64,000 bases of DNA from Sorex araneus (lineage: Eukaryota; Chordata; Mammalia; Eulipotyphla; Soricidae). Position numbers and translations under genes: made by a program. Shown one piece after another: positions 1 to 64,000 of this stretch. Positions within the stretch are counted from its first letter, which is position 1, and each line of letters opens with the position of its first letter. The notes under the pieces are model-generated. The model was not told the DNA's origin, made no database searches, and saw only the letters and a program-made list of their open reading frames with translations. The stretch is taken from assembly GCF_027595985.1 (NCBI RefSeq), contig NC_073302.1, positions 164,407,951 to 164,471,950 on the forward strand, given 5' to 3'.

Positions 1-180
1 TCTCTCATACAACCTCACTTGTAAAAATCGTACTAATACCTTTCAACTCCAAAAGTCATCTTGGATGATTCCCTGGAAAGAAGCATCATTTTCCCATTTA
101 TATCTACCTAGATTTTCTGTACTTTCCTTCAAACTTCCTCACTTCCCATTAAGATTTAACTATTAAAAATAACTCAATTA

Positions 181-282
181 ACCTTTCAGTATCAATATTG
201 CAAACCACAATGCCCAAAAAGGGCGGGGAGAGGAGAGAAAGGAGATTAGGGAGGGAGGGAGGGAGGGAGGGAGGGAGGGAAG

Positions 283-343
<61 letters not shown>

Positions 344-547
344 AGAGAGAGAAAGAGTAGAAAAGCCCTGCCATAGAGGCAGGCAGGGGTTGGGGGGTGG
401 GGGGATGGGAGGGAGCTGGGGACACTGGCGCTGGGAAATGTACACTGGTGGAGGGATGGGAGTTGGAATACTGTATGACTGAAATCTAATCATGAACAGC
501 TTTATAAGGGCCTCTTTCACAGTGATTCAATGAAAAGGTAAAAAAAC
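181..547 (+). mobile_element. L1 3' end, 5'-truncated, with expanded purine tract
   Basis: The segment runs from the gtttgcaat-type L1 3'UTR block through a purine tract and a G-rich block to tgaaatctaatcatgaac...gtgattcaat and an A-rich end, the same order as the better preserved L1 at 11,038-11,966. The 8-mer ctcaatta lies directly before it (173-180) and after its A-rich tail (548-555), as expected for target-primed insertion. No coding sequence remains. Confidence 0.8.
246..357 (+). repeat. (GGGA)n/(GA)n microsatellite
   Basis: About 40 bp of GGGA repeats pass into a long GA run and then degenerate GAAA units. It lies inside an L1 3'UTR, where other copies in this window have only a short purine tract, so it is probably an expansion of that tract. 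The open reading frames across it are repeat translations, not genes. Confidence 0.95.
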
Positions 548-555
548 CTCAATTA

Positions 556-1239
556 TCTCTTTTGTACAATATAGCATGTTATAAATCTATAGTTAGTATT
601 TAAATATGTTCGTCTATTTATTATATAGTTTGCCATATTTTTACGTGCTAACCTTGTCTATGGCTAACTTTTGGAGGTGGTGGGGATCCTAAGCGGTCTC
701 CAGAGTCTAGAGAGCCCCATCCAGATTCTCAGCCAATCATGTGGATAGTTTAAACCAAGGGTTGAGGGTGTGATTCTTCTCAAGCTATCTGGTGACAGTG
801 ATTATCTGGGTCAGTCCCACAGTTCTGGGGGTGTCTAGGTCTATGCCAAACTGATACTTTGGAGACCACATGCTCCCAGTTATCAAACTAAGCATGTTTC
901 CTAACAGCTATACTATCTCCTAACTCCACTATTGTTAACTTCATGATGTATCAGAGGCTGATTGACTGCTTGTCATAGATTTTAGCCTCTTTGGGCACAT
1001 TTGGATTCCATTTCTGATCTTGTCTTACAGTGAGATGTGAGAACCAATTGGTTATGCCTTTCCAGATGTGACACATAGAAATCTTTAATGGTTGTAAAAA
1101 TATTGAACTATAAGTCCAGAAATATTTGGTCTTTCCAGATTATTTTTCAGGTAAGACATAATCTCAGTATTTCTTAATAAGACATCACCAATTTTGCAGA
1201 TACCATCCTTTGTGAAATACTGATAATTCTTAAAGACTT
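556..1239. other. No recognised gene or clear repeat
   Basis: AT-rich at the edges with a more balanced middle (about 660-1,080). The middle could be a very old interspersed repeat, but I cannot assign it. No coding signal. Confidence 0.5.
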
Positions 1240-1254
1240 CCTATTAATGTTTTA

Positions 1255-1872
1255 GTTTTTATTTTTTTAATTTTATTTTATTAAATCACCATGTGGAAAA
1301 TTACAATGCTTTCAGGCTTAAGTCTTAGTCATACAATGCTGAAAAAATCATCCCTTCACCAGTGCCCATATCCCACCACCAAAGACAAAAAAAAAAAAAA
1401 AAAACAGTACACCTCCCATCCCGCCCAACCCCGCAACCCCGCCTTGTAACTGATAAATTTCACTTTACTTTCTATTTACTTTGGTTACATTCAATATTTC
1501 AACACAAACCTCACCATTATTATTAGGAGCACCCCACAAGAGTCAGACCTGTTGTGAAGAGAAATGAAGTCGCGCGGCCACGGCCGCGCGGTTTTGTATT
1601 TCTGTACTTTAACAACTAAGTCCAGGGAGATTTCTTCCGGATATTCGATCATTGCAAGCTTGTAAACCCCATCTGTGGTCGTCATAATATGGCGGTCCCC
1701 ACGCCCTTCATTCCCGGGAAGGGACAGGCGAGAGAGAGAAATACCTTTCCCCTCCCGGGCGGGCATGGGGTCACAGCTTAGTTCTCTGGCAGGAAACAAT
1801 CTGCTAGGAGCAGTCCATGTTGTAGTTGGTTCAGCTGGTCTGGATTCATGCGGGTGCAGCTGCGGAGGGGCC
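1255..1872 (-). mobile_element. Chimeric L1-tailed non-autonomous retroelement, apparently complete
   Basis: The 618-bp insert is bounded by a perfect 15-bp duplication, cctattaatgtttta, at 1240-1254 and 1873-1887. On the minus strand it begins GC-rich (ggggcccctccgcagctg), contains a 20-bp-scale GC palindrome near 1572-1590 and a T-run corresponding to 1391-1404, then ends with the L1 3' block (about 1370 down to 1262) and an A-rich tail. The head is unlike the L1 3'UTR in the window. A 102-codon minus-strand frame (1491-1799) lies in the head; I recognise no domain in it and cannot say whether it is translated. It may be an internally deleted L1 (5'UTR plus 3'UTR) or a distinct composite family. 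Confidence 0.75.
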
Positions 1873-2122
1873 CCTATTAATGTTTTAAAGAGAAGATATT
1901 CTTTTGGTGTTTTTCTATATAAATGAATGATAATTTAAAATGTAATACTATGTACCTCACAGTGATTCACTGATAAAAAATGTTTAATAAAACTAAAATG
2001 TAATACTATACCTACAATTGAATATATTTTAGGAAATAGAATAACTACTCTTTACAAACTCAAGACAAAAATAGAAATTTTATCCTGGTTAAGCACATGG
2101 ACAAAAATAATGCAGTTTTAAT

Positions 2123-2290
2123 TGTCTGCCACACAGGAAGGGGGAGGTGTGAAATTGGGGGAGATGGATACTGGAAATTTTGGTGGTGGAAAACGTGCAT
2201 TGGTGAAGGGATGGATGTTTGATGGCCCTATGATCGAAGTTCAAACATAAAATTTTTGTTACTGTACCTCATGATGAATTAGTAAAAAAA
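2123..2290 (+). mobile_element. L1 3' end fragment
   Basis: It shows the L1 3'-terminal landmarks: tgtctgccacacagg, G-rich block, gtgcattggtgaagggatgg, and an ending in ctgtacctcatgatgaatt plus A-run. Strongly 5'-truncated. Confidence 0.7.
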
Positions 2291-2400
2291 TTCAGCTTTT
2301 CTAAGATAAATCATTAATGAGGATAATTCAACAACAAAAAATAATGCCTGTGTCTAAAACTATTTCACAATTGCTTAATAGTGAAACAGTGAAAATGAAT

Positions 2401-2575
2401 ATTTTTTTTCTTTTTGGGTCACACCTGGCAATGCACAGAGGTCACTCCTGGCTCTGCACTCAGTAATTACCCCTGGCGGTGCTCAGGGGATCATATGGGA
2501 TGCTGGGAATCGAACCCGGGTCGGTTCGATTACCCATTGTGCTATCACTCCAGCCCTTTTTTTGGTTTTTTTTTT
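2401..2575 (-). mobile_element. A-tailed tRNA-derived SINE
   Basis: Reverse complement of the family: ggctggagtgatagcac head, B-box-like ggttcgattcccag, cctgagca core, gtgtgacccaaaaag tail. An 11-bp duplication, tgaaaatgaat, flanks it (2390-2400 and 2575-2585). Odd feature: a T-rich run also lies at the element's 5' side (2557-2575), between head and duplication. Confidence 0.9.
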
Positions 2576-2585
2576 GAAAATGAAT

Positions 2586-3034
2586 TTAATGAAAACCTTT
2601 ACGCGTGTGACTATGTTAGTGAAGTAGATGGCATCAATATATTTGAAGTTCTTTCTAAAAGTTCATATCATTTAGACTAATCTTGCTTTGCTGCCATTAT
2701 ATCTCTGACTCCTTATTTGTGGGTCTGTGGCAAGAAAGCATGTCTATATTAAATTGTATGGTTATCTCTTTATGCAACAATGATTGTTTGAGAAGTACAA
2801 ACAATCAGAAATGCAAACAATGGAAACATCCACACTACCAAACTGCAGGCTATGATTTCACTTGCAACATCTACTCGCTGGCCTCCAGCATCCGCATGTT
2901 TGAATAGTCTTCTTTTCTCTACTCCAGTTTGCCTGTTTTGCCTTGTAATAGAACTGGGAAACATGGCCAAGTATAAGTGATAGTTCCTGGCTGAAATGTT
3001 GATTAAGTGACATTTAAAAAATCATACCAGTTCT
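2586..3034. other. No recognised gene or repeat
   Basis: AT-rich sequence without splice-bounded coding potential that I can support; short frames here lack any recognisable domain. Confidence 0.5.
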
Positions 3035-3232
3035 GGGCTGGAGCAACAGTACAGTGAGTAGAGTGTTTGCCTTGCACACAGCCAATTCGGGTTCAATTCT
3101 CAGCATCCTACTTGGTCCCCTGATTCCCGCCCCCCCCCCCCCAGGAGTGATCCCTGAGTTCAGAGCCAGGAATAAGCCTGACCACCACCAGGTGAGGCCC
3201 CCAAAACAAAATATAAAAATAAATAATAAATA
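3035..3232 (+). mobile_element. A-tailed tRNA-derived SINE with internal poly(C)
   Basis: It has the head gggctggagcaacag, gccttgcacacagcc, gggttcaattctc, a 14-base C run at about 3129-3142, the 3' core ccaggagtgatccctgag, then an A/T-rich tail to about 3232. Confidence 0.85.
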
Positions 3233-3715
3233 TCATTCTTGCCAGAGAAAAAGCCAAGAGTTTTGAAAGAAAACAGGGTAGTGATTGCTAGTGAATATAG
3301 CTTAATTAGGTGTTTAAAAAAAAACACAAAGAAAAAAAAAGGAAACAGACTGAAATCACTTTGATCATTTTATTCAGCTGTACCTGCAGCCAGAGAATTT
3401 CTGAAACTTTGAGCTACATGACTCAAGTTTAAGACAGGCATACCATCCCAGCACATGCTATATAAATGATCCCAATTGATAATGTCCACTCATTCCCTTC
3501 ATTTTTAAAGAAGAAAATATAGAAAAATAGAATAAAATTATCTTCGTTCAATGCAAACACTCAGAACATCAACAATAATAAATCTGGTAGGCATTCCACA
3601 ATAGGTAAAATGGCTTTTACCCCATGTTGGCCGTTTTGTAGTAAGGGACTACCCACAAATTTGAAGTTCTCTCTAGCAAAGTATGCACAACCATCTCAAG
3701 ATATTGTCCATTCGG
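3233..3715. other. No recognised gene or repeat
   Basis: AT-rich unique-looking sequence; nothing supported. Confidence 0.5.
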
Positions 3716-3798
3716 GGCCTGGAGTGATAATGTAGCAGGTAGGGCACATGCCTTATGTGCCACCAACCAGGGTTCAGTCCTGGAATCCCATGTGCTTC
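3716..3798 (+). mobile_element. SINE head fragment
   Basis: ggggcctggagtgataatgtagcaggtagggc through agggttcagtcctggaatccc matches the SINE head. The 3' half is missing and is followed by a TA/TATG microsatellite. Confidence 0.7.
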
Positions 3799-3807
3799 CA
3801 ATGCTTC

Positions 3808-3903
3808 ATATCTATACATATAGATATATGTATGTATGTATGTATACATATATGTGTGTATACATAATGTGTAATATGTATATACATGTATACATATTAC
3901 ACA
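3808..3903. repeat. (TATG)n/(TA)n simple repeat
   Basis: Runs of tatgtatgtatg and tatacata with partial palindromy directly after the truncated SINE. Confidence 0.9.
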
Positions 3904-4111
3904 TTCAAGGTTGATAATTAGCATGGTTTGAAATGGGGTATTACTGATATCACATATGCTGAACATTAAGAATGATAGTATTTTCACCTTAACTTAGGAA
4001 TGAGACATTAAAACAGAAAGTAACACTGAAAGCAAAAAAATATATGGCATAAACATAAGCAATATAACTCAGCTTATGTACTAAAATGTTGTGGTGAAAG
4101 AAACTCAGCAA

Positions 4112-4268
4112 GGGGACCAGAGAGCTAGCACAATGGGTAAAATTCTAGCCTTGCATGTGGCTGACTCATGTTTGATCCCCATGATTCCCAGAGACCACCA
4201 GGAGTGAACTCCAATCACAGAGCCCTTAGGCCCTCAGCACCACCAGGTGTGACTAAAAACAAAAAACA
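4112..4268 (+). mobile_element. A-tailed SINE, diverged
   Basis: ggggaccagagagctagcac, gccttgcatgtggctgac, tttgatccccatgattcc, ccaccaggtgtgac and an A-rich tail follow the family order with many substitutions. Confidence 0.8.
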
Positions 4269-4640
4269 CCTCAATTATATACAATTTTACAGAAAAAATG
4301 GAAAGTATGATGTTTTTTCAATTGTTTGATTAAAACATTTTTCTCTTCGAAAATGAAAATTGGTTTTATGTTCCTCTACTGTCAAAGCTATTTAAGCAGA
4401 TCAGGTTAGCGGTTCCAATTATGAGTTGTTGGCAATCTGTTTATTCTGACGCATAGTCTAACAAGCATACTGTATGTTTGTTTTAAATTAAGGATAATTT
4501 GCAATTCATAAAAGATAAGAAATTGGTGGCCCTCGAAATTGAAGTAAGGTGCCTTTTGACAGCTAGAGAGCATGCAATCTAAGCAAGGCTATGTTTCCAC
4601 TTGGCTTGTAGGTGACACTGTGCTCTATAACATCATAATA
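4269..4640. other. No recognised gene or repeat
   Basis: AT-rich, no supported feature. Confidence 0.5.
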
Positions 4641-4813
4641 TTTTTTGTTTATTTTGGGGCCACATCTAGCAATGCTCAGGAGTTACTCCTGGGTCTGCAC
4701 TCGAGAATTATTCCTGGGGGTGCTTGGGGGACCATATGGGATGCCAAGGATTGAACCCAAGTCGGCCGTGTGCAAGGCAAATGCCCTATCCACTGTACTA
4801 TCTCTCCAGCCCA
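4641..4813 (-). mobile_element. A-tailed SINE
   Basis: Full-length reverse-strand copy from ggctggagagatagtac to the T-run that is its A tail. The 8-mer tcataata occurs at 4633-4640 and 4818-4825 as a short target-site duplication. Confidence 0.88.
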
Positions 4814-4825
4814 ACTTCATAATAA

Positions 4826-5368
4826 TTTAATCCACAGTTTTTCCCTTGAAATTTTCCCCAAGGTACTAATTGCACTGGTGACTTATGTTACACTCACATT
4901 TAGAGTTATTCTGATTCCCCAGCATCACTCTGTATAACCGTACAGTTGATAGAGCAATGATTTTTTGTTTTTATCACTGCATTTTTGAACCAGAAAATGT
5001 TATGTTTTAGAATTCCATAAAAGGCCCATTTCTTCTATCTTTTAACAGAAAACTGTAATTGTTAGTACAACTACCTAAAAGACATATTTAACCTGTTTCT
5101 GAACTACTGCCTAAATTTGTATATTCCAGAATAATGATATTCATGTCAACACTACTGAGCAGCTTAAGAAATCTTCAAATTGGATTGATACTAACACTTG
5201 GATAGACTCCAGATATAAGGACTACAGTAATTTTACATAGAAGAGTTTTAAGTGGTTTTACAAACATGAACCCCTGCGTATAACAAATGGTATGATGCAC
5301 ATGTTTAAATGGGGGGGCGGGGGAGGTGAACAGAGTGGGGTAAATGTAGCCACACCAAGGTTTCAACT
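4826..5368. other. No recognised gene; short G-run
   Basis: Mostly AT-rich; a G-rich run (about 5309-5324) is the only local feature. Confidence 0.45.
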
Positions 5369-6010
5369 CCTCTATTTCACAAATATTCTCAGCAAGGATG
5401 CCAAGCTGTGAATAATGTCAGGTACCCCAGTGCTTAGGTTGAGAACTTTTTTGTTTCTTGGTGTCATATGGGCAGCCGCCCTCACTACCCCTCCTGCCCA
5501 CCCTTGGGATTTCCAGAAACGCCAGCAGCTATCTCTCCCTCCTACAGCTACCAATATATCACTTACCCATAGCCCTACTCTACTGATTCCTGACTGAATT
5601 TCCCAGGAGATGCACGGCAAGCAGGTAAATTCATGGAAAAGTGAGTCCTACTGGCTGAAAACTCTTAGACGCCCTTGGGAGGTAGGCAGTGGAGTACCTG
5701 CCCTGAAAGCCACACCCACATCCTATTTGAATTCAACGCCACCACTTCATGAATAGTCTCTGCAGAGACACCAAACTGTGAATGATTTCAGATGCCCTGG
5801 TGCCTAGGCTGAGAACTCTGATGATCCTTGGAGTTGGGATGGGCAACCTCATTTCCCCCAACCCCCTTACTTTCAGAAACCCCTGCAGCCACCACACCCA
5901 TTTCTCACAGTCACTGCCATGTCATCTAACTTACCCATTCCATAGATCCTGAAGTCTCTGGACCATGTGACACTCCCTAATTCCTCAATAATGAAATTCC
6001 AGTAGGATCA
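5369..6010. repeat. Two diverged tandem units of about 370 bp
   Basis: The block around ccaagctgtgaataatgtca (5401) recurs as ccaaactgtgaatgatttca (5771), and the following gagaact / atgggca / ttccagaaac landmarks also recur. Period is about 370 bp. The phrase gggatgggcaacctc and the following cagaaac...cc resemble the gggatgggctacctcc part of the composite elements at 17.4 and 61.2 kb, so this is probably an older relative of their monomers. Confidence 0.55.
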
Positions 6011-6266
6011 CACCAAATTAGATGAGTAAGTAACAGGGAAGTCAACTAAACTCAACACACAAAAACAAGAAGTCTCAACTAGCAACGATAGCTTAATAAA
6101 TTCTTGCAAAAGAGTTAACAACACTTTGATCAGATATAACAATTTCACCAAAAAAAACTTTTTAAAATACATTGATTTTAGTATTGAAACTTTGCTATCT
6201 AATTAAGTTCAATTCTAGAATTATATCAACAGTTGTGGCTTTTGTCTACATTAAAATAAATCAAAA

Positions 6267-6460
6267 TTTTATTTATTTATTTATTTATTTAGGCTTTTTA
6301 GATTACACCCAGCAATTCTCAGGGGTTACTCCTTGCTCCGCACCCAGGAATTACTCCTAGCAGTGCCCAGGAGACCATATGGGATACCAGGGACCGAACC
6401 CTGGTCAGCTGCTTGAAAGGCAAATGTAATACCTGCTGTACTATTGCTCTGGCCCCCTAA
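6267..6460 (-). mobile_element. A-tailed SINE with (TTTA)n tail
   Basis: Reverse-strand SINE: its tail is the atttattt run, and its head (ccagagcaatagtacagcag as read on the minus strand) lies near 6455. Possible 9-bp AT-rich duplication aaaatttta (6263-6271 and 6465-6473), overlapping the tail and so weak evidence. Confidence 0.8.
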
Positions 6461-6473
6461 ATTTAAAATTTTA

Positions 6474-6860
6474 AAGAAAAAAATATAAAAGTAATTTTTA
6501 AGAGACTGTAAAACATAGGAAAAAGATACCTCAATGAAGAAAAAATGTACAAAGAATATCAATAGGTAATTTTTTTAAAAAGAAATACAAAGATTCAATA
6601 GGAACAAATATTTGTCCTAGTAATAATGAAATATTAAGTAAAAGAACAATAATGAATCATATTTTTCTATAACTTTGTCAAAGGTTAAAAACAGCAATGA
6701 TGTCTAGTATTAATACTATTTTCTCACCTTTGTATCTTCAGTGACAGAATGTTTGGCATACAAGAAATTCAATATTTGTTTAATTACTTACAATGTTAAA
6801 ATATTTCACTCCATTTTGATATCTATCATTAAGTAATTGGATGTAGGTTATCATCAGTTT
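6474..6860. other. No recognised gene or repeat
   Basis: AT-rich sequence, nothing supported. Confidence 0.45.
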
Positions 6861-7183
6861 GTCCTTTCTCCCTTGCCACAGAGTTTGGGTTTATCTGGTA
6901 ATAATCTCTAAGCTATTCTAGGCTACATTGGTATGTCCTGCTCCCCTTGCCACTAAGAATTTAGGTATATCAGCCACACCCATTAAGGTGCTCCCACTCC
7001 TTTGTATATATGTAATCACTTCTATGCTCTCTTCCCCAACTAGTTAATCAGCTCTTCCCCTAATCAGACTCTGTTAATTTGTAAGGTCAGACCTTGCTAG
7101 GACAGTGAACTCGTATTGTAAGTTAATATTGCCTTTCTCCTCTCCTTATGTCTTTTGAATAGTTTACTTTAAAGCAATATCCT

Positions 7184-7602
7184 TTTTGTATGGACAAAGA
7201 AAGACAGTTGTTAATATGCTTTGGTAACATGGGATTTAATTGGCTTCGAATATTATTCACTCCCGGGCATCTGCTTTCTCGACTTAAGCCTCAGCTGCCC
7301 TTACTTCCTAGCACCCCCAAAAGCAGGGTCCCGACGAGGGATGGGATGGGCCCAGGGCAAGCGATGAGTTATGTGGTACCCTGGCATCGAGATGGGCCTG
7401 GCCAAAGTGCCTAATGCTTATCTATAAGTTAAGAGCTTGGTCATGGACATGTCATGTCATGATCCAAAAGCAACGACGAGACTAGGACCCTGCTAGGGAT
7501 AGGAAAGACTAATCTGGCCTGAGCACTGTAGTCTGAGATCGAGGTGACCCCAGAAAAGCAATTCTATAAGCTTAATGCACCTCTTGCTATGTCCATACAA
7601 AA
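7184..7602. mobile_element. Unclassified element with 13-bp inverted ends
   Basis: ttttgtatggaca at 7184-7196 is the exact inverted repeat of tgtccatacaaaa at 7590-7602, enclosing about 400 bp that is more GC-rich than its surroundings. TG...CA ends would fit a solo LTR and the inverted repeat would fit a small DNA transposon. I see no target-site duplication, primer-binding site or polypurine tract that decides. Short frames inside have no recognised domain. Confidence 0.4.
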
Positions 7603-8095
7603 TGATTAATTTTATGAATACTTATATGCTAGTTGGACAAGGAGAGGAGAAACACACCCATGGGATTCCGCTCTTGGGCGGGTGTCCTGCTGAAAAAGTG
7701 TCTGTCCTAGAAGAAGCACCCCCTGAGGGAAAGAACTTTACCCCTATTGATTGTGACTACACCTATGTGTAAGCCCCAACTCCTCATTTTGGGGGATTTA
7801 CTAGGCTGAAAGAGTGGGCCGTCGAGTCCCAGTGCCAGATCTGGAGAAGCCAGTTCCATATCCAGATTCAGAGGAGAAAGAGAATGAAGTAGCATGGGGG
7901 AGGAAGAAGCAGGAGGAGAATCAGAGGAGAATGGAGATGGAATGGAATAAACTGCAACTGAGACTAACCGGTCTGGCTCCGTTCCTTCCTTCGCCTGCCT
8001 CGTCATCACCATCAACCTCCCCGGGACTGGGAAAGTGGCATGGCCCCCTCGCCCGCTCCCTTTTCTTTTATGTGTTTTTACACAATTGAACAAAG
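7603..8095. other. GC-richer block of unknown origin
   Basis: This block differs in composition from its AT-rich flanks. It carries opposing frames of 91 (+, 7814-8089) and 130 (-, 7707-8099) codons that overlap each other, so at most one could be real. The plus frame has an acidic/basic EEKENE...RKKQEEN stretch that could be a coiled coil. I recognise no family. It may be the internal part of the same insertion as 7184-7602 or an old retroviral remnant. Confidence 0.3.
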
Positions 8096-8289
8096 GCATA
8101 GTATTGTTTTATAATAGAATATCACTCACCTTTAGAAAACGTCAATGTTTATTGACATGAGGTTGACATTTACAATAAATAAGGCACCAAAGTTACAAAA
8201 TCCTATGATTAATTTTGTAAAAAAATTTTAATATTCAAGAATAAAATTCCCTCTAAAATATTAAGAGTGGCATATGGGCTATGAAGATT

Positions 8290-8965
8290 CAATTTTTTTT
8301 ATTCATATGTATTTTTAAAACTTTCTACAAAAGCTACGTGTTAAAATTTTAAAGTAAATTATGTAAACTTTTTCTCCCACTTTATAGAAACACTGTGGAT
8401 TACAAAGCTGTTCATGATTTGTTACAGGCATTGAATATTCCAACACCAATCTCACCACTGCTGTCATCTTCGCTTCACAACTGTCTCCAATTTCCAAACA
8501 CCCCTCAAGCCTGCCCTCATAGCAGGCCCACAATAATTTATTTTATATTGCTTGTTACCACTAAATGGCCAATGGAATGGTCAAAAAATACTTCAGTAAA
8601 AGAAAATTCATGAAAACAGTTGTATTTCACCATGGGGACATTACCTTTTTCTGAGGCTTTACTAAGTATTGTTCTGTTAAGACTTCTGTGTTACTGTTTC
8701 TGTTAGTCCAGATTAGTTGGCTACTATGTTACATTATCATACAATCTGTGTGCTTCTACTGGGATTTTGATATTGTAGAGTTTGGAGATGTCACTCCCTT
8801 CCAGAGGTTGCCCTGAAGTTCTCAGTCAGAACCAGTATCTGAAAAATTTTTGCAGCTAGTTGATCTGCTTTGAGAATTTATTATGAGTTTCTGGAACAGG
8901 GCTTACATGGCAGCAGTGGTGGGATGTGGGTGTGCAAAATATTAAACTTTTATAAAATTGTAGTA
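8290..8965 (-). mobile_element. Old L1 3'UTR fragment
   Basis: The start (tacaaagctgttcatgat ... ttccaacaccaatctcacca) is the reverse complement of an L1 3' end. The following block with cttctgtgttactgttt recurs in the second old copy at 18,836-19,490, supporting a shared long 3'UTR. Confidence 0.55.
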
Positions 8966-8975
8966 TAAAGAAAAC

Positions 8976-9146
8976 TCTTTTTATTTTAATTGGGGAGGAG
9001 GTTGGGCCACACCCTACAAGATTTACTCTTGTCTCAGTCCTTGGGAATCACTTCTGGTGGGGCTTGGGGAATTATGAGGAATACTGAGGACAAAACCTGG
9101 CTGCAAGCAAGACCTTCCCCACTGTACTCTCTCTCTCTCTCTCTGG
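8976..9146 (-). mobile_element. A-tailed SINE, strongly diverged
   Basis: Reverse-strand SINE order is still visible: ggccacaccc, ttactcttgtctcagtcc, cacttctggtggggcttgg, ccactgtact. A short CT repeat lies at the head end. Confidence 0.65.
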
Positions 9147-9311
9147 CTGAGTAAAGCTTTCTAAGAATATCAACATAAGCAGAATCCAGAATGAAAAAAG
9201 TTAAAGTTACATAAAACTTGTTCTATCTCTATTTTATACTATAAATTATGATATAAGTTTTAAACATATCTTTTTGAAAAACACAGTCTTAGAAGAGTCA
9301 AGGATATAGTA

Positions 9312-9564
9312 GCACTGTAGCACTCTAGCACTGTCCTCACATTGTTCATCCATTTGCTTGAGCGGGCACCAGTAATGCCTCCATTGTGAGACTTGTTACT
9401 GTTTTTGGCATATCGAATACGCCACAGGTAGCTTGCCAGGCTTTGTTGTGCGGACAGGATACTCTCGGTAGCTTGCTGAGCTCTTTGAGAGGAATGGAGG
9501 AATTGAAGCGGGGTTGGCTGCATGCAAGGCAAATGCCCTACCTGCTGTGCTATCGCTCCAGTCC
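9312..9564 (-). mobile_element. RTE-tailed tRNA-derived SINE
   Basis: Reverse-strand copy with head ggactggagcgatagcacag, the cggagagcc / agctacc / gtatcc body, gccaaaaacagtaac, and the 3' block ctcaagcaaatggatgaac plus a tail of ctagagtgctacagtg-like 9-mers. The 9-mer gatatagta flanks it (9303-9311, 9567-9575). Confidence 0.88.
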
Positions 9565-9575
9565 AAGATATAGTA

Positions 9576-9660
9576 CTGGAGCTAAAGCATTTGCCTTGCA
9601 TATGGCTGGACCCAGTTAAACTCCTGGCACTGGAAACAGTCATATATCCACCATGTGTGG
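9576..9660 (+). mobile_element. SINE remnant
   Basis: ctggagctaaagcatttgccttgcatatggc resembles the SINE head, but the rest is degraded. It abuts the RTE-tailed SINE. Confidence 0.45.
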
Positions 9661-9825
9661 CCTAATATCCACCCTGAAAAGAGATGTTCTAAAAAATAAG
9701 GATTTTTGGTCTTTTAGAATTGCATATTTATAGATTAAATTATAAAACATATGTTATAATCAGGAGTTGAGAAACTGAAAGATGGGGGAATTAAGTGGTG
9801 TCTGTGCATTTATGAAATTATGATT

Positions 9826-10349
9826 TCAGTCATCTGGCTCAACCTCTATGGAAAGCAAGATGGAGATCTCTTGAAAAAAAAAGCAATAGAACTCTCATAC
9901 AACCTTCTGATAACACTTTTTTGGCATCTACTTCCAAATCACAGAGTCACAGAGACATTAATTCAAAAGGTTATATGCACACCAATATTCATTGCAGCAT
10001 TTAGCATTTAGTACAAGTATTTAGAGCCACAATATGGAAGTAACCCAAATGCTTACTCAGCTACAAATGAATGGATCAAGTAGTTGTGGTATATGTGTGT
10101 GTGTGTGTGTGTATGTATATATAACACAAAGGAATACAATGCATCACAAAAAAACTAACAAAATCATGCAATTTGCAGAGATTTCTATATATAGAACTAG
10201 AGGTTATCATGCTGAATGGTAAGAATGATTTCTATTATATGTGGAACTTAAAGACACATGGGGTGGGTGTTGGAACTTTATATGACTGAAACCTGATCAT
10301 GAACAGTTTTATAACTATTTATCTCATGGTGAATTAAAATTTTCATTAA
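9826..10349 (+). mobile_element. Old L1, ORF2 end joined to 3'UTR, internally deleted
   Basis: tggaaagcaagatggagat, cagcatttagcatttag, ccacaatatggaagtaaccc, caaatgaatggat and ggaatacaatgcatcac are diverged L1 ORF2 3' landmarks. After 10,240 the sequence jumps to the extreme L1 3' end (atgactgaaacctgatcatgaac ... tctcatggtgaatt). A GT repeat lies at 10,095-10,112. Confidence 0.6.
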
Positions 10350-11024
10350 ATTTAAATTTAAAGATACACAGCAAGATAACAACAAAGACTGTACAATAAG
10401 AGAGTTGGTGCACAAAACTGACTTTGGGTTTTTTGGGGGGACTTGAAAAGGACGACCCTTGGGGATCTTGGGAGAGGGGGTGGGTACCTTGCAAGAAGGG
10501 TGTGTTGTTGAAATGATGAGCATGTGAAATCCTCATTAACAATATTGCTGATCACAGTAACTTAATCAATTAAAATAAGAATAAGTTTTAAGCATACATA
10601 GTTAAATTTATTAGATTATAAAATAAGTGAGAAAAATGCAAAGGCAGAGAGGAAAATATACCATACTAGCTAAAAAATGGTTAGACAATACAAGAAATAA
10701 GAATGATAATCTATGCCAAACATAGTAGTGAAAGTATATTATGCAGTTGATTAGAACAGGAGAAATTACATTTAATGAGAAAGGAAAGACTATAATAAAA
10801 ACCTTCCTAATTCTGATCTTATTTACATTTTATATTAACAAACCTCAACCAGTTTCAAATTTAAGTACTCTGAAGTTAAAGGTATGTTGAAGGTTCTTTA
10901 CTGAAATAAAGGAATCAATTGTACATCTTTTCTAAAGTATAGAATACACTGGAATATTTGGAGCAACAATGACAATGATTCATATAACTACCCATGTAAA
11001 TTTTAGAGAATTCACATTAAGATG
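10350..11024. other. No recognised gene or repeat
   Basis: AT-rich sequence with one G-rich stretch (10,425-10,500); nothing further supported. Confidence 0.45.
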
Positions 11025-11037
11025 AAAAGGTATGCTT

Positions 11038-11966
11038 CACAGAGACTGGCACACATTCAAAAGAACAAAAACAACCGCTGTTGGCATGGATGTGGGGAGA
11101 AAGGGACCCTCCTACACTGCTGGTGGGAATGCCGACTGGTTCAGTCCTTTTGGAAAACAGTATGGTCGCTTCTCAAAAAATTAGAAATTGAGCTTCCATT
11201 TGACCCAGCAATACCACTCCTGGGAATATATCCCGGAGAGGTAAAAAAGTATAGTCGAAATGACATCTGCACTCGAATGTTCATTGCAGCACTGTTTAAG
11301 ATAGCCAGAATCTGGAAAAAAAAAAACCCAAGTGCCCGAGAACAGATGACTGGTTAAAGAAACTTTTGTACATCTACACAACGGAATACTATGCAGCTGT
11401 TAGAAAGGATGAAGTCATGACCTTTGCATATAAGTGGATCAACATGGAAAGTATCATGCTAAGTGAAATGAGTCAGAAAGAGAGAGACACACATAGAAAG
11501 ATTGCACTCATCTGTGGAATATAAAATAACAGAGTAGGAGATTAACACCCAAGAATAGTAGAGATAAGTACCAGGAGGTTGGCTCCAAGGCTTGGAAGCT
11601 GGCCTCATAAGCTGGAGGAAGGGGCAGCTCAGATAGAGAACAGAATACCAGGTAAAGTGTGGTTTGAGGACCCACACGGGATAGGAGATGCACGCTGAAA
11701 ATAGACTATAGACCAAACATGATGCCACTCAGTGCCTCTATTGCAAACCACAACATCCCAAAAAAGAGAGAGAACAAAAGAAAATGCCCTGCCACAGAGG
11801 TAGGGTGGGGTGAGGGGGTGGGAGGGATACTGGGAAAATTGGTGGAGGGGACTGGGCACTAGTGGAGGGATGTAAACAAAATGCAAACATGAAAGTTCAC
11901 AAGTTTGTAACTGTACCTCATGGTGATTCACAAATAAAAATTAAAAAAATAAAAATAAAATAAAAT
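11038..11966 (+). mobile_element. L1 insertion, 5'-truncated, ORF2 C-terminus plus 3'UTR
   Basis: A 13-bp perfect duplication, aaaaggtatgctt, flanks the element (11,025-11,037 and 11,967-11,979) and an A-rich tail precedes the right copy. The frame at 11,022-11,357 encodes the end of L1 ORF2, including the cysteine/histidine stretch CWHGCGEKGTLLHCWWEC and the FDPAIPLLGIYP block. Endonuclease and reverse transcriptase regions are absent, so the copy is dead on arrival. An ATAAATAAA-rich tail and the tgtacctcatggtgattc terminus mark the 3' end. It is the best L1 reference in the window. Confidence 0.93.
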
Positions 11967-12235
11967 AAAAGGTATGCTTTAATGGGCTATTAGACAAGAC
12001 TTATTTATTGGCCATACTCTATATTGTCAAGGCACATTACTAATCAGTAGACATCAGAAGACAACATCAATAGGCTTCTATATTTTTGACACTTACATTA
12101 TCATCACTAGAGAATAATAAATTAAATTGGTTAGTTAAAATTTTGTTGATATTAATTAAATAAATACTGATGAAGTTCTTACTATGTCCTAGGTAAAGAT
12201 GGTGTGACAGCAAACAAATATTTTCCAAACTTTAC

Positions 12236-12955
12236 CCCAACTGCTTCCCCCAGTCTCTGGAGACCAGGGGTCACACCCATAAGCCACCTCCTACCGGCGA
12301 TAGATAATCTCATCAGCCACCCTCCAGAACTCATGGGTGCTCCTTCCAGAAGGAAGCATAAAATTAGGCCCCCCAAACCATGCCACCAGACTCTGTGCTG
12401 GGCTGTTTCCACTCGGGGTCCCCCAGAGGGGGGCAGGTGAGAGTCCTCCTCGCCCCAAGGAACTCAGCCCCAACACCCGACCTTCACTACCCAACAGCCC
12501 CAAAGCTCCAGGCCGCTTTCCACACGCTCAGGCTGAGCCTCACACATGAGCGAAGTCCCACGGAACCCAGGTAATGCAGAATTTTGTGATCTTGGACTCT
12601 GGGCTCAATGGGACCCGGTAGTAGAGAACCTCTGCCAGCGACCCAGGGGTCACACACCATATGCCACCTCCTACAGGTGCCAGATAATCTCCAGAACTCA
12701 GGGCTGCTTCTCTCAGAAGGGGACATAAAATGAAGCCCCCATAACCATGCCACCAGACTCCACGCCAGGTTGTTTTCACTTGGAGCACTCCAGAGAGGGG
12801 GCAGGTGAGAGCCCTCTCTAACCCAAGCGACCCAGCACTGGCAGCCAACCTCCACTACACAATTGCTGCCACACTCCAGGCCGCTTTCCACACACTGAGG
12901 CCGAGCTTCACACATGAGTGAACATATTCCTGGACACATCATCATAGAGGAAAAT
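12236..12955 (+). repeat. Two tandem units of about 370-380 bp, GC-rich
   Basis: caggggtcacac recurs at 12,265 and 12,644; atgccaccagact at 12,380 and 12,747; ggccgctttccacac and gagcttcacacatgag also recur. Base composition is well above the flanks. The gagggggcaggtgagagccc ... ggcagcc ... ttgctgcc run parallels the agaggggggcggg...gcagagcccctggcagc...aattgctgtc run in the 17-kb composite. This suggests a related monomer, perhaps an L1 5'UTR-like promoter unit. The many frames across it look like shadows. Confidence 0.65.
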
Positions 12956-12961
12956 AAATAT

Positions 12962-13231
12962 ATATGCCTCGCAGAGAGCCTGACAAGCTACCAAGAGTAT
13001 CCCGCCAGCACGGCAGAGTCTGGCAAGCTCCCCATGGTGTATTCAATATGCCAAAAACAATAACTATAACAGGTCTCATTCCCCTGACCCTGAAAGAAGC
13101 CTCTAATCTTTGGGAAAGACGAGTAAAAAGAGGCTGCTAAAATCTCAGGGCTGGGACAAATGGCGACATTACTGGTGCCTGCTCGAGTAAATCGATGAAC
13201 AATGGGATGACAGTGATACAGTGATACCCCA
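12962..13231 (+). mobile_element. RTE-tailed SINE, 5'-truncated, long variant
   Basis: Starts inside the body (cctcgcagagagcctgacaagc), follows the family to ggtctcat, then carries about 86 extra bases (about 13,079-13,164) absent from the other copies, and ends gctcgagtaaatcgatgaac ... gatacagtgatac. It follows directly on the tandem block at 12.2-12.95 kb. Confidence 0.8.
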
Positions 13232-13327
13232 ACTTAAACAAAATCTAAATAAGAAAAAAGTGACAAACATAATTGACAGAACTGCCTCTACCTGAATTTT
13301 AATATTTGAACTCTTTGTGAAGATATA

Positions 13328-13550
13328 CTGTCACTGCCATCCCGTTGCTCATCGATTTGTTCGAGCAGGCACCAGTATCATCTCTCATTGAGAGACTTAT
13401 TGTTACTGTCTTTGGCATATCCAATATGCACGGATAGCCTGCCAGGCTCTACTGCTCGGGCTCGATACCCTTGGTAGCTTGCCGGGCTCTCTGAGAGGGG
13501 CGGAGGAATCGAACACGGGTCAGCCATGTGAAAGGCAAACGCCTAACTGC
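13328..13550 (-). mobile_element. RTE-tailed SINE, slightly 5'-truncated
   Basis: A 12-bp duplication, tgtgaagatata, sits at 13,316-13,327 and 13,551-13,562. The tail (actgtcactgccatcccgtt on the plus strand) and body are intact. The first roughly 16 bases of the head are missing at 13,550, so the 5' end joins the target directly. Confidence 0.88.
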
Positions 13551-13562
13551 TGTGAAGATATA

Positions 13563-14750
13563 TAAGTAAAAAAATTATTTCCATCTTTCTTTATATTATT
13601 AATCCTTATCCAAATATTAGTGAAAGTATTCTTATCATAAATGATTCCAAAACAGTAATGTTGACCATTAATACAGGATACGAGGATAATAACTGTCTTT
13701 TTAAAAAGAGACACAAGCTAAAGAAACATTCTAATCAAAATGTTAAGAGAAAACAAAAGTTAACTACTTCATGTTTTTCTTATTATAATTCCCTGGATAA
13801 GTCTTGTTCTCCTGAGAACAGCCAGAAAGGCAACTAATAAAGTTAAGTGACTTACAGAATGTTGCAAATGTTATATGGTGATTGACTGCAGAAGCCACGA
13901 TGCATAATTTATCCAAGTGGCAAGCAGCTTGAGCAAGCTATAATATAATTTGGGATTTAATTATTTGGAAAAAAGGGTAAATGGCACATGAATGAAATTC
14001 ATAAGTGATACAAACCTGGGAGTTATAAATGCCAATGAGAAGAGGAAAGGGTGCGGAGGTGTATGAAAGTGGCAAGCATCAGAGAGCAAGAGCGAGAGAA
14101 TCTCTACTTGGAAGTAAGCAGGAAATATAAAGGACTATTGTCTCCTAGGCCTGTGAAGTGAAAACCTGTATCTAAAAGTTTTGAAAGTTGTGTACTCACC
14201 TCTTCTATATACATACTTTCACTTTGAATCTGGAGATGAACGGATTTCAAGAGTGTAACAGGAATACTTACTCAAGTCCAGTCTGGCAACTGATGGTAGC
14301 TGGAAATCAATTAAAAGCGAGGTGGAGAGGAGTAGAATATAATATCATTGGGTTCCACATTTTTAAAATGCAGTTACAGTCATTTCACAAATGCTTATCT
14401 CTGATGATAGTTCAAACCCACTCCTAAAATATCAGATCCTCATCACCATCCCAGATAAAGATTCACACAACAACCTCTCCTAAATCCTTCATTTTCTTTC
14501 AATATAATTTTCTCACGTATTTCTTCTCACACAAGGTCTTTCAATTTAATAAGAATGACAACTAACATTATTTCTCTCCATTATTTTGTCACTTTGTGCA
14601 GGTCTGACTTTTTTCCTGAGACCACTTTTTTTTCTACTTGGCAATATTAGAACACCTCACAAACTGACAGATACTGCTTCTCCAATTTGGCCTACAACAA
14701 GATTTAAAGATTCAGAGTGAATTTTACCCCCAAGTTTTCTCTGTAAAAGC
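13563..14750. other. No recognised gene or repeat
   Basis: AT-rich sequence; frames up to 79 codons have no domain or splice context that supports them. Confidence 0.5.
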
Positions 14751-14754
14751 TTTA

Positions 14755-14878
14755 TTCCTCCACAGGGGACACACTTATAGGGGTAGTTCTTGATGAACAT
14801 TCAGAGTTGAGGACTGAACTTAGAACCTCATGCAAGCTGGCTGTGTACACTACCACTTGAGCTATCTCCCAGCCCCCT
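14755..14878 (-). mobile_element. Old SINE
   Basis: Reverse-strand head (ctgggagatagctcaagtgg, read on minus) and gaggttctaagttcagtcc are recognisable; the 3' half is degraded. Confidence 0.6.
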
Positions 14879-14932
14879 AAAAAAATACCTATACAAAAAG
14901 AGTTCTACACGTATATAACGCTATTATATAGG

Positions 14933-15075
14933 GACTGGGGATATATATCTATCAGGACACAGTATAGTGGGCAGGAGGTAATATGAGTAGGCACGTATCC
15001 GACCTTTGGTGCAATTTTTGGCACCACATGATCCCTAAGCACCACGGGCCATGGCTTTGGAATACCCCCGCTGGA
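14933..15075 (+). mobile_element. Old SINE
   Basis: ggactggggatatatatct, cacagtatagtgggcagg, ccacatgatccctaagcacc and ccatggctttgg follow SINE order. A 60-codon frame starting at 15,051 begins inside this tail and is therefore unlikely to be a gene. Confidence 0.55.
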
Positions 15076-15181
15076 AGGGTCTGCTATTTCCAGTACTGGT
15101 AGGCCTGAGCATCATCGCATTCTGGGGCCTTTATGCTGAACTGAATCACTGGTTGAGCCTCCTTCTCACGCTCCCAGGTAC

Positions 15182-15600
15182 AGCTTGGGAGTTCCACCTC
15201 TGTAAGAAAACAGTGGTATATAAACATTATTAACGTGCAGACTAAATATTAGAGAGATCAAACAAAAAATACTAAATATTTAGCAGCAACTATTCTTCAA
15301 CTCTTATTTGAAGTTACTGAACACTTGCTGGTACTCTCTTCATTCAATGTATCTGGAACTTTCTGATATTAGAATTCCCCAAAAGAGGCCTTTGAGATCC
15401 TAATGGTCTTTCTCTGATCTGCACAAATTTTCCATTGCAGAAGGTTTTTCTGATGTGTTTTAGGATCTGCTAAAGTATCCCAAACTCTCACTACTTCTGT
15501 GGCATTATTCCTTTTCCCCTCTCTTGGAGAGGCCAGGAGATTATCTTTTATTCCCTCAAGAACTGACAGAGCTGGAAAAGAAAATATACCATATACACAT
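15182..15600. other. No recognised gene or repeat
   Basis: AT-rich, nothing supported; a short TGTA-rich run follows at 15,600-15,665. Confidence 0.45.
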
Positions 15601-15667
15601 GTAGATATGTAGATATGTACATGTACTGGAGTGTATGTATGTGGACTGTAGATATGTATATGAACTG

Positions 15668-15914
15668 GACTGGAGCTATATCACAGCAGGTAGGGCATTT
15701 GCCTTGCACGTGGCCAATTCAGGTTTAATTCCACTGTCCCTCTCGGAGAGCCTGGAAAGCTACCAAGAGTATCCTGTCCACACGGCAGAGCCTGGCAAAC
15801 TACTCGTGGTGTATTCGATACACCAAAAACAGTAACAACAAGTCTCATAATGGAGATGCCCGCTCGAGAAAATTGATGAACATCGGGACAACAGTGCGAC
15901 AATGCAGTGCTACA
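15668..15914 (+). mobile_element. RTE-tailed SINE, full length
   Basis: Head ggactggagctatatcacag, cacgtggccaattcaggttt (B box mutated), tccctctcggagagcctgg body, gccaaaaacag-like block (ccaaaaacagtaacaac), then gctcgagaaaattgatgaac and gtgcgacaatgcagtgctac as the repeat tail. Flanking tatgtagatat-like sequence on both sides suggests a duplication but is itself repetitive. Confidence 0.88.
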
Positions 15915-15930
15915 TATGTAGATATATCAT

Positions 15931-16844
15931 CACTCGTCATCCTGTTGATCTTCTATTTGCTCGAGCGGGGGCCAGTAACATCTCCATTTGTCCCTGTCGT
16001 GTGCTAGTGTAGCTCAATGATATCTACTCACTCCAGGAACAGGAAGAGCCTCAAACCATTCATTCAGGGTTTTGACGAAGAAGTCTGACCATCTCGTTGG
16101 TGGGCAGCCACGTGGTCTTTTGACGTCCTGTGGAATCCAGTCGGTAACAGCTCTAGTCCAGTGGTCATCTCTGAATCGCATTGGGAGTCCGGTCCATTTG
16201 ATTTTGGACACCTTGCAAATGAAATAGTGTCCCTGACTCTTGACCTTCGAGGTTGGAACTCCGGATTCCTTCTCTCACTTGAGTGAAACGTGGTACTCCA
16301 AACATAGCTCATATTTCGGTACCTCCTTGGGAGACCCGAATAGCGTTCTCATCCTGTTTTCATAGGGCCCAGGTCTCTGAGGCATATATATGTGCAGGAA
16401 GAACAGTAGAGTCGAAAAGATGTACCCAGAGCTGGAGGTTCTTAGTTCTCTTAACCACTTCTTCAATGCTCTTGAAGGCATCCCACAGTGCTCTCTTCCT
16501 CCTGTGCAGTTCTGGCGCCAAGTCGTTCCTTATGTTGCGTTCTTGAAATAGGTACATATAGCTGCTACATTTGGAGATGTTTGTTCCGTTGAGTGCAAAG
16601 GGAACGTCAGGGACTAGTTCATTTTTCATGAACATTGTTTTGGTGAGATTCAGCTGCAGTCCTACCTTTCCACACTCGCGGTCAAAGTTGGCCAGCATTT
16701 GTGCCACTTGACTAAATGTTTGGTATTATGAGAACGATGTCATCAGTGAAGCAGAGGTGGTGTATTTGCCAATCATCTATCTTCACTCCCATTCCTTCCC
16801 ATTCCAGTCATGACGTTCTCGAGGGTGGCACTGAAGATATATAT
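15931..16844 (-). mobile_element. RTE-clade LINE fragment: reverse transcriptase palm to C-terminus
   Basis: A 5'-truncated RTE element. On the minus strand one frame carries LCFTDDIVLI (about 16,712-16,766), the F-x-D-D active-site motif of a reverse transcriptase. A frame change follows, then the thumb/C-terminal region (16,360-16,707) with LQLNLTKTMFMKNE, ALNGTNISKCSSYMYL, LAPELHRRKRALWDAFKSIE and HLFDSTVLPA. After further frame changes come RWSDFFVKTLNE and VPGVSRYH near 16,014-16,211. These are hallmarks of RTE proteins and look closest to nematode RTE, not to BovB, by my recollection. Several frameshifts make the copy inactive. The 3' end (left) lacks poly(A). Its partner is the RTE-tailed SINE. 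Confidence 0.88.
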
Positions 16845-16900
16845 GATATTGATATAAATATTTCTCTGAAAAATACTGTCTTGAAAATGAATTACTTAGG

Positions 16901-17975
16901 GCCAGCAGGTCAACCTGTAGTTGTGGTGTGACTGCATAAGCAGCCTGATGGTACCTTCAGTGTTTCTGATACCCCAAAATTGGTGATGTGCCTTTGGCTG
17001 GACCCCAACAACTTGGGTCCAAGTTTACCAAGACACTAAACAGCCAAAAGTTAGGTATGTGGGAGCCATGCCCACGAACCACCTCCAGCTTAGCTATACA
17101 AGCTCACTTTGCCTTATTTCAGAGACCCATAGATAAATCTCAAAAGAGATCAAAAGCTGCAGTTAATCTCAAACCCACGCATGGCTGAACAGACCAGAGT
17201 AAATCAGAGGGGGACAGGTTGGCCTAGTGGCCTGCCTAAGCAGAGCCCCCGGCAGCCACTTGCTTCCACGATCCAAAATCACTGCCATACCCCTGGCCTG
17301 ACTCCACCATCTCAGGATGAATCTCACCCAAATATAATCTGTTGAAAATTCTGGTATGTGGATTTTGTGACTGAAATCCCCAGGCTTTCTCAGAGTTGGG
17401 ATGGGCTACCTCCCCCTCACCTCCCAATACTCATGGAAGTACTGGCAGTCACCCCCACAAACCAACTCTAGTACCACCATGCAAGCTCTACTACCAGCCT
17501 TGCTTCAAAGACACATAAATCTCAAAAGAGATCAAAAGCAATAGTTAATCTCAGACCTGCGCATGGCTGAACAGACCAGGGTAAATCAGAGGGGGGCGGG
17601 TTGACCTGTGCTCACCAAAGCAGAGCCCCTGGCAGCTGCTTGCTCCCACAATCTAAAATTGCTGTCATACCCCCAACCTGACTCCACCATCTCAGGAAAG
17701 ACCTCACCAAGATTTTAGTTCTGTGACTGAAGTCTCCATGTTTTCTCGGGGTCAGGATGCGCTACCTCCCCCCACCTCCCTGTACTTCTGGAAGCCTGGG
17801 CAGTCATATCCACACCCCAAAGCAGCCACCTGATTGAAAAGCTACTCCAGCCCTACCATTCCAATAAAAATACTGAATGCCCTGAACATACACCATGACC
17901 TCTTAGCACCTGTATTGCAAACCATAATGCACAGAAGGGAAAGGAGAGTGAGAGCAAGAAGGAAAAGTGCCTCAC
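16901..17975 (+). mobile_element. L1-tailed composite element (copy A)
   Basis: Begins gccagcaggtcaacctgtag, then the agcctgatggtacc and gacactaaacagccaaaag block, then two tandem monomers of 382 bp (ctcaaaagagatcaaaag at 17,139 and 17,521; aacagaccag at 17,188 and 17,570). It ends with gaatgccctgaac ... attgcaaaccataatgc, the L1 3' block, but stops at about 17,975 before the usual L1 terminus. The frames inside have no recognised domain. Interpreted as a non-autonomous element carrying L1-derived 3' sequence; the monomers may act as promoter units. Confidence 0.75.
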
Positions 17976-18319
17976 TTCCCAAGAGTTCATTGTCAAACTC
18001 TCCCTCTTAGTATTGGCCTCACCTACAAATACAGTTCACCACCCTTCAAACTCAGTTCTGACTTTTAAAATTGACTTGGATGCAAAGACTTGGACGTTTA
18101 GCTAGGATTGTGCTAATAAATATTTGACAATATGATCTGGCAGACTGTTAAAAGGGGTGTAGGAAATACCTGACCTGCAACATTTCAAGCTTCCCATGTG
18201 ATATCACCATATGGGAAAGTGAAAAGAGAAAACAATTAGCTTTGTGATCCAATACAGGCAGACTTAAACACACCACTGGAACACTCAGCCTATAGACCCA
18301 GTTCCAAACTTTTAAAATA
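17976..18319. other. No recognised gene or repeat
   Basis: Unique-looking spacer between the composite and the young SINE. Confidence 0.45.
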
Positions 18320-18329
18320 TACTCATCAT

Positions 18330-18506
18330 GGGGCCGGAGTGATAGCACAGCAGGTAGGGCGTTTGCCTTGCACGCGGCCGACCCGGGTTCGATCCCCGGC
18401 ATCCCATATGGTCCCCCAAGCACCGCCAGGAGTAATTCCTGAGTGCAAAACCAGGAGTAACCCTTGAGCATCGCCGGGTGTGACCCAAAAAGCAAAAAAA
18501 AAAAAA
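18330..18506 (+). mobile_element. A-tailed SINE, near-intact young copy
   Basis: The cleanest copy here: head ggggccggagtgatagcaca, A-box-like tagcacagcaggtagg, B-box ggttcgatccc, gcatcccatatggtccccc, gggtgtgacccaaaaagc and a pure A tail. The 9-mer tactcatca flanks it (18,320-18,328; 18,509-18,517). The head resembles a tRNA gene and would be a Pol III promoter. Confidence 0.95.
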
Positions 18507-18835
18507 TGTACTCATCACTCAGCACACTTGTTTAAAGGAAGAGAAATTACTATATGTGCTCCCAGTCATACACTTTGGGGCCCTCACTCTATGAGCCCTT
18601 GCGTAAATATGAATCATATCTTCCTGCAATGGATATGGATAATCTGTGTACAACTCAAGGGCATTTGTGCTTTAAAATTTTGAATACAAAACTCTGAAAA
18701 TTGTTCTAAATATCTAATACATGTTAATACTATCACCTACTATGTATAATATACATAATATCTCAAAATGATTAAGGTAGCACCCCTGTGAACCCTAACA
18801 TTAACTGGATAATAATTGTCCCACTGTTAAGATTA

Positions 18836-19490
18836 TTTTTTATTTAAATTTTTATTATGCCCCATTTACCAAGTTGTTCATAATACAGTTGTTTTAGGCC
18901 TTAAATATTTCAGCATCAATCCCACAACCTATGTGCCCTTCCTCCAACAAAGTCCCCAGTTTCTATCCACCACCCCAGTCTGCCACCTTACAGGCACAAT
19001 CAAATTTACTTCACATTGTCTGTTACAATACAAAAGCATATGAAATTATCAAGTCTTAGATAGTTTCTGATAATTTTTGTATCTTTCAATAGTGTTACTA
19101 AAGTCATTGACTGAGAATCTACTGTTTAGTGCTAATTGACCCTTCTGTGTTACTGTTTAGGATTCTTGAACTTGGTGGTCTTGTATGCAACTTTCCAATT
19201 AGATTTGCTGTGATCCTATTGGGCTGATAGTATTGTAAAAATTTAAGGTGCATAACTGGGACAATTTGGTGGCTTGGCAGTTTGATAAGATTCAGATGTG
19301 GAAGCTGGGCAATTTCTAAGTTGGAGGGTATCAGGTATGACTGTGGGCGGCTGGCTTTCAGAATCGGCCTGCTCCCATTCCAAGAAGGCCCCAGGGTTCT
19401 CAGTCTGGACCATACTACCTGGGAAGATTTGGCAATATCATGTTCTCTCAAAGCTGTGATGCTTGGCTGTTTCCTAATGCTAAAATTATT
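18836..19490 (-). mobile_element. Old L1 3'UTR fragment
   Basis: Reverse complement of an L1 3' end (accaagttgttcataatac ... tttcagcatcaatccc), continuing into a long block containing cttctgtgttactgttt that also occurs at 8.68 kb. Frames across it are shadows. Confidence 0.55.
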
Positions 19491-20195
19491 TTAAATGAAA
19501 GCAAAGTGTTTGAAGAATATACACTCTAGAATAATCTTGAGTTGAAAGAAGTGGCTAAATTGTGGGAAGAAAATTGCCTGATTAGCAAATAAGAGATCTT
19601 AGGTTATATTTTTTTATGTTCAATATTAATAGGCTAATCATGCACAATAAATTTTCCTTTGAGGCAAAATGAAGTAATTCAAAATCACTCAGACAACTTT
19701 GATATTCATAATTTATCATTTGCAGGTAAAATTCTTTCTCTTCCTTTAAGACATTCCACCAAATCTTGCTGCAGAAAAGGCCTTGTTTGACATACTAGGT
19801 GATAAATCCTTGAAAGACATGGCAGGCCAGATATTTTTTATATTCTTCACAAAATCCAGCATGCAGTAATTTGTTGATTGATTGACTGATTTTAGCTATA
19901 TTTGAAGGTTTCTTTCACTAAAGGCAATGATTCTCTTAATCCATAGAAGAGTTTATTTATTTTTTAAGCTGAACAGTAGAGCATATGATAAATAATTCTA
20001 ATTTGCAAATTTATCTGGAAAGTCATGAAAAAGTGCAAAAAACAAATCACAAATGCATAAAGCACAAGTTATTTGTTAGCACAAAACAATCTCTCTTGGA
20101 AATAACAGATGTTATATGCTATTAACATAAAATATAGAATAGGCACATTCTGGTAATTTATTGCCATTTAACAAACTATGTCAAAGCTTAATATT
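19491..20195. other. No recognised gene or repeat
   Basis: AT-rich; nothing supported. Confidence 0.5.
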
Positions 20196-20196
20196 G

Positions 20197-21420
20197 GTGG
20201 GGGTATGGTGCCGCCAGCAGGTCAACCTATACCTGTGGGGTGAGTGCATCAGCAGCCTGATGGTGCCTTCAGGTTTCCTGATACCACAAAATTGCCGCTG
20301 TGCCTATGGCCAGACCCTAACAACTTAGGACCAAGTTTACCAAGAAATTAAATGGCCAAAAGTTAGATATGTGGGAGCCACACCCACAAACCACCTCTGG
20401 CTCAGCTATACAAGCTCGTTTATTGGCCTTATTTCAGAGACCTATAGATAAATCTCAAAAGAGATTAAAAGTCGCAGAAAATCTTGGACCTGTGCATGGC
20501 TGAACAGACCAGGGTAAATTGGAGGAGGGAGAGTTGAGCTGTGCCCATTCAAGCAGAGCCCTTGGCAGCCATTTGCTTCCAAAATCCAAAATCGCCGCCA
20601 TGCCCCCAGCTGCCATAACCCCAGCTATGCTCCACCATCTCAGGCTGGATCTCACCAAGACATAATTTGCTAAAAATTGTGTAATGTGAATCTTAGCGCA
20701 CCAACAGCCCTAACTCAGAGACACAGCAGCAAGTCCCAGAAGGCACTACAGTGACGGAGATATCTCCAGGTCCCATACTGAGCCAACTTCACTAGAGTAC
20801 CACAGATGGAGCAGCTGTGCTCTCCCCTCCTACTCCAGATGGACTCCTGGTGACCAAGAGCTTCCACAAGCAAGGTCCAGGTATTCGGGTTCCAGGACTG
20901 AATCTCCAGGCTGCATGGTAGCAGACAACCCATGTTGCCCCTCCCCAGGTCCCTGCCCACCCAGTAGACTGGCTATCATGCCAACAATTTGCCTCCAGGT
21001 GCCATTTAACGCACCAATAGCCTTGGCCCAGAGACTCCCAATTGAATCCCAAAATGGATTAGTGCAGTACAGAGATGTCTTTGGAACCCAACCATTTACA
21101 ATCTAGAAATTTGCATTTACAATCGTGGTGGTGCAAGCTCTCATGATATCCAAAATAAGCAATGGAAAATAAATTATCTAGCATCTGCCTCTGGCAGGTA
21201 GGCTTGAATGGTGGTGGGAAATTTTAAGCAAAACATAATGCCCAAAATTAGAGAGAGTGTTAGGGAAATTGTCTGCCATAGAGCCAGGGTGAGAACTGAG
21301 ATGTGGGTGGTGGAAAATGTGCACTGGTGGAGGGATGGGTGTTCCATCATTGTAAAATGGCTGAATCTCAAACATGAAAGCTTTGTAACTCTATCTCACA
21401 GTGATACAATTAAAAAAAAA
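20197..21420 (+). mobile_element. L1-tailed composite element (copy B)
   Basis: Head gccagcaggtcaacctatac, one monomer (ctcaaaagagattaaaag, aacagaccagggtaaatt, atgcccccag), then a B/C-type 3' module (gagcttccacaagcaaggtc; caattgaatcccaaaatgg; tagcatctgcctctggcagg). It ends in a complete L1 3' terminus (gtgcactggtggagggatgg ... tctcacagtgatacaatt) and A-run. No recognised protein domain. Confidence 0.75.
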
Positions 21421-21511
21421 GTAATGTGGAGTTCATGCCCAATTTAATCAGCTTAATCAATGGTTAAACAAATAGCAGTACTCCTACATTATTTTTTAAA
21501 AAAGACTTAAT

Positions 21512-21645
21512 ATTGGGCTGATGGCATTTGGAACTCTGGTTCCATCTCTGGCATTGCATATAGTCACTTGAGCACAGAGGCAGAAGTAAATAGAGAGGAT
21601 CACTAAGTATGGACAAAATAAAAAAAATAAATTAAAAAAAAACAC
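21512..21645 (+). mobile_element. SINE remnant
   Basis: gggctgatggcatttgg, ggttccatctctggcattgc and an A-rich end suggest a badly decayed SINE. Confidence 0.4.
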
Positions 21646-21994
21646 CTTAAAAGCAATTACACTCATTATCTCTCAGGATTCAGCTGAATAATTTTAGTTT
21701 GTGATCTCTCTCATGAAGTCCCATTCAGCTATCAGAGAAGGGTAGCTTGATAGCTCTTGGTGTGTTTATCATCTCAGGAACTTTTCATGAAGTCCTGGTA
21801 TCAATTCTTTCCTGAAGATATTCAAGGAGCATACTTCATAAATGGTAGCTCAATAAGAATCAGGTGAGACAACTAAAACAGATTGGGAGAAGCTCATGGA
21901 CCCTTCCTACCTAATCTCCGATACCAAAAACTTGTTATATTCCCTAGTGAACATTCTCAAGTGCGTAGTGATCTTTTGTTCTTTTATATTTACA

Positions 21995-22165
21995 TGTTTT
22001 TTAATTTTGAGTCCCACCTTGCTGTGCTCAAATGTTATTCATGGCTCTGTGCTCAGGGACCACTCCTTAACATACTCAGAGGACTATATGTGGTGCTGGA
22101 ATTGAATCAGGGTCAGTCTCATGCAAGGCAAGCACCTTACCCATACTCTCTGCGCATCACCTGTT
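21995..22165 (-). mobile_element. A-tailed SINE, diverged
   Basis: Reverse-strand order: gagtcccacct, ttattcatggctctgtgctc, gactatatgtggtgctgg, tcagtctcatgcaaggcaag. Confidence 0.7.
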
Positions 22166-22169
22166 GCTC

Positions 22170-22915
22170 CTCTTTTTAAAATTTATTCTGACAGATATGC
22201 TCATCACATTTAACTTGCATTTCCCTCATCATGTAAAACGCTTTCTATGCACCTTTTGCTGTTTATATAGTTTTTTAATTACATATCTCTATATTTTAAT
22301 AGCTTCTAATTGAATTTTTTACTGTTTAGTTTGTTATATAGCATAAATAAGCAAATTGTCAGGAAATGATCATTAATGTAATTTAATCAAGAAAATATTC
22401 ATTAGATAGAAATTTCTGGTGCTTTATCTTTCCATATGGTCTTATTTTCTTTCATTCTTGAAATTCTTCTTTAACATTTATTAATAGTTGGTTTTCAGGG
22501 TAATATATGTCTACAACTTCTTATATTTGTAAGTTATTTTTCTGGATATAGAATTTTAGATTGACACTATTTTGTTCCTTTAAACTGCAAAAATTGCATT
22601 ACACTATCTTCTAAACTTGTATTGATTGCATTGAGGAATCTGTTTAGTTTTTACATTCTCCTTCTGTAGGATATAACTTGTTCTTTAGCTACTTTGAAGA
22701 TTATTTTTCCCTTTATGTTTGGTTTTTAACAACTTAGTTATGATGTACTTTAGTGTGATTTCTTACTCTTACAAATATTACTGAGCATTGTCCTTGGTTA
22801 ATGCCTTGCACACAGATTTATACTGTTGGGTTTTGCTTTTGAGATTTGTTACACAGTGTAAGAGCAATATTTTTATTTAGGGTGAATTATTCTCATTTCC
22901 TGACACAAGACCCTG
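22170..22915. mobile_element. Probable ancient L1 fragment
   Basis: ctggatatagaattttagat ... gcaaaaattgcattacacta ... agctactttgaagatta ... cttagttatgatgtact resembles a block I remember from ancient mammalian L1M elements. Identity is from memory and the orientation is not settled. Confidence 0.4.
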
Positions 22916-22924
22916 TAAGAGGGC

Positions 22925-23010
22925 TGGATGTGGCTCAGTAGGAACGTCTTTCTCACAGCTGTGAGATTTAGGATTTGTTCTTTGCCACTACAGAAAAAGA
23001 AAAAAGGCTG
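22925..23010 (+). mobile_element. Old SINE fragment
   Basis: gggctggatgtggctcagta and aggatttgttctttgccac preserve A- and B-box-like spacing, followed by an A-rich run. Confidence 0.5.
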
Positions 23011-23509
23011 AGTGTTCTCCATAATGTCTCTGAATTTTCAGGTTTTCAAGTCTGATTGGTGAGAATAACCCCAATTTCCTACCTTCAGAAGTAGTGGAAT
23101 TTAGTCTTCTAGTCTTTCTAGGTTACTCTTCCTGACCTCTATATTCCTCTTGCATATGTGTTTATCTATACTATCATTTGAGTATTTGAGATTAATATTC
23201 TGCAGATTTCTATACGTCTCTATGTCTAGTGACCTTTCTTTGGATACCCTGCCCTGTAATACCTGTTGTTTTCATCTCCCCAAACTCTAAACTCTATTGC
23301 TTTCATACAGATTACTCAGGTCTGTCTAGGTTTCTAATCATTAAAACATGGCTAGAAAAATGTCTTATGTCATTAAGCTGGAGGAGCACTTGGCCCCACA
23401 TTAGTTTCTCCTAATCTCCTGGTGCTCGGGGATCTTTGTTTTGTATTACCAGAAACTTCGTGTATCCAAAAAATACATTATTTCAAAAATTGGGAATTTT
23501 GAGTTGAAT
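23011..23509. other. No clear feature; may continue the ancient L1
   Basis: AT-rich; the 61-codon frame at 23,229-23,414 shows no domain. Confidence 0.4.
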
Positions 23510-23632
23510 AGATAGACCAGGATGCATGCCATCCTCTAGGAAACCCAGGTTTGATCCAAGAGTGACCCCAAGCACTGAGTGAGTAGTACTCCCTAAGCAT
23601 TACAAGTTGTGGCCCAAACCAAAATAAACCCT
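23510..23632 (+). mobile_element. Old SINE
   Basis: cccaggtttgatccaagagtgacc, ccaagcactgag, tgtggcccaaaccaaaata mark the 3' two thirds of a diverged SINE. Confidence 0.6.
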
Positions 23633-23704
23633 GTGTTTTGTTGTGAGGAGGAGTTGTTTGGGATTAGGAGGAAAATCCAGTCCTTGTTACTGGACCTTCC
23701 TTAT

Positions 23705-23956
23705 AGGCCTGTTATAGCACTATTGTTCTGTCGTTCATCGATTTGCTTGAGCGGGCACCAGTAACGTCTCCAGTGCAAGACTTGTTGCTACTGTTTTTGA
23801 CATATTGAATATGACACGGGTAGCTTGCCAGGCTCTGCCATGCGGGCGGGATACTCTTGGTAGCTTGGCATGCTCTCCGAGAGGGACGGAGGAATCAATC
23901 CCAGGCTGGCCATGTGCAAGGCAAACACCCTACCGGCTATGCTATCACTCCAGCCC
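23705..23956 (-). mobile_element. RTE-tailed SINE, full length
   Basis: Flanked by a 14-bp duplication, tggaccttccttat (23,691-23,704 and 23,957-23,970). Reverse-strand head gggctggagtgatagcatag at 23,956, complete body, and the 3' block ctcaagcaaatcgatgaac with a degenerate repeat tail. With 18,330-18,506 it gives the clearest view of shared head and different tail. Confidence 0.93.
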
Positions 23957-23999
23957 TGGACCTTCCTTATGATCAGAATAATTCTATTTCTTGAAGAAA

Positions 24000-24654
24000 A
24001 AATAGTTTGGTACCACTCTTATGAATAAAACGTTTAACAGTCATCATAACTATACATTATTGTGATAAGGTAAGGAGAATTAATATTTGGTGATGCAATG
24101 ATTTCTTATGTGCTTTGATTACTTGCATTTGGCCTCATAGCAATCTTAAGAAATAGTCATACATGCCAGTCTATTTGATTTATCACCCTAAAAGTCTGTG
24201 AGATTGGTTGTCTGTCTGTCTTATTACCTATCAAATTCATATGATCTAACACAGTATTTCACACAAATGAGTAGTTTCATGATGAAATGAAGGTAAGAAA
24301 CCTAAGGTTCAAGCAGGTAGGTAAATTTACCAATTATTACCACAAACATGTACTGTATCTGGGATTCAAATCTAGTTAGCTAAATTCCTGTTCTATTGGC
24401 ACTAAATTAATCATACTCTGAAAAAAATAAATGAAAGATGAAAAAACTGAAAATAAGCTTCTATATTAAACAAGTAGTACTAAGAAATTTGATAGCCTCT
24501 TGAAAAATAATGAAGTTGAAATAATGCTATACAAAATAAATTAACTCCTAGGTATCAAAACCTCATATATAAGATCTTAGATTTGGTAATGATTTTTTTA
24601 GATATGGCAGCAAAGGAACGGGTATCAAAAGAAAATAATAGACAAATTGGAAAA
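24000..24654. other. No recognised gene or repeat
   Basis: AT-rich; nothing supported. Confidence 0.5.
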
Positions 24655-24666
24655 ACTTTTATGCAT

Positions 24667-24852
24667 CAATGAGGCTGGAGCCATAGCATAGTGGGTAAGG
24701 CGCTTGCCTTGCACGCAGCCGACCTGGGTTCAATTCCCAGCATCCCGTATGGGCCTCTGAACACCACCGGGAGTTATTCCTGAGCACATGAGCCAGGAGT
24801 AACCCCTGTGCATCGCCAGATGTGACCCAAAAAGAAAAAAAGAAAACTACCC
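24667..24852 (+). mobile_element. A-tailed SINE
   Basis: Near full length: gaggctggagccatagcata, gccttgcacgcagccgacc, gggttcaattcccagcatcc, gatgtgacccaaaaag. A 12-bp duplication, acttttatgcat, flanks it (24,655-24,666; 24,853-24,864). Confidence 0.93.
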
Positions 24853-24997
24853 ACTTTTATGCATAAAGTATATTATTAGAAGAGTTAAAGAGTACTCACA
24901 GAAGAAAACATTTAATAATACATATCTGATATTAGAATCTAGAACATATAAAAATTCCTAATATTCAACAACAAAATCAGCTGAATTCAAAATTGCC

Positions 24998-25103
24998 CAA
25001 CTCAGGTTTGATTTCTGAGTCCCTCCACGAGTGATCCCTGAGTGCAGAGCCAGGAGTAAACTTTGGGCACTTTGAGCACAATTGGACATGGTCCAAAAAA
25101 CAA
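24998..25103 (+). mobile_element. SINE 3' part inside old L1
   Basis: aactcaggtttgatttctgag, gagtgatccctgagtgcagagcc, aggagtaaactttgggc and acatggtccaaaaaac match the SINE 3' two thirds. L1-like sequence continues on both sides. Confidence 0.65.
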
Positions 25104-25567
25104 AGTAGCAAACTAACCAACAAAAATCCAAAAACAAAGAAGAAATAAAATGGGCAAAACATGAAAAGAGGTTCAATACCAAAATCATTAGAGAAATACA
25201 AATCAAAGTCACAAAATATACAAATTTAGATCCATTCAAATTTCTACTGTGAAAAAAAAAGAAAAGAAACAAAAAAAAGAAAAGAAACAAAGATGGCAAA
25301 GATGATGAGAGAGTGGAATCTTTCAGCACAATTGCTAAGGCTATGAAACTTCCAGACACTATGAACAGACTATTATAAATTAAAATTAAAATTCCCAGAT
25401 GACCCAGTATGTTCTTTTCCCAGCATATCTCCAAAATAATTGAGGAATCATAAAGAGATATTTTTGCATTAATGTTCATGACAGCATTATTCATAATAAC
25501 TAAGGTAAACAAAACCTGTATCCATTAACAGATGAACAGCTAAACATAATGAAGTATACATATACAC

Positions 25568-26085
25568 TTGTATCACTTGTCATCTTGTCATCCCGTTGAT
25601 CTTCGATTTGCTTGAGTGGGCGCCAGTAACATCTCCATTTGCCCCTGTTGCATGCTAGTGTAGCCCAATGATATCTGCTTGCTCCAGGAACAGGAAGAGC
25701 CTCAAACCGTTCATTCAGGGTTTTGACAAAGAAGTCTGACCATCTCATTGGTGGGTGGCCACGTGGTCTTTTGATGTCCCATGGAATCCTGTCAGTAACA
25801 GTTCTAGTCCAGCAGTCATCTCCAAATTGCATTATGTGTCCGGCCCATCTGATTTTTGATGCCTTGGCAAACGAGACAGCGTCCCTGATTCTTGATCGTC
25901 GACAGAGGTAGGAACTCTGGATTCCTTCTCTCACTTGATGAAATGTGATAATCCAAGCATAGCTCATATTTTGATTCCTCTTTGGGAGACCCAAATAGTG
26001 TTCTCATCCTGTTTTCATAGAGCTCAGGTCTCTGAGGTGAAGAACGGTGGAGTCGAAAAGATGTGTCCGGAGCCAGAGGTTCTTC
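25568..26085 (-). mobile_element. RTE-clade LINE fragment: C-terminal region
   Basis: A 164-codon minus frame (25,500-25,994) reads through the RTE C-terminus: QVREGIQSS, SRIRDAVSFAKASKIRWAG, WTRTVTDRIPWDIKRP, MRWSDFFVKTLNERFEALP, ending KWRCYWRPLKQIEDQRDD (25,587-25,640). The upstream part has shifted frame. The 3' end passes without an obvious 3'UTR into repeats of cacttgtat (plus strand). It sits inside an older L1, so it is the younger of the two. There is no active-site motif left. Confidence 0.9.
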
Positions 26086-26490
26086 ATACATACACATACA
26101 ATGGAATATTATTTAGTACACATATAATAGAATGTTATTTAGTATACATATGATGGAATATTGTTTAGTCTTATAAAGATAAGAAATTCTGATATATACC
26201 ACATCATAGATTGAAGACCTTACGCTAGGTGAAATAAGGCAATAACAGAAATACAGATATTGTATGATTCCACTCAAATAGGTAGCTGGCATAGTCAAAT
26301 TCAAAAAGAAATTTGAAAATAGAATAGTATTTCTCAGAGGATGGAGGATGAGTTAATGGGAAATTATTTCTAATGGGTATAGACTTTCATTTGCAAGATG
26401 GGAAAGTGGACAAATGGTGGCAATAGTTGCACAACAGTATGAATATATTCGATGACACTAAACTGCTCTCTTAAAATCGTCAGTATTGTT

Positions 26491-27585
26491 AATTTTATAT
26501 TATATATACATATACATTATCACAGTTTTTAAAAATTAGTAATTTATAATGCTGACTGTTTTTACATAGTTTGAATTTTGTTTAATTGACTATACTGCCC
26601 ACCTGACTTTATGTTTCATGCTCAGGTGTCTGGAAGAGTAACTACAATAGCTGTCAAGAGAAATAGCTGGCCAATATACTTTAATTTTTTCTTTTTTTTA
26701 AATCAGTGTCACACTAGGACTGTGAAGAAGTAGTCTCGTATTTGACAGGACTCAAATAGCAAGAGTTAAAGAGCAGCTCAGCTCCTACACTGTTGTCTAC
26801 CATACTTTTCTCTCATGACTCACTACACAATGCAAGTATGCACAAAACTTACATTTAGTTAACTGCTCTGAGATTCAGTGTTGTGTCTCCAGGCTTTAAA
26901 ATAGAGTATGTGAATAGGTTTAAATAGCTCAGATCATTACACATCCCTGACTGGTATTAAACTTGAAAAGAATGTTAGTTCATTGTATGTACTCTATCCG
27001 AAATTAGGACCTTAACACACCCAATGTTAACTAAACAAACAAACAAAAAAAATTATGAGATGATATGAAGACTACTGAACATTATTTAGCAAAGAAGTAT
27101 TAGTTCTGGAGAAAGGAAAGCATATCTCTTCCTAGAAGTTCATGAAAATGTTTGATGATAACTAAATTCCTTTGATTGATTAAATATGCCTATTTTATTC
27201 ATCTTTCTGCAAATAAGATGTACGTCTGTACTTTAAGTATGAAACACACTAATTTTCAATGACCTGTAACTGGATTGAGATAGTAAAATGCGATAGAGGG
27301 GTTAAAAAATGTTGCAGTAAAAAAAAAAACAACTGGAATTCAGTAAAATAGAATTCTAGTCAAGTTCTAACAAGATTACAGTGTGTGCCATTAGATCACT
27401 GTTGCTTTCTAGGCCTCAGTTTCCTCTGCATTAAATTAAGGATGTTCAATGAGATCATTTTTACTGTGTTTTTCCAAATGCAATAGTCTGAGTTCTATTA
27501 TCCTATCAAGTTGACTGAGAAAAGCTAGAGGGACGCATGCACCAAGAAAAAGAAAGATTGAAAAATCAGAATATGAAGAATTCAC
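26491..27585. other. No recognised gene or repeat
   Basis: AT-rich; no coding signal. Confidence 0.5.
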
Positions 27586-27589
27586 TTAA

Positions 27590-27960
27590 TGTGCTTTGGG
27601 CTGTAAGTAACAGAATTTCCAACGAAAGTGGCTTGAAATAATAGGGGTCTATTATTTCATGCAACAAAAAGTTTAGATGTGGCTGTTTCAAGGTTAGTTA
27701 ACTAGTATCTTGCCAATATCAGGTCTCTGAGACAGCTATTCTAAGATCTCTTGGCTATTCCATCACTTTTGTTACAGCTCCAAGTTCCCATCCTCATAAA
27801 AATCCTTGAGAGGGGAAGAGCATGGCTTCTCCTCATGAATCTCTCTCTTCTTTTTCCAAGGAGAAAAATCACTAAGACCAATAGTTGTCATTGGTGAATG
27901 ACTCACATACCTATCTCTAAACCAGTCAATGGCAAAGGGGATGGAATTATGATGAAAGAT
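27590..27960. mobile_element. Possible ancient mammalian repeat
   Basis: ctgtaagtaacagaatttcc ... aaagtggcttgaaataatag ... tttcatgcaacaaaaag resembles a widespread ancient mammalian repeat pattern (aagtggcttaaa-type). I cannot name the class from sequence alone. Confidence 0.3.
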
Positions 27961-29285
27961 CTATCATAATTAGGTAATTATGACTAATCTCCTGAGGATA
28001 TGCTCACTTTTTCTGAGTCTAATCTTGCATGATACCTGAAAAAGAAGCCAGTTTTATTCGTTGATTAAAAAGGGAAAGGAAAAATTGAAAAAGCAGAATA
28101 AAGACCTGAAAAACTTCAGCATATGAAAAAGATATAACCCAAATCAATTAAGAAATCTTACAGATATATTTGTATGTATATGTATATACACACATATATA
28201 TATGGAAAAACAATTGATGAAAAAAACAAGTTCTTGTTTAGCTAGCTTGGGGTTAGTCAGAATAGTATATGCATGTCAAGCAAACACCATGTATATCCAG
28301 AGAGAATTTGACCGAGTGAGAAAGAGTTGGCACTGTATAAAAACAGTGCAACTCAGTTTACAGTATTTGTTTAGAGAGAATGTTTTTCTACTCTTAAAAA
28401 GGATTGTATGATATTATAAAACTAGTAGAGGACTATGGAGTAGGTGAGAGGGAATTTACTATGACAAATTAAGAGAGCATTAAAACATCTAACCAAAGTC
28501 TAAAATACCCTGTCAGCAGACAAGATGAGCACAGAATTTGTGGGTTCTTCTATGTGTCCCTAAAAATTCATTAAAGAATTTTCTAATTGAAGAGGCAGCC
28601 TACCTAAGAGTCCCAAGTGTAAGGCATTTTAAATCCTGTTTTTGCCAGTAAAAAAAGAGTCTTTCTCAAGTGTGGGAGTTTCATAGCCAGATCCATCACC
28701 ATAATCTCTAACAAAATGGATGACTCATATCTTAATTATCCTTCTTCATAGTGCTAACATTAAAGAAAATGAGTGCTTAAGAGTACATCACTAAACATCT
28801 TTCATGAACTACACTCATTTCACTTAGAAAGAATTCTCTAGGAAGAGGACTAAATGCACTAATAACAATTGGATAGGCTCACATTTGGTCAAGACTGATG
28901 ATTTCATGACAGGACTGTTCTCCTCTAAAGTAAGTTAGGGCAAAGTCATGGTTCTTCCACGAAAATTCCTCCAGAATCTGAATATGGATTATGGTTTGAT
29001 GGAAAGCAGGAAGTTTTAGGTTATTCTGAAATGAGTAAAGGCTATCAGGAGCCAATTTTTCCAAGTACATTCAGGGAAAAAATGTACAGATGAAACTCAC
29101 CAGTTGTCTTTTCAGTAAGGACTTCTCTATGTGATATTACATATTTCCCAGTTAATTCTAAAATTCAAATGCAAAACATAATTCAAAGGGATATCGTCAT
29201 ATGTACTTGGAACATTCTCTGAGACACTTTGTTTCTATAATGCAAATACTAGAATAAAACTTCTTGCATGTGATTTCGGCTTACT
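27961..29285. other. No recognised gene; one TA-rich run
   Basis: AT-rich. A TATG/TA run lies at 28,165-28,203. Frames of 69 and 63 codons have no domain. Confidence 0.5.
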
Positions 29286-29452
29286 TTTTTTAGGGGGGGG
29301 ACACAGTCAGCAGTGCTCAGGGCTTACTCCAGGCTCTGAGGACAGGGATCACTCCTGGCAGGACTTGGGTGACCAAATACGGAGCTGGGGATCAAATCTG
29401 GTAAGCTGCATACAAGGCAAATGCTTTAATTGTTCTACTATCTCTCCAGCTC
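29286..29452 (-). mobile_element. A-tailed SINE
   Basis: Reverse-strand SINE: cagcagtgctcagggcttactcc, cactcctggcagg, ggggatcaaatctgg, tacaaggcaaatgc, ctatctctccagctccc. Confidence 0.8.
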
Positions 29453-29517
29453 CCATAAGAGATTTTTTGATGAAAATGAAATTTAGATGAATGGCGTCCC
29501 TTTCACATGTTGCCTTT

Positions 29518-29625
29518 TTTCCTCCCTCCCTCCCTCCCTCTCTCCCTCCCTCCCTCCCTCCCTTTCTCTTTTCCCTTTTTCTTTCCTTTTTTCTTCCTGT
29601 TTCTCTTTCCATCCCTTCCTTACTT
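29518..29625. repeat. (CCCT)n/(CT)n pyrimidine tract
   Basis: cctccctccctc runs turning into CTTT-rich sequence; it directly precedes a SINE 3' part that lacks its head. Overlapping frames are repeat translations. Confidence 0.92.
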
Positions 29626-29627
29626 AC

Positions 29628-29740
29628 TCCAGATTTGATCCCTGCACTCGATATGGTTCCCCAAGCCCATCCGGAGTGATCCATGAGCACAGAGTCAGGA
29701 CTAAGCTCTGAGCATAGTTGGGTGTGGTCCAAAAACAACA
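29628..29740 (+). mobile_element. SINE 3' part
   Basis: agatttgatccctgcactcg, tatggttccccaagccc, gagtgatccatgagcacagag, gtgtggtccaaaaac; the head is replaced by the pyrimidine tract. Confidence 0.75.
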
Positions 29741-30300
29741 GTTGAGAGTGGGCACGACAAGTCAGTGCTACTGCGTGAACAGCACACCCTCATGTTTTCT
29801 TGGAGCTGCAACAGGGTAAACCAGTCCACAGTTACAGGGAGAAGAGACAACGTGACCTTTAGGTTTGTGTAAGTTCTTTGAGGCCATTTTAATATGAAAA
29901 AAAGTCATAGGTTTTGCCCATTGCTTAAACAAGAACACTTTTGAGAGCATTAGTAATAATGATGCATGGCTAATAAACATAAGGAGGTGCTTCTGGATGC
30001 AACGGGCATAAGTTCACCTTACTCATCTGAAAAAATAAAGGCAAGATGGTCAGAACTATAAACAAATGTCCAAAGTGTAGCTACTGAAACTTCCCCCTTG
30101 TATTAACAGAGGAACACAAACAATGAGTTTGCATGTGGAAATTCCTTGCTGTCATTCAAGTTGTTCTCACAGGAGGTAGAAAGGTTAAATGAGAGAGAAC
30201 CCCAACTCCAAGCAGCACTGGAGCTTCTGCTCATAATTATATTGTAAGATTTCCACGGGGTAAAGGGATGCTTTAAGGAGGGTGGATTAGGAGTTTTTCC
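29741..30300. other. No recognised repeat; start of insertion-poor tract
   Basis: Balanced composition, no gene supported. Recent SINE insertions almost stop from here to about 51.9 kb. Confidence 0.45.
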
Positions 30301-30349
30301 ATTCACTGCCTTCCAATTTGGTCACTTTTTCCTTTTTTTTTTTTTTCCT

Positions 30350-30560
30350 TTTTGAAGACTGCCAGCCCGGAGAACTGGAGAGAAAGGAATTTTTTCCAGA
30401 GTGAGAGGCTCTGTGGCTCTATTCTCACTGCCGGGGAGCCTCCTTGGAATGAGACTCGGGCTCCCTCAGTGAAACTCGGAAGCCTTGGCTGGCTGCTCCT
30501 AGAGTGCTCGGAGTAAGCTCAGACTTTTTCTAACTACGACCTTTTCAAGAAGGGAGAATT
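30350..30560. promoter_or_regulatory. Possible conserved non-coding element or exon
   Basis: After a T-run, about 210 bp of balanced, CpG-containing sequence (gccagcccggagaactgg ... gctcggagtaagctc) stands out from AT-rich flanks and matches no repeat in the window. A conserved element or a non-coding first exon are options; there is no convincing coding frame. Confidence 0.3.
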
Positions 30561-30959
30561 CCAGGAGGGAGTTTTTAATTGTAAAACTTTAACATGTAAA
30601 GCACAAATGAATACTAATTGAGGAATCTCCTTAGCAAATATTTGGGGAAAGAAAAACAGAGGTGTGTTTTTTGTTTTGCTTTGTTTTCATTGTTGTTGAA
30701 ATGCTTCCCACTCCTCTCCCCCTCAAAAAAAAGTGGGGTGTGGGTGTGGGGTAGTACAGAGAAAAGGAGGAAAGTGGCTTCAGCTCAGTGAAACACTAAA
30801 AAATGCACATGAATCAATTATGAAAAAGAGAAGGTCCCTTTGAATGAGGAAAAGCTGATTGGAATTAAGATAGGCTTTGTTCCTATCTGCAAGGTACAAG
30901 GAGGGGACTTTTCAGCGAAACAGAAAAGGGGGATTTGGGACTGTTTGGCTGCTTAATGC

Positions 30960-31680
30960 CATAGTGCTTCAGAGCCCATGTGAAAATTTGCTGCTGGCTA
31001 TTAATCATCATTGTGCCCCTGCAAAGAAGCTGTTACAATGATGACTATATGTCATTATATTCCCACTGTAAGTAACGAATCAGAGAGCTGGGAAAGTTGG
31101 ATAAGAGCGGCTGGCAAACTTTTAAGCGGTCGAATCTATTTAAATAAATTTACATCACATTTGCTACTTTCTCTGGTATGGGAATCATACTTTAAAATGA
31201 AACAATATGCTGTGTTCATGGGGCCTGGTCTTTTATTCCCCTGTCTCTGAGCCTACTTTCCAGGTCAGCCTTTGCCAGCGCTGACAGCACGCTTTTCTCA
31301 TAGCCTCTCCTTCTCATAGCCTTTGGTTGCTTTCAAGTTCAATTTAGCACAATAAAGTTGTTATGCATGACAGTTTGGAGAGCAGAATAGGTGGTGTCTG
31401 AGCCCGCTGTGTCGCTACAAAGTGGGCCCATTCTCTGTGGGCCAGCTCAGTTACTGGAGCCTTACTGGTGGGATACAGCCGTGGACTTCCAGACGTTCCC
31501 ATCCTGACGAAAACAATTAGCTTCAAACTGCACGAAGCCGCGAGGTCAGCCTCTCTTTGACTGCGACTGCGCCATTTAATATGCGGCAGTGGATTTTAAA
31601 TTTATGTTGATTTATCCTGTTGGGCTCCTCTTTTATGCGCTTTATTTACAGATGTGTAAAGAACAGGGAAAGTTGGAGTC
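30960..31680. promoter_or_regulatory. Candidate conserved non-coding element (enhancer-like)
   Basis: The stretch has no repeat signature, balanced base composition and clusters of homeodomain-like and MEF2-like AT motifs (ctattaatcatcattgtg, ctatttaaataaattta, gccatttaatatgcgg, tttatgcgctttattta) amid CpG-bearing sequence. It reads like deeply conserved regulatory DNA. This is a judgement of texture, with no alignment behind it. The 79- and 60-codon frames overlapping it have no domain. Confidence 0.4.
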
Positions 31681-33037
31681 CCACATGCTTCAAGAGTCTT
31701 ATTAGAAACCTAAAACCATTGTTTTATGTTTATTTTATCAAGAAATAGAGTTGAAACATGTCAGACTTAATTCCATTAGGCTGAACTATCCAGAACAGAG
31801 CCCTGGGGTTTGGAAGACAGGGTCTGAAAGGAAGTGTCTCCTTGGCTGAGCATCATCAACAAGCCAAACAACAAACAACCACTGCTGTCAGGAGAGTGTG
31901 CTATTATGAGGGATTACCCTTCCAAAATGCATTGCTGACCTAAAAGTGACAGAGCTTTTAATAGTAGCAAATTGTACTTTTCTAATCACTACAGGTTACC
32001 AAGTGTACTTGTGTATGTGCATATGGATGAATCAGATCAATTAAGCCTTGGGTGTTCACTGAAATCTACCCAAGAGCTTGCTATCCTCAGAAGTATGATA
32101 CAACAGTACTGCCCCAAAGCAAAGAATTTTGACAGTATAGAACTGTTCTCCTGCAAAGAGTGTAACCTCTCTCCTGACCATCTGAAGAGAATCATGTAAC
32201 AAAGCATATTTATATATATTTTGAATTTAACCCTTTGAGTTGTTCTGACCAGATGTCTTCATTCTCTGAGCTCTTCTAGTGAAATAAACCACCGTTGCCT
32301 GATTGCTGATCTCACTAATTACAGGATATAACCATCAAATAAGCCTTCTTCTGAGTTAGAAATAAATTGAAATAATTTAGAAAGCATATTTCACCTTCTT
32401 AAAGGAGTTTACCACTTTGCTGAAGCTATTTGTTACATAATTCTTTAACCAAAAGGGGTAGAATATACTAACACTAAGCATGCAACATGTTGGTTTAACT
32501 GCATATTAGGAGCAAACAGTAAAAGTTAAAATTACACACTAGGAGGGCTTTTACATAATAATTTTTGTCTGATATGATATATAATTTAACGTAATTTGAA
32601 GAAATTTTTGATCAAGTCACCTCATGATACATCCCTACTTTAAACAAGGTTTGAGAAGAAAGGTCAACTGCTTGCTCTGGTCACTGTTCCTCTACTATTA
32701 TTTTAATATAATTTGGTGTCATTTATAGGAAGGCATTTAAAAGGCCCCTTTTCAGATAGTTTTGGAAATAGAGCTGGACAAAGAAGGGGAGATTATGAGA
32801 GAGAATCAGTGTGTCTGTGACAAAAGCATTACACTCTTTCTAATTTTCAAATAAGGTAACTCCTTTGCTATGCAAGAGGGTAATACTTCAAAACTTGACC
32901 AACATGTTTAAGCAATAATTTTGCTTTTAAATTCCTTTATTTTTCTCGGAAATACATATAATTTTTAATTTCTCCATACAAAACTAGAATACAGGATAGT
33001 TAGATACTAGGTGGGAAAGATACATCTAGAAGTTTAC
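31681..33037. other. Insertion-poor sequence, no gene supported
   Basis: A 75-codon frame at 31,972-32,199 shows no recognised domain. Nothing else stands out. Confidence 0.45.
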
Positions 33038-33082
33038 ACATGCACACACACACACACACACACACAAACATACACACACGAA
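33038..33082. repeat. (CA)n microsatellite
   Basis: acacatgcacacacacac run of about 40 bp. Confidence 0.95.
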
Positions 33083-33860
33083 TACAATGTACAGGGAAGT
33101 ATAACTGGTACAGTTAATAAAACAGAAATACATTATCATATCAGGAATTTGGAAATAAGGAATAACATTACTCATCTCAAAATAAATTTCCTAGAAAAAA
33201 TCCCTTAAATTTATTAAAATAAATAAAAGATAGTTTTATAGGGAATCTGAAAGATTATGTCATATTGGTTTGATATAATATTTACAGAGACCCAGTATTT
33301 TACGTGACACTTATATTCATCTCTTCAGAAAAAATTTCAGTTGAAAATGAATAGGCATATCAAATTTACTTGTTAGTGAAGTTGCTTCTATTAAGCTGAT
33401 AAGGAAGATGATATATCTTCAATTATCTCTAGGCACAAAGGAAAAAGAAGAGAAAGACAAAATTAGAAGTTCACAGAGAATGAATTTTAACGAAAATTAT
33501 AGGGAATGAATTTTAATGGACATGAGGCAATGTGGGAGAGATAAAGATAGGAGACAGAAGAAAAGAAAGAAAAAATAAGTGAAAGTAATATTCACCATAA
33601 ATGACAATTAATATTTGCCAAATTTTGCCTAAGTCCTTTGATTGAAGTTTTGTCATTTACTTGCACTTTAGCCCCAGGTAAGTTTTTGGTTTTCATCCTG
33701 AATCTTTCTTTCCCACTAATAAAAAAATAATAATAATCCTTCATGGAAAGAATTGTTAGGCAGATTAAATAGAATAAACCCAAAAGAGTATCTGGGATGT
33801 AGTGGATCATATGAATATTGATTACCTTTACCATCTCAAAACTTTTGATAAAGCTATTAT
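33083..33860. other. No recognised gene or repeat
   Basis: AT-rich; a short local duplication of gaatgaattttaa (about 33,479 and 33,505) is the only structure noted. Confidence 0.45.
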
Positions 33861-33865
33861 AACTT

Positions 33866-34012
33866 TTATTTTTGGTGCTCAGGACCACTGCCTGAGAAAT
33901 GCTCAAAGGTAACTCCCGGGATGTTTGGGGGACAGTGTGATTCTGGAGGTCAAATCCATGCCTCCAGCAGGCAAAGCATTTGCTTGAGTCCTTTGCACTA
34001 TCTTTCCAGTAT
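33866..34012 (-). mobile_element. Old A-tailed SINE
   Basis: Diverged reverse-strand order: ctcaggaccactgcctgag, aaaggtaactcccgggatg, tctggaggtcaaatccatgc, gcaaagcatttgc, ctatctttccag. Confidence 0.65.
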
Positions 34013-35939
34013 AAATAAGTGTCTTAAGTTCTCATCCTCAAATTCCTATTTTTGGTCAATGATAGGTTGCAATACCTAGTATAAAATCTTACAGAAATAA
34101 AGACATTCTTGGCAACAAATCTTATTAAACTGATCCTGATGATTTGGCACTGAGAAAAGCTATATCCATGTCACTAGTTTTATTTGGTTGTAAGCAGCTT
34201 TTACTTATGCTACTTGTCACTGAAGCAGTTAATAAAGACCTGAAAAAAAGGTTGATCAATATCACTGCAATAGTATCTTCCCTTATGTAGACATGGATTT
34301 AAAGAGACAATTTCATGATAACTACAAGATAATCTCTATGAAAGGTCTCCGAGGGCCTTAGTTAAAAATCTGGGATGTCAAAAGTAAAGACCTTTGACAT
34401 TATAAGGAAGCATTCTGCTTAATGGTTATTCCTATTGCCCCAAAATAGTATGCTTTGAAGGAATAATGTTTTAGTGTTCATGAAAAAATAAGCAAATTCT
34501 TTGGCCTAACAGTCATTTCTTTATAAAACAAGTTCACATTTGTAAAGAATCACGCTTCCCGAGTAACAAGCTCTTATCCTTGTGAAAAAGTCATGGAACC
34601 ATGGATGAGTTTGACAGTGGGTTTGAGGCAGGGGATGAAAATCTCTTTTTCATACAGTGTCTGAACTTGACCTCACCAATATACTGCTTGACCCTAGTAA
34701 GAAAGACATAACTTAAAGCAGAATTTTCTGAAGAATAGGTTCTATTTCTTTTATTATAGCAGTATAAGTTTCCTAGATACCAAGAATGATTTTAACCAAA
34801 TTGGTCAAAATTATTTTTTTTGAATACTACTTGTTGCTAATTGAATTCTTATATTAGATATAGCCTTGTTTTAGGCACCACAGTATATTTTGAAGAACAA
34901 CAAACCAGGCATATTTAATGAAATAGTATACCAGCTCCAAAACACTCAATTCTATATTAGAAATGTCATAGATGAAGTAGCAATAGCAAACATTTTTTAC
35001 TAAATGTAGTACATAGACATACTCATTATTTCCACCCACACCCCACTCCCACCCAAAGTCTATTACTTTTAATGTGAGTTGATTACATATTTAATAAGGT
35101 AGGGTTTAGGCAAAGGTTTTGCTTTTGGGGGGGAGGGGGTATATTTAAGCTATGTAAAACATAAAACAGCCTTCCAACCTGACTTTTAAACCCATCTCTC
35201 TCTTTTTGAATTGGTAGAAAAACCAAGAAGACATAGACTAAATTAAATTTCTGCCTATTTTTTTGTATTTTAGCAACTCAATAGGATATATTCTCCTATA
35301 ACTCCTCATCATTTGAGTGATTTTTTTCAAGCCCTGTGAATATTGAATTAAATATATAGATGTTAAATAGACTATTTGCACAATGTACAATCTTTAAACA
35401 TTTTTTGTTTTTATAGGCAAGCTGTTAATAAAGAAACATATGTGCTGTTTTATATATCCACATGCTTTACCACCAATTTTTAGATAAGCACCATAACTTA
35501 AGTTGTCTTCCACACAAAGTTCTGGCAAGCTTCAATAGATTCATTAGTGGGTTTTTCTTTACAACCAACGAAGCTCAAAGAGCTCCTAACAATGGAGCTA
35601 ATCACTGCCTCTTCCCTGACCCAAGCTTAGGTTTTTCCCTCCTTTCACTCCAGACTCTTATTTCATTTCTGAGCAATTGGATTTCCGTGGCACTCCCAGA
35701 ACAAATAAATATCTCCCTTCTCCCCCTGCTTACATCTTTTGTGTATATTTTTTCTATACGACTGCCCGTATTTAAACTAGTGTGGTAATGGCAGGGTTCT
35801 TCAGGTAATCTTTCATTGGACATAAATGGTGTAGCATTAAAATGCAGATAATGTTACCTCAATTAGAGAATGCTGTGCAAAACTTGAAAAAGACGTAGCT
35901 AAATGTTTGGACTAAACAAGTAAGTCTATGTTGTTAAGA
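34013..35939. other. Insertion-poor sequence, no gene supported
   Basis: AT-rich. A 108-codon plus frame (35,462-35,788) and an overlapping minus frame show no domain; a G-rich run lies at 35,127-35,140. Confidence 0.45.
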
Positions 35940-36340
35940 GTGGGGCTGGGCAAGTTGCATTTTCAATAGATCCCTTAATGAATAAATGTTAGACTGTATC
36001 AACAATCCTGAACAGGCTTGTGGTTTGTGTGTGCATGAAGTGTAATGGTATCAATTGACTGGCTCTTTGTGGTTGCTATAAAGTACCCTTGAATGTGTCA
36101 ATGGAGAGAAGGCCTGCAGACAATGAAGCCATGACAGCTGAATGTCAGCAGCGACCTTGAACCTAAACTGGTTTCACCATTCCAGTGACTCCAGCTACAG
36201 TGAAGACATGCACTGGAGCCGGACCTTCGGCATTGCCTGTCATTTTCTGTGTTCAGATTCCAAGCACTTAAGTGACAATTTCACCACATTGCTAGACCCT
36301 GCTAATATGCATCAGTGAACGTTCACTTATTAGTGATGGG
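35940..36340. promoter_or_regulatory. Candidate conserved non-coding element
   Basis: Balanced, repeat-free stretch (ggtatcaattgactggctc, agccatgacagctgaatgtc, ccttcggcattgcctgtc, ctgctaatatgcatcagtg) inside AT-rich DNA. The texture suggests constraint; coding frames are short and broken. Confidence 0.35.
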
Positions 36341-36469
36341 GCTAACGATATGCTCAGCATTTTAATCAGACTTGCATTGGCATTTAAAAATACAAAAACA
36401 CTGAACAAAACAAAGCATCATTCTAGACTAAATGTTTTATACAAGCAAAGTCATCCAGAGAAGATACTC

Positions 36470-36640
36470 AAAACATGTCTTTTCTGCAGTCACGAATTCT
36501 TTGATATCGATCTTGCATTGCAGAGCATTACCGTACATACATTACTACACTCTTTATTGCTGCAAATAGCACATGATTAGTTAATTAAAATATGGCATCA
36601 AGGAATAATTAATATTTGTAATGCAGTGTTTCTTTAATGA
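36470..36640. promoter_or_regulatory. Candidate conserved non-coding element
   Basis: cagtcacgaattctttgatatcg, ttgctgcaaatagcacatg, gattagttaattaaaat and ggaataattaatatttg give dense homeodomain-like sites without repeat signature. Texture only. Confidence 0.28.
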
Positions 36641-39317
36641 AAAACAAGAGAATTCTTCTAAAGGTCACATTTACAGATTAAATGTGTCTTTAACATAAAT
36701 GGAATGTTATTAAGCAAGGCTCAATATTCAAGTGAGAGCTACAAAGCCTTTTGTGGCATAACACTATTAATGAATTCAAGAAACTGAATCCCCTTGCTAA
36801 GACAAGAGTTGAGCAAGGTTAGAAACTCAACCCAACTGAATGTTCTTAATATCTTCACTGTCCTCTGCTGAGAACTAAGGGCAAAGAAAGAAGGAAATTG
36901 AAAGAGTGAAGAACAGAGGAATAAAGGGGAGAGAAGAGAGGCAAGGACAGAGGAAAAAGATGTAGAAAAGAGAGAGAGAGATTTTGATTGGTGAGAAACA
37001 TATAGCCATGGGTATGCAGCAGAGAGCAGCAACACCAAAATTTAGCATGGATGTATTTCAGGAAGAATTTGGTAATAAAATATGGTAAAAGCTACAAGCT
37101 GATTCTTTAAAAAAAGAGGTTCAATTTGCTTCAAGGGAACAAAATAAAGAAAAATATTAACTTTATAGATAAATATTAACTTTATAGATAAAAAGGTATA
37201 AATAAAATTTGTTATAAAAATATCATTGTGGATTGGTAAAAGGCATGACATTGGCATTTCATTTACCTAACATATCTGAGTCTTACTCATCAGTACAAAC
37301 TGTTGTGTGATATATTTTTTAAAGTAAATGAAAATGGACATGACTACCTTCATGCCACTGTGTAGATACCGCAAGTCCTTAAATACATAACATATAAATA
37401 ATAAACTGATCAAATTTGTCCTCTAAGTCCTCTATAACACCTAGAGTAAAAACAGAAACATTGAAGGGTATATACGTGTCTTTATTTGGAAAAGCAAAGT
37501 TTTGGCAAAAAATTTCAGTAAATTCATGGAAAATGTTTATGCATACATCTTAAAATATAATTTTTAAATGATTTAAAAACATACTACTTGAGAAATGTCT
37601 ATTACCCAAAAATGTTGTTGAATATAAAGTTTATTATTAAACTTTAGTAAAATAATTCATCTAAGTATATTTTTTCAAATCATACAGTATTATAGAAACA
37701 AAGGTAAATCACTATATAATATAGTTTCAACATTCTACTTTAAATGTGCATTATAAATAATATTATTTATTGTTCAGTAAAAATAATATTATAAAGACAA
37801 TTAAGGTATCCGAAACACCAACACTTACAAAACAGACCTAAATTCACCTAAAATTATTATCAATGTTCATAGGATTTAAAAAATGGGCAAAATTAAAGTT
37901 AAAATACACAAGGGATTTTTTGACCTTTAAAATTACAATGCAATGAGAAATATAGTGAAATAGAAATATTTTGCTTGCATTAATTTTTATGTAGCTTTCA
38001 CATGTTTCCTAGGAAAAAAGGAAGATTCTATTTTTAATGTTTATAGATATACTGGTAGGGTTGAAATTCAATGTACAATTTTTACATTAGTAATACCACT
38101 TGTAAGTGAACTGGCACATCATTTGGCAACTGTAAAAAAAATTGCCTCATATTTTTCTACCAGAAACAGGATATTAGCCTCAGCCAGTTTCATTTTGGGT
38201 CATTGAGATTTATGTGAATCTTATTCACTAGGAAAATATCACTTAGAAAGTTCTATATTTATGTTGGCACTTCAAATGTATACATATGTGGTATAATTTT
38301 TATGAGTGCCAGAGACTTAAAGGAACTCCACAAATGCCATCATTTATTGTGAAGAATCTTTGCAAACTCTTCCTATTGGTATTATACTTTCAATCGCTTC
38401 TTCACTCTGATCTTATGGAAGAACTCTCCAGAAGACTAGTTCCTAGTCTTAATAAATTGATGGTCGAAATAAACATCTATTGTTGGTATTGAAGTTATTC
38501 TAAAATAGGATAGAAACTCTCAAATGAGAATTATTTCACAGTACATTTATAGGTTATGGGATTTAAGTTTAAATACAAAAGTAGTTAGATGTAGAATTCA
38601 AGTTAAAGGCTCAACACAAAGCCTAGAGCATTGGCCTACATAGATAAGCAATCTTAGAGTTTGTCCATGTGAAGACAAACTATATTCCTTGTAAGATAAA
38701 CCTTCGTGGCAATGTCTGAAAATAATGCCCTTTTAATGAAATAGTTAAAGGATATGTTTAGTAAACATCTGACTAAGTTATTTTAGAAAACATTCTAAAA
38801 TAATGCCTGCACTAGGAAGAAATCATAGACAATTCCATGAGATAATTATATGACTGTTCTCAAAATTACTGTGAAAAAAGTCATATAAGAAACAGGTATT
38901 CATATGTGTTTGTTTTTCTATATTAAACTACACTCCATAGAAGCATAAGTCAGGTAGTTTTTCTTCAAAATATTTGAATAGAAGGTGATCATTTTACAGT
39001 GTCTAGCAGTTTCTCAATTTCCCTCGAATTTTTTATCCTCAAAAGAAAAAGGAGAGAAGGATGTCAGAGAGGTTAGCCTGTGATTACTTATTTTCAAATT
39101 TCAATGATTTGCATGCTTTAAATTCACACTTATCCATGTATTCTATAAATTTTTGGCCTATTGTGTCAGGTTTTGTGAATTAGAATGGTAGGGGGGAAAA
39201 TGCCCGTAGTATTTATGTGCCGACTTTTATTCCTTGTATTTGCAAGCATCCAATTTGTCAGCTTTTACCTGATGAATCTTTAAGAGGAAAGACACAAGTA
39301 CTCTTTTTACCTTTGTT
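36641..39317. other. Insertion-poor AT-rich sequence
   Basis: Contains a purine-rich run (36,880-36,985) and a perfect 19-bp tandem duplication (37,152-37,189, unit aaatattaactttatagat). No gene supported. Confidence 0.5.
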
Positions 39318-39478
39318 TTGTTTAAGGGCCACAATTGGTGGTACTCAGAGCTGACTCCTGGCTCTGTGCTCAGAGATCACTTCTGGTGGTGCTCAGGAAT
39401 CCTCTGCAGTGCCAGGGATTGAACTGGGACAGCTGCATACAAGGCAAGTACCCTACTCGCTGTATTATCTCTACAGAT
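39318..39478 (-). mobile_element. A-tailed SINE
   Basis: Reverse-strand SINE: gggccacaattggtggtactc, ctgactcctggctctgtgctc, cacttctggtggtgctcagg, agggattgaactgg, tacaaggcaagtaccc. Confidence 0.8.
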
Positions 39479-39993
39479 CAAGACACACATTTTTTATAGT
39501 TGGGTCAAACGTGGAACTCTGACCTGAGACACAGCAGCAAGCTTCCTAGGAGGTCACTAAGGTTTCCAGAGTTTCAACCATGAGCTTCCCTCCCACCTCA
39601 TCCCCACCACTTGCCCCTGCTCCACACACCACCCATGTGCTTCTCAAGTTCAGACAACTGTTCTCAAGGAACCCCCAGCACTGAACTTATCCTGTACTCT
39701 ATGCATCCACATTTCAATTCAATCATTTTTCTGGGGCATATCCTGTCCAGACCCGGTACTGATTATTTTGTCTTAGAATATTTTATGCGTGCTTTATTGT
39801 CACAGTGTAAGGAGGAAATTCCTGAGTCTCAGTGAGGCAATGCATTGGCTTCATATGAGGACAAATTATAGTTCTGAGCAGGTCTCAGATCAACATTCTA
39901 CAGGCAAAATGACCACCTGATTCACTCAAACCAAGCAGCATCTGAAATGAGTGGAAATATTAGTCAAGCTAGAATATGAATGAGTGCATTGTT
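39479..39993. other. No recognised gene or repeat
   Basis: A 74-codon frame at 39,611-39,835 has no domain. Confidence 0.45.
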
Positions 39994-39999
39994 TTTTAG

Positions 40000-40066
40000 T
40001 CAATATACATATTGACATACAATATACATATGTATGTGTATATATATTTATATATATATAAAATCC
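40000..40066. repeat. (TA)n-rich simple repeat
   Basis: Alternating tatacata / tatata run. Confidence 0.85.
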
Positions 40067-40156
40067 CAGGGAAAAGAGAGTGAGCAAAGACACTTACCCA
40101 GTAATGACACACATGAGATCAGGTTAAAACAACTCTGCTGGGTCCTGGGAGAGTGC

Positions 40157-40268
40157 AAATGGCTGGAGAGGCTTAGTAGGCAGAGACCTGATTCCATTCC
40201 TGCTACGGCATGGTACCCCAGGTACCTCCGGAACTCATCCCCCAAAACAATAAATAAAAACAAACAAA
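40157..40268 (+). mobile_element. Old SINE
   Basis: ggctggagaggcttagtagg, cagagacctgattccattcc, catggtaccccagg and an A-rich tail preserve head-to-tail order with the middle shortened. Confidence 0.6.
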
Positions 40269-41225
40269 ATAACTGGGTTACATGTTTCCTTCCCCCATCC
40301 CTTCAGTCAGTTTTCCCTGGAAGACACTATGCTTTTCTCCCATGCAACAAAAGCAGAGAACTTCTTGGGATAACGCCTCTTATTTTAGCAAAGTTTGGGT
40401 TTAGGAGACTCACAGTAGAGATTGGGTGACCGGCAGGCTATCATTCCATTCCTGCAGTACAGTCCCAAGACTACAAGAAGGTAAGGACTAAGGTGAGAGC
40501 AAGTAAGCATGCTTGTTAGAACCCAGTCAAAGACAGTATTTTTTCAAGAAGATAACACAAAAGAAGTTTATGCTCTGCTCATGTGTTCAATATCGCTATA
40601 TATTTAACATAGTTGCATTTGAATTGTTTTAGTATTATCAGATTTTCAAAACTTTTTTTAAAAAGTTGATTCTTCACAGGATAGCTCATGTTTCACATAA
40701 ACTCATTTTTAAGAAAAGTTTCATTAAATTTGGGGTAAATACTTTCTGGTAAAAGTGAATGCATAATTTTACTTTTGATTTTGCGCAACTAAGTTATAAA
40801 TCTGTGCAACTTAACATTAAACATTATGAAAATATAAACTTCCTAAAATACTGTCATTGTAACATATAATGGTGTCATATCTGTCAATTAAATATATACA
40901 ATGTTAAAGCTCAGAGACCTAACTTCTCTCACCTAAATTGCAATTTCAAATCAATTTCAGACATTTCCAGACAGAAAGGTTAGCTTCAGTCACTATTAGC
41001 AAGCCAAATAAACATATAAAAAAATTTTGCTAAATTTTGCTTTTGTCATTTTTTTCTTCCCAGCATGAACTATTGTCATTGTGTTGTTTTAAAATAATCC
41101 AGATAAAAACATATATTTTACAATATACAATTAAGATGCAATAACTCTAGAGTTACAAATTCTCTTATACACAATTTACTGCCATTCTTATTGATACACT
41201 ATTGATTATGTTGGTTAAAATAGCT
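40269..41225. other. No recognised gene or repeat
   Basis: AT-rich; nothing supported. Confidence 0.5.
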
Positions 41226-41229
41226 TGAC

Positions 41230-41302
41230 CAGTGCAGAACCAGGACTAAGCCATGAACACCACCAGCCATCTCCAAAATCAGAATAAATAAATAAATAAA
41301 AT
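41230..41302 (+). mobile_element. SINE 3' fragment
   Basis: cagtgcagaaccaggactaagc, gaacaccaccagcc, ccaaaatcagaataaataaa: the 3' third of the A-tailed SINE. Confidence 0.6.
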
Positions 41303-43180
41303 CAGTTGAACAGTTTTAGATGCTAACATGATCATAGCACACTAGCACTGAAGTAATTACCAATTAAAAAATCATAAAAAGGAGTTCTATCATTCCGGGG
41401 GGAAATGTAATCTAATTTTACTTGTTTTTACAAAAAGTCCTTTAAATACTATTGCACAACTAAACTCATTTGATGACATCACACAAATTATCTAAATTAC
41501 CAAGAAATTGTTAATAAAATTGACAAAAAAATCAATATCCAGTTCTTAACTATTCTTATTCTGAAAGCATATGAGAATGGCCACTTATAAATATCAAGTG
41601 CCACTTAAATAATCAATCAATTAATTCATTGCAGCAAATGTTCTAAGAACTGATCATAAGGAGATCAACTCCCCTACAAGATGACCTCAGGTTCTAAATA
41701 GCAGCCATCTTAAAATGGTGATGTCCATGAATATGGAGTACTGAGAAGCACTTGTGCTAGGAAATACAAGATACTTTTGAATATTTCAAGGTCTATTGTT
41801 GCTTGGATGGGAGTATGTATCATGAACAAAATAATATTGCACACGCATAATAAGCACAGTGAAAGAATTCAGCACATAATGTCCATTTGGTGCTCTATTC
41901 TCAAAATAAATAAATAAATAAAGGGACTCTCCTTGCTGAAAATATTGTTTTCTTTAGAACATAAAATAAAGGATTCATTCATATTAAATCAATAAAAATT
42001 TCAAGTAGTAGTTCTCATATATTAAGGAATAACATGGCAGGAACATCTAGGATTTAGAGTTTTGCTCTTTATGAAATGATAAACTTTACCAGTATGTCAA
42101 AAATCTAATTTCAATGTCCTTCTTTGTGATCATTGACTGTAAGCATAAATTTGCCTTGGGTAATTTTAGTTTACTTAAAATAATTTAACCTTTAGCATCT
42201 CTGTAGAATACCTTAAATATCTTTGTCATAAAAATATATTATTTAGCAGTTAGGCTGCTATGTGTTTGGGTGGTGTCTTTCTATATGACTGCAGAAAGTT
42301 ACTTTATGAACGAGCACTAAGTGTCTAAATTCCTGTGTCTTTTTATCAGACTCATGAAAGTTCTCACCATTCAGTATCTTTGCATTTTAAAATATGAGCA
42401 TTTGTAAAAAGCAAAAACAGAATAATGCCAATAGTGGTTATTGTACATTCTTTTGTTCAGTCTACAACAAATCTTCTCAATCTGTTTAAGATATATCAAA
42501 AGTTTAGACAGAGATGCCATTATGCACCTTCCTGAGGTAAGCTCTACATACAAAGTGTAGCATGAAATGTAAGTTATTCCACTGAAGTGATCTTATTTCC
42601 TCTAGAATTATATCACTTAGAACGCACCCTAGCCATATTAAGTGGTTGACAGATAGCATAAACAAAAATAGGTTTTATATTGCAGCTGTACATAATACAC
42701 CTTTGTACAGTTGACTGATTGCTTACAATAATAAAAAATAATTGTAGCATTCTGCTGTCAAAGTTTCTGGCTAGTTTATAGTGAACTTCAAAAATATGGT
42801 TCCTTTTTTCTCAAATGCAATTAATTTGAAGATAAAAATAATGTGATGCCACAAAATAGAAACGTTTTACCCCAAAGAGGATATTGTTTGTTATCCAGTA
42901 ACAACAAATAAAGTTTCACATCCCTACTTTTCAAAAGAATGCACTTAAGTATGTGCTTCATGTGGCAAGAAGTACAATATTATTAATATAAAAAATGAAA
43001 AGTATTTATTTACCAATTTTGACAGTTGTCATGGACATCACTATTTCAAGTGACATTTTTGACAAAACAATTTGCTGGCAGATAGTTACAGGGGAACTGA
43101 AAGATCTTTTTTTTCCCTTGTGTATTTGCAATATAAAAAAAAATACATCCTCAATGTAACTTTTTCTGCCTAAGAAGAAA
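41303..43180. other. Insertion-poor AT-rich sequence
   Basis: Small (AAAT)n runs at about 41,284 and 41,905; no gene supported. Confidence 0.5.
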
Positions 43181-43187
43181 AAAGAGT

Positions 43188-43222
43188 GAGTTATATATAT
43201 ATGTATATATATATATATACAA
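43188..43222. repeat. (TA)n microsatellite
   Basis: tatatatatgtatatatata run. Confidence 0.9.
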
Positions 43223-43309
43223 AATCCAGTACAGTTTCTATAAGAAGTGAATGCAAGTGTTAACAAGGCCTAATCTTCCCTTTTGTATTTGTTTCTTCAT
43301 TAAGCTCTA

Positions 43310-43660
43310 ACTATGCTCCAGCCCTTGTACCCTGAAGATTTGATGTGAAGATGGTATGACAGGCTTGGCTTCTCCCGGTGCAGCTGGCACTCCTGATGCC
43401 AAAAGCCAAAGCTTGTGGTAGTGGGATGAGGAGAGAGCCCTTCGGAGCACAGTGCCTGTCAGTTTCCCACCCGCCTCGCAGTGCAGCGGTCCCTCCCAGA
43501 GTCCCCTTAATGAGCAGTGGAGGACAATACCAGTATTCTTGTTTCTACTCACAATCTTGTGGAAAGAACAATCGCTGTTTACCCAAGCATTTGTATTGCC
43601 CAAACTCTGTCGATAATTACTTCTAGAGTCCCTGATTAACTCTGCTCTCTGCCTCGGCAC
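43310..43660. promoter_or_regulatory. GC-richer repeat-free stretch, possible conserved element
   Basis: ggcttggcttctcccggtgcagc ... ttcggagcacagtgcctg ... ccgcctcgcagtgcagcggtccc stands out from the AT-rich flanks and has CpGs. Overlapping frames on both strands (82 and 117 codons) give no recognisable protein. It could be a conserved element or an untranslated exon. Confidence 0.28.
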
Positions 43661-46600
43661 AAAAAAAGCTATTGAGATAGGAACCAGAAAACTTTTCTAT
43701 CTGGTAGAGCTTTTAACAGTTTTTCGAATATGATTCATTCCTCGTATTGAGCAGAAGCAACGTACCTACATGAATTGCGCACAGCTCATCAAGAGCCTTG
43801 GAACCATCTACGAAACCTACAGGCTTCCTCAAGCCTTGAAAATTCCCCAGCAAGCAACCTTTTCCCCTCCCCCACTCAAAAAAAAAGTTAAAAAACAGAG
43901 TTCTTGCAGTTGCCACGTCCTGTTCCTAGGAGTCTACTACACGTATAAGTACCATTTCAGGTTTTATGATATTTCTAGTCAGTTTATCACTGTTCACTTT
44001 TTATGGTGAAATATGGGGGAGAAAAAAATTATGGTTATTTAATTCCTATGTGATTTTTGGATATGCTTTTGTTTTCTAAGACCTAACAAAATGGAACTGT
44101 TGCTATGTCTATTTCCATGATATTGGTTATAATTTTAATCTGTCACATCATTCCAACCCCCCTTCACATCCCACCCCACGTGCATCCTCTGTTAGGACTA
44201 TGCAAAACAGCATCATGAATATGCGTAATTATGGAGATTCATGGTAATTTTTCAGGGTTATCCGATGTGACGTTTATAGGACAGCAGCATACATCAATTT
44301 AAACGAGAGTGACAAATATCTTATCCTTTATATTTCTATAGTATTTTTAATATTTTCTGGGACCCTCTCTAGGGAGTAGTGGAAATGGTAAGAACTTGAA
44401 TAATAAAAATGTTAAACAATCAAATGCTTTACTAGAATGTTTTTTAAAGACAAGTTTAAAAATTATTCTCTACCTGTTGAAATTTTAAAAGTATAATAAT
44501 TGAGTTTTTCTTACACAATCCTTTTAGTTTTTATCATGAGTCTTATGCATTTCCAAATCACCAAATCATGGACATTTGCATGTGCCACTTGAAGATGAGG
44601 CTGAATTGATTAATTACTTTTATGACTACTTGCCTGACAAAATTATCTGGCAAACATGGTCCACCAACTTTATTAAGCATAGGCATTTGAAACAATAATC
44701 TAATTGTGGCAGATTTGAATTTTGTTCTAAATCTGTTGCACCTATTAGAGACTTTCATATTATTGTTATCTCAATGACTAATTAGGTCTAGCTTGACAAT
44801 TTCATATTTACAATCAGTACCAAGTAGGAATCCTTTCCCTTGCTCCTATATTTGTCATGAATGCTGTACAATACTAATTACGTTGAAGATATAAAGAGTC
44901 CCACATCTTGAGATTAGAGTGAGTATATGTGAATTATACCAAGAATTTTAAATGGTGATGACAATTGATACCTATATCCTATGTAGTTACTGGGGAAAAA
45001 AGGAGAAATAACTGTGAGCTCAAGTCATGATATTAGCCAAAATTCTAAGAATATTAATATAAAGTCATTAAAATTTGTGTTGATGGAAATGACCCTCCCC
45101 ATTTCAACCAACCAGTCACAATTTCTTTTTCACAATTATATACTTTCAGGATTTAGGGTTGAGGGTCAAATCTTCACAACTGAATGTTTCTCAGTACTAT
45201 ATTGGTAACACACCACCATGAATACTCTCCATACAATTAGCAGGGCCTACTCTGGAAGTAGACTGTTAATAGAAATAATAATGAAGCATACTGGGGCATT
45301 AGTATGCCAGAGAAGGTTGGAGAAACCTAGTTTGCATGATTCATTTATAATTTATGTTACTTCCAAATATGACTATATGTTGCTTTAGAAATAATTAGTT
45401 AAGAAAATATATTTAACTCCTTTCTGAAGATTTAGATTTGATTAACCAGTAAGTTCAGTGGTATATTAATTCTGTAAGGTAGCAATGTCACGAGTATATT
45501 ATTTGCATGTTTTTAAAGTGCCACTTTATAAGACATATAATTGTGATGTCTATATTCATGTATAAGGCAAAGTGAAGAATTGATGCAATCATCCAGTTAA
45601 TTCAAGGGAAAAACATTTTTTCCACAATTATCTATTTCAAGCAAGAGTGAAGGGTTTAGTCTGAACTGTTCAAATAAGTGCCTTGATTCTTTTAACTTCG
45701 CAAGTGTAGGCACATTTACAATAGCATTTATATTAATTTTATAGTATTTATGCACATATCGGAGAAATATTTCTATATAAATGATGACCCAAATCTTTTT
45801 ATAGCTATCATTGCTACCCTTTGGTTATGCCTAATTTTTGGTAAAGAGTATTTGTGTACATATTACATGTGTTATGTGTTAATTTAATCATGACAAAGCA
45901 GGATGGGTGCATTTGTTCATTTATCAAATGCTTGGTTAATAATCTAATTTGTATATTTGATATCTCACTATAAAAAGCTAATTGAAGTGCTGTCAAAAAT
46001 ATAAATAAGATATAGTTCCTAAAGGGTAGTATTACAAGTTGATTTAAAGAAGTAAATATGCAACATCACAGCAAACAAAACATTTCTAAAGACTACAGCC
46101 TACATGGTCCATGCTTAAAATTCGTGTTGAGTAACTTAAAGTTTATAAACAAACAAAAGCAAGACTGTTTTCAGAAGTTCCAATGATATGTCAAAATTCA
46201 AAACGCTTTAATGATTTTTCCACATTGACTGACAGAAACAATAATATCATTCATTAACTCTGGCATTAATATTACTTGATCTTACTTTACCAATGTATAA
46301 ATTTCAAAACACTAAAAAACTGTTGTGTTTATTAATACATGCAGAATCCTCACCTTCTGGGTCTTCTTAATCACTATTTGCAGTTTTTACTCTGGCCCAC
46401 ATAGAAAATGTATTTCAGAAAATGTGAAGCAACTCCACCATGTTTATTCTTACTGGTGCTATGTATTATATGTTTTGTTGGTACATTAAAAAGTAAGCCT
46501 TCGACTAGTTGAAATACTACCCACATATCCGATTATAAGTGTTTGTCTGGGCAAACAATTAATACCTAAATGTTAAAAGTCACTGGAATATTTCATGAAT

Positions 46601-47129
46601 CTATTTGGCAATGAAAATGAACTATGGTACAAATGTAGTAGATAGGCCTCATGTATAGCATTCATTTATAATTCTCATGTTTTAAATAAAAGTGTGAAAT
46701 TGATGCTTACAGTATAACCAAAATCTACTCTACCCTCATAAAAACACATGCAGCAGATGTAAAATTAAGCTTTTCGGAGTATTTTACTACTCCAATATTG
46801 TTTTAATTTGTTGCAAAAATCAAGTGTCTGTTTCTAGATTTTATTCATGAAAAATCAACTTACAGATTAAGTGGGTGCATTTTGTAAATACTGAGAGAGA
46901 CCTTGATAGATATTTTTCTTCAGAATTGCTGAAGAATAGAATATAATAATTTGGTGGCGAACATCTGTCTGGTAATCACATATGATAAATTCATAAGAAA
47001 TACAGGAAAGATATTTATTTACTGTTGCTGCTAAGCCAGTCTTTATTTATCTTAGAAGATTTTTCATCTATGAGTGGAAAACAAACTTTCCTTCAAGAGG
47101 TCTGTGAACCGAATAATAAATGTCAGGTC
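43661..47129. other. Insertion-poor sequence, no gene supported
   Basis: AT-rich throughout; frames up to 79 codons without domains. Confidence 0.5.
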
Positions 47130-47345
47130 TAAATCCTGTATGAAAATCAGTCCGGTTTAATCCTGGATATTCTTCAGCATGCAAATGAAGACTAGAGGTT
47201 TCCCTGGGCCCGCTGCCACACAGGCAGCCAATTTACAGACCCTGGCACAGTGTTACAGGCTCGCTGGCTGCCCCTCCCCCCTAGCCTAAGACGTGGTCTC
47301 AGCTGCCTGCCTTTCACAGAAAACCACAAACCAAGGAAACATATC
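47130..47345. promoter_or_regulatory. Possible conserved non-coding element
   Basis: cagtccggtttaatcctggat, cttcagcatgcaaatgaag (octamer-like atgcaaat), ccgctgccacacaggcagcc and ctcagctgcctgcctttcac form a balanced repeat-free block. Texture only. Confidence 0.3.
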
Positions 47346-48095
47346 AGTAATAGCGCCCTGTAAATTAACTTGACATTTGATGCAGAAAAACCCTAAAAGC
47401 TTACAAAAGACATTGAAAACAAAAGCCACTCAGGACCCACACTACATATATTGTGGATTTAAGAGATCTGGAAGGTGGTTATTCTATTGTAACCAACACA
47501 TACAGCCTTCATCTTCTTTGTTAAGACAATTCAGTCATTCTTTGTTACAGGCATGGTATCCGTCAAACCAGGAAACAATATTTTCTGCCAAAAACAAAAA
47601 CCAAAACCCTCAAACAACCCAACCCTAAAACTCCAACTGATACTATAATGACAATCATTCAACCAATTTTGCGCTTAATAATGATTCAACCAATTTGACA
47701 CTTCAAAATAAAGCAAGACATTGCTAACGTGAAAAAAAATGCTAAAAACTATGACTTTATGTTTCCTTGGTAAATAAGACATGTTGACATAGTTAAGATG
47801 TAAATAATGTAAGATGCGCCAGAGAACGGTGTGAATCTTGCTGAACATGAGATCTTCACAAATATGTTGTGTCTTAAAATTTTGCCATTCAAGGGATTTA
47901 ATTTTTTTTTCATGCTTGGAAATCCCTGAATCCTTTTTATGGAAAAAAAAATTTGGGTTCAAAGAAGGACTATTGATAAAATATTAAATGGTTCTTTGAC
48001 ATCAGCTGCCATGTGGGGCTGGAGGGAAGCACACAGCATATTTAAGCCATTAGACATGCAGGAATGTTAACATTATTATGCGTTATTGTGTCTGG
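47346..48095. other. No recognised gene or repeat
   Basis: Frames of 83 and 95 codons show no domain. Confidence 0.45.
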
Positions 48096-48102
48096 CTGTG
48101 TG

Positions 48103-48240
48103 ACCCCCCTCCCTCTCTCTTCTCAATCTCTCTCTCTTCTCTCCCCCTCTCTCCTCTGCCTCTCCTCTGCCTCTCTCACTTTCCCTCCCTTCTTCCCTCC
48201 TCCCCACCTTTCTCCTGTCTCTCCTTCTCTACCTTTGCAG
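48103..48240. repeat. Polypyrimidine (CT-rich) tract
   Basis: About 135 bp of imperfect CT/CCT repeats; the two frames across it are low-complexity translations. Confidence 0.88.
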
Positions 48241-50740
48241 AGCCTGCTACACTGCATCTTACAAATGTCTGGCCTTATAGTTTACAAGCACAGAACTGTA
48301 CTGGTAAAAATGCATAATCTTAGCATCTGTGCTTCTTGATATTCATGGATTTATTTACAAGTCCCTGTGTTCTACTTTTTTTGCCTGTTTCTATGGTTTA
48401 TATTATTACTGTCATGCCTATACTCTTGTGGGAATTTCAAATAAGAATCAAGATATAACTGGCAAATATTCTGTAATGCAGTCTGCATTTCCATAATTTA
48501 GCTGTTTTTTTTTAAAGGAGACAATTTAAAGAGGTTTATGGACTTAAGGATATATGGAGTATTTTGATTGGCTTTTTTTTAGTACTTCAACTGCTTAAGG
48601 TTCAGTTTGTGTAAAATGGATGTAATAAAATAAATTTATGTACATATGTGCTTGTGTATATGTAAATGCATTTAGAATGAAAAAGTTCATAAATCTCAGT
48701 CAAATTTCCTGATTAAGTTCACTATATTCACATTTTGCAACATTAAGATATTTCACAAAGAGGTTCAAAGGTAAAAGGCTAGCATTTTATTTCTTCTTTA
48801 GATTCTAGCTTTTCACAAAAACCTTAAATATTTACAAAGCAAGTATTCTTCCTGTGTTCCCGTAGCCCCTCAATACACACCCCTCCCATTCATGGAGTTA
48901 GTTTAACAGAAGCCTTTTAGTACACACCATAAGTCAAAGAAATCTTCCCCCTTTTTTAAGCAGAAAAATATATAAAGTCTTTAAAATAATTTAATTAACA
49001 CCAAAATTAGAAATTTAACTTCCTTTACAATAATCTTCCATTCATCTCATACCTATCTTCCTCCAATAGAATTTCACCTTCGAATTATCAATGAACTTAT
49101 TTTGAGGGATTAATATTCTTCAGTTGAATGTAATATTGAAATTCAGGAAGTCCATGTATATGCCTTGCTATTTATAGCTCCAGTTTAATTACTCTCCGTT
49201 AAACTGCCTAGACAGTGAAATGAATTTATGAATATCTTTCAAGACAGCCACAGTTTGGAACTGTAGATGAGAGAACATGCATTGGTGAAGGACACTGCAT
49301 TAAACAATCCCTATGTATGTATTCTTGAAAATCCACACTCTCTAGAAAAATGTTACATATGAGAACATTTTGATAAAGGGTTGTGATATAGTATTAAAGT
49401 GTGGGATATGCCAGATGTAAAGATCTTCACATGTACAGTTATCACACATGCTCAGCAGCAAGGGTTATTAAGTAGGATTCATTCCTTTATTGGAGAGGGA
49501 GGGAACTAATTTACAGAGAAGAGCTAAGCAATTGTTTAGCTCAAGTCTGTCTAGTTTATTGTGAAGCATATGGAGTATTTTTCCAAAGCACATATCAGTA
49601 GTAAAGCAATTTACAGCTCAGGATATTTTTTAAAAAGATATTCATTTTATTAAGAGTTAATAATATAAGGTGTGCAAAAAGATATACATGTCTTTGCAAT
49701 TCATGTTGTTGCTGTGCTTCTATTGTGTCTGGGCTCCATCACGGCTGGGAGATGGGGAGCCAGCATGCAGTGCAAGAGGGTAGCAGAAAAAGCCCCAAAC
49801 AAACACTTAGAGCATTTTCTAATTATCTCTAATTACAACAACGCTTCTTTTTTTCTCCCCTGAGGTGGGCAGGGAGAATGGTAGAAAGATGATCATGAGT
49901 ACTGATCATATCTATGTTGTTAAATAATATTAATAATTTTGGGGTCCAGAGGATGATAAGATGATATTTACATTCTAAATTTTCAAGCACCTCAGTCTAC
50001 CCATTAAAGTGATGACAGAAAAATGAATCTAAATGTGTAGGCATTAAACATTTAAATTCTCTACTCCCTGGTCATTATAATACCGACTGTCATATTTTAC
50101 ACCTTCCCCTCCCCCACTATGCTTTTGCTGATTTGACTTCATTTACATTGGCTCATTATGCATCCAGCCTTTGTTCTACTGAACGGAATACAGTACAGTG
50201 ACAAAGCAAAACTTACATGTCTGCTAGAATATTTTTCTGATTTAAAAATTAGGTTTCACTACTTAAATTTACATTTAACTTCCCAACACTGTTTAAATTG
50301 GAAGCAAGTCTTTTCTTATACAATAACTATAATCTATATGCAATTATTTTTAAAGTGGTTAAAATTACCTCAAAATGTCATTAGGAAATGACATTTAAGA
50401 CCTTTTTATAACAAATATTCTACTGCTACCTAGGCAATATTATCATATTAGAAGTACTAAGTTGTTCTTTCCCAGCTTCTTTCTGAATTTCTGTGTAGGC
50501 CCAAGGAGCAAGCTTTTATCTATTTTATATAAAGTTCATTGTTTAGAGATGTCCCTTATGGGTCTTATTTTCATGTATCAGACAACAAAGGTAATGTCAA
50601 TCCTTTAAAAAAATATTCTGCTTTGCATTTCTTGCAATTAAAAGGTTTTCTGATTTACAAACCAAATTTTCATCAAATTAAAAGGAAGTCCTAGCTGACC
50701 GATCACATAGAAAAATATGAAAGTTACATTGAGCTTTAAA
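48241..50740. other. Insertion-poor AT-rich sequence
   Basis: No gene or clear repeat supported. Confidence 0.5.
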
Positions 50741-50905
50741 TGTCTATCCCCATGACAGCGCATCCTATCTTTTCATTTGTTACAACCAATGGAGACATGG
50801 GATTAATCTAATACAGCCTAATTAAACACCCATTCACACTGGAGGGTTTTTAATGGTACTAGTGGAGCAAATGCTACTTTGAATCAGTTATATTTGCATC
50901 TATTT
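50740..50905. promoter_or_regulatory. Possible conserved non-coding element
   Basis: catgacagcgcatcctatc, gggattaatctaatacagcc, taattaaacacccattcacac and tttaatggtactagtggagc combine Otx/homeodomain-like sites without repeat signature. Texture only. Confidence 0.28.
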
Positions 50906-51925
50906 GAAGTTAGACAATAGATATTTTTGAATACAAAGAAAATAGACAAAAATAAAATATTAAGAGGCAAGCCTATAAAAAAATGGACACCGTTTCTTAT
51001 TTCCTGCAAAGATAATAGCCATATCTGAAATTTAGGTTTTAATCTAATTAAAAAAACATTTTTTTAACCAAGATACTTCTAATTTGTTATCTATCAAAAT
51101 GTGTAACAATGGTCACAGTGGCTACATATATGAGATACCATGTTGGAAGTGCAAGTCATCATTATGTCTCCTTGGCTCTGTTAAATCATTGTGCAATCTC
51201 TTGCTTATCCCTTAACCTGCTTGTGCTTTGATTTTATTCATCCATAAGAATGGAAATATTGTCCCTTATCTACCACTATAGGACTATATCTAGCAAAGTT
51301 TAATTAGGACCATTTATTGATCTTAGAAAGAATCTTATGAATGCAAACTTTTTTTTAATTAATTTTATGCTACTTGTAGAAATACAGGTTGTGTACTTAT
51401 CTAGTCTAGTTCATTTACTTAAGTGTGGCATGTGAAAGTCTGGAGTTAATAAAAGTAAAATCTACACGCTTCATTGTATTTCTTGGAGGTGGAAGCAATT
51501 GCCCACATCTTGGCCATTTATGTTATATAACCTTGTTATCATCTGCAAAATATTTCTATGAGTGTAATTGGCTTTAGAAGATGGTTTCTGCAGTTGCAGT
51601 AATGGACATGGCAGTATTCAGAGAGTTCAAGCCTGTAGGAGAATTAGAAATTCAGCAAAGAATTCTCACACCAGTGACAACTTAAGGGAAGCAAACAAAG
51701 TAAGATTTTTAAGCTTCAACTGCTTTGAAATTATCTTCTCTTTTAATTCCTAGAAATTTTACAGATTCAACAATATATAACTCTAATGCAGAAATCTATG
51801 AGATAGTTTGATCTAAATTTTTATCAGGAGTTACCTACACACCTCCCTTAAACTCTACCACTTTCAAAATATATTAGACATAACTCTACTTCCATCTTTA
51901 GGACTAAAATGGTGTTATTTTATTC
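50906..51925. other. No recognised gene or repeat
   Basis: AT-rich; marks the end of the insertion-poor tract. Confidence 0.5.
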
Positions 51926-51927
51926 CT

Positions 51928-52312
51928 TTTTTATTTTTAATTGGATCCAGGGGCTATACAACTGTGCTCAGGACTTACTCCTGGCTCAGTTCAGGAATCA
52001 CTCGAAGTGCTGCTTGGGGGCCATAAGTTCATAAACTTGTGGATCGCTTGGGCCCCCCACAATAGTACAGCAGTGTGATAAAGTACTTGCCTTGCATGTA
52101 ACTGATCCAACTTTGATCCCCAGAATTTTATATGGTGCCCTGAGCCCTGCCATGAGTGATCAATGAGCGTACAACTATGAGTAAGCCCTCAGCACCTCCA
52201 AGTTTGATGTCCCTGCCAAAAAACAAGCAAACAAACAAAATCCTGTAAGGATCAAACTAGGGTCTATGCAACGCAAGCACTTACCCCTCACTCTATCTCT
52301 CCACTCCTATGG
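51928..52312 (-). mobile_element. Old SINE split by another SINE
   Basis: The left part (ctgtgctcaggacttactcctgg ... gtgctgcttgggggccata, 51,928-52,049) and the right part (ggatcaaactagggtctatgc ... ctctatctctccactcc, 52,241-52,312) make one reverse-strand SINE interrupted by a forward SINE. Confidence 0.7.
52050..52240 (+). mobile_element. A-tailed SINE inserted in a SINE
   Basis: gggccccccacaatagtacag, gccttgcatgtaactgatcc, tttgatccccagaatt, tgatgtccctgccaaaaaac and a (CAAA)n tail. Full length and diverged, so the nesting is not recent. Confidence 0.75.
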
Positions 52313-53100
52313 TATTTTATTTCTTGCCACTTCAATTGAATCATGTGTTAAACAATGGGGTTGAGTTAGATTATGACCCTTTCCAGATCTAAAATTAATC
52401 TTGCCAGTATCTGGACATACAATTCTTGGAATTAAGCACACAGACAACATGCCCAAATCTAAATAATGTTTTAGCAGGTATTTGTTCTCTTATTTGTGAA
52501 TGTTTGTTAAACATTGACTATATGTAGGCATTTGTTAGATTCTTGAAACCTGGGAAGAGTAGATCTGGAGACAAAGATAATGCTTACTTTACTAAACTCT
52601 GACCAGATTTCTATGATCACTAACAGCTTGACAACATGTGTGCTTTAAAAATATTAGGGGTTTACAGTAGATACTAGCACTGCTCACTAATACTCTGTAT
52701 CTGTCCTGATAGGAAAGTTATACCTCCTTGACTCTATGAAGTTAGGCTATGACAAATGAATTTCCTTGGTTAGTACAATGTGTGCAGAAGTAATAGGTGT
52801 CATTTGCAGCAGGAAGCTTTTAGAATCACTTTGTATTTTGCCCTGCTTTCTTTCCCCTTTGCTATAGTACCAGCAATGTTCAAAAGTTTTTTGCTCTTCC
52901 AAATTGGGTCCCAGAGTAAGGGCTACAATGGCATAGAGCAAATTGTCCAACTGATTCATAATGATTATTTAATAGAGTAGAAAATTTTTACTAAGCTGTT
53001 AGACTTTGCATGTGTATTATCATAGTATAACTTAGTCCATTGTTTCCTAGAATATGGTTTGGAGATCCCTGGTATCTCTGAAGTTCTTTCTAGGGATCCA
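52313..53100. other. No recognised gene or repeat
   Basis: Overlapping frames of 70 and 66 codons on opposite strands show no domain. Confidence 0.45.
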
Positions 53101-53134
53101 TGAGGGCAGAATTATTTTAATAAAATATGAAGAT

Positions 53135-53665
53135 GGGCCCAGAGGAATAGCACAGAGGCTTAGAGTGCCTGCCTTGCAAGCATATGGTCACAAGTTCAAA
53201 TCCCCCGTGTCTCATAGGTGCCAAGCATGATCCTGGCAGCTCTGTTTGAGCTTGGCAGCTGTGCTGTCTGCAATCTTTAACGCCACAAGTAATTTCTGAC
53301 TACACCACAGCAGATGTGTGTGAGCACTACAAAAAGAAGAATACAGTGAGCAGCCCCAAAAGTCAACACCACAGCCCAAAAGATGTGTGAGCACCCTGAC
53401 CAGGAATTGTGACCTCTGGGGAGCACATGTATGTGCCCTGCAGCAACTCTTTCTGATCATAAGAACTATAACTTGTGTACTCCAGGGACAGCGTGACCCC
53501 AGCAAGCTCATGTGCAAGCACCCTAACTAAAGGAGAGTCAAACTTGGGGAGCAGCATCCTGCAGTGTGTGTGAGCACTGAAAACAAATGTGCACCCCAGA
53601 AGCACCAGAGCTAAAAACTGCCACAACCAGGCATGTGTGCACCCACAGGTTATCACAATCACAAC
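53135..53665 (+). mobile_element. Second SINE family with long 3' body
   Basis: Head gggcccagaggaatagcacagagg with gccttgcaagcatatgg and gttcaaatccccc (B box). Then a body unlike the common SINE: gatcctggcagctctgtttg, followed by several spaced variants of gtgtgagcac and catgtgtg to about 53,660. The copy at 54.14 kb shares the ctggcagctc and tgtgtgag...ccacaacca features. The opposing frames of about 100 codons are shadows. Confidence 0.55.
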
Positions 53666-53858
53666 ATTTATAGCAACAATGAAGGGAAGGGGTGAGGAGG
53701 GAACAAAAAATAGAAAAATGATAGCTACCTAGCTGAATAGATAGATAATTCCCTTTAGCCCTTATTCTCTCACAAGTTTGGAATTTTCTCAAGTCTAGAA
53801 TGGCATATGGGGTTGCAACAAATGCATGAAGAAACTAATATAAGAATCTGAAACTTAG

Positions 53859-54030
53859 TCTGGAGCAATAGTTGAAGGGTTTAAAGTGCAAGCAAGGCAA
53901 GCACTGACCTGGGTTTGATTCACCGCGTGATGTGGTCCCCCAAGACCCTACCAGAGTGATTCTTGATGATAGTAAAGAGTAAATCTTTAGTACACTCAGG
54001 TATGGATCCAAACGAACAAACAAAAAGACT
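53859..54030 (+). mobile_element. A-tailed SINE, diverged
   Basis: tctggagcaatagttgaagg, caaggcaagcactgacc, gggtttgattcaccg, gatgtggtcccccaagacc, tatggatccaaacg plus an A-rich tail. Confidence 0.75.
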
Positions 54031-54069
54031 TATTTGTGTTAATATACAATAGAATAGTTTTATTCACTT

Positions 54070-54088
54070 GAAATAATATATATACACA

Positions 54089-54121
<33 letters not shown>

Positions 54122-54122
54122 T
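54070..54122. repeat. (TA)n microsatellite
   Basis: atatatacacatatatgtgtgtatatata run. Confidence 0.92.
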
Positions 54123-54149
54123 ATTTTCTTTAAAAGGCAGCGGAGCAGC

Positions 54150-54620
54150 AGAGCACAGGCCATAGCTCAGTGACTGAGAGTATCAGCTCGGCAGTTGAGG
54201 CTACAAATTCAATCCCTGGAACTGCTACAGGTGCAGATGTAAGTCTCAGAGCTTCTGTTCTGTGTGCCTGGCAGCTCCATCTACATCGCTGGCACTGTGG
54301 CTACTGGGTGAGAATCTCCCACTCAAAAATAAGATGCGTGCATAGTCCAGCAGGTAGGGCACTAGCCTTTCACGTGGTCAGCCCGGGTTGGGTCTCCACC
54401 ATTACATATGCCCCCACGAGTCCTGTTAGGAGTGACCTCTGAGTAAATGCTGAACACCACCGGTGTGGCCCAAAGACCAAAATTTATTTTTAGAAATTTA
54501 AATAAGATGTGTGAGTAGCACAGTTGGGAAGTCCTGCCCCCAACAGATATACATGTGAGTACCACAACCATGTTGTGTGTGACCCCTGTCATTGCAGAAA
54601 CATCACAGAAAAGGAAAGAG
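54150..54620 (+). mobile_element. Second SINE family, interrupted copy
   Basis: Head region ggccatagctcagtgactg, caaattcaatccctgg, then gcctggcagctccatctac. It is interrupted at 54,341-54,499 and resumes with tgtgagtagcacag ... acatgtgagtaccacaacc ... gtgtgacccctg. Confidence 0.55.
54341..54499 (+). mobile_element. A-tailed SINE inserted in second-family SINE
   Basis: 5'-truncated copy beginning catagtccagcaggtagggc with tcagcccgggttgggtctcc and a short A/T-rich end. Flanked by a 14-bp duplication with one mismatch (54,327-54,340 and 54,500-54,513, aaataagatgcgtg / aaataagatgtgtg). Confidence 0.85.
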
Positions 54621-55929
54621 AAGGAATTAATGACTAGAATCCACTTAACAAATATTCTTTGGGTATCCTCAACAATTTCTAAAGATACTGAAGACCAAAC
54701 AGTTCGACCTATTCTGTTCTGACTGATGTAGTGAAATCCACCAGGAATAATGTATTAGAACTAATAAAGTCCTATCATCTGTGGACAGACAAACTACAAC
54801 TTTAAACGGCTGGACAGAGTTTATTCATTATGTTATTAATGATGGACAGAAACCACAAGTGGGAGTTTGTAAGTTAATCCTGAACCCACTTCCCAGCCTC
54901 ATGAATGGAGCTTCTTAATTTTATTTCACAAAAGAACAGTTGCTGCATGATGCAACCAGTATAATAATTAGTGTAGGCATAAAAAAATAAAACCCATCTC
55001 TTTGATAGAATTTGGCAGAAAGGATTTCCCTTTTTATTTTGCCAAAGAAAGTAAATGTAATTTCTTGCAGTGAGTTCAAAGATAAAAGCTAACCTATAAC
55101 ATTTCCTGACGAATGTTCAATTTGTCCAATCTATAAGCAAGACTAACAGGAAAGGGACTAGAAGACAGATGAGTTGTGAGATGAGACAGTTTCAAATCAC
55201 GCTGTAGCGCGCATTTGCATTGACCGCTACTTTCCATATTCAAGCAGAAAACAATCTGAATTGAAAATATTTGGGTCTTTCCTCTCTCTTTCAGGCTAGC
55301 AGTTTCTATCTCAATTTGCTCTTAGTGGTTTGTTGGTCCATGCGTTATCTATTGTTTCAGGCATTGACATGCATTCCTTCAACTGGATCTTAAGCTCCTA
55401 AGGGTAGTGATGAAATTGTCTATTGAATCTGCCCAGAGCCCCACCCAGTGATTGCCTAGAGCTCCGTGTGGGTCTGGGACTCTATAAAAGTCAGCAGATT
55501 AAATAGAACAAGATCGTATCTTTAATGTTATAGCTATTGGCAGACAATAAAATAAATAAGTAACTTGGGGGTGTGATAACTACCTTTTATTAATTTAAAT
55601 ATATACTCATTATTATAAAAGCAATAATGCATGAAGTATTAAAGTTATTTAAGATAAGGATAAATGGATCATATCTAGCACTATGTCTCTTTGAAGAAAA
55701 ATTCCTACTATCCAGCGTAATTCCTGGATGTAGTATGCTCTATTCCATCCTTTCATCACTGGGACATTTTCAGTTAATACTTTACTCTCTTTTATATTAT
55801 TGTGTTTAGAATTTCCTAAGGAATTTTATTAACTTAAAACATAAGATATTTCTTCTGTAACCTTGTCAATTGATTGTATTTTTCGTACAAATCCAGTTAA
55901 TTGGTCTAAATTTATACTTTGTATGAGTT
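54621..55929. other. No recognised gene; possible constrained stretch
   Basis: Mostly AT-rich. Around 55,190-55,260 (cgctgtagcgcgcatttgc, attgaccgctactttcc) is CpG-bearing and repeat-free. A 60-codon frame at 55,627-55,809 has no domain. Confidence 0.4.
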
Positions 55930-56121
55930 TGTAAATAAGTACATAAAATAAACTTATTTAATAAATTATTGTTTGATAAATTAAATATAAATTTATTTAT
56001 TTAATAATATAAATAATTATTTAAACAATATTTATATTCTTGAATTAAATATTTTTAAATTATTTAATTATATATTATTTAATACTTATATTATTAAATA
56101 AATAAATTTATATTTATTGTC
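55930..56121. repeat. Almost pure A/T block
   Basis: About 190 bp of nearly uninterrupted A and T with many ttaaat/atttaa inversions, likely able to form hairpins. An RTE-tailed SINE begins about 15 bp to its right. Confidence 0.85.
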
Positions 56122-56136
56122 TTATTAGTTTATCAG

Positions 56137-56386
56137 GGGCTAAAATGATAGCACAGTGGGTAGGAAGTTTGCCTTGCATGCGGCTGACCTGGGTTCGATT
56201 CCTCCGCCCATCTCGGAGAACCCGGCAAGCTACCAAGAGTATCTCGCCCACATGGCACAGCCTGGCAAGCTACCCGTGGCATATCCAATATGCCAAAAAC
56301 AGAAATAAGTCTCACAATGGAGATGTTACTGATGCCCACTCGAGCAAATCGATGAGTGACGGGATGACAGTGATATAGTGACAGTG
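56137..56386 (+). mobile_element. RTE-tailed SINE, full length (best forward copy)
   Basis: Head gggctaaaatgatagcacag, cttgcatgcggctgacctgg, B box gggttcgattcc, body tctcggagaacccggcaagc ... agcctggcaagctacccgtgg, atatgccaaaaacag, 3' block ctcgagcaaatcgatgag, and tail gatgacagtgatatagtgac. Flanked by attagtttatcag (56,124-56,136) and attagtgtatcag (56,387-56,399), 13 bp with one mismatch. Confidence 0.93.
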
Positions 56387-56399
56387 ATTAGTGTATCAG

Positions 56400-56846
56400 A
56401 GAATGATTAATTTGTAAGATAATGATTATCATACCCCATCTTAGCAATATATTTATTTATGTATGTATATAGAAATATACATACACTGTGTCAATAAATA
56501 GATAATGAGAATTAAAATCCTGAATTAATTCCAGTAATATCACTTTTTAAACTATTAAGGTATCAACAAAACATAAGCTTGTTTTCATTCTTGTATTAAA
56601 GAGGTAAGTTTTCCTCAAATGATTTTTAAATTGTATCACATAAACTAATTGTTTTTGTCACAGATTGAATGAGCAAGAGCATAGGTGAATATTTTCAGTG
56701 TAAATAGAATTGGTAGAATTTTTACATACATTTTCTAAGAAAAATAACTACTTTTGAAGACCAAATGATCATTTCACTTCATTCTTTATTGTTCCTTTAA
56801 GTTAATTATCCTTTTTATGTTAATTGTTTTTTTAAGAAATAATTGT
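56400..56846. other. No recognised gene or repeat
   Basis: AT-rich; nothing supported. Confidence 0.5.
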
Positions 56847-57012
56847 GGGTGCTAGAAATAGCACAGTGGGTAAGGCACTTGCCTTGCACATAACTGATCC
56901 GGGTTCAATTTCTGCCACCCCATATGATCCCTGAAGCACCACTAAGAATGATCCCTGAGTAATAGAGCCTGGAATAAGCCTGGAGCACAGCTGAGTGTGG
57001 CCCCAAAACAAA
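56847..57012 (+). mobile_element. A-tailed SINE
   Basis: gggtgctagaaatagcacag, gccttgcacataactgatcc, gggttcaatttctgcc, gagtgtggccccaaaac; short tail. Confidence 0.85.
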
Positions 57013-57017
57013 TTTCA

Positions 57018-57195
57018 TAATTTTTTTTTACTGAATCATTTTAAGATAGCCTTTTACAAAGCTGTTCATGATCAGGTTTCAGTCATAGTGTTCCAACACC
57101 CATCCCTCCATCAGTGTACATTTCCCAGCACCAGTGTCCCCAGATTCTCTCCCATCAGTCCCCACTCCCCCACCCCCACCTGCCCCTGTGGCAGG

Positions 57196-57252
<57 letters not shown>

Positions 57253-57290
57253 TTTTGGACATTGTGGTTTGCAATACAGATACTTAAATC
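57018..57290 (-). mobile_element. L1 3' end with expanded purine tract
   Basis: Reverse-strand L1 terminus: tgaatcattttaag (tail side), gctgttcatgatcaggtttcag, tccaacacccatccctcc, G-rich block (as CCCC on plus), cctgtggcagg, (CT)n, then ttgtggtttgcaatac. Order is identical to the copy at 181-547. Confidence 0.85.
57198..57250. repeat. (CT)n microsatellite
   Basis: About 26 CT units at the same 3'UTR position as the GA tract at 0.3 kb. Confidence 0.95.
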
Positions 57291-57608
57291 AAAACCAAAA
57301 CACATTTTAAACAGTGCTTATAAATCTGAACAAAGTATAAATGATAAATAACTCAATAGATTGTCTTAAAAATAACCTAAAGGTAATTATACTTAGAAAA
57401 CGTAAGTAATATTTCATTGGTATTAATTTTAAGACCTTTAATCTTAAGCTTTCTAGTAGGTTAATATCTAGTACATATCTTTTTCAGCATTTAATTACCA
57501 TAAATATAATTAATAAGTTCTTCCCTCAAATATTCTAGTAAATTATTAAAAATAGTTTCATGTGTCATGATAACAAGAAATCAATTAAAATCTTTACTCA
57601 AATTTTCA
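57291..57608. other. No recognised gene or repeat
   Basis: AT-rich spacer before composite C. Confidence 0.5.
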
Positions 57609-59260
57609 GCCAACAGGTCAACCTGTACTCTGCGGGGTGAGCGCATCAGCAGCCTGATGGTGCCTCCAGAATTCCTGATACCCCAAAATTGCCACTGTGC
57701 CTTTGGCTGGATCCCAACAACTGGGGACCAAGTTTACCAAGAAATTAAATGGCCAATAGTCAGGCATGTGGGAGCCATGCCGACAAACCACCTCCAGCTC
57801 ATCTATACAAGCTCATTTATTGGACTAATTCCAGAGATCCATAGATAAATCTCAAAAGAGATCAAAAGACACAGTTAATCTCAGACCTGCACATGGCTGA
57901 ACAGACCGGGGCAAATCAGAGGGGGGCAATCTGACCTGTGCCCCTACAAGCAGGGCCTCCAGCAGTAGCTTGCTTCCAAGTCCAAAATCGCCGCCATACC
58001 CCCAGCCTGTCTCCACCGTCTCAGGATGGACCTCACCAAGATATAATCTGCTGAAAATTCAGGTATGCGGGTTTTGTGACTGAAATCTCCAGGCTTTCAT
58101 GGAATTAAGGTTGGCTACCTCTCCCCACTTCCCAATACACATGGAAGCGCTGGCAGTCACCCCCACAACCCAATTCCAGCCCACCTTGTAAATTCTATTA
58201 CTGGTCTTGCTTCAGAGACCCAAAAATAAATCTCTAAAGAGATCAAAAGCCAGAGACACAGCAGTGAGTTCTGGACAACACCACAAAGCCAAAGATCTCT
58301 CTGGGCCCCATACAGAGCCTATTTCACTGGGGCATCCCAGATGGAGCAGGTGCAGTTTTTCACCTACTCCAGATGGAATCCTGGTGACCAAGAGCTTCCA
58401 CAAGCAAGGCCCAGTTATGCAGATTCTAGGACTAGATCTCCATGCCACATGGTGGCAGAGTCGCTGAGTTGTTCCTTCCTGGCAGACACACCCACAATGT
58501 GCCTGCAGGCACTGTCTTAGCGCACCAACAGCCCTGGTCCAGAAACACCCAATTGAATCCCAAGATGAATTAGTGCCCTAAAGAAATGTCTCTGGACAGT
58601 AATGTTCGGAGGCAGAGGGCAAGGGCACCTCGCCCCTCGGCGTCATGTCTTCGGTGCCGGCGGCTTGCCATCCGTCGGTTCTATCCTCAAGCGCCGGGAC
58701 ACGCTACTGCAGCGGGGCGGACGGGACGGGCTCGGCGGGTACCTCCTCCTCGGGTCCCCTAAATACGCTCCTCTTACCATTTCAGGCCCCAGGAGTCGGA
58801 GCTGTTCCACTCCCCCCCAACCCCCGCGCCTCGCAGAGCGTGGCAGCCAATAAAGACCGTTGTTGTGTACCGTGAAAATAAAAAAAAAGAAATGTCTCTG
58901 GAGCCCAAACATTTACAACCTAGGATTCCAGAAGCATGGGGCCATGGCACCCATCATATTCAAAATGAGCAATAGACAATAAATGATCTAGCATCTGCCT
59001 CTGGCAGGCAGGCTTGAATGATGGTGGGAAAATTCAAGCAAAACATAACGCCCAAAAGTAGAGAGAAAGTATTGGGGAAATTGTCTGCCATGGGGCAGGG
59101 TGAGGGCTTGTATAGGGGGGGGATATATTGGGGACACTGGTGGTGGAAAGTGTGCACTGGTGGAGGGATGGGTGTTCGATCATTGTATGGCTGAATATCG
59201 AACATGAAAGTTTTGTAATTGTATCTCACAGTGATTCAATAAAAAAGTAAATAAAATTTT
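57609..59260 (+). mobile_element. L1-tailed composite element (copy C), carrying an mRNA retrocopy
   Basis: Head gccaacaggtcaacctgtac, two monomer starts 381 bp apart (ctcaaaagagatcaaaag at 57,851; ctctaaagagatcaaaag at 58,232), then the copy-B 3' module (gagcttccacaagcaaggcc; caattgaatcccaag; tagcatctgcctctggcagg) and a complete L1 3' terminus with an A-rich tail. Interrupted at 58,597-58,885. Composite and retrocopy are separate events; the frames have no recognised domain. Confidence 0.8.
58597..58885 (+). pseudogene. Processed retrocopy of an unidentified GC-rich mRNA
   Basis: A 289-bp GC- and CpG-rich insert with a polyadenylation signal (aataaa, 58,849-58,854) about 22 bp before an A-rich tail (58,876 on), flanked by a perfect 17-bp duplication, aaagaaatgtctctgga (58,580-58,596; 58,886-58,902). 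This is the full signature of an L1-mediated mRNA copy. ATG codons at 58,602 and 58,645 open frames of 83 and 76 codons; neither gives a protein I recognise. ctcctcttaccatttcag (58,768-58,785) looks like a 3' splice site, so an intron may have been retained, or it is chance. High CpG and a perfect duplication suggest recent origin. Confidence 0.85.
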
Positions 59261-59309
59261 AAATACAGAACAATTTAAAGTTGGAAACAAACAACAAGCT
59301 ATATACCAT

Positions 59310-59606
59310 CACTTGTATCACTTGTCATCCCCTTATTCATCAATTTGCTCAAGCGGGTGCCAGTAACATCTTCATCCATCCCTGTCGCGTGCTAGTGTAG
59401 CCCAAAGGCATCTGCTCACTCCACAAAGAGCCACGAAGAACACAAAGAGCCTCAAACCATTTATTCAGGGTCTTGGTGAAGAAGTCTGACCATCTTGTAG
59501 GTGGAGGGCCACACAGTCTTTTGATGTCCTGTGGAATCCAGTCGGTAGTAGCTCTAGTCCAGTGGTCGTCTCTGAATCGCATTATGTGTCAAGCCCATCT
59601 GATTTT
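59310..59606 (-). mobile_element. RTE-clade LINE fragment with 41-bp target duplication
   Basis: Only the last roughly 100 codons remain: RFRDDHWTRATTDWIPQDIKR, RWSDFFTKTLNKWFEAL (minus strand, 59,349-59,582), then the 3' end with cacttgtatcacttgtcatc on the plus strand as the repeat tail. Direct repeats of 41 bp with one mismatch flank it (59,269-59,309 and 59,607-59,647), much longer than any L1-type duplication here. A small insertion/rearrangement lies at 59,420-59,450. Confidence 0.92.
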
Positions 59607-59761
59607 AACAATTTAAAGTTGGAAACAAACAACAAGCTCTATACCATGATTAATAAAATCAGTTGAATAAACACTGTTTCCTTAATTTCTAATTCTAGTA
59701 ATCACAAATGCTTCCATTCCTAATCTTCATTATCTGTCTAGTTATATATAAAAATTGTGAA

Positions 59762-59925
59762 CAGGGAGTCAGAGGAACAATTCAAAAGACTAGAAACTAT
59801 GTTCTACATGCAGGAGGCCCAGGGTTAACCTTTGGCATTACATGTACCCAAGCAGTACCAGAAGCGATCTCTAAGCACTGAGCCAGAATTAGTCCTGAGC
59901 ATGACCAAGTATGTCCCCAAACCCA
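59762..59925 (+). mobile_element. Old A-tailed SINE
   Basis: cagagggagt-like head (gggagtcagaggaacaattc), gcccagggttaacctttggc, cagtaccagaagcgatctc, gaccaagtatgtccccaaac. Confidence 0.6.
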
Positions 59926-59929
59926 TTGG

Positions 59930-60654
59930 AAGGAACACTCCAGAACAGTTTATTATTACTGTTCTGCTCCCACTCTAAGTTCGAAATTGCACCTTCAGAT
60001 CCTCTAGTAAAACTTTCAGTAGTTATCATTGCATTCTAAAATAGAAGGAATATGAAAACTAAAACTACTATAATTTTTTAATATCTCACAATTCATAACA
60101 GAAGACCTGATTTCCTCCTGTCCTTCCAACGAATCACATTTTCTGTCAGCACTCCTATTTGAATAGAATGATGCTTTTCAGTTTTTTCCAAATACAAATC
60201 CCTGGCAGCATCTTAAGTTACCTCTTCTCACATCCTGAAAGATGCCCTGTTGGCTTGAGTAGCCTCTACAACTACAGCCATGCTTACATTTATCTGACAA
60301 TCACAAAGAAACTTCTTGCTATTTGTAGATTTGCCATTCCTAGTTTTTCCACATACACTCTACCAAGACAAGAACTTTGTCTGAATTATCAGATGGCCAT
60401 TATTTGTTGAACGAATTAGACAAATGGAGGCTAATAAGATTGCTGATATGTAGTCTGTAATCTATACTGGAATTAATGAATATGAATCTAGTTTACAGGA
60501 GATTCAGGAAGATCTTAAACAAATTCAGAGAACCGCCTGCCGACATTCACAGAATAAATGGTTTCTTTTGTTGGTCTTGTGAATCTCAGAAATCCCAAAA
60601 GTCTTATTTTCAGCTTTGGTGAAATTTAAGGGTCTTTTAAACTTAATTTAATTA
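59930..60654. other. No recognised gene or repeat
   Basis: The 83-codon frame at 60,159-60,410 has no recognised domain. Confidence 0.45.
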
Positions 60655-60707
60655 AATGCAGTGCCAGATATCGAGCCAGGTCTTCTGCTTGAAAGGCGTG
60701 TGCTCTG
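60655..60707 (-). mobile_element. Old SINE, left part
   Basis: ccagatatcgagccaggtctt and cttgaaaggcgtgtgctc match the middle of a reverse-strand SINE. Its head reappears after composite D at 61,650-61,690. Confidence 0.6.
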
Positions 60708-61649
60708 GGTGGGGAGCAGCCAGCAGGTCAACCTGCACCTACAGGGAGAGTGCACCAGCAGCCTGCTGATGCCTACAAGGTTCTTGATACCCCAAAATTG
60801 CTGCTGTGCCTCTGGCCAAACCCTAACAACTCGGGACAAAATTTCCCAAGAAATTAAACTGCAAAAAGGCATATGTGTGGGAGCCACAGCACAAACCACT
60901 TCTGGCTCAGCTATACAAGCTCAAATCTTGCAAGAGATCAGAAGCCTCAGAGACCCATAAATAAATCCTGAAAGATATCAGAAGCCTCAGTTAATTTCGG
61001 ACCCACACAAGGCTGAACAGACCGGGGTAAACTGGAGGGGGGCAGGTCAGTCTGGGTGTCCACCCAAGCAAAGCCCCCTGGAAACCACTTGCTTCCACAA
61101 TCCAAAATCACCACCATGTCCCCAGCAGACTCCACTGTCTCGGATGGACCTCCCTGAGATATAATCTGCTGAAAATTGGGTATGGAACTTTTGTGACTGA
61201 AATCTCCAGGCTTTCTTAAGATTGGGATGGGCTACCTCCCCTCATCTCCCTGTATTTCCAGAAGACTCCACAGCCATGTCCATACCCCAAAGCTGCCTCC
61301 CAGTTAAAAAGCTAGTCCAGCCTTACCTCCCCCCCAAAAATACTGAATGAAATACTGAATGCCCTGAACAAACACGATGAGCTCTTAGTATCTGTGCTGC
61401 AAACCATATTCACAAAAGGAGAGAGACAAAGAAGAAAGGTGCCTCCCACAGAAGCATGCTGTGTAGCAGGGCGGTGGAGGAAGGGGAGGGTGGCAGGGGA
61501 TGGTGGGAAGGAAAGAGGGGACATTGGTGGTGGGAAATGTACACTTGTGGAGGGATGGGTGTTGGATCATTGTATGACTGAAACTCAATCATGAACAGCT
61601 TTGTAATGGTCTACCTCATAGGCATTTCAATTAAAATTAAAAAAAAAAA
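60708..61649 (+). mobile_element. L1-tailed composite element (copy D)
   Basis: Head gccagcaggtcaacctgcac, agcctgctgatgcc, monomer landmarks (aacagaccggggtaaactgg, aatcaccaccatgtccccag, gggatgggctacctcccc), then gaatgccctgaac as in copy A. It ends in a purine tract, a G-rich block and the complete L1 3' terminus with A tail (atcatgaacagctttgtaatgg ... ttaaaattaaaaaaa). Unlike copy A the terminus is intact. Confidence 0.8.
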
Positions 61650-61692
61650 TCCGGCTTGCGCTTTACCACTGAGCAACAACCAGCCCCCAACG
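61650..61692 (-). mobile_element. Old SINE, right part (head)
   Basis: gcttgcgctttaccactgagc and aaccagcccc are a reverse-strand SINE head, completing the fragment at 60,655-60,707. Confidence 0.6.
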
Positions 61693-61852
61693 GTCTCTTT
61701 TGTAAAATGCTTCCACTTAGAGAAAGCATCATATGGGAGAATGCTGGGGTCTTTACAGCCAGGCTGTTTGGCTTCCTGTCTGTTTTGACATCATCAGCTA
61801 TATTACATGGGAAATATATATATTAATCACTTCCTAAAATTTAACTCTTAAA

Positions 61853-61975
61853 AGTCTGGCGAGCTACGCGTGGCATATTTGATATGCCAAAAACAGTAAC
61901 AACAAGTCTCACAATGGAGAAGTTACTGGTGCCCGCTCAAGAAAATTGATGAGCAACAGGATGATAGTGATTGTG
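61853..61975 (+). mobile_element. RTE-tailed SINE, 5'-truncated
   Basis: tctggcgagctacgcgtggc, atatgccaaaaacagtaacaac, gcccgctcaagaaaattgatg, gatgatagtgattgtg. Only the 3' half remains. Confidence 0.85.
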
Positions 61976-63264
61976 AAAATATATGTAAAGTATATAACAA
62001 AATGCTATACATAGTAGGTGCTCAGTAACTATTATTTATTTTTATAATTAAAATTATTTCATTTCTAAATGATCTCTAGGGTTATAAATTTGGGCTTCTA
62101 ATTTGATATAAATATGTCAATTAATAAAATAATGAAGGTGCAAAAGAATAACTAAAGAATTAATTAGATTTGAGATTCTGCTTAGAAGAAGGTTTTATGT
62201 TATTAGGGAGAAATTGAAGTGGTTGAAGATTAAAATATAGACATCCATAATTGAGAGTAAGTTAGAAATTTAAATGATATTTTTTATTAGTTAACTCTGT
62301 GCATAAGACTCATCCCTGTAAAAAAGCTGCAGAATAAAGCAGATAAATTTTAGCATGTTGAAAAGGATATCACTTACCATTGGTGTCTGAATAGCCTGCA
62401 AACTTCAAAGCAGACTCTATTTTTATTTTGAAAGTATTAAATACTCTAAATCAATAAATATCTACTACTGGCTTAAATATGAATTGCGAGAACTTTGTTA
62501 ACCTACATTTGAAAATAGAGTTGTTTTAAATCATGGCTCAATTCTTCTCTTCAAGTTCAATTATCATGGGTGGTAGAATTCTAAGTGTAAATGAACTGCA
62601 GCTTTATCGGCATTTTATTGAAACAAATAATTTTTGTATATTTGAAGGGAAAAATCCTAAAGGCGGTCTGGCAAATTTTAAGAAACTTATAGGAGTCTGA
62701 TAGTCATAGTATGCTGTGGTTTAAATTAGGTTCCTACCAAGGTAAGTTATAGTGAAAATATCTTCCCAAAGTCTGTTTATTTACTACTTTTGTGAGATAG
62801 GAAGAACCATGAGGAAATCAAATGGCTTGGATTCAAGATGTGGTTTTGGCATTTTAAAACAATGTATCCTAGGAATACATCTCACTTTCTGAGATGATGA
62901 GGTTTAAGAACAATGTATCCTAGAAATACATATCACTTTCTGAGATGATGAGGTTTAAGAAATGATATACATAGGAAGATATATGTAAACTGATTTTTTC
63001 TATTTTAATTGTTTAATGAAATCAATATCTACAAAAGGTGCATTTTGGACTAGTGCCTTGATATAAGTGCTTTGATTATGATGCAGATCAAATTTAGAGA
63101 ACTATTAGATGTTACCATCCAGTTCCAAGGCTTCAGATTCATACATAATTATTTAAAACTCAGAAGTGGTTTTCCTCCTAAATGATCATCTCATCTTCCT
63201 TTGCCTTTCCAACTTCCTCTCTACCTTTCTTCTGCTACAAATAAGTCAAGCAGAAATTCCTACT
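61976..63264. other. No recognised gene; contains a 51-bp duplication
   Basis: AT-rich; see 62,858-62,959. No coding signal. Confidence 0.5.
62858..62959. repeat. 51-bp tandem duplication
   Basis: Two head-to-tail 51-bp units starting aacaatgtatcctag at 62,858 and 62,909 with about two differences, so a recent local duplication. Confidence 0.92.
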
Positions 63265-63267
63265 AGT

Positions 63268-63382
63268 GGGGCTGGAGCCATAGTGACTTTGCCTTGCACG
63301 CAAACAACCTGGGTTCTATCCTCAGCATCCTAGGAGTAACACCTGAACATCACCAGGTGTGGGCACCCCTCAAAAATTAAAC
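63268..63382 (+). mobile_element. A-tailed SINE with internal deletions
   Basis: ggggctggagccatagtgac, gccttgcacgcaaacaacc, gggttctatcctcagc, aacatcaccaggtgtgg; A-box segment and the centre are shortened. Confidence 0.8.
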
Positions 63383-63670
63383 CCTTAAATTCCAACTGGC
63401 ATTCTCCTTTAGTTCTCCGCCTTCTCTGACCTTTATTCTTTCTAAAAGATTTCCTAAGCTAGGTGACTTTGCCAGACTTATTCAATTTGTCCTGCAGTCT
63501 AAGCCTGGCTATCTGTTATCACCAAATACTGAGTTTAGATCTGTGACTTCCCATGTAATTTAAATATCACCCCAACATCCAACCCATATTTTGAAAATTA
63601 GTAATAGACTAGTCTGTGTACTTCCCCCCCAACAGTTTGATATTTAGGTGTGAATCAATAGGACATTTTG
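63383..63670. other. No recognised feature
   Basis: Pyrimidine-rich in part; no gene supported. Confidence 0.4.
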
Positions 63671-63673
63671 GGT

Positions 63674-63847
63674 TATTGTTTTGTTTGGGGGCAGTACCCA
63701 ACAGCAGTGCTCAGGGCTTACTCTTGGCTCTGCAGTCAGAAATTATTCCTAGTGGTGCTCAGGGGACCATATGGTATGCCAGAGATCAAACCTGGGTCGG
63801 CCCCATGCAAGGAAAACGCCGTAACCCCTGTATAATCTCTCCAGCTC
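63674..63847 (-). mobile_element. A-tailed SINE
   Basis: Reverse-strand: cagcagtgctcagggcttactc, ttattcctagtggtgctcagggg, accatatggtatgcc, gggtcggccccatgcaagg, ataatctctccagctcc. Confidence 0.88.
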
Positions 63848-63909
63848 CTAAAAATGGTGTTTTGATTACACACATTTATCTTACCCCCTTCTTTAAAACT
63901 TCCTGCATA

Positions 63910-64000
63910 GGGGCTGGAGTGATAGCACAGCAGGTAGGGCCTTTGCCTTGCACAAAGCAGACACGGATTCGATTCCCAGCGTTCCATATAGTACCCTGAG
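63910..64000 (+). mobile_element. SINE, cut by the window end
   Basis: ggggctggagtgatagcacag, gggcctttgccttgcac, ggattcgattcccagcg, catatagtaccctgag; the 3' half lies beyond the window. Confidence 0.9.

Follow-up and report, generated by a model that had tools for sequence, protein, structure and literature searches.

One tRNA-type SINE head joined to two different LINE-type 3' parts in the genome of Sorex araneus

RESULTS

Two SINE families in the window

The stretch analyzed here (the window; 64,000 nucleotides) contains copies of two SINE families, together with pieces of a LINE (Table 1). The families are an RTE-tailed one, which we call the R family, with 5 near-full copies in the window, and an A-tailed one with 12, 4 of which are listed. 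A reading made from the sequence only had named three copies, at 56,137 (the focal copy), 23,705 and 18,330, and all three are present as it stated. Their target duplications are also as it reported: with one mismatch at the focal copy, perfect at 23,956, and AAAATATACTCATCA / AAAATGTACTCATCA at 18,330. The last base of the duplication at 23956-23970 is also the first base of the element. The 56,137 (+) and 23,956-23,705 (-) copies are 80% identical over 244 bases and so belong to one family. As expected of a tRNA-derived SINE, R copies are short, dispersed and flanked by target-site duplications. At several loci their tails are of two types, (ACAGTGAT)n and (ACAGTGCT)n, which suggest at least two R subfamilies. 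The 18,330-18,506 copy ends in GTGTGACCCAAAAAGC followed by an A run.

The window also has a match to the snoRNA SNORA57 at 58589-58704 (+) (98.5 bits; gathering score, 40) and a SNORA58-like match below the gathering score at 21379-21491. An open frame at 11007-11357 (+) looks by eye like a C-terminal fragment of L1 ORF2; its Pfam match is sub-threshold.

Table 1. SINE and LINE features of the window (positions are those of the window; the near-full A-tailed copies number 12, of which four are given)
Feature	Position	Strand	Remarks
Focal R-family (RTE-tailed) SINE, near full length	56137..56386	+	Tail of ACAGTGAT-type units
Focal copy, tRNA-type Pol III head	56137..56202	+	Common with A-tailed SINE
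Focal copy, A box	56149-56159	+	TAGCACAGTGG
Focal copy, B box	56192-56202	+	GGTTCGATTCC
Focal copy, middle	56201..56308	+	About consensus 66-176; resembles internal segment of RTE LINE 5' region
Focal copy, 3' part	56316..56386	+	About consensus 184-250; resembles RTE LINE 3' end
Focal copy, 5' target-site duplication	56124..56136	+	ATTAGTTTATCAG; TTT about 10 bases upstream
Focal copy, 3' target-site duplication	56387..56399	+	ATTAGTGTATCAG; 1 mismatch with ATTAGTTTATCAG
R-family copy	23705..23956	-	Perfect duplications ATAAGGAAGGTCCAG at 23690-23704 and 23956-23970
R-family copy, near full	9313..9564	-
R-family copy, near full, 5'-truncated inside head	13331..13554	-	Duplication TATATCTTCACA
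R-family copy, near full	15667..15909	+
R-family copy, 5'-truncated	61853..61971	+	Part of middle plus tail
A-tailed SINE (taken as Sor)	18330..18506	+	Same head; duplication AAAATATACTCATCA / AAAATGTACTCATCA
A-tailed copy	4641..4812	-
A-tailed copy	24673..24846	+
A-tailed copy	6280..6456	-
Headless RTE internal-deletion derivative (N type)	12967..13230	+	Lacks tRNA head; LINE 5'-region piece joined to 3' end with about 78 additional bases
Partner RTE LINE copy, 5'-truncated	25571..26084	-	C-terminal ORF plus 3' end
Partner RTE LINE copy, 5'-truncated	15929..16849	-
Partner RTE LINE copy, 5'-truncated	59308..59606	-	Flanking duplication of about 40 bases

Copies sampled from the genome

We searched the 2.41-Gb genome with exact patterns. 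The 38-base junction between head and RTE body was found at 161 places and the head/A-body junction at 11,313, with 0 matches to the reversed pattern in each case; the two numbers are not an abundance ratio, because the patterns differ in CpG number. A similarity search with the A-tailed consensus, which skips very common words, gave no matches, and an exact-pattern count was used for that family.

The first sample (249 kb) was made up of the window, 7 loci chosen for similarity to the focal copy and 27 chosen for similarity to a nematode protein, giving 35 loci after 4 overlapping ones had been dropped. The R copies in it were 22 near-full ones and 2 limited to head and middle. The A-tailed copies were 77 near-full, 31 partial and 8 headless ones. 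There were also 58 R-like pieces without a head (36 from the 3' end) and 3 head-only pieces, two at a locus edge. We then added 32 more copies resembling the focal copy (the remainder of 40 listed) and copies from the exact-junction search: of its 161 places the first 61 listed were taken, less one that lay near another, which left 60. The RTE tail was reached by 57 of these 60 exact-junction copies. One of the 60, at locus L085, is a chimera in which positions 1-126 (head plus RTE middle) are followed by the 3' end of the A-tailed SINE.

We also looked for further tail types behind the same head. The exact end of the head occurs at 8,050 places, and the first 100 comprised 97 that look A-type and 3 R-type, with no third tail type among them. 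Of these 100, 93 were classed as A-type solely by their next three bases (CAG or CGG; 7,335 places genome-wide), the lists being compared by eye. The other seven (six fetched, plus L075) were four A-type places with a changed base and the three R-type ones. At one R-type place (L140), the sequence departs from RTE within the middle.

The two families share a 67-base head

Head consensuses were compared between the R family (24 copies) and young A-tailed copies (22 copies). They are identical at 67/67 positions and split at position 68; position 1 of the R consensus comes from 3 copies only, and at position 11 T and C are tied in each family. In both consensuses the A box is at 14 and the B box at 57-67. 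Therefore, the shared part extends exactly to the end of the B box. The sequence-only reading had described a common head of roughly 75 bases, which is right as to the sharing and too long by the consensus. Its claim that the families diverge completely beyond the head is confirmed both by this split and by the 18,330 copy, which shares the head only.

ARAGORN called both consensuses tRNA-Ala(TGC)-like. On the raw window it called a tRNA only at 18,335, in the head of the 18,330 copy, and left the focal copy uncalled. With the Rfam tRNA model at up to E = 1, only A-tailed copies in the window were matched, and the focal copy was not.

Individual copies were then compared at the diagnostic head positions 11, 17, 33 and 65. 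Position 17 is C in 100/111 R copies and 30/34 young A-tailed copies, and T in 29/43 old A-tailed copies. Position 33 is T in 107/111 R and 29/34 young A-tailed copies, and C in 25/43 old ones; the young/old division is partly circular on the A-tailed side because it is based on distance from the young consensus. Across the four positions, R copies mostly have the young A-tailed states, which are mostly absent from old A-tailed copies (at position 65 the state was imposed by the pattern used to find 57 of these 111 R copies and was free in the other 54). The sequence-only reading would be overturned by heads that resemble each other no more than unrelated tRNA genes, or that come from different tRNAs. 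For the part of this test that sets head against head, the 67/67 identity, the Ala(TGC)-like calls and the shared young states did not refute it.

Non-CpG divergence from the consensus was 4.1-11.5% (median, 7.7%) in 15 R copies obtained with no selection for similarity to R whereas in the 77 A-tailed copies it spanned 1.4-29%, with a median of 16%. Over all 111 R copies, most of them selected, it was 1.1-11.5%. Therefore, both families include young copies, the A-tailed family also includes much older ones, and the head most likely came from the A-tailed family. Judging from the letters at the diagnostic positions, the young A-tailed lineage is the most likely source of the R-family head.

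The R body consists of two pieces of an RTE LINE

R consensus 66-176 matches the 5' region of an RTE LINE at 103/111 positions, and R consensus 184-250 matches its 3' end at 62/67. Seven bases separate the two pieces. An RTE-like 3' block had been proposed from the sequence; its derivation from an RTE LINE holds, but there are two pieces (5' region and 3' end) rather than one. In loci L032 and L024, the start of the LINE segment equivalent to the middle and the LINE 3' end are about 3 kb apart, the segment being the upstream one, and it probably belongs to the 5'UTR. We examined nine places with the middle only. LINE sequence extends upstream in eight of them and on both sides in seven. At L017 there is LINE sequence upstream, and the locus ends downstream. 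At L029 the shared upstream sequence is limited to about 27 bases, and this locus ends as well.

The tail repeat of the main LINE consensus, (ACAAGTGAT)n, differs from the (ACAGTGAT)n or (ACAGTGCT)n of the SINE. Among 36 listed 3' ends, those nearest to the SINE tail are a LINE copy (L024) and three headless derivatives, at 91-93%. The headless element in the window (N type) has counterparts at L037:6390, L036:912, L024:2011, L031:447 and L026:2969. These elements end like the RTE but have an upstream region of their own, and the N type is apparently a separate non-autonomous family.

The idea that the LINE 5' piece contains a ribozyme was dropped. When L032 2450-3050 was scanned with Rfam, allowing E values of up to 10, there were only three matches, all sub-threshold and none of them a ribozyme. 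In viral contigs, there were 0 matches to the SINE motif and 0 to a cattle-SINE motif (chosen for a comparison of the RTE 5' element with Bov-B).

The partner LINE is of nematode type

A 139-residue C-terminal peptide of one of the three window copies of the LINE matched eight proteins: four from named nematodes, one from Sorex araneus and three without a species. The Sorex araneus protein is annotated as F-box only protein 36 (FBXO36) isoform X3. Part of it resembles the RTE LINE ORF (74%, with 55% of the query covered), and this part may be an exonised fragment that entered the annotation. For the short ORFs of the LINE and of L1 in the window, Pfam found nothing above its cut-offs. Locus L020 has a 768-residue open frame, in which Pfam identified RVT_1 and whose structure matches were R2- and LINE-1-type reverse transcriptases. 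This frame matched 1,192 proteins among 7,981 candidates scored. Among the 120 listed, part of which are without a species label, the labeled ones were all from Necator, Ancylostoma, Haemonchus, Nippostrongylus or Heligmosomoides, which are strongylid nematodes. Relatives of near-full coverage among the matches listed were 69-71% identical (Necator, Ancylostoma and Haemonchus) or 74% identical (two without a species). With a Nippostrongylus protein searched against the genome, identity reached 78% and frames reached 768 residues among the matches listed. The L020 and 139-residue peptide matches refine the proposed RTE-like tail to one from an RTE of nematode type.

According to one study, an element named RTE1_Sar passed by horizontal transfer between Sorex araneus and strongylid nematodes, the worms being the probable donors (PMC6542046). 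The word "sine" has 0 occurrences in the main text of that article. Among the matches listed, the named near-full-coverage relatives of the partner LINE ORF are strongylid, as expected of RTE1_Sar, which is the best fit for the partner LINE as judged by relatives and species.

At L020, L023 and L038, the LINE 5' part is inverted relative to the 3' end, resembling 5' inversions. In the window, the duplication of about 40 bases around the LINE copy at 59308-59606 (-) far exceeds those of R SINEs (median, 12).

Target-site duplications separate the two families

Target-site duplications scoring at least 10 were found for 29/110 R copies with flanks, against 3/440 mispaired flanks, and for 21/75 A-tailed copies, against 6/300. 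Therefore, recovery is beyond chance in both families. Four runs with slightly different windows gave, for R, 11/21, 11 at a score of at least 9, 20/53 and 29/110, and for the A-tailed family, 21/74, 25 at a score of at least 9, 21/73 and 21/75. Recovery in the added exact-junction R copies was 9/57.

The duplication starts with AA in 0/29 R copies and 16/21 A-tailed copies (Fisher p, 4e-9), and an earlier pass with fewer R copies went in the same direction (0/20 and 16/21). TTT at -13 to -7 was present in 17/29 R copies and 2/21 A-tailed copies (p, 4e-4). TA at the nick did not differ between the families (12/29 and 8/21). The insertion signature reported for RTE elements is Tn-TA, with TTT about 10 bases upstream (PMC13295347).

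For the partner LINE, an earlier search for duplications was dominated by spurious matches. In the later one, 10/26 copies scored at least 10 (mispaired control, 3/78, all at 10). Two of these were discarded because they lay more than 30 bases from the LINE start, leaving 8 usable, with TTT in 5/8 and an AA start in 0/8. The duplications separate two endonucleases, one for the A-tailed and one for the RTE-tailed copies. The A-tailed copies shown end in A runs, and this, together with the AA start in 16/21, is as expected of an L1-mobilised SINE.

DISCUSSION

The central claim of the sequence-only reading was that one Pol III head has two LINE-type 3' parts. This is supported by heads identical at 67/67 positions, by an RTE body as opposed to an A tail, and by distinct target-site duplications. 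We consider it very likely that the R family is a SINE made of the head of the A-tailed SINE (taken as Sor), a 5' piece of a nematode-type RTE LINE and the 3' end of that LINE, and that it is moved by RTE and its A-tailed sister by L1. The head would be the Pol III promoter of the resident A-tailed SINE, taken up to the B box. The second piece would be an internal stretch, about 110 bases long, of the LINE 5' region, and the third the last 65-70 bases of the same LINE with a short tail repeat. Pol III would transcribe the R SINE from its head, and the RTE protein would recognize the 3' end of the R RNA. The RTE endonuclease would then nick the target DNA, where reverse transcription would be primed. 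The A-tailed sister, with the same head, would be copied by L1. For R, mobilization in trans by RTE is suggested by its anatomy and its target sites. R also has a mark of RTE-mobilised SINEs of the Bov-tA, Ped-2 and AfroSINE type, in that its 3' end is common with an RTE LINE of the same genome.

L1 mobilizes many RNAs in trans, and identical heads would also be expected if L1 moved both families and the RTE-derived body were a passenger sequence. However, the R tails as printed are RTE-type repeats and not an A run, AA starts occur in none of the 29 R duplications but in 16 of the 21 A-tailed ones, and the upstream T run is common to R copies and the partner LINE. It is therefore very improbable that L1 moves both. 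Still less credible is that the two heads were derived independently from the same tRNA gene. The Ala(TGC)-like character of both consensuses would fit such an origin, but the 67-base consensuses are identical, and at positions 11, 17, 33 and 65 R heads agree with young A-tailed copies in states that most old ones do not have.

A jump between templates during RTE reverse transcription, onto the RNA of the A-tailed SINE, is the probable origin of the hybrid. Copying would have begun at the LINE 3' end, switched to the 5' region and switched again to Sor RNA. The main rival concerns the origin of R only: an N-type derivative might have landed beside a Sor copy and captured its promoter, with no template switching. 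Headless N-type derivatives, in which a piece of the 5' region is joined to the 3' end, do exist, at 12967-13230 in the window and at five other loci. Their tails are among the nearest to the SINE tail, and the middle of the one at L037 (92%) is as near to the SINE middle as that of the nearest LINE copy. However, the other four N-type middles printed are at 77-84%, against 86-92% in six LINE copies, and the N type has about 80-90 bases that are absent from the SINE. We therefore regard promoter capture as unlikely, though a good deal less so than the alternatives above, and prefer the template jump.

The Sor SINE of shrews is said to have been described by Borodulina and Kramerov in 2001. We take the A-tailed family to be Sor because it fits the description of Sor of Sorex araneus, a T-minus SINE in the shrew genome (PMC11240701). 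The head identity of 67/67 is between R and the A-tailed consensus, and the A-tailed family is equated with Sor by description; if the two are the same, Sor and R would have the same head. The families differ in that R lacks the Sor-type body and A-rich tail, being LINE-derived after base 67 and ending in a ACAGTGAT-type repeat. R also differs from RTE1_Sar, a nematode-type RTE described as abundant in the shrew (PMC6542046), in being non-autonomous rather than an autonomous LINE.

Bov-B SINEs follow a recipe in which a promoter head is joined to a piece from inside the RTE 5' region and to the 3' end of the RTE, and the two LINE pieces of the R body, from the 5' and 3' regions, correspond to it. 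Ped-2 of the springhare, reportedly from Gogolevsky et al. in 2008, is said to have Bov-B pieces from both regions. Ped-2 (ID head, Bov-B tail) and Bov-tA are among several SINEs with an RTE tail in Table 1 of one article (PMC3747384). By those entries, Ped-2 resembles R in having a resident tRNA-type SINE head (ID) fused to RTE-clade LINE sequence and differs in that head and in having Bov-B where R has a nematode-type RTE. Similarly, Bov-tA of ruminants joins a tRNA head to an RTE-clade (Bov-B) tail, but its head is of tRNA-Glu type and its partner is Bov-B (PMC3747384). Therefore, with Ped-2 and Bov-tA as precedents, the arrangement is less unusual than the sequence-only reading had claimed. 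Bov-B itself is reported, in two articles, to have been horizontally transferred (PMC6542046 and PMC13295347). HaSE1 and HaSE2 of Helicoverpa armigera also have a common tRNA-related 5' part and one RTE tail; unlike the present case, these are in insects, and the second 3' part resembles a mariner-like element (PMC3272025). No published description of the R family was recognized in titles, abstract beginnings and passages, and Repbase, Dfam or SINEBase may list it.

Whether this amounts to a worm-acquired LINE becoming a second vehicle for a mammal's own SINE promoter, by the recipe of Bov-B SINEs, is a suggestion that we make tentatively, as a possibility somewhat short of an even chance. If that recipe has arisen independently several times, then RTE proteins probably need both RNA regions. 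In that case, the 5' piece would not be a leftover but would have a function in how RTE chooses its template, and its retention points to a possible RNA element that can be tested. The two families also provide a natural controlled comparison, with one promoter, one genome, overlapping ages and two LINE machines. With the promoter constant, target choice, tail requirement and success can be compared between the machines. The R family would be a follow-on of the transfer of a transposon between nematode and mammal, in which a native SINE appears to use the machinery of the newcomer, as with Bov-B in ruminants.
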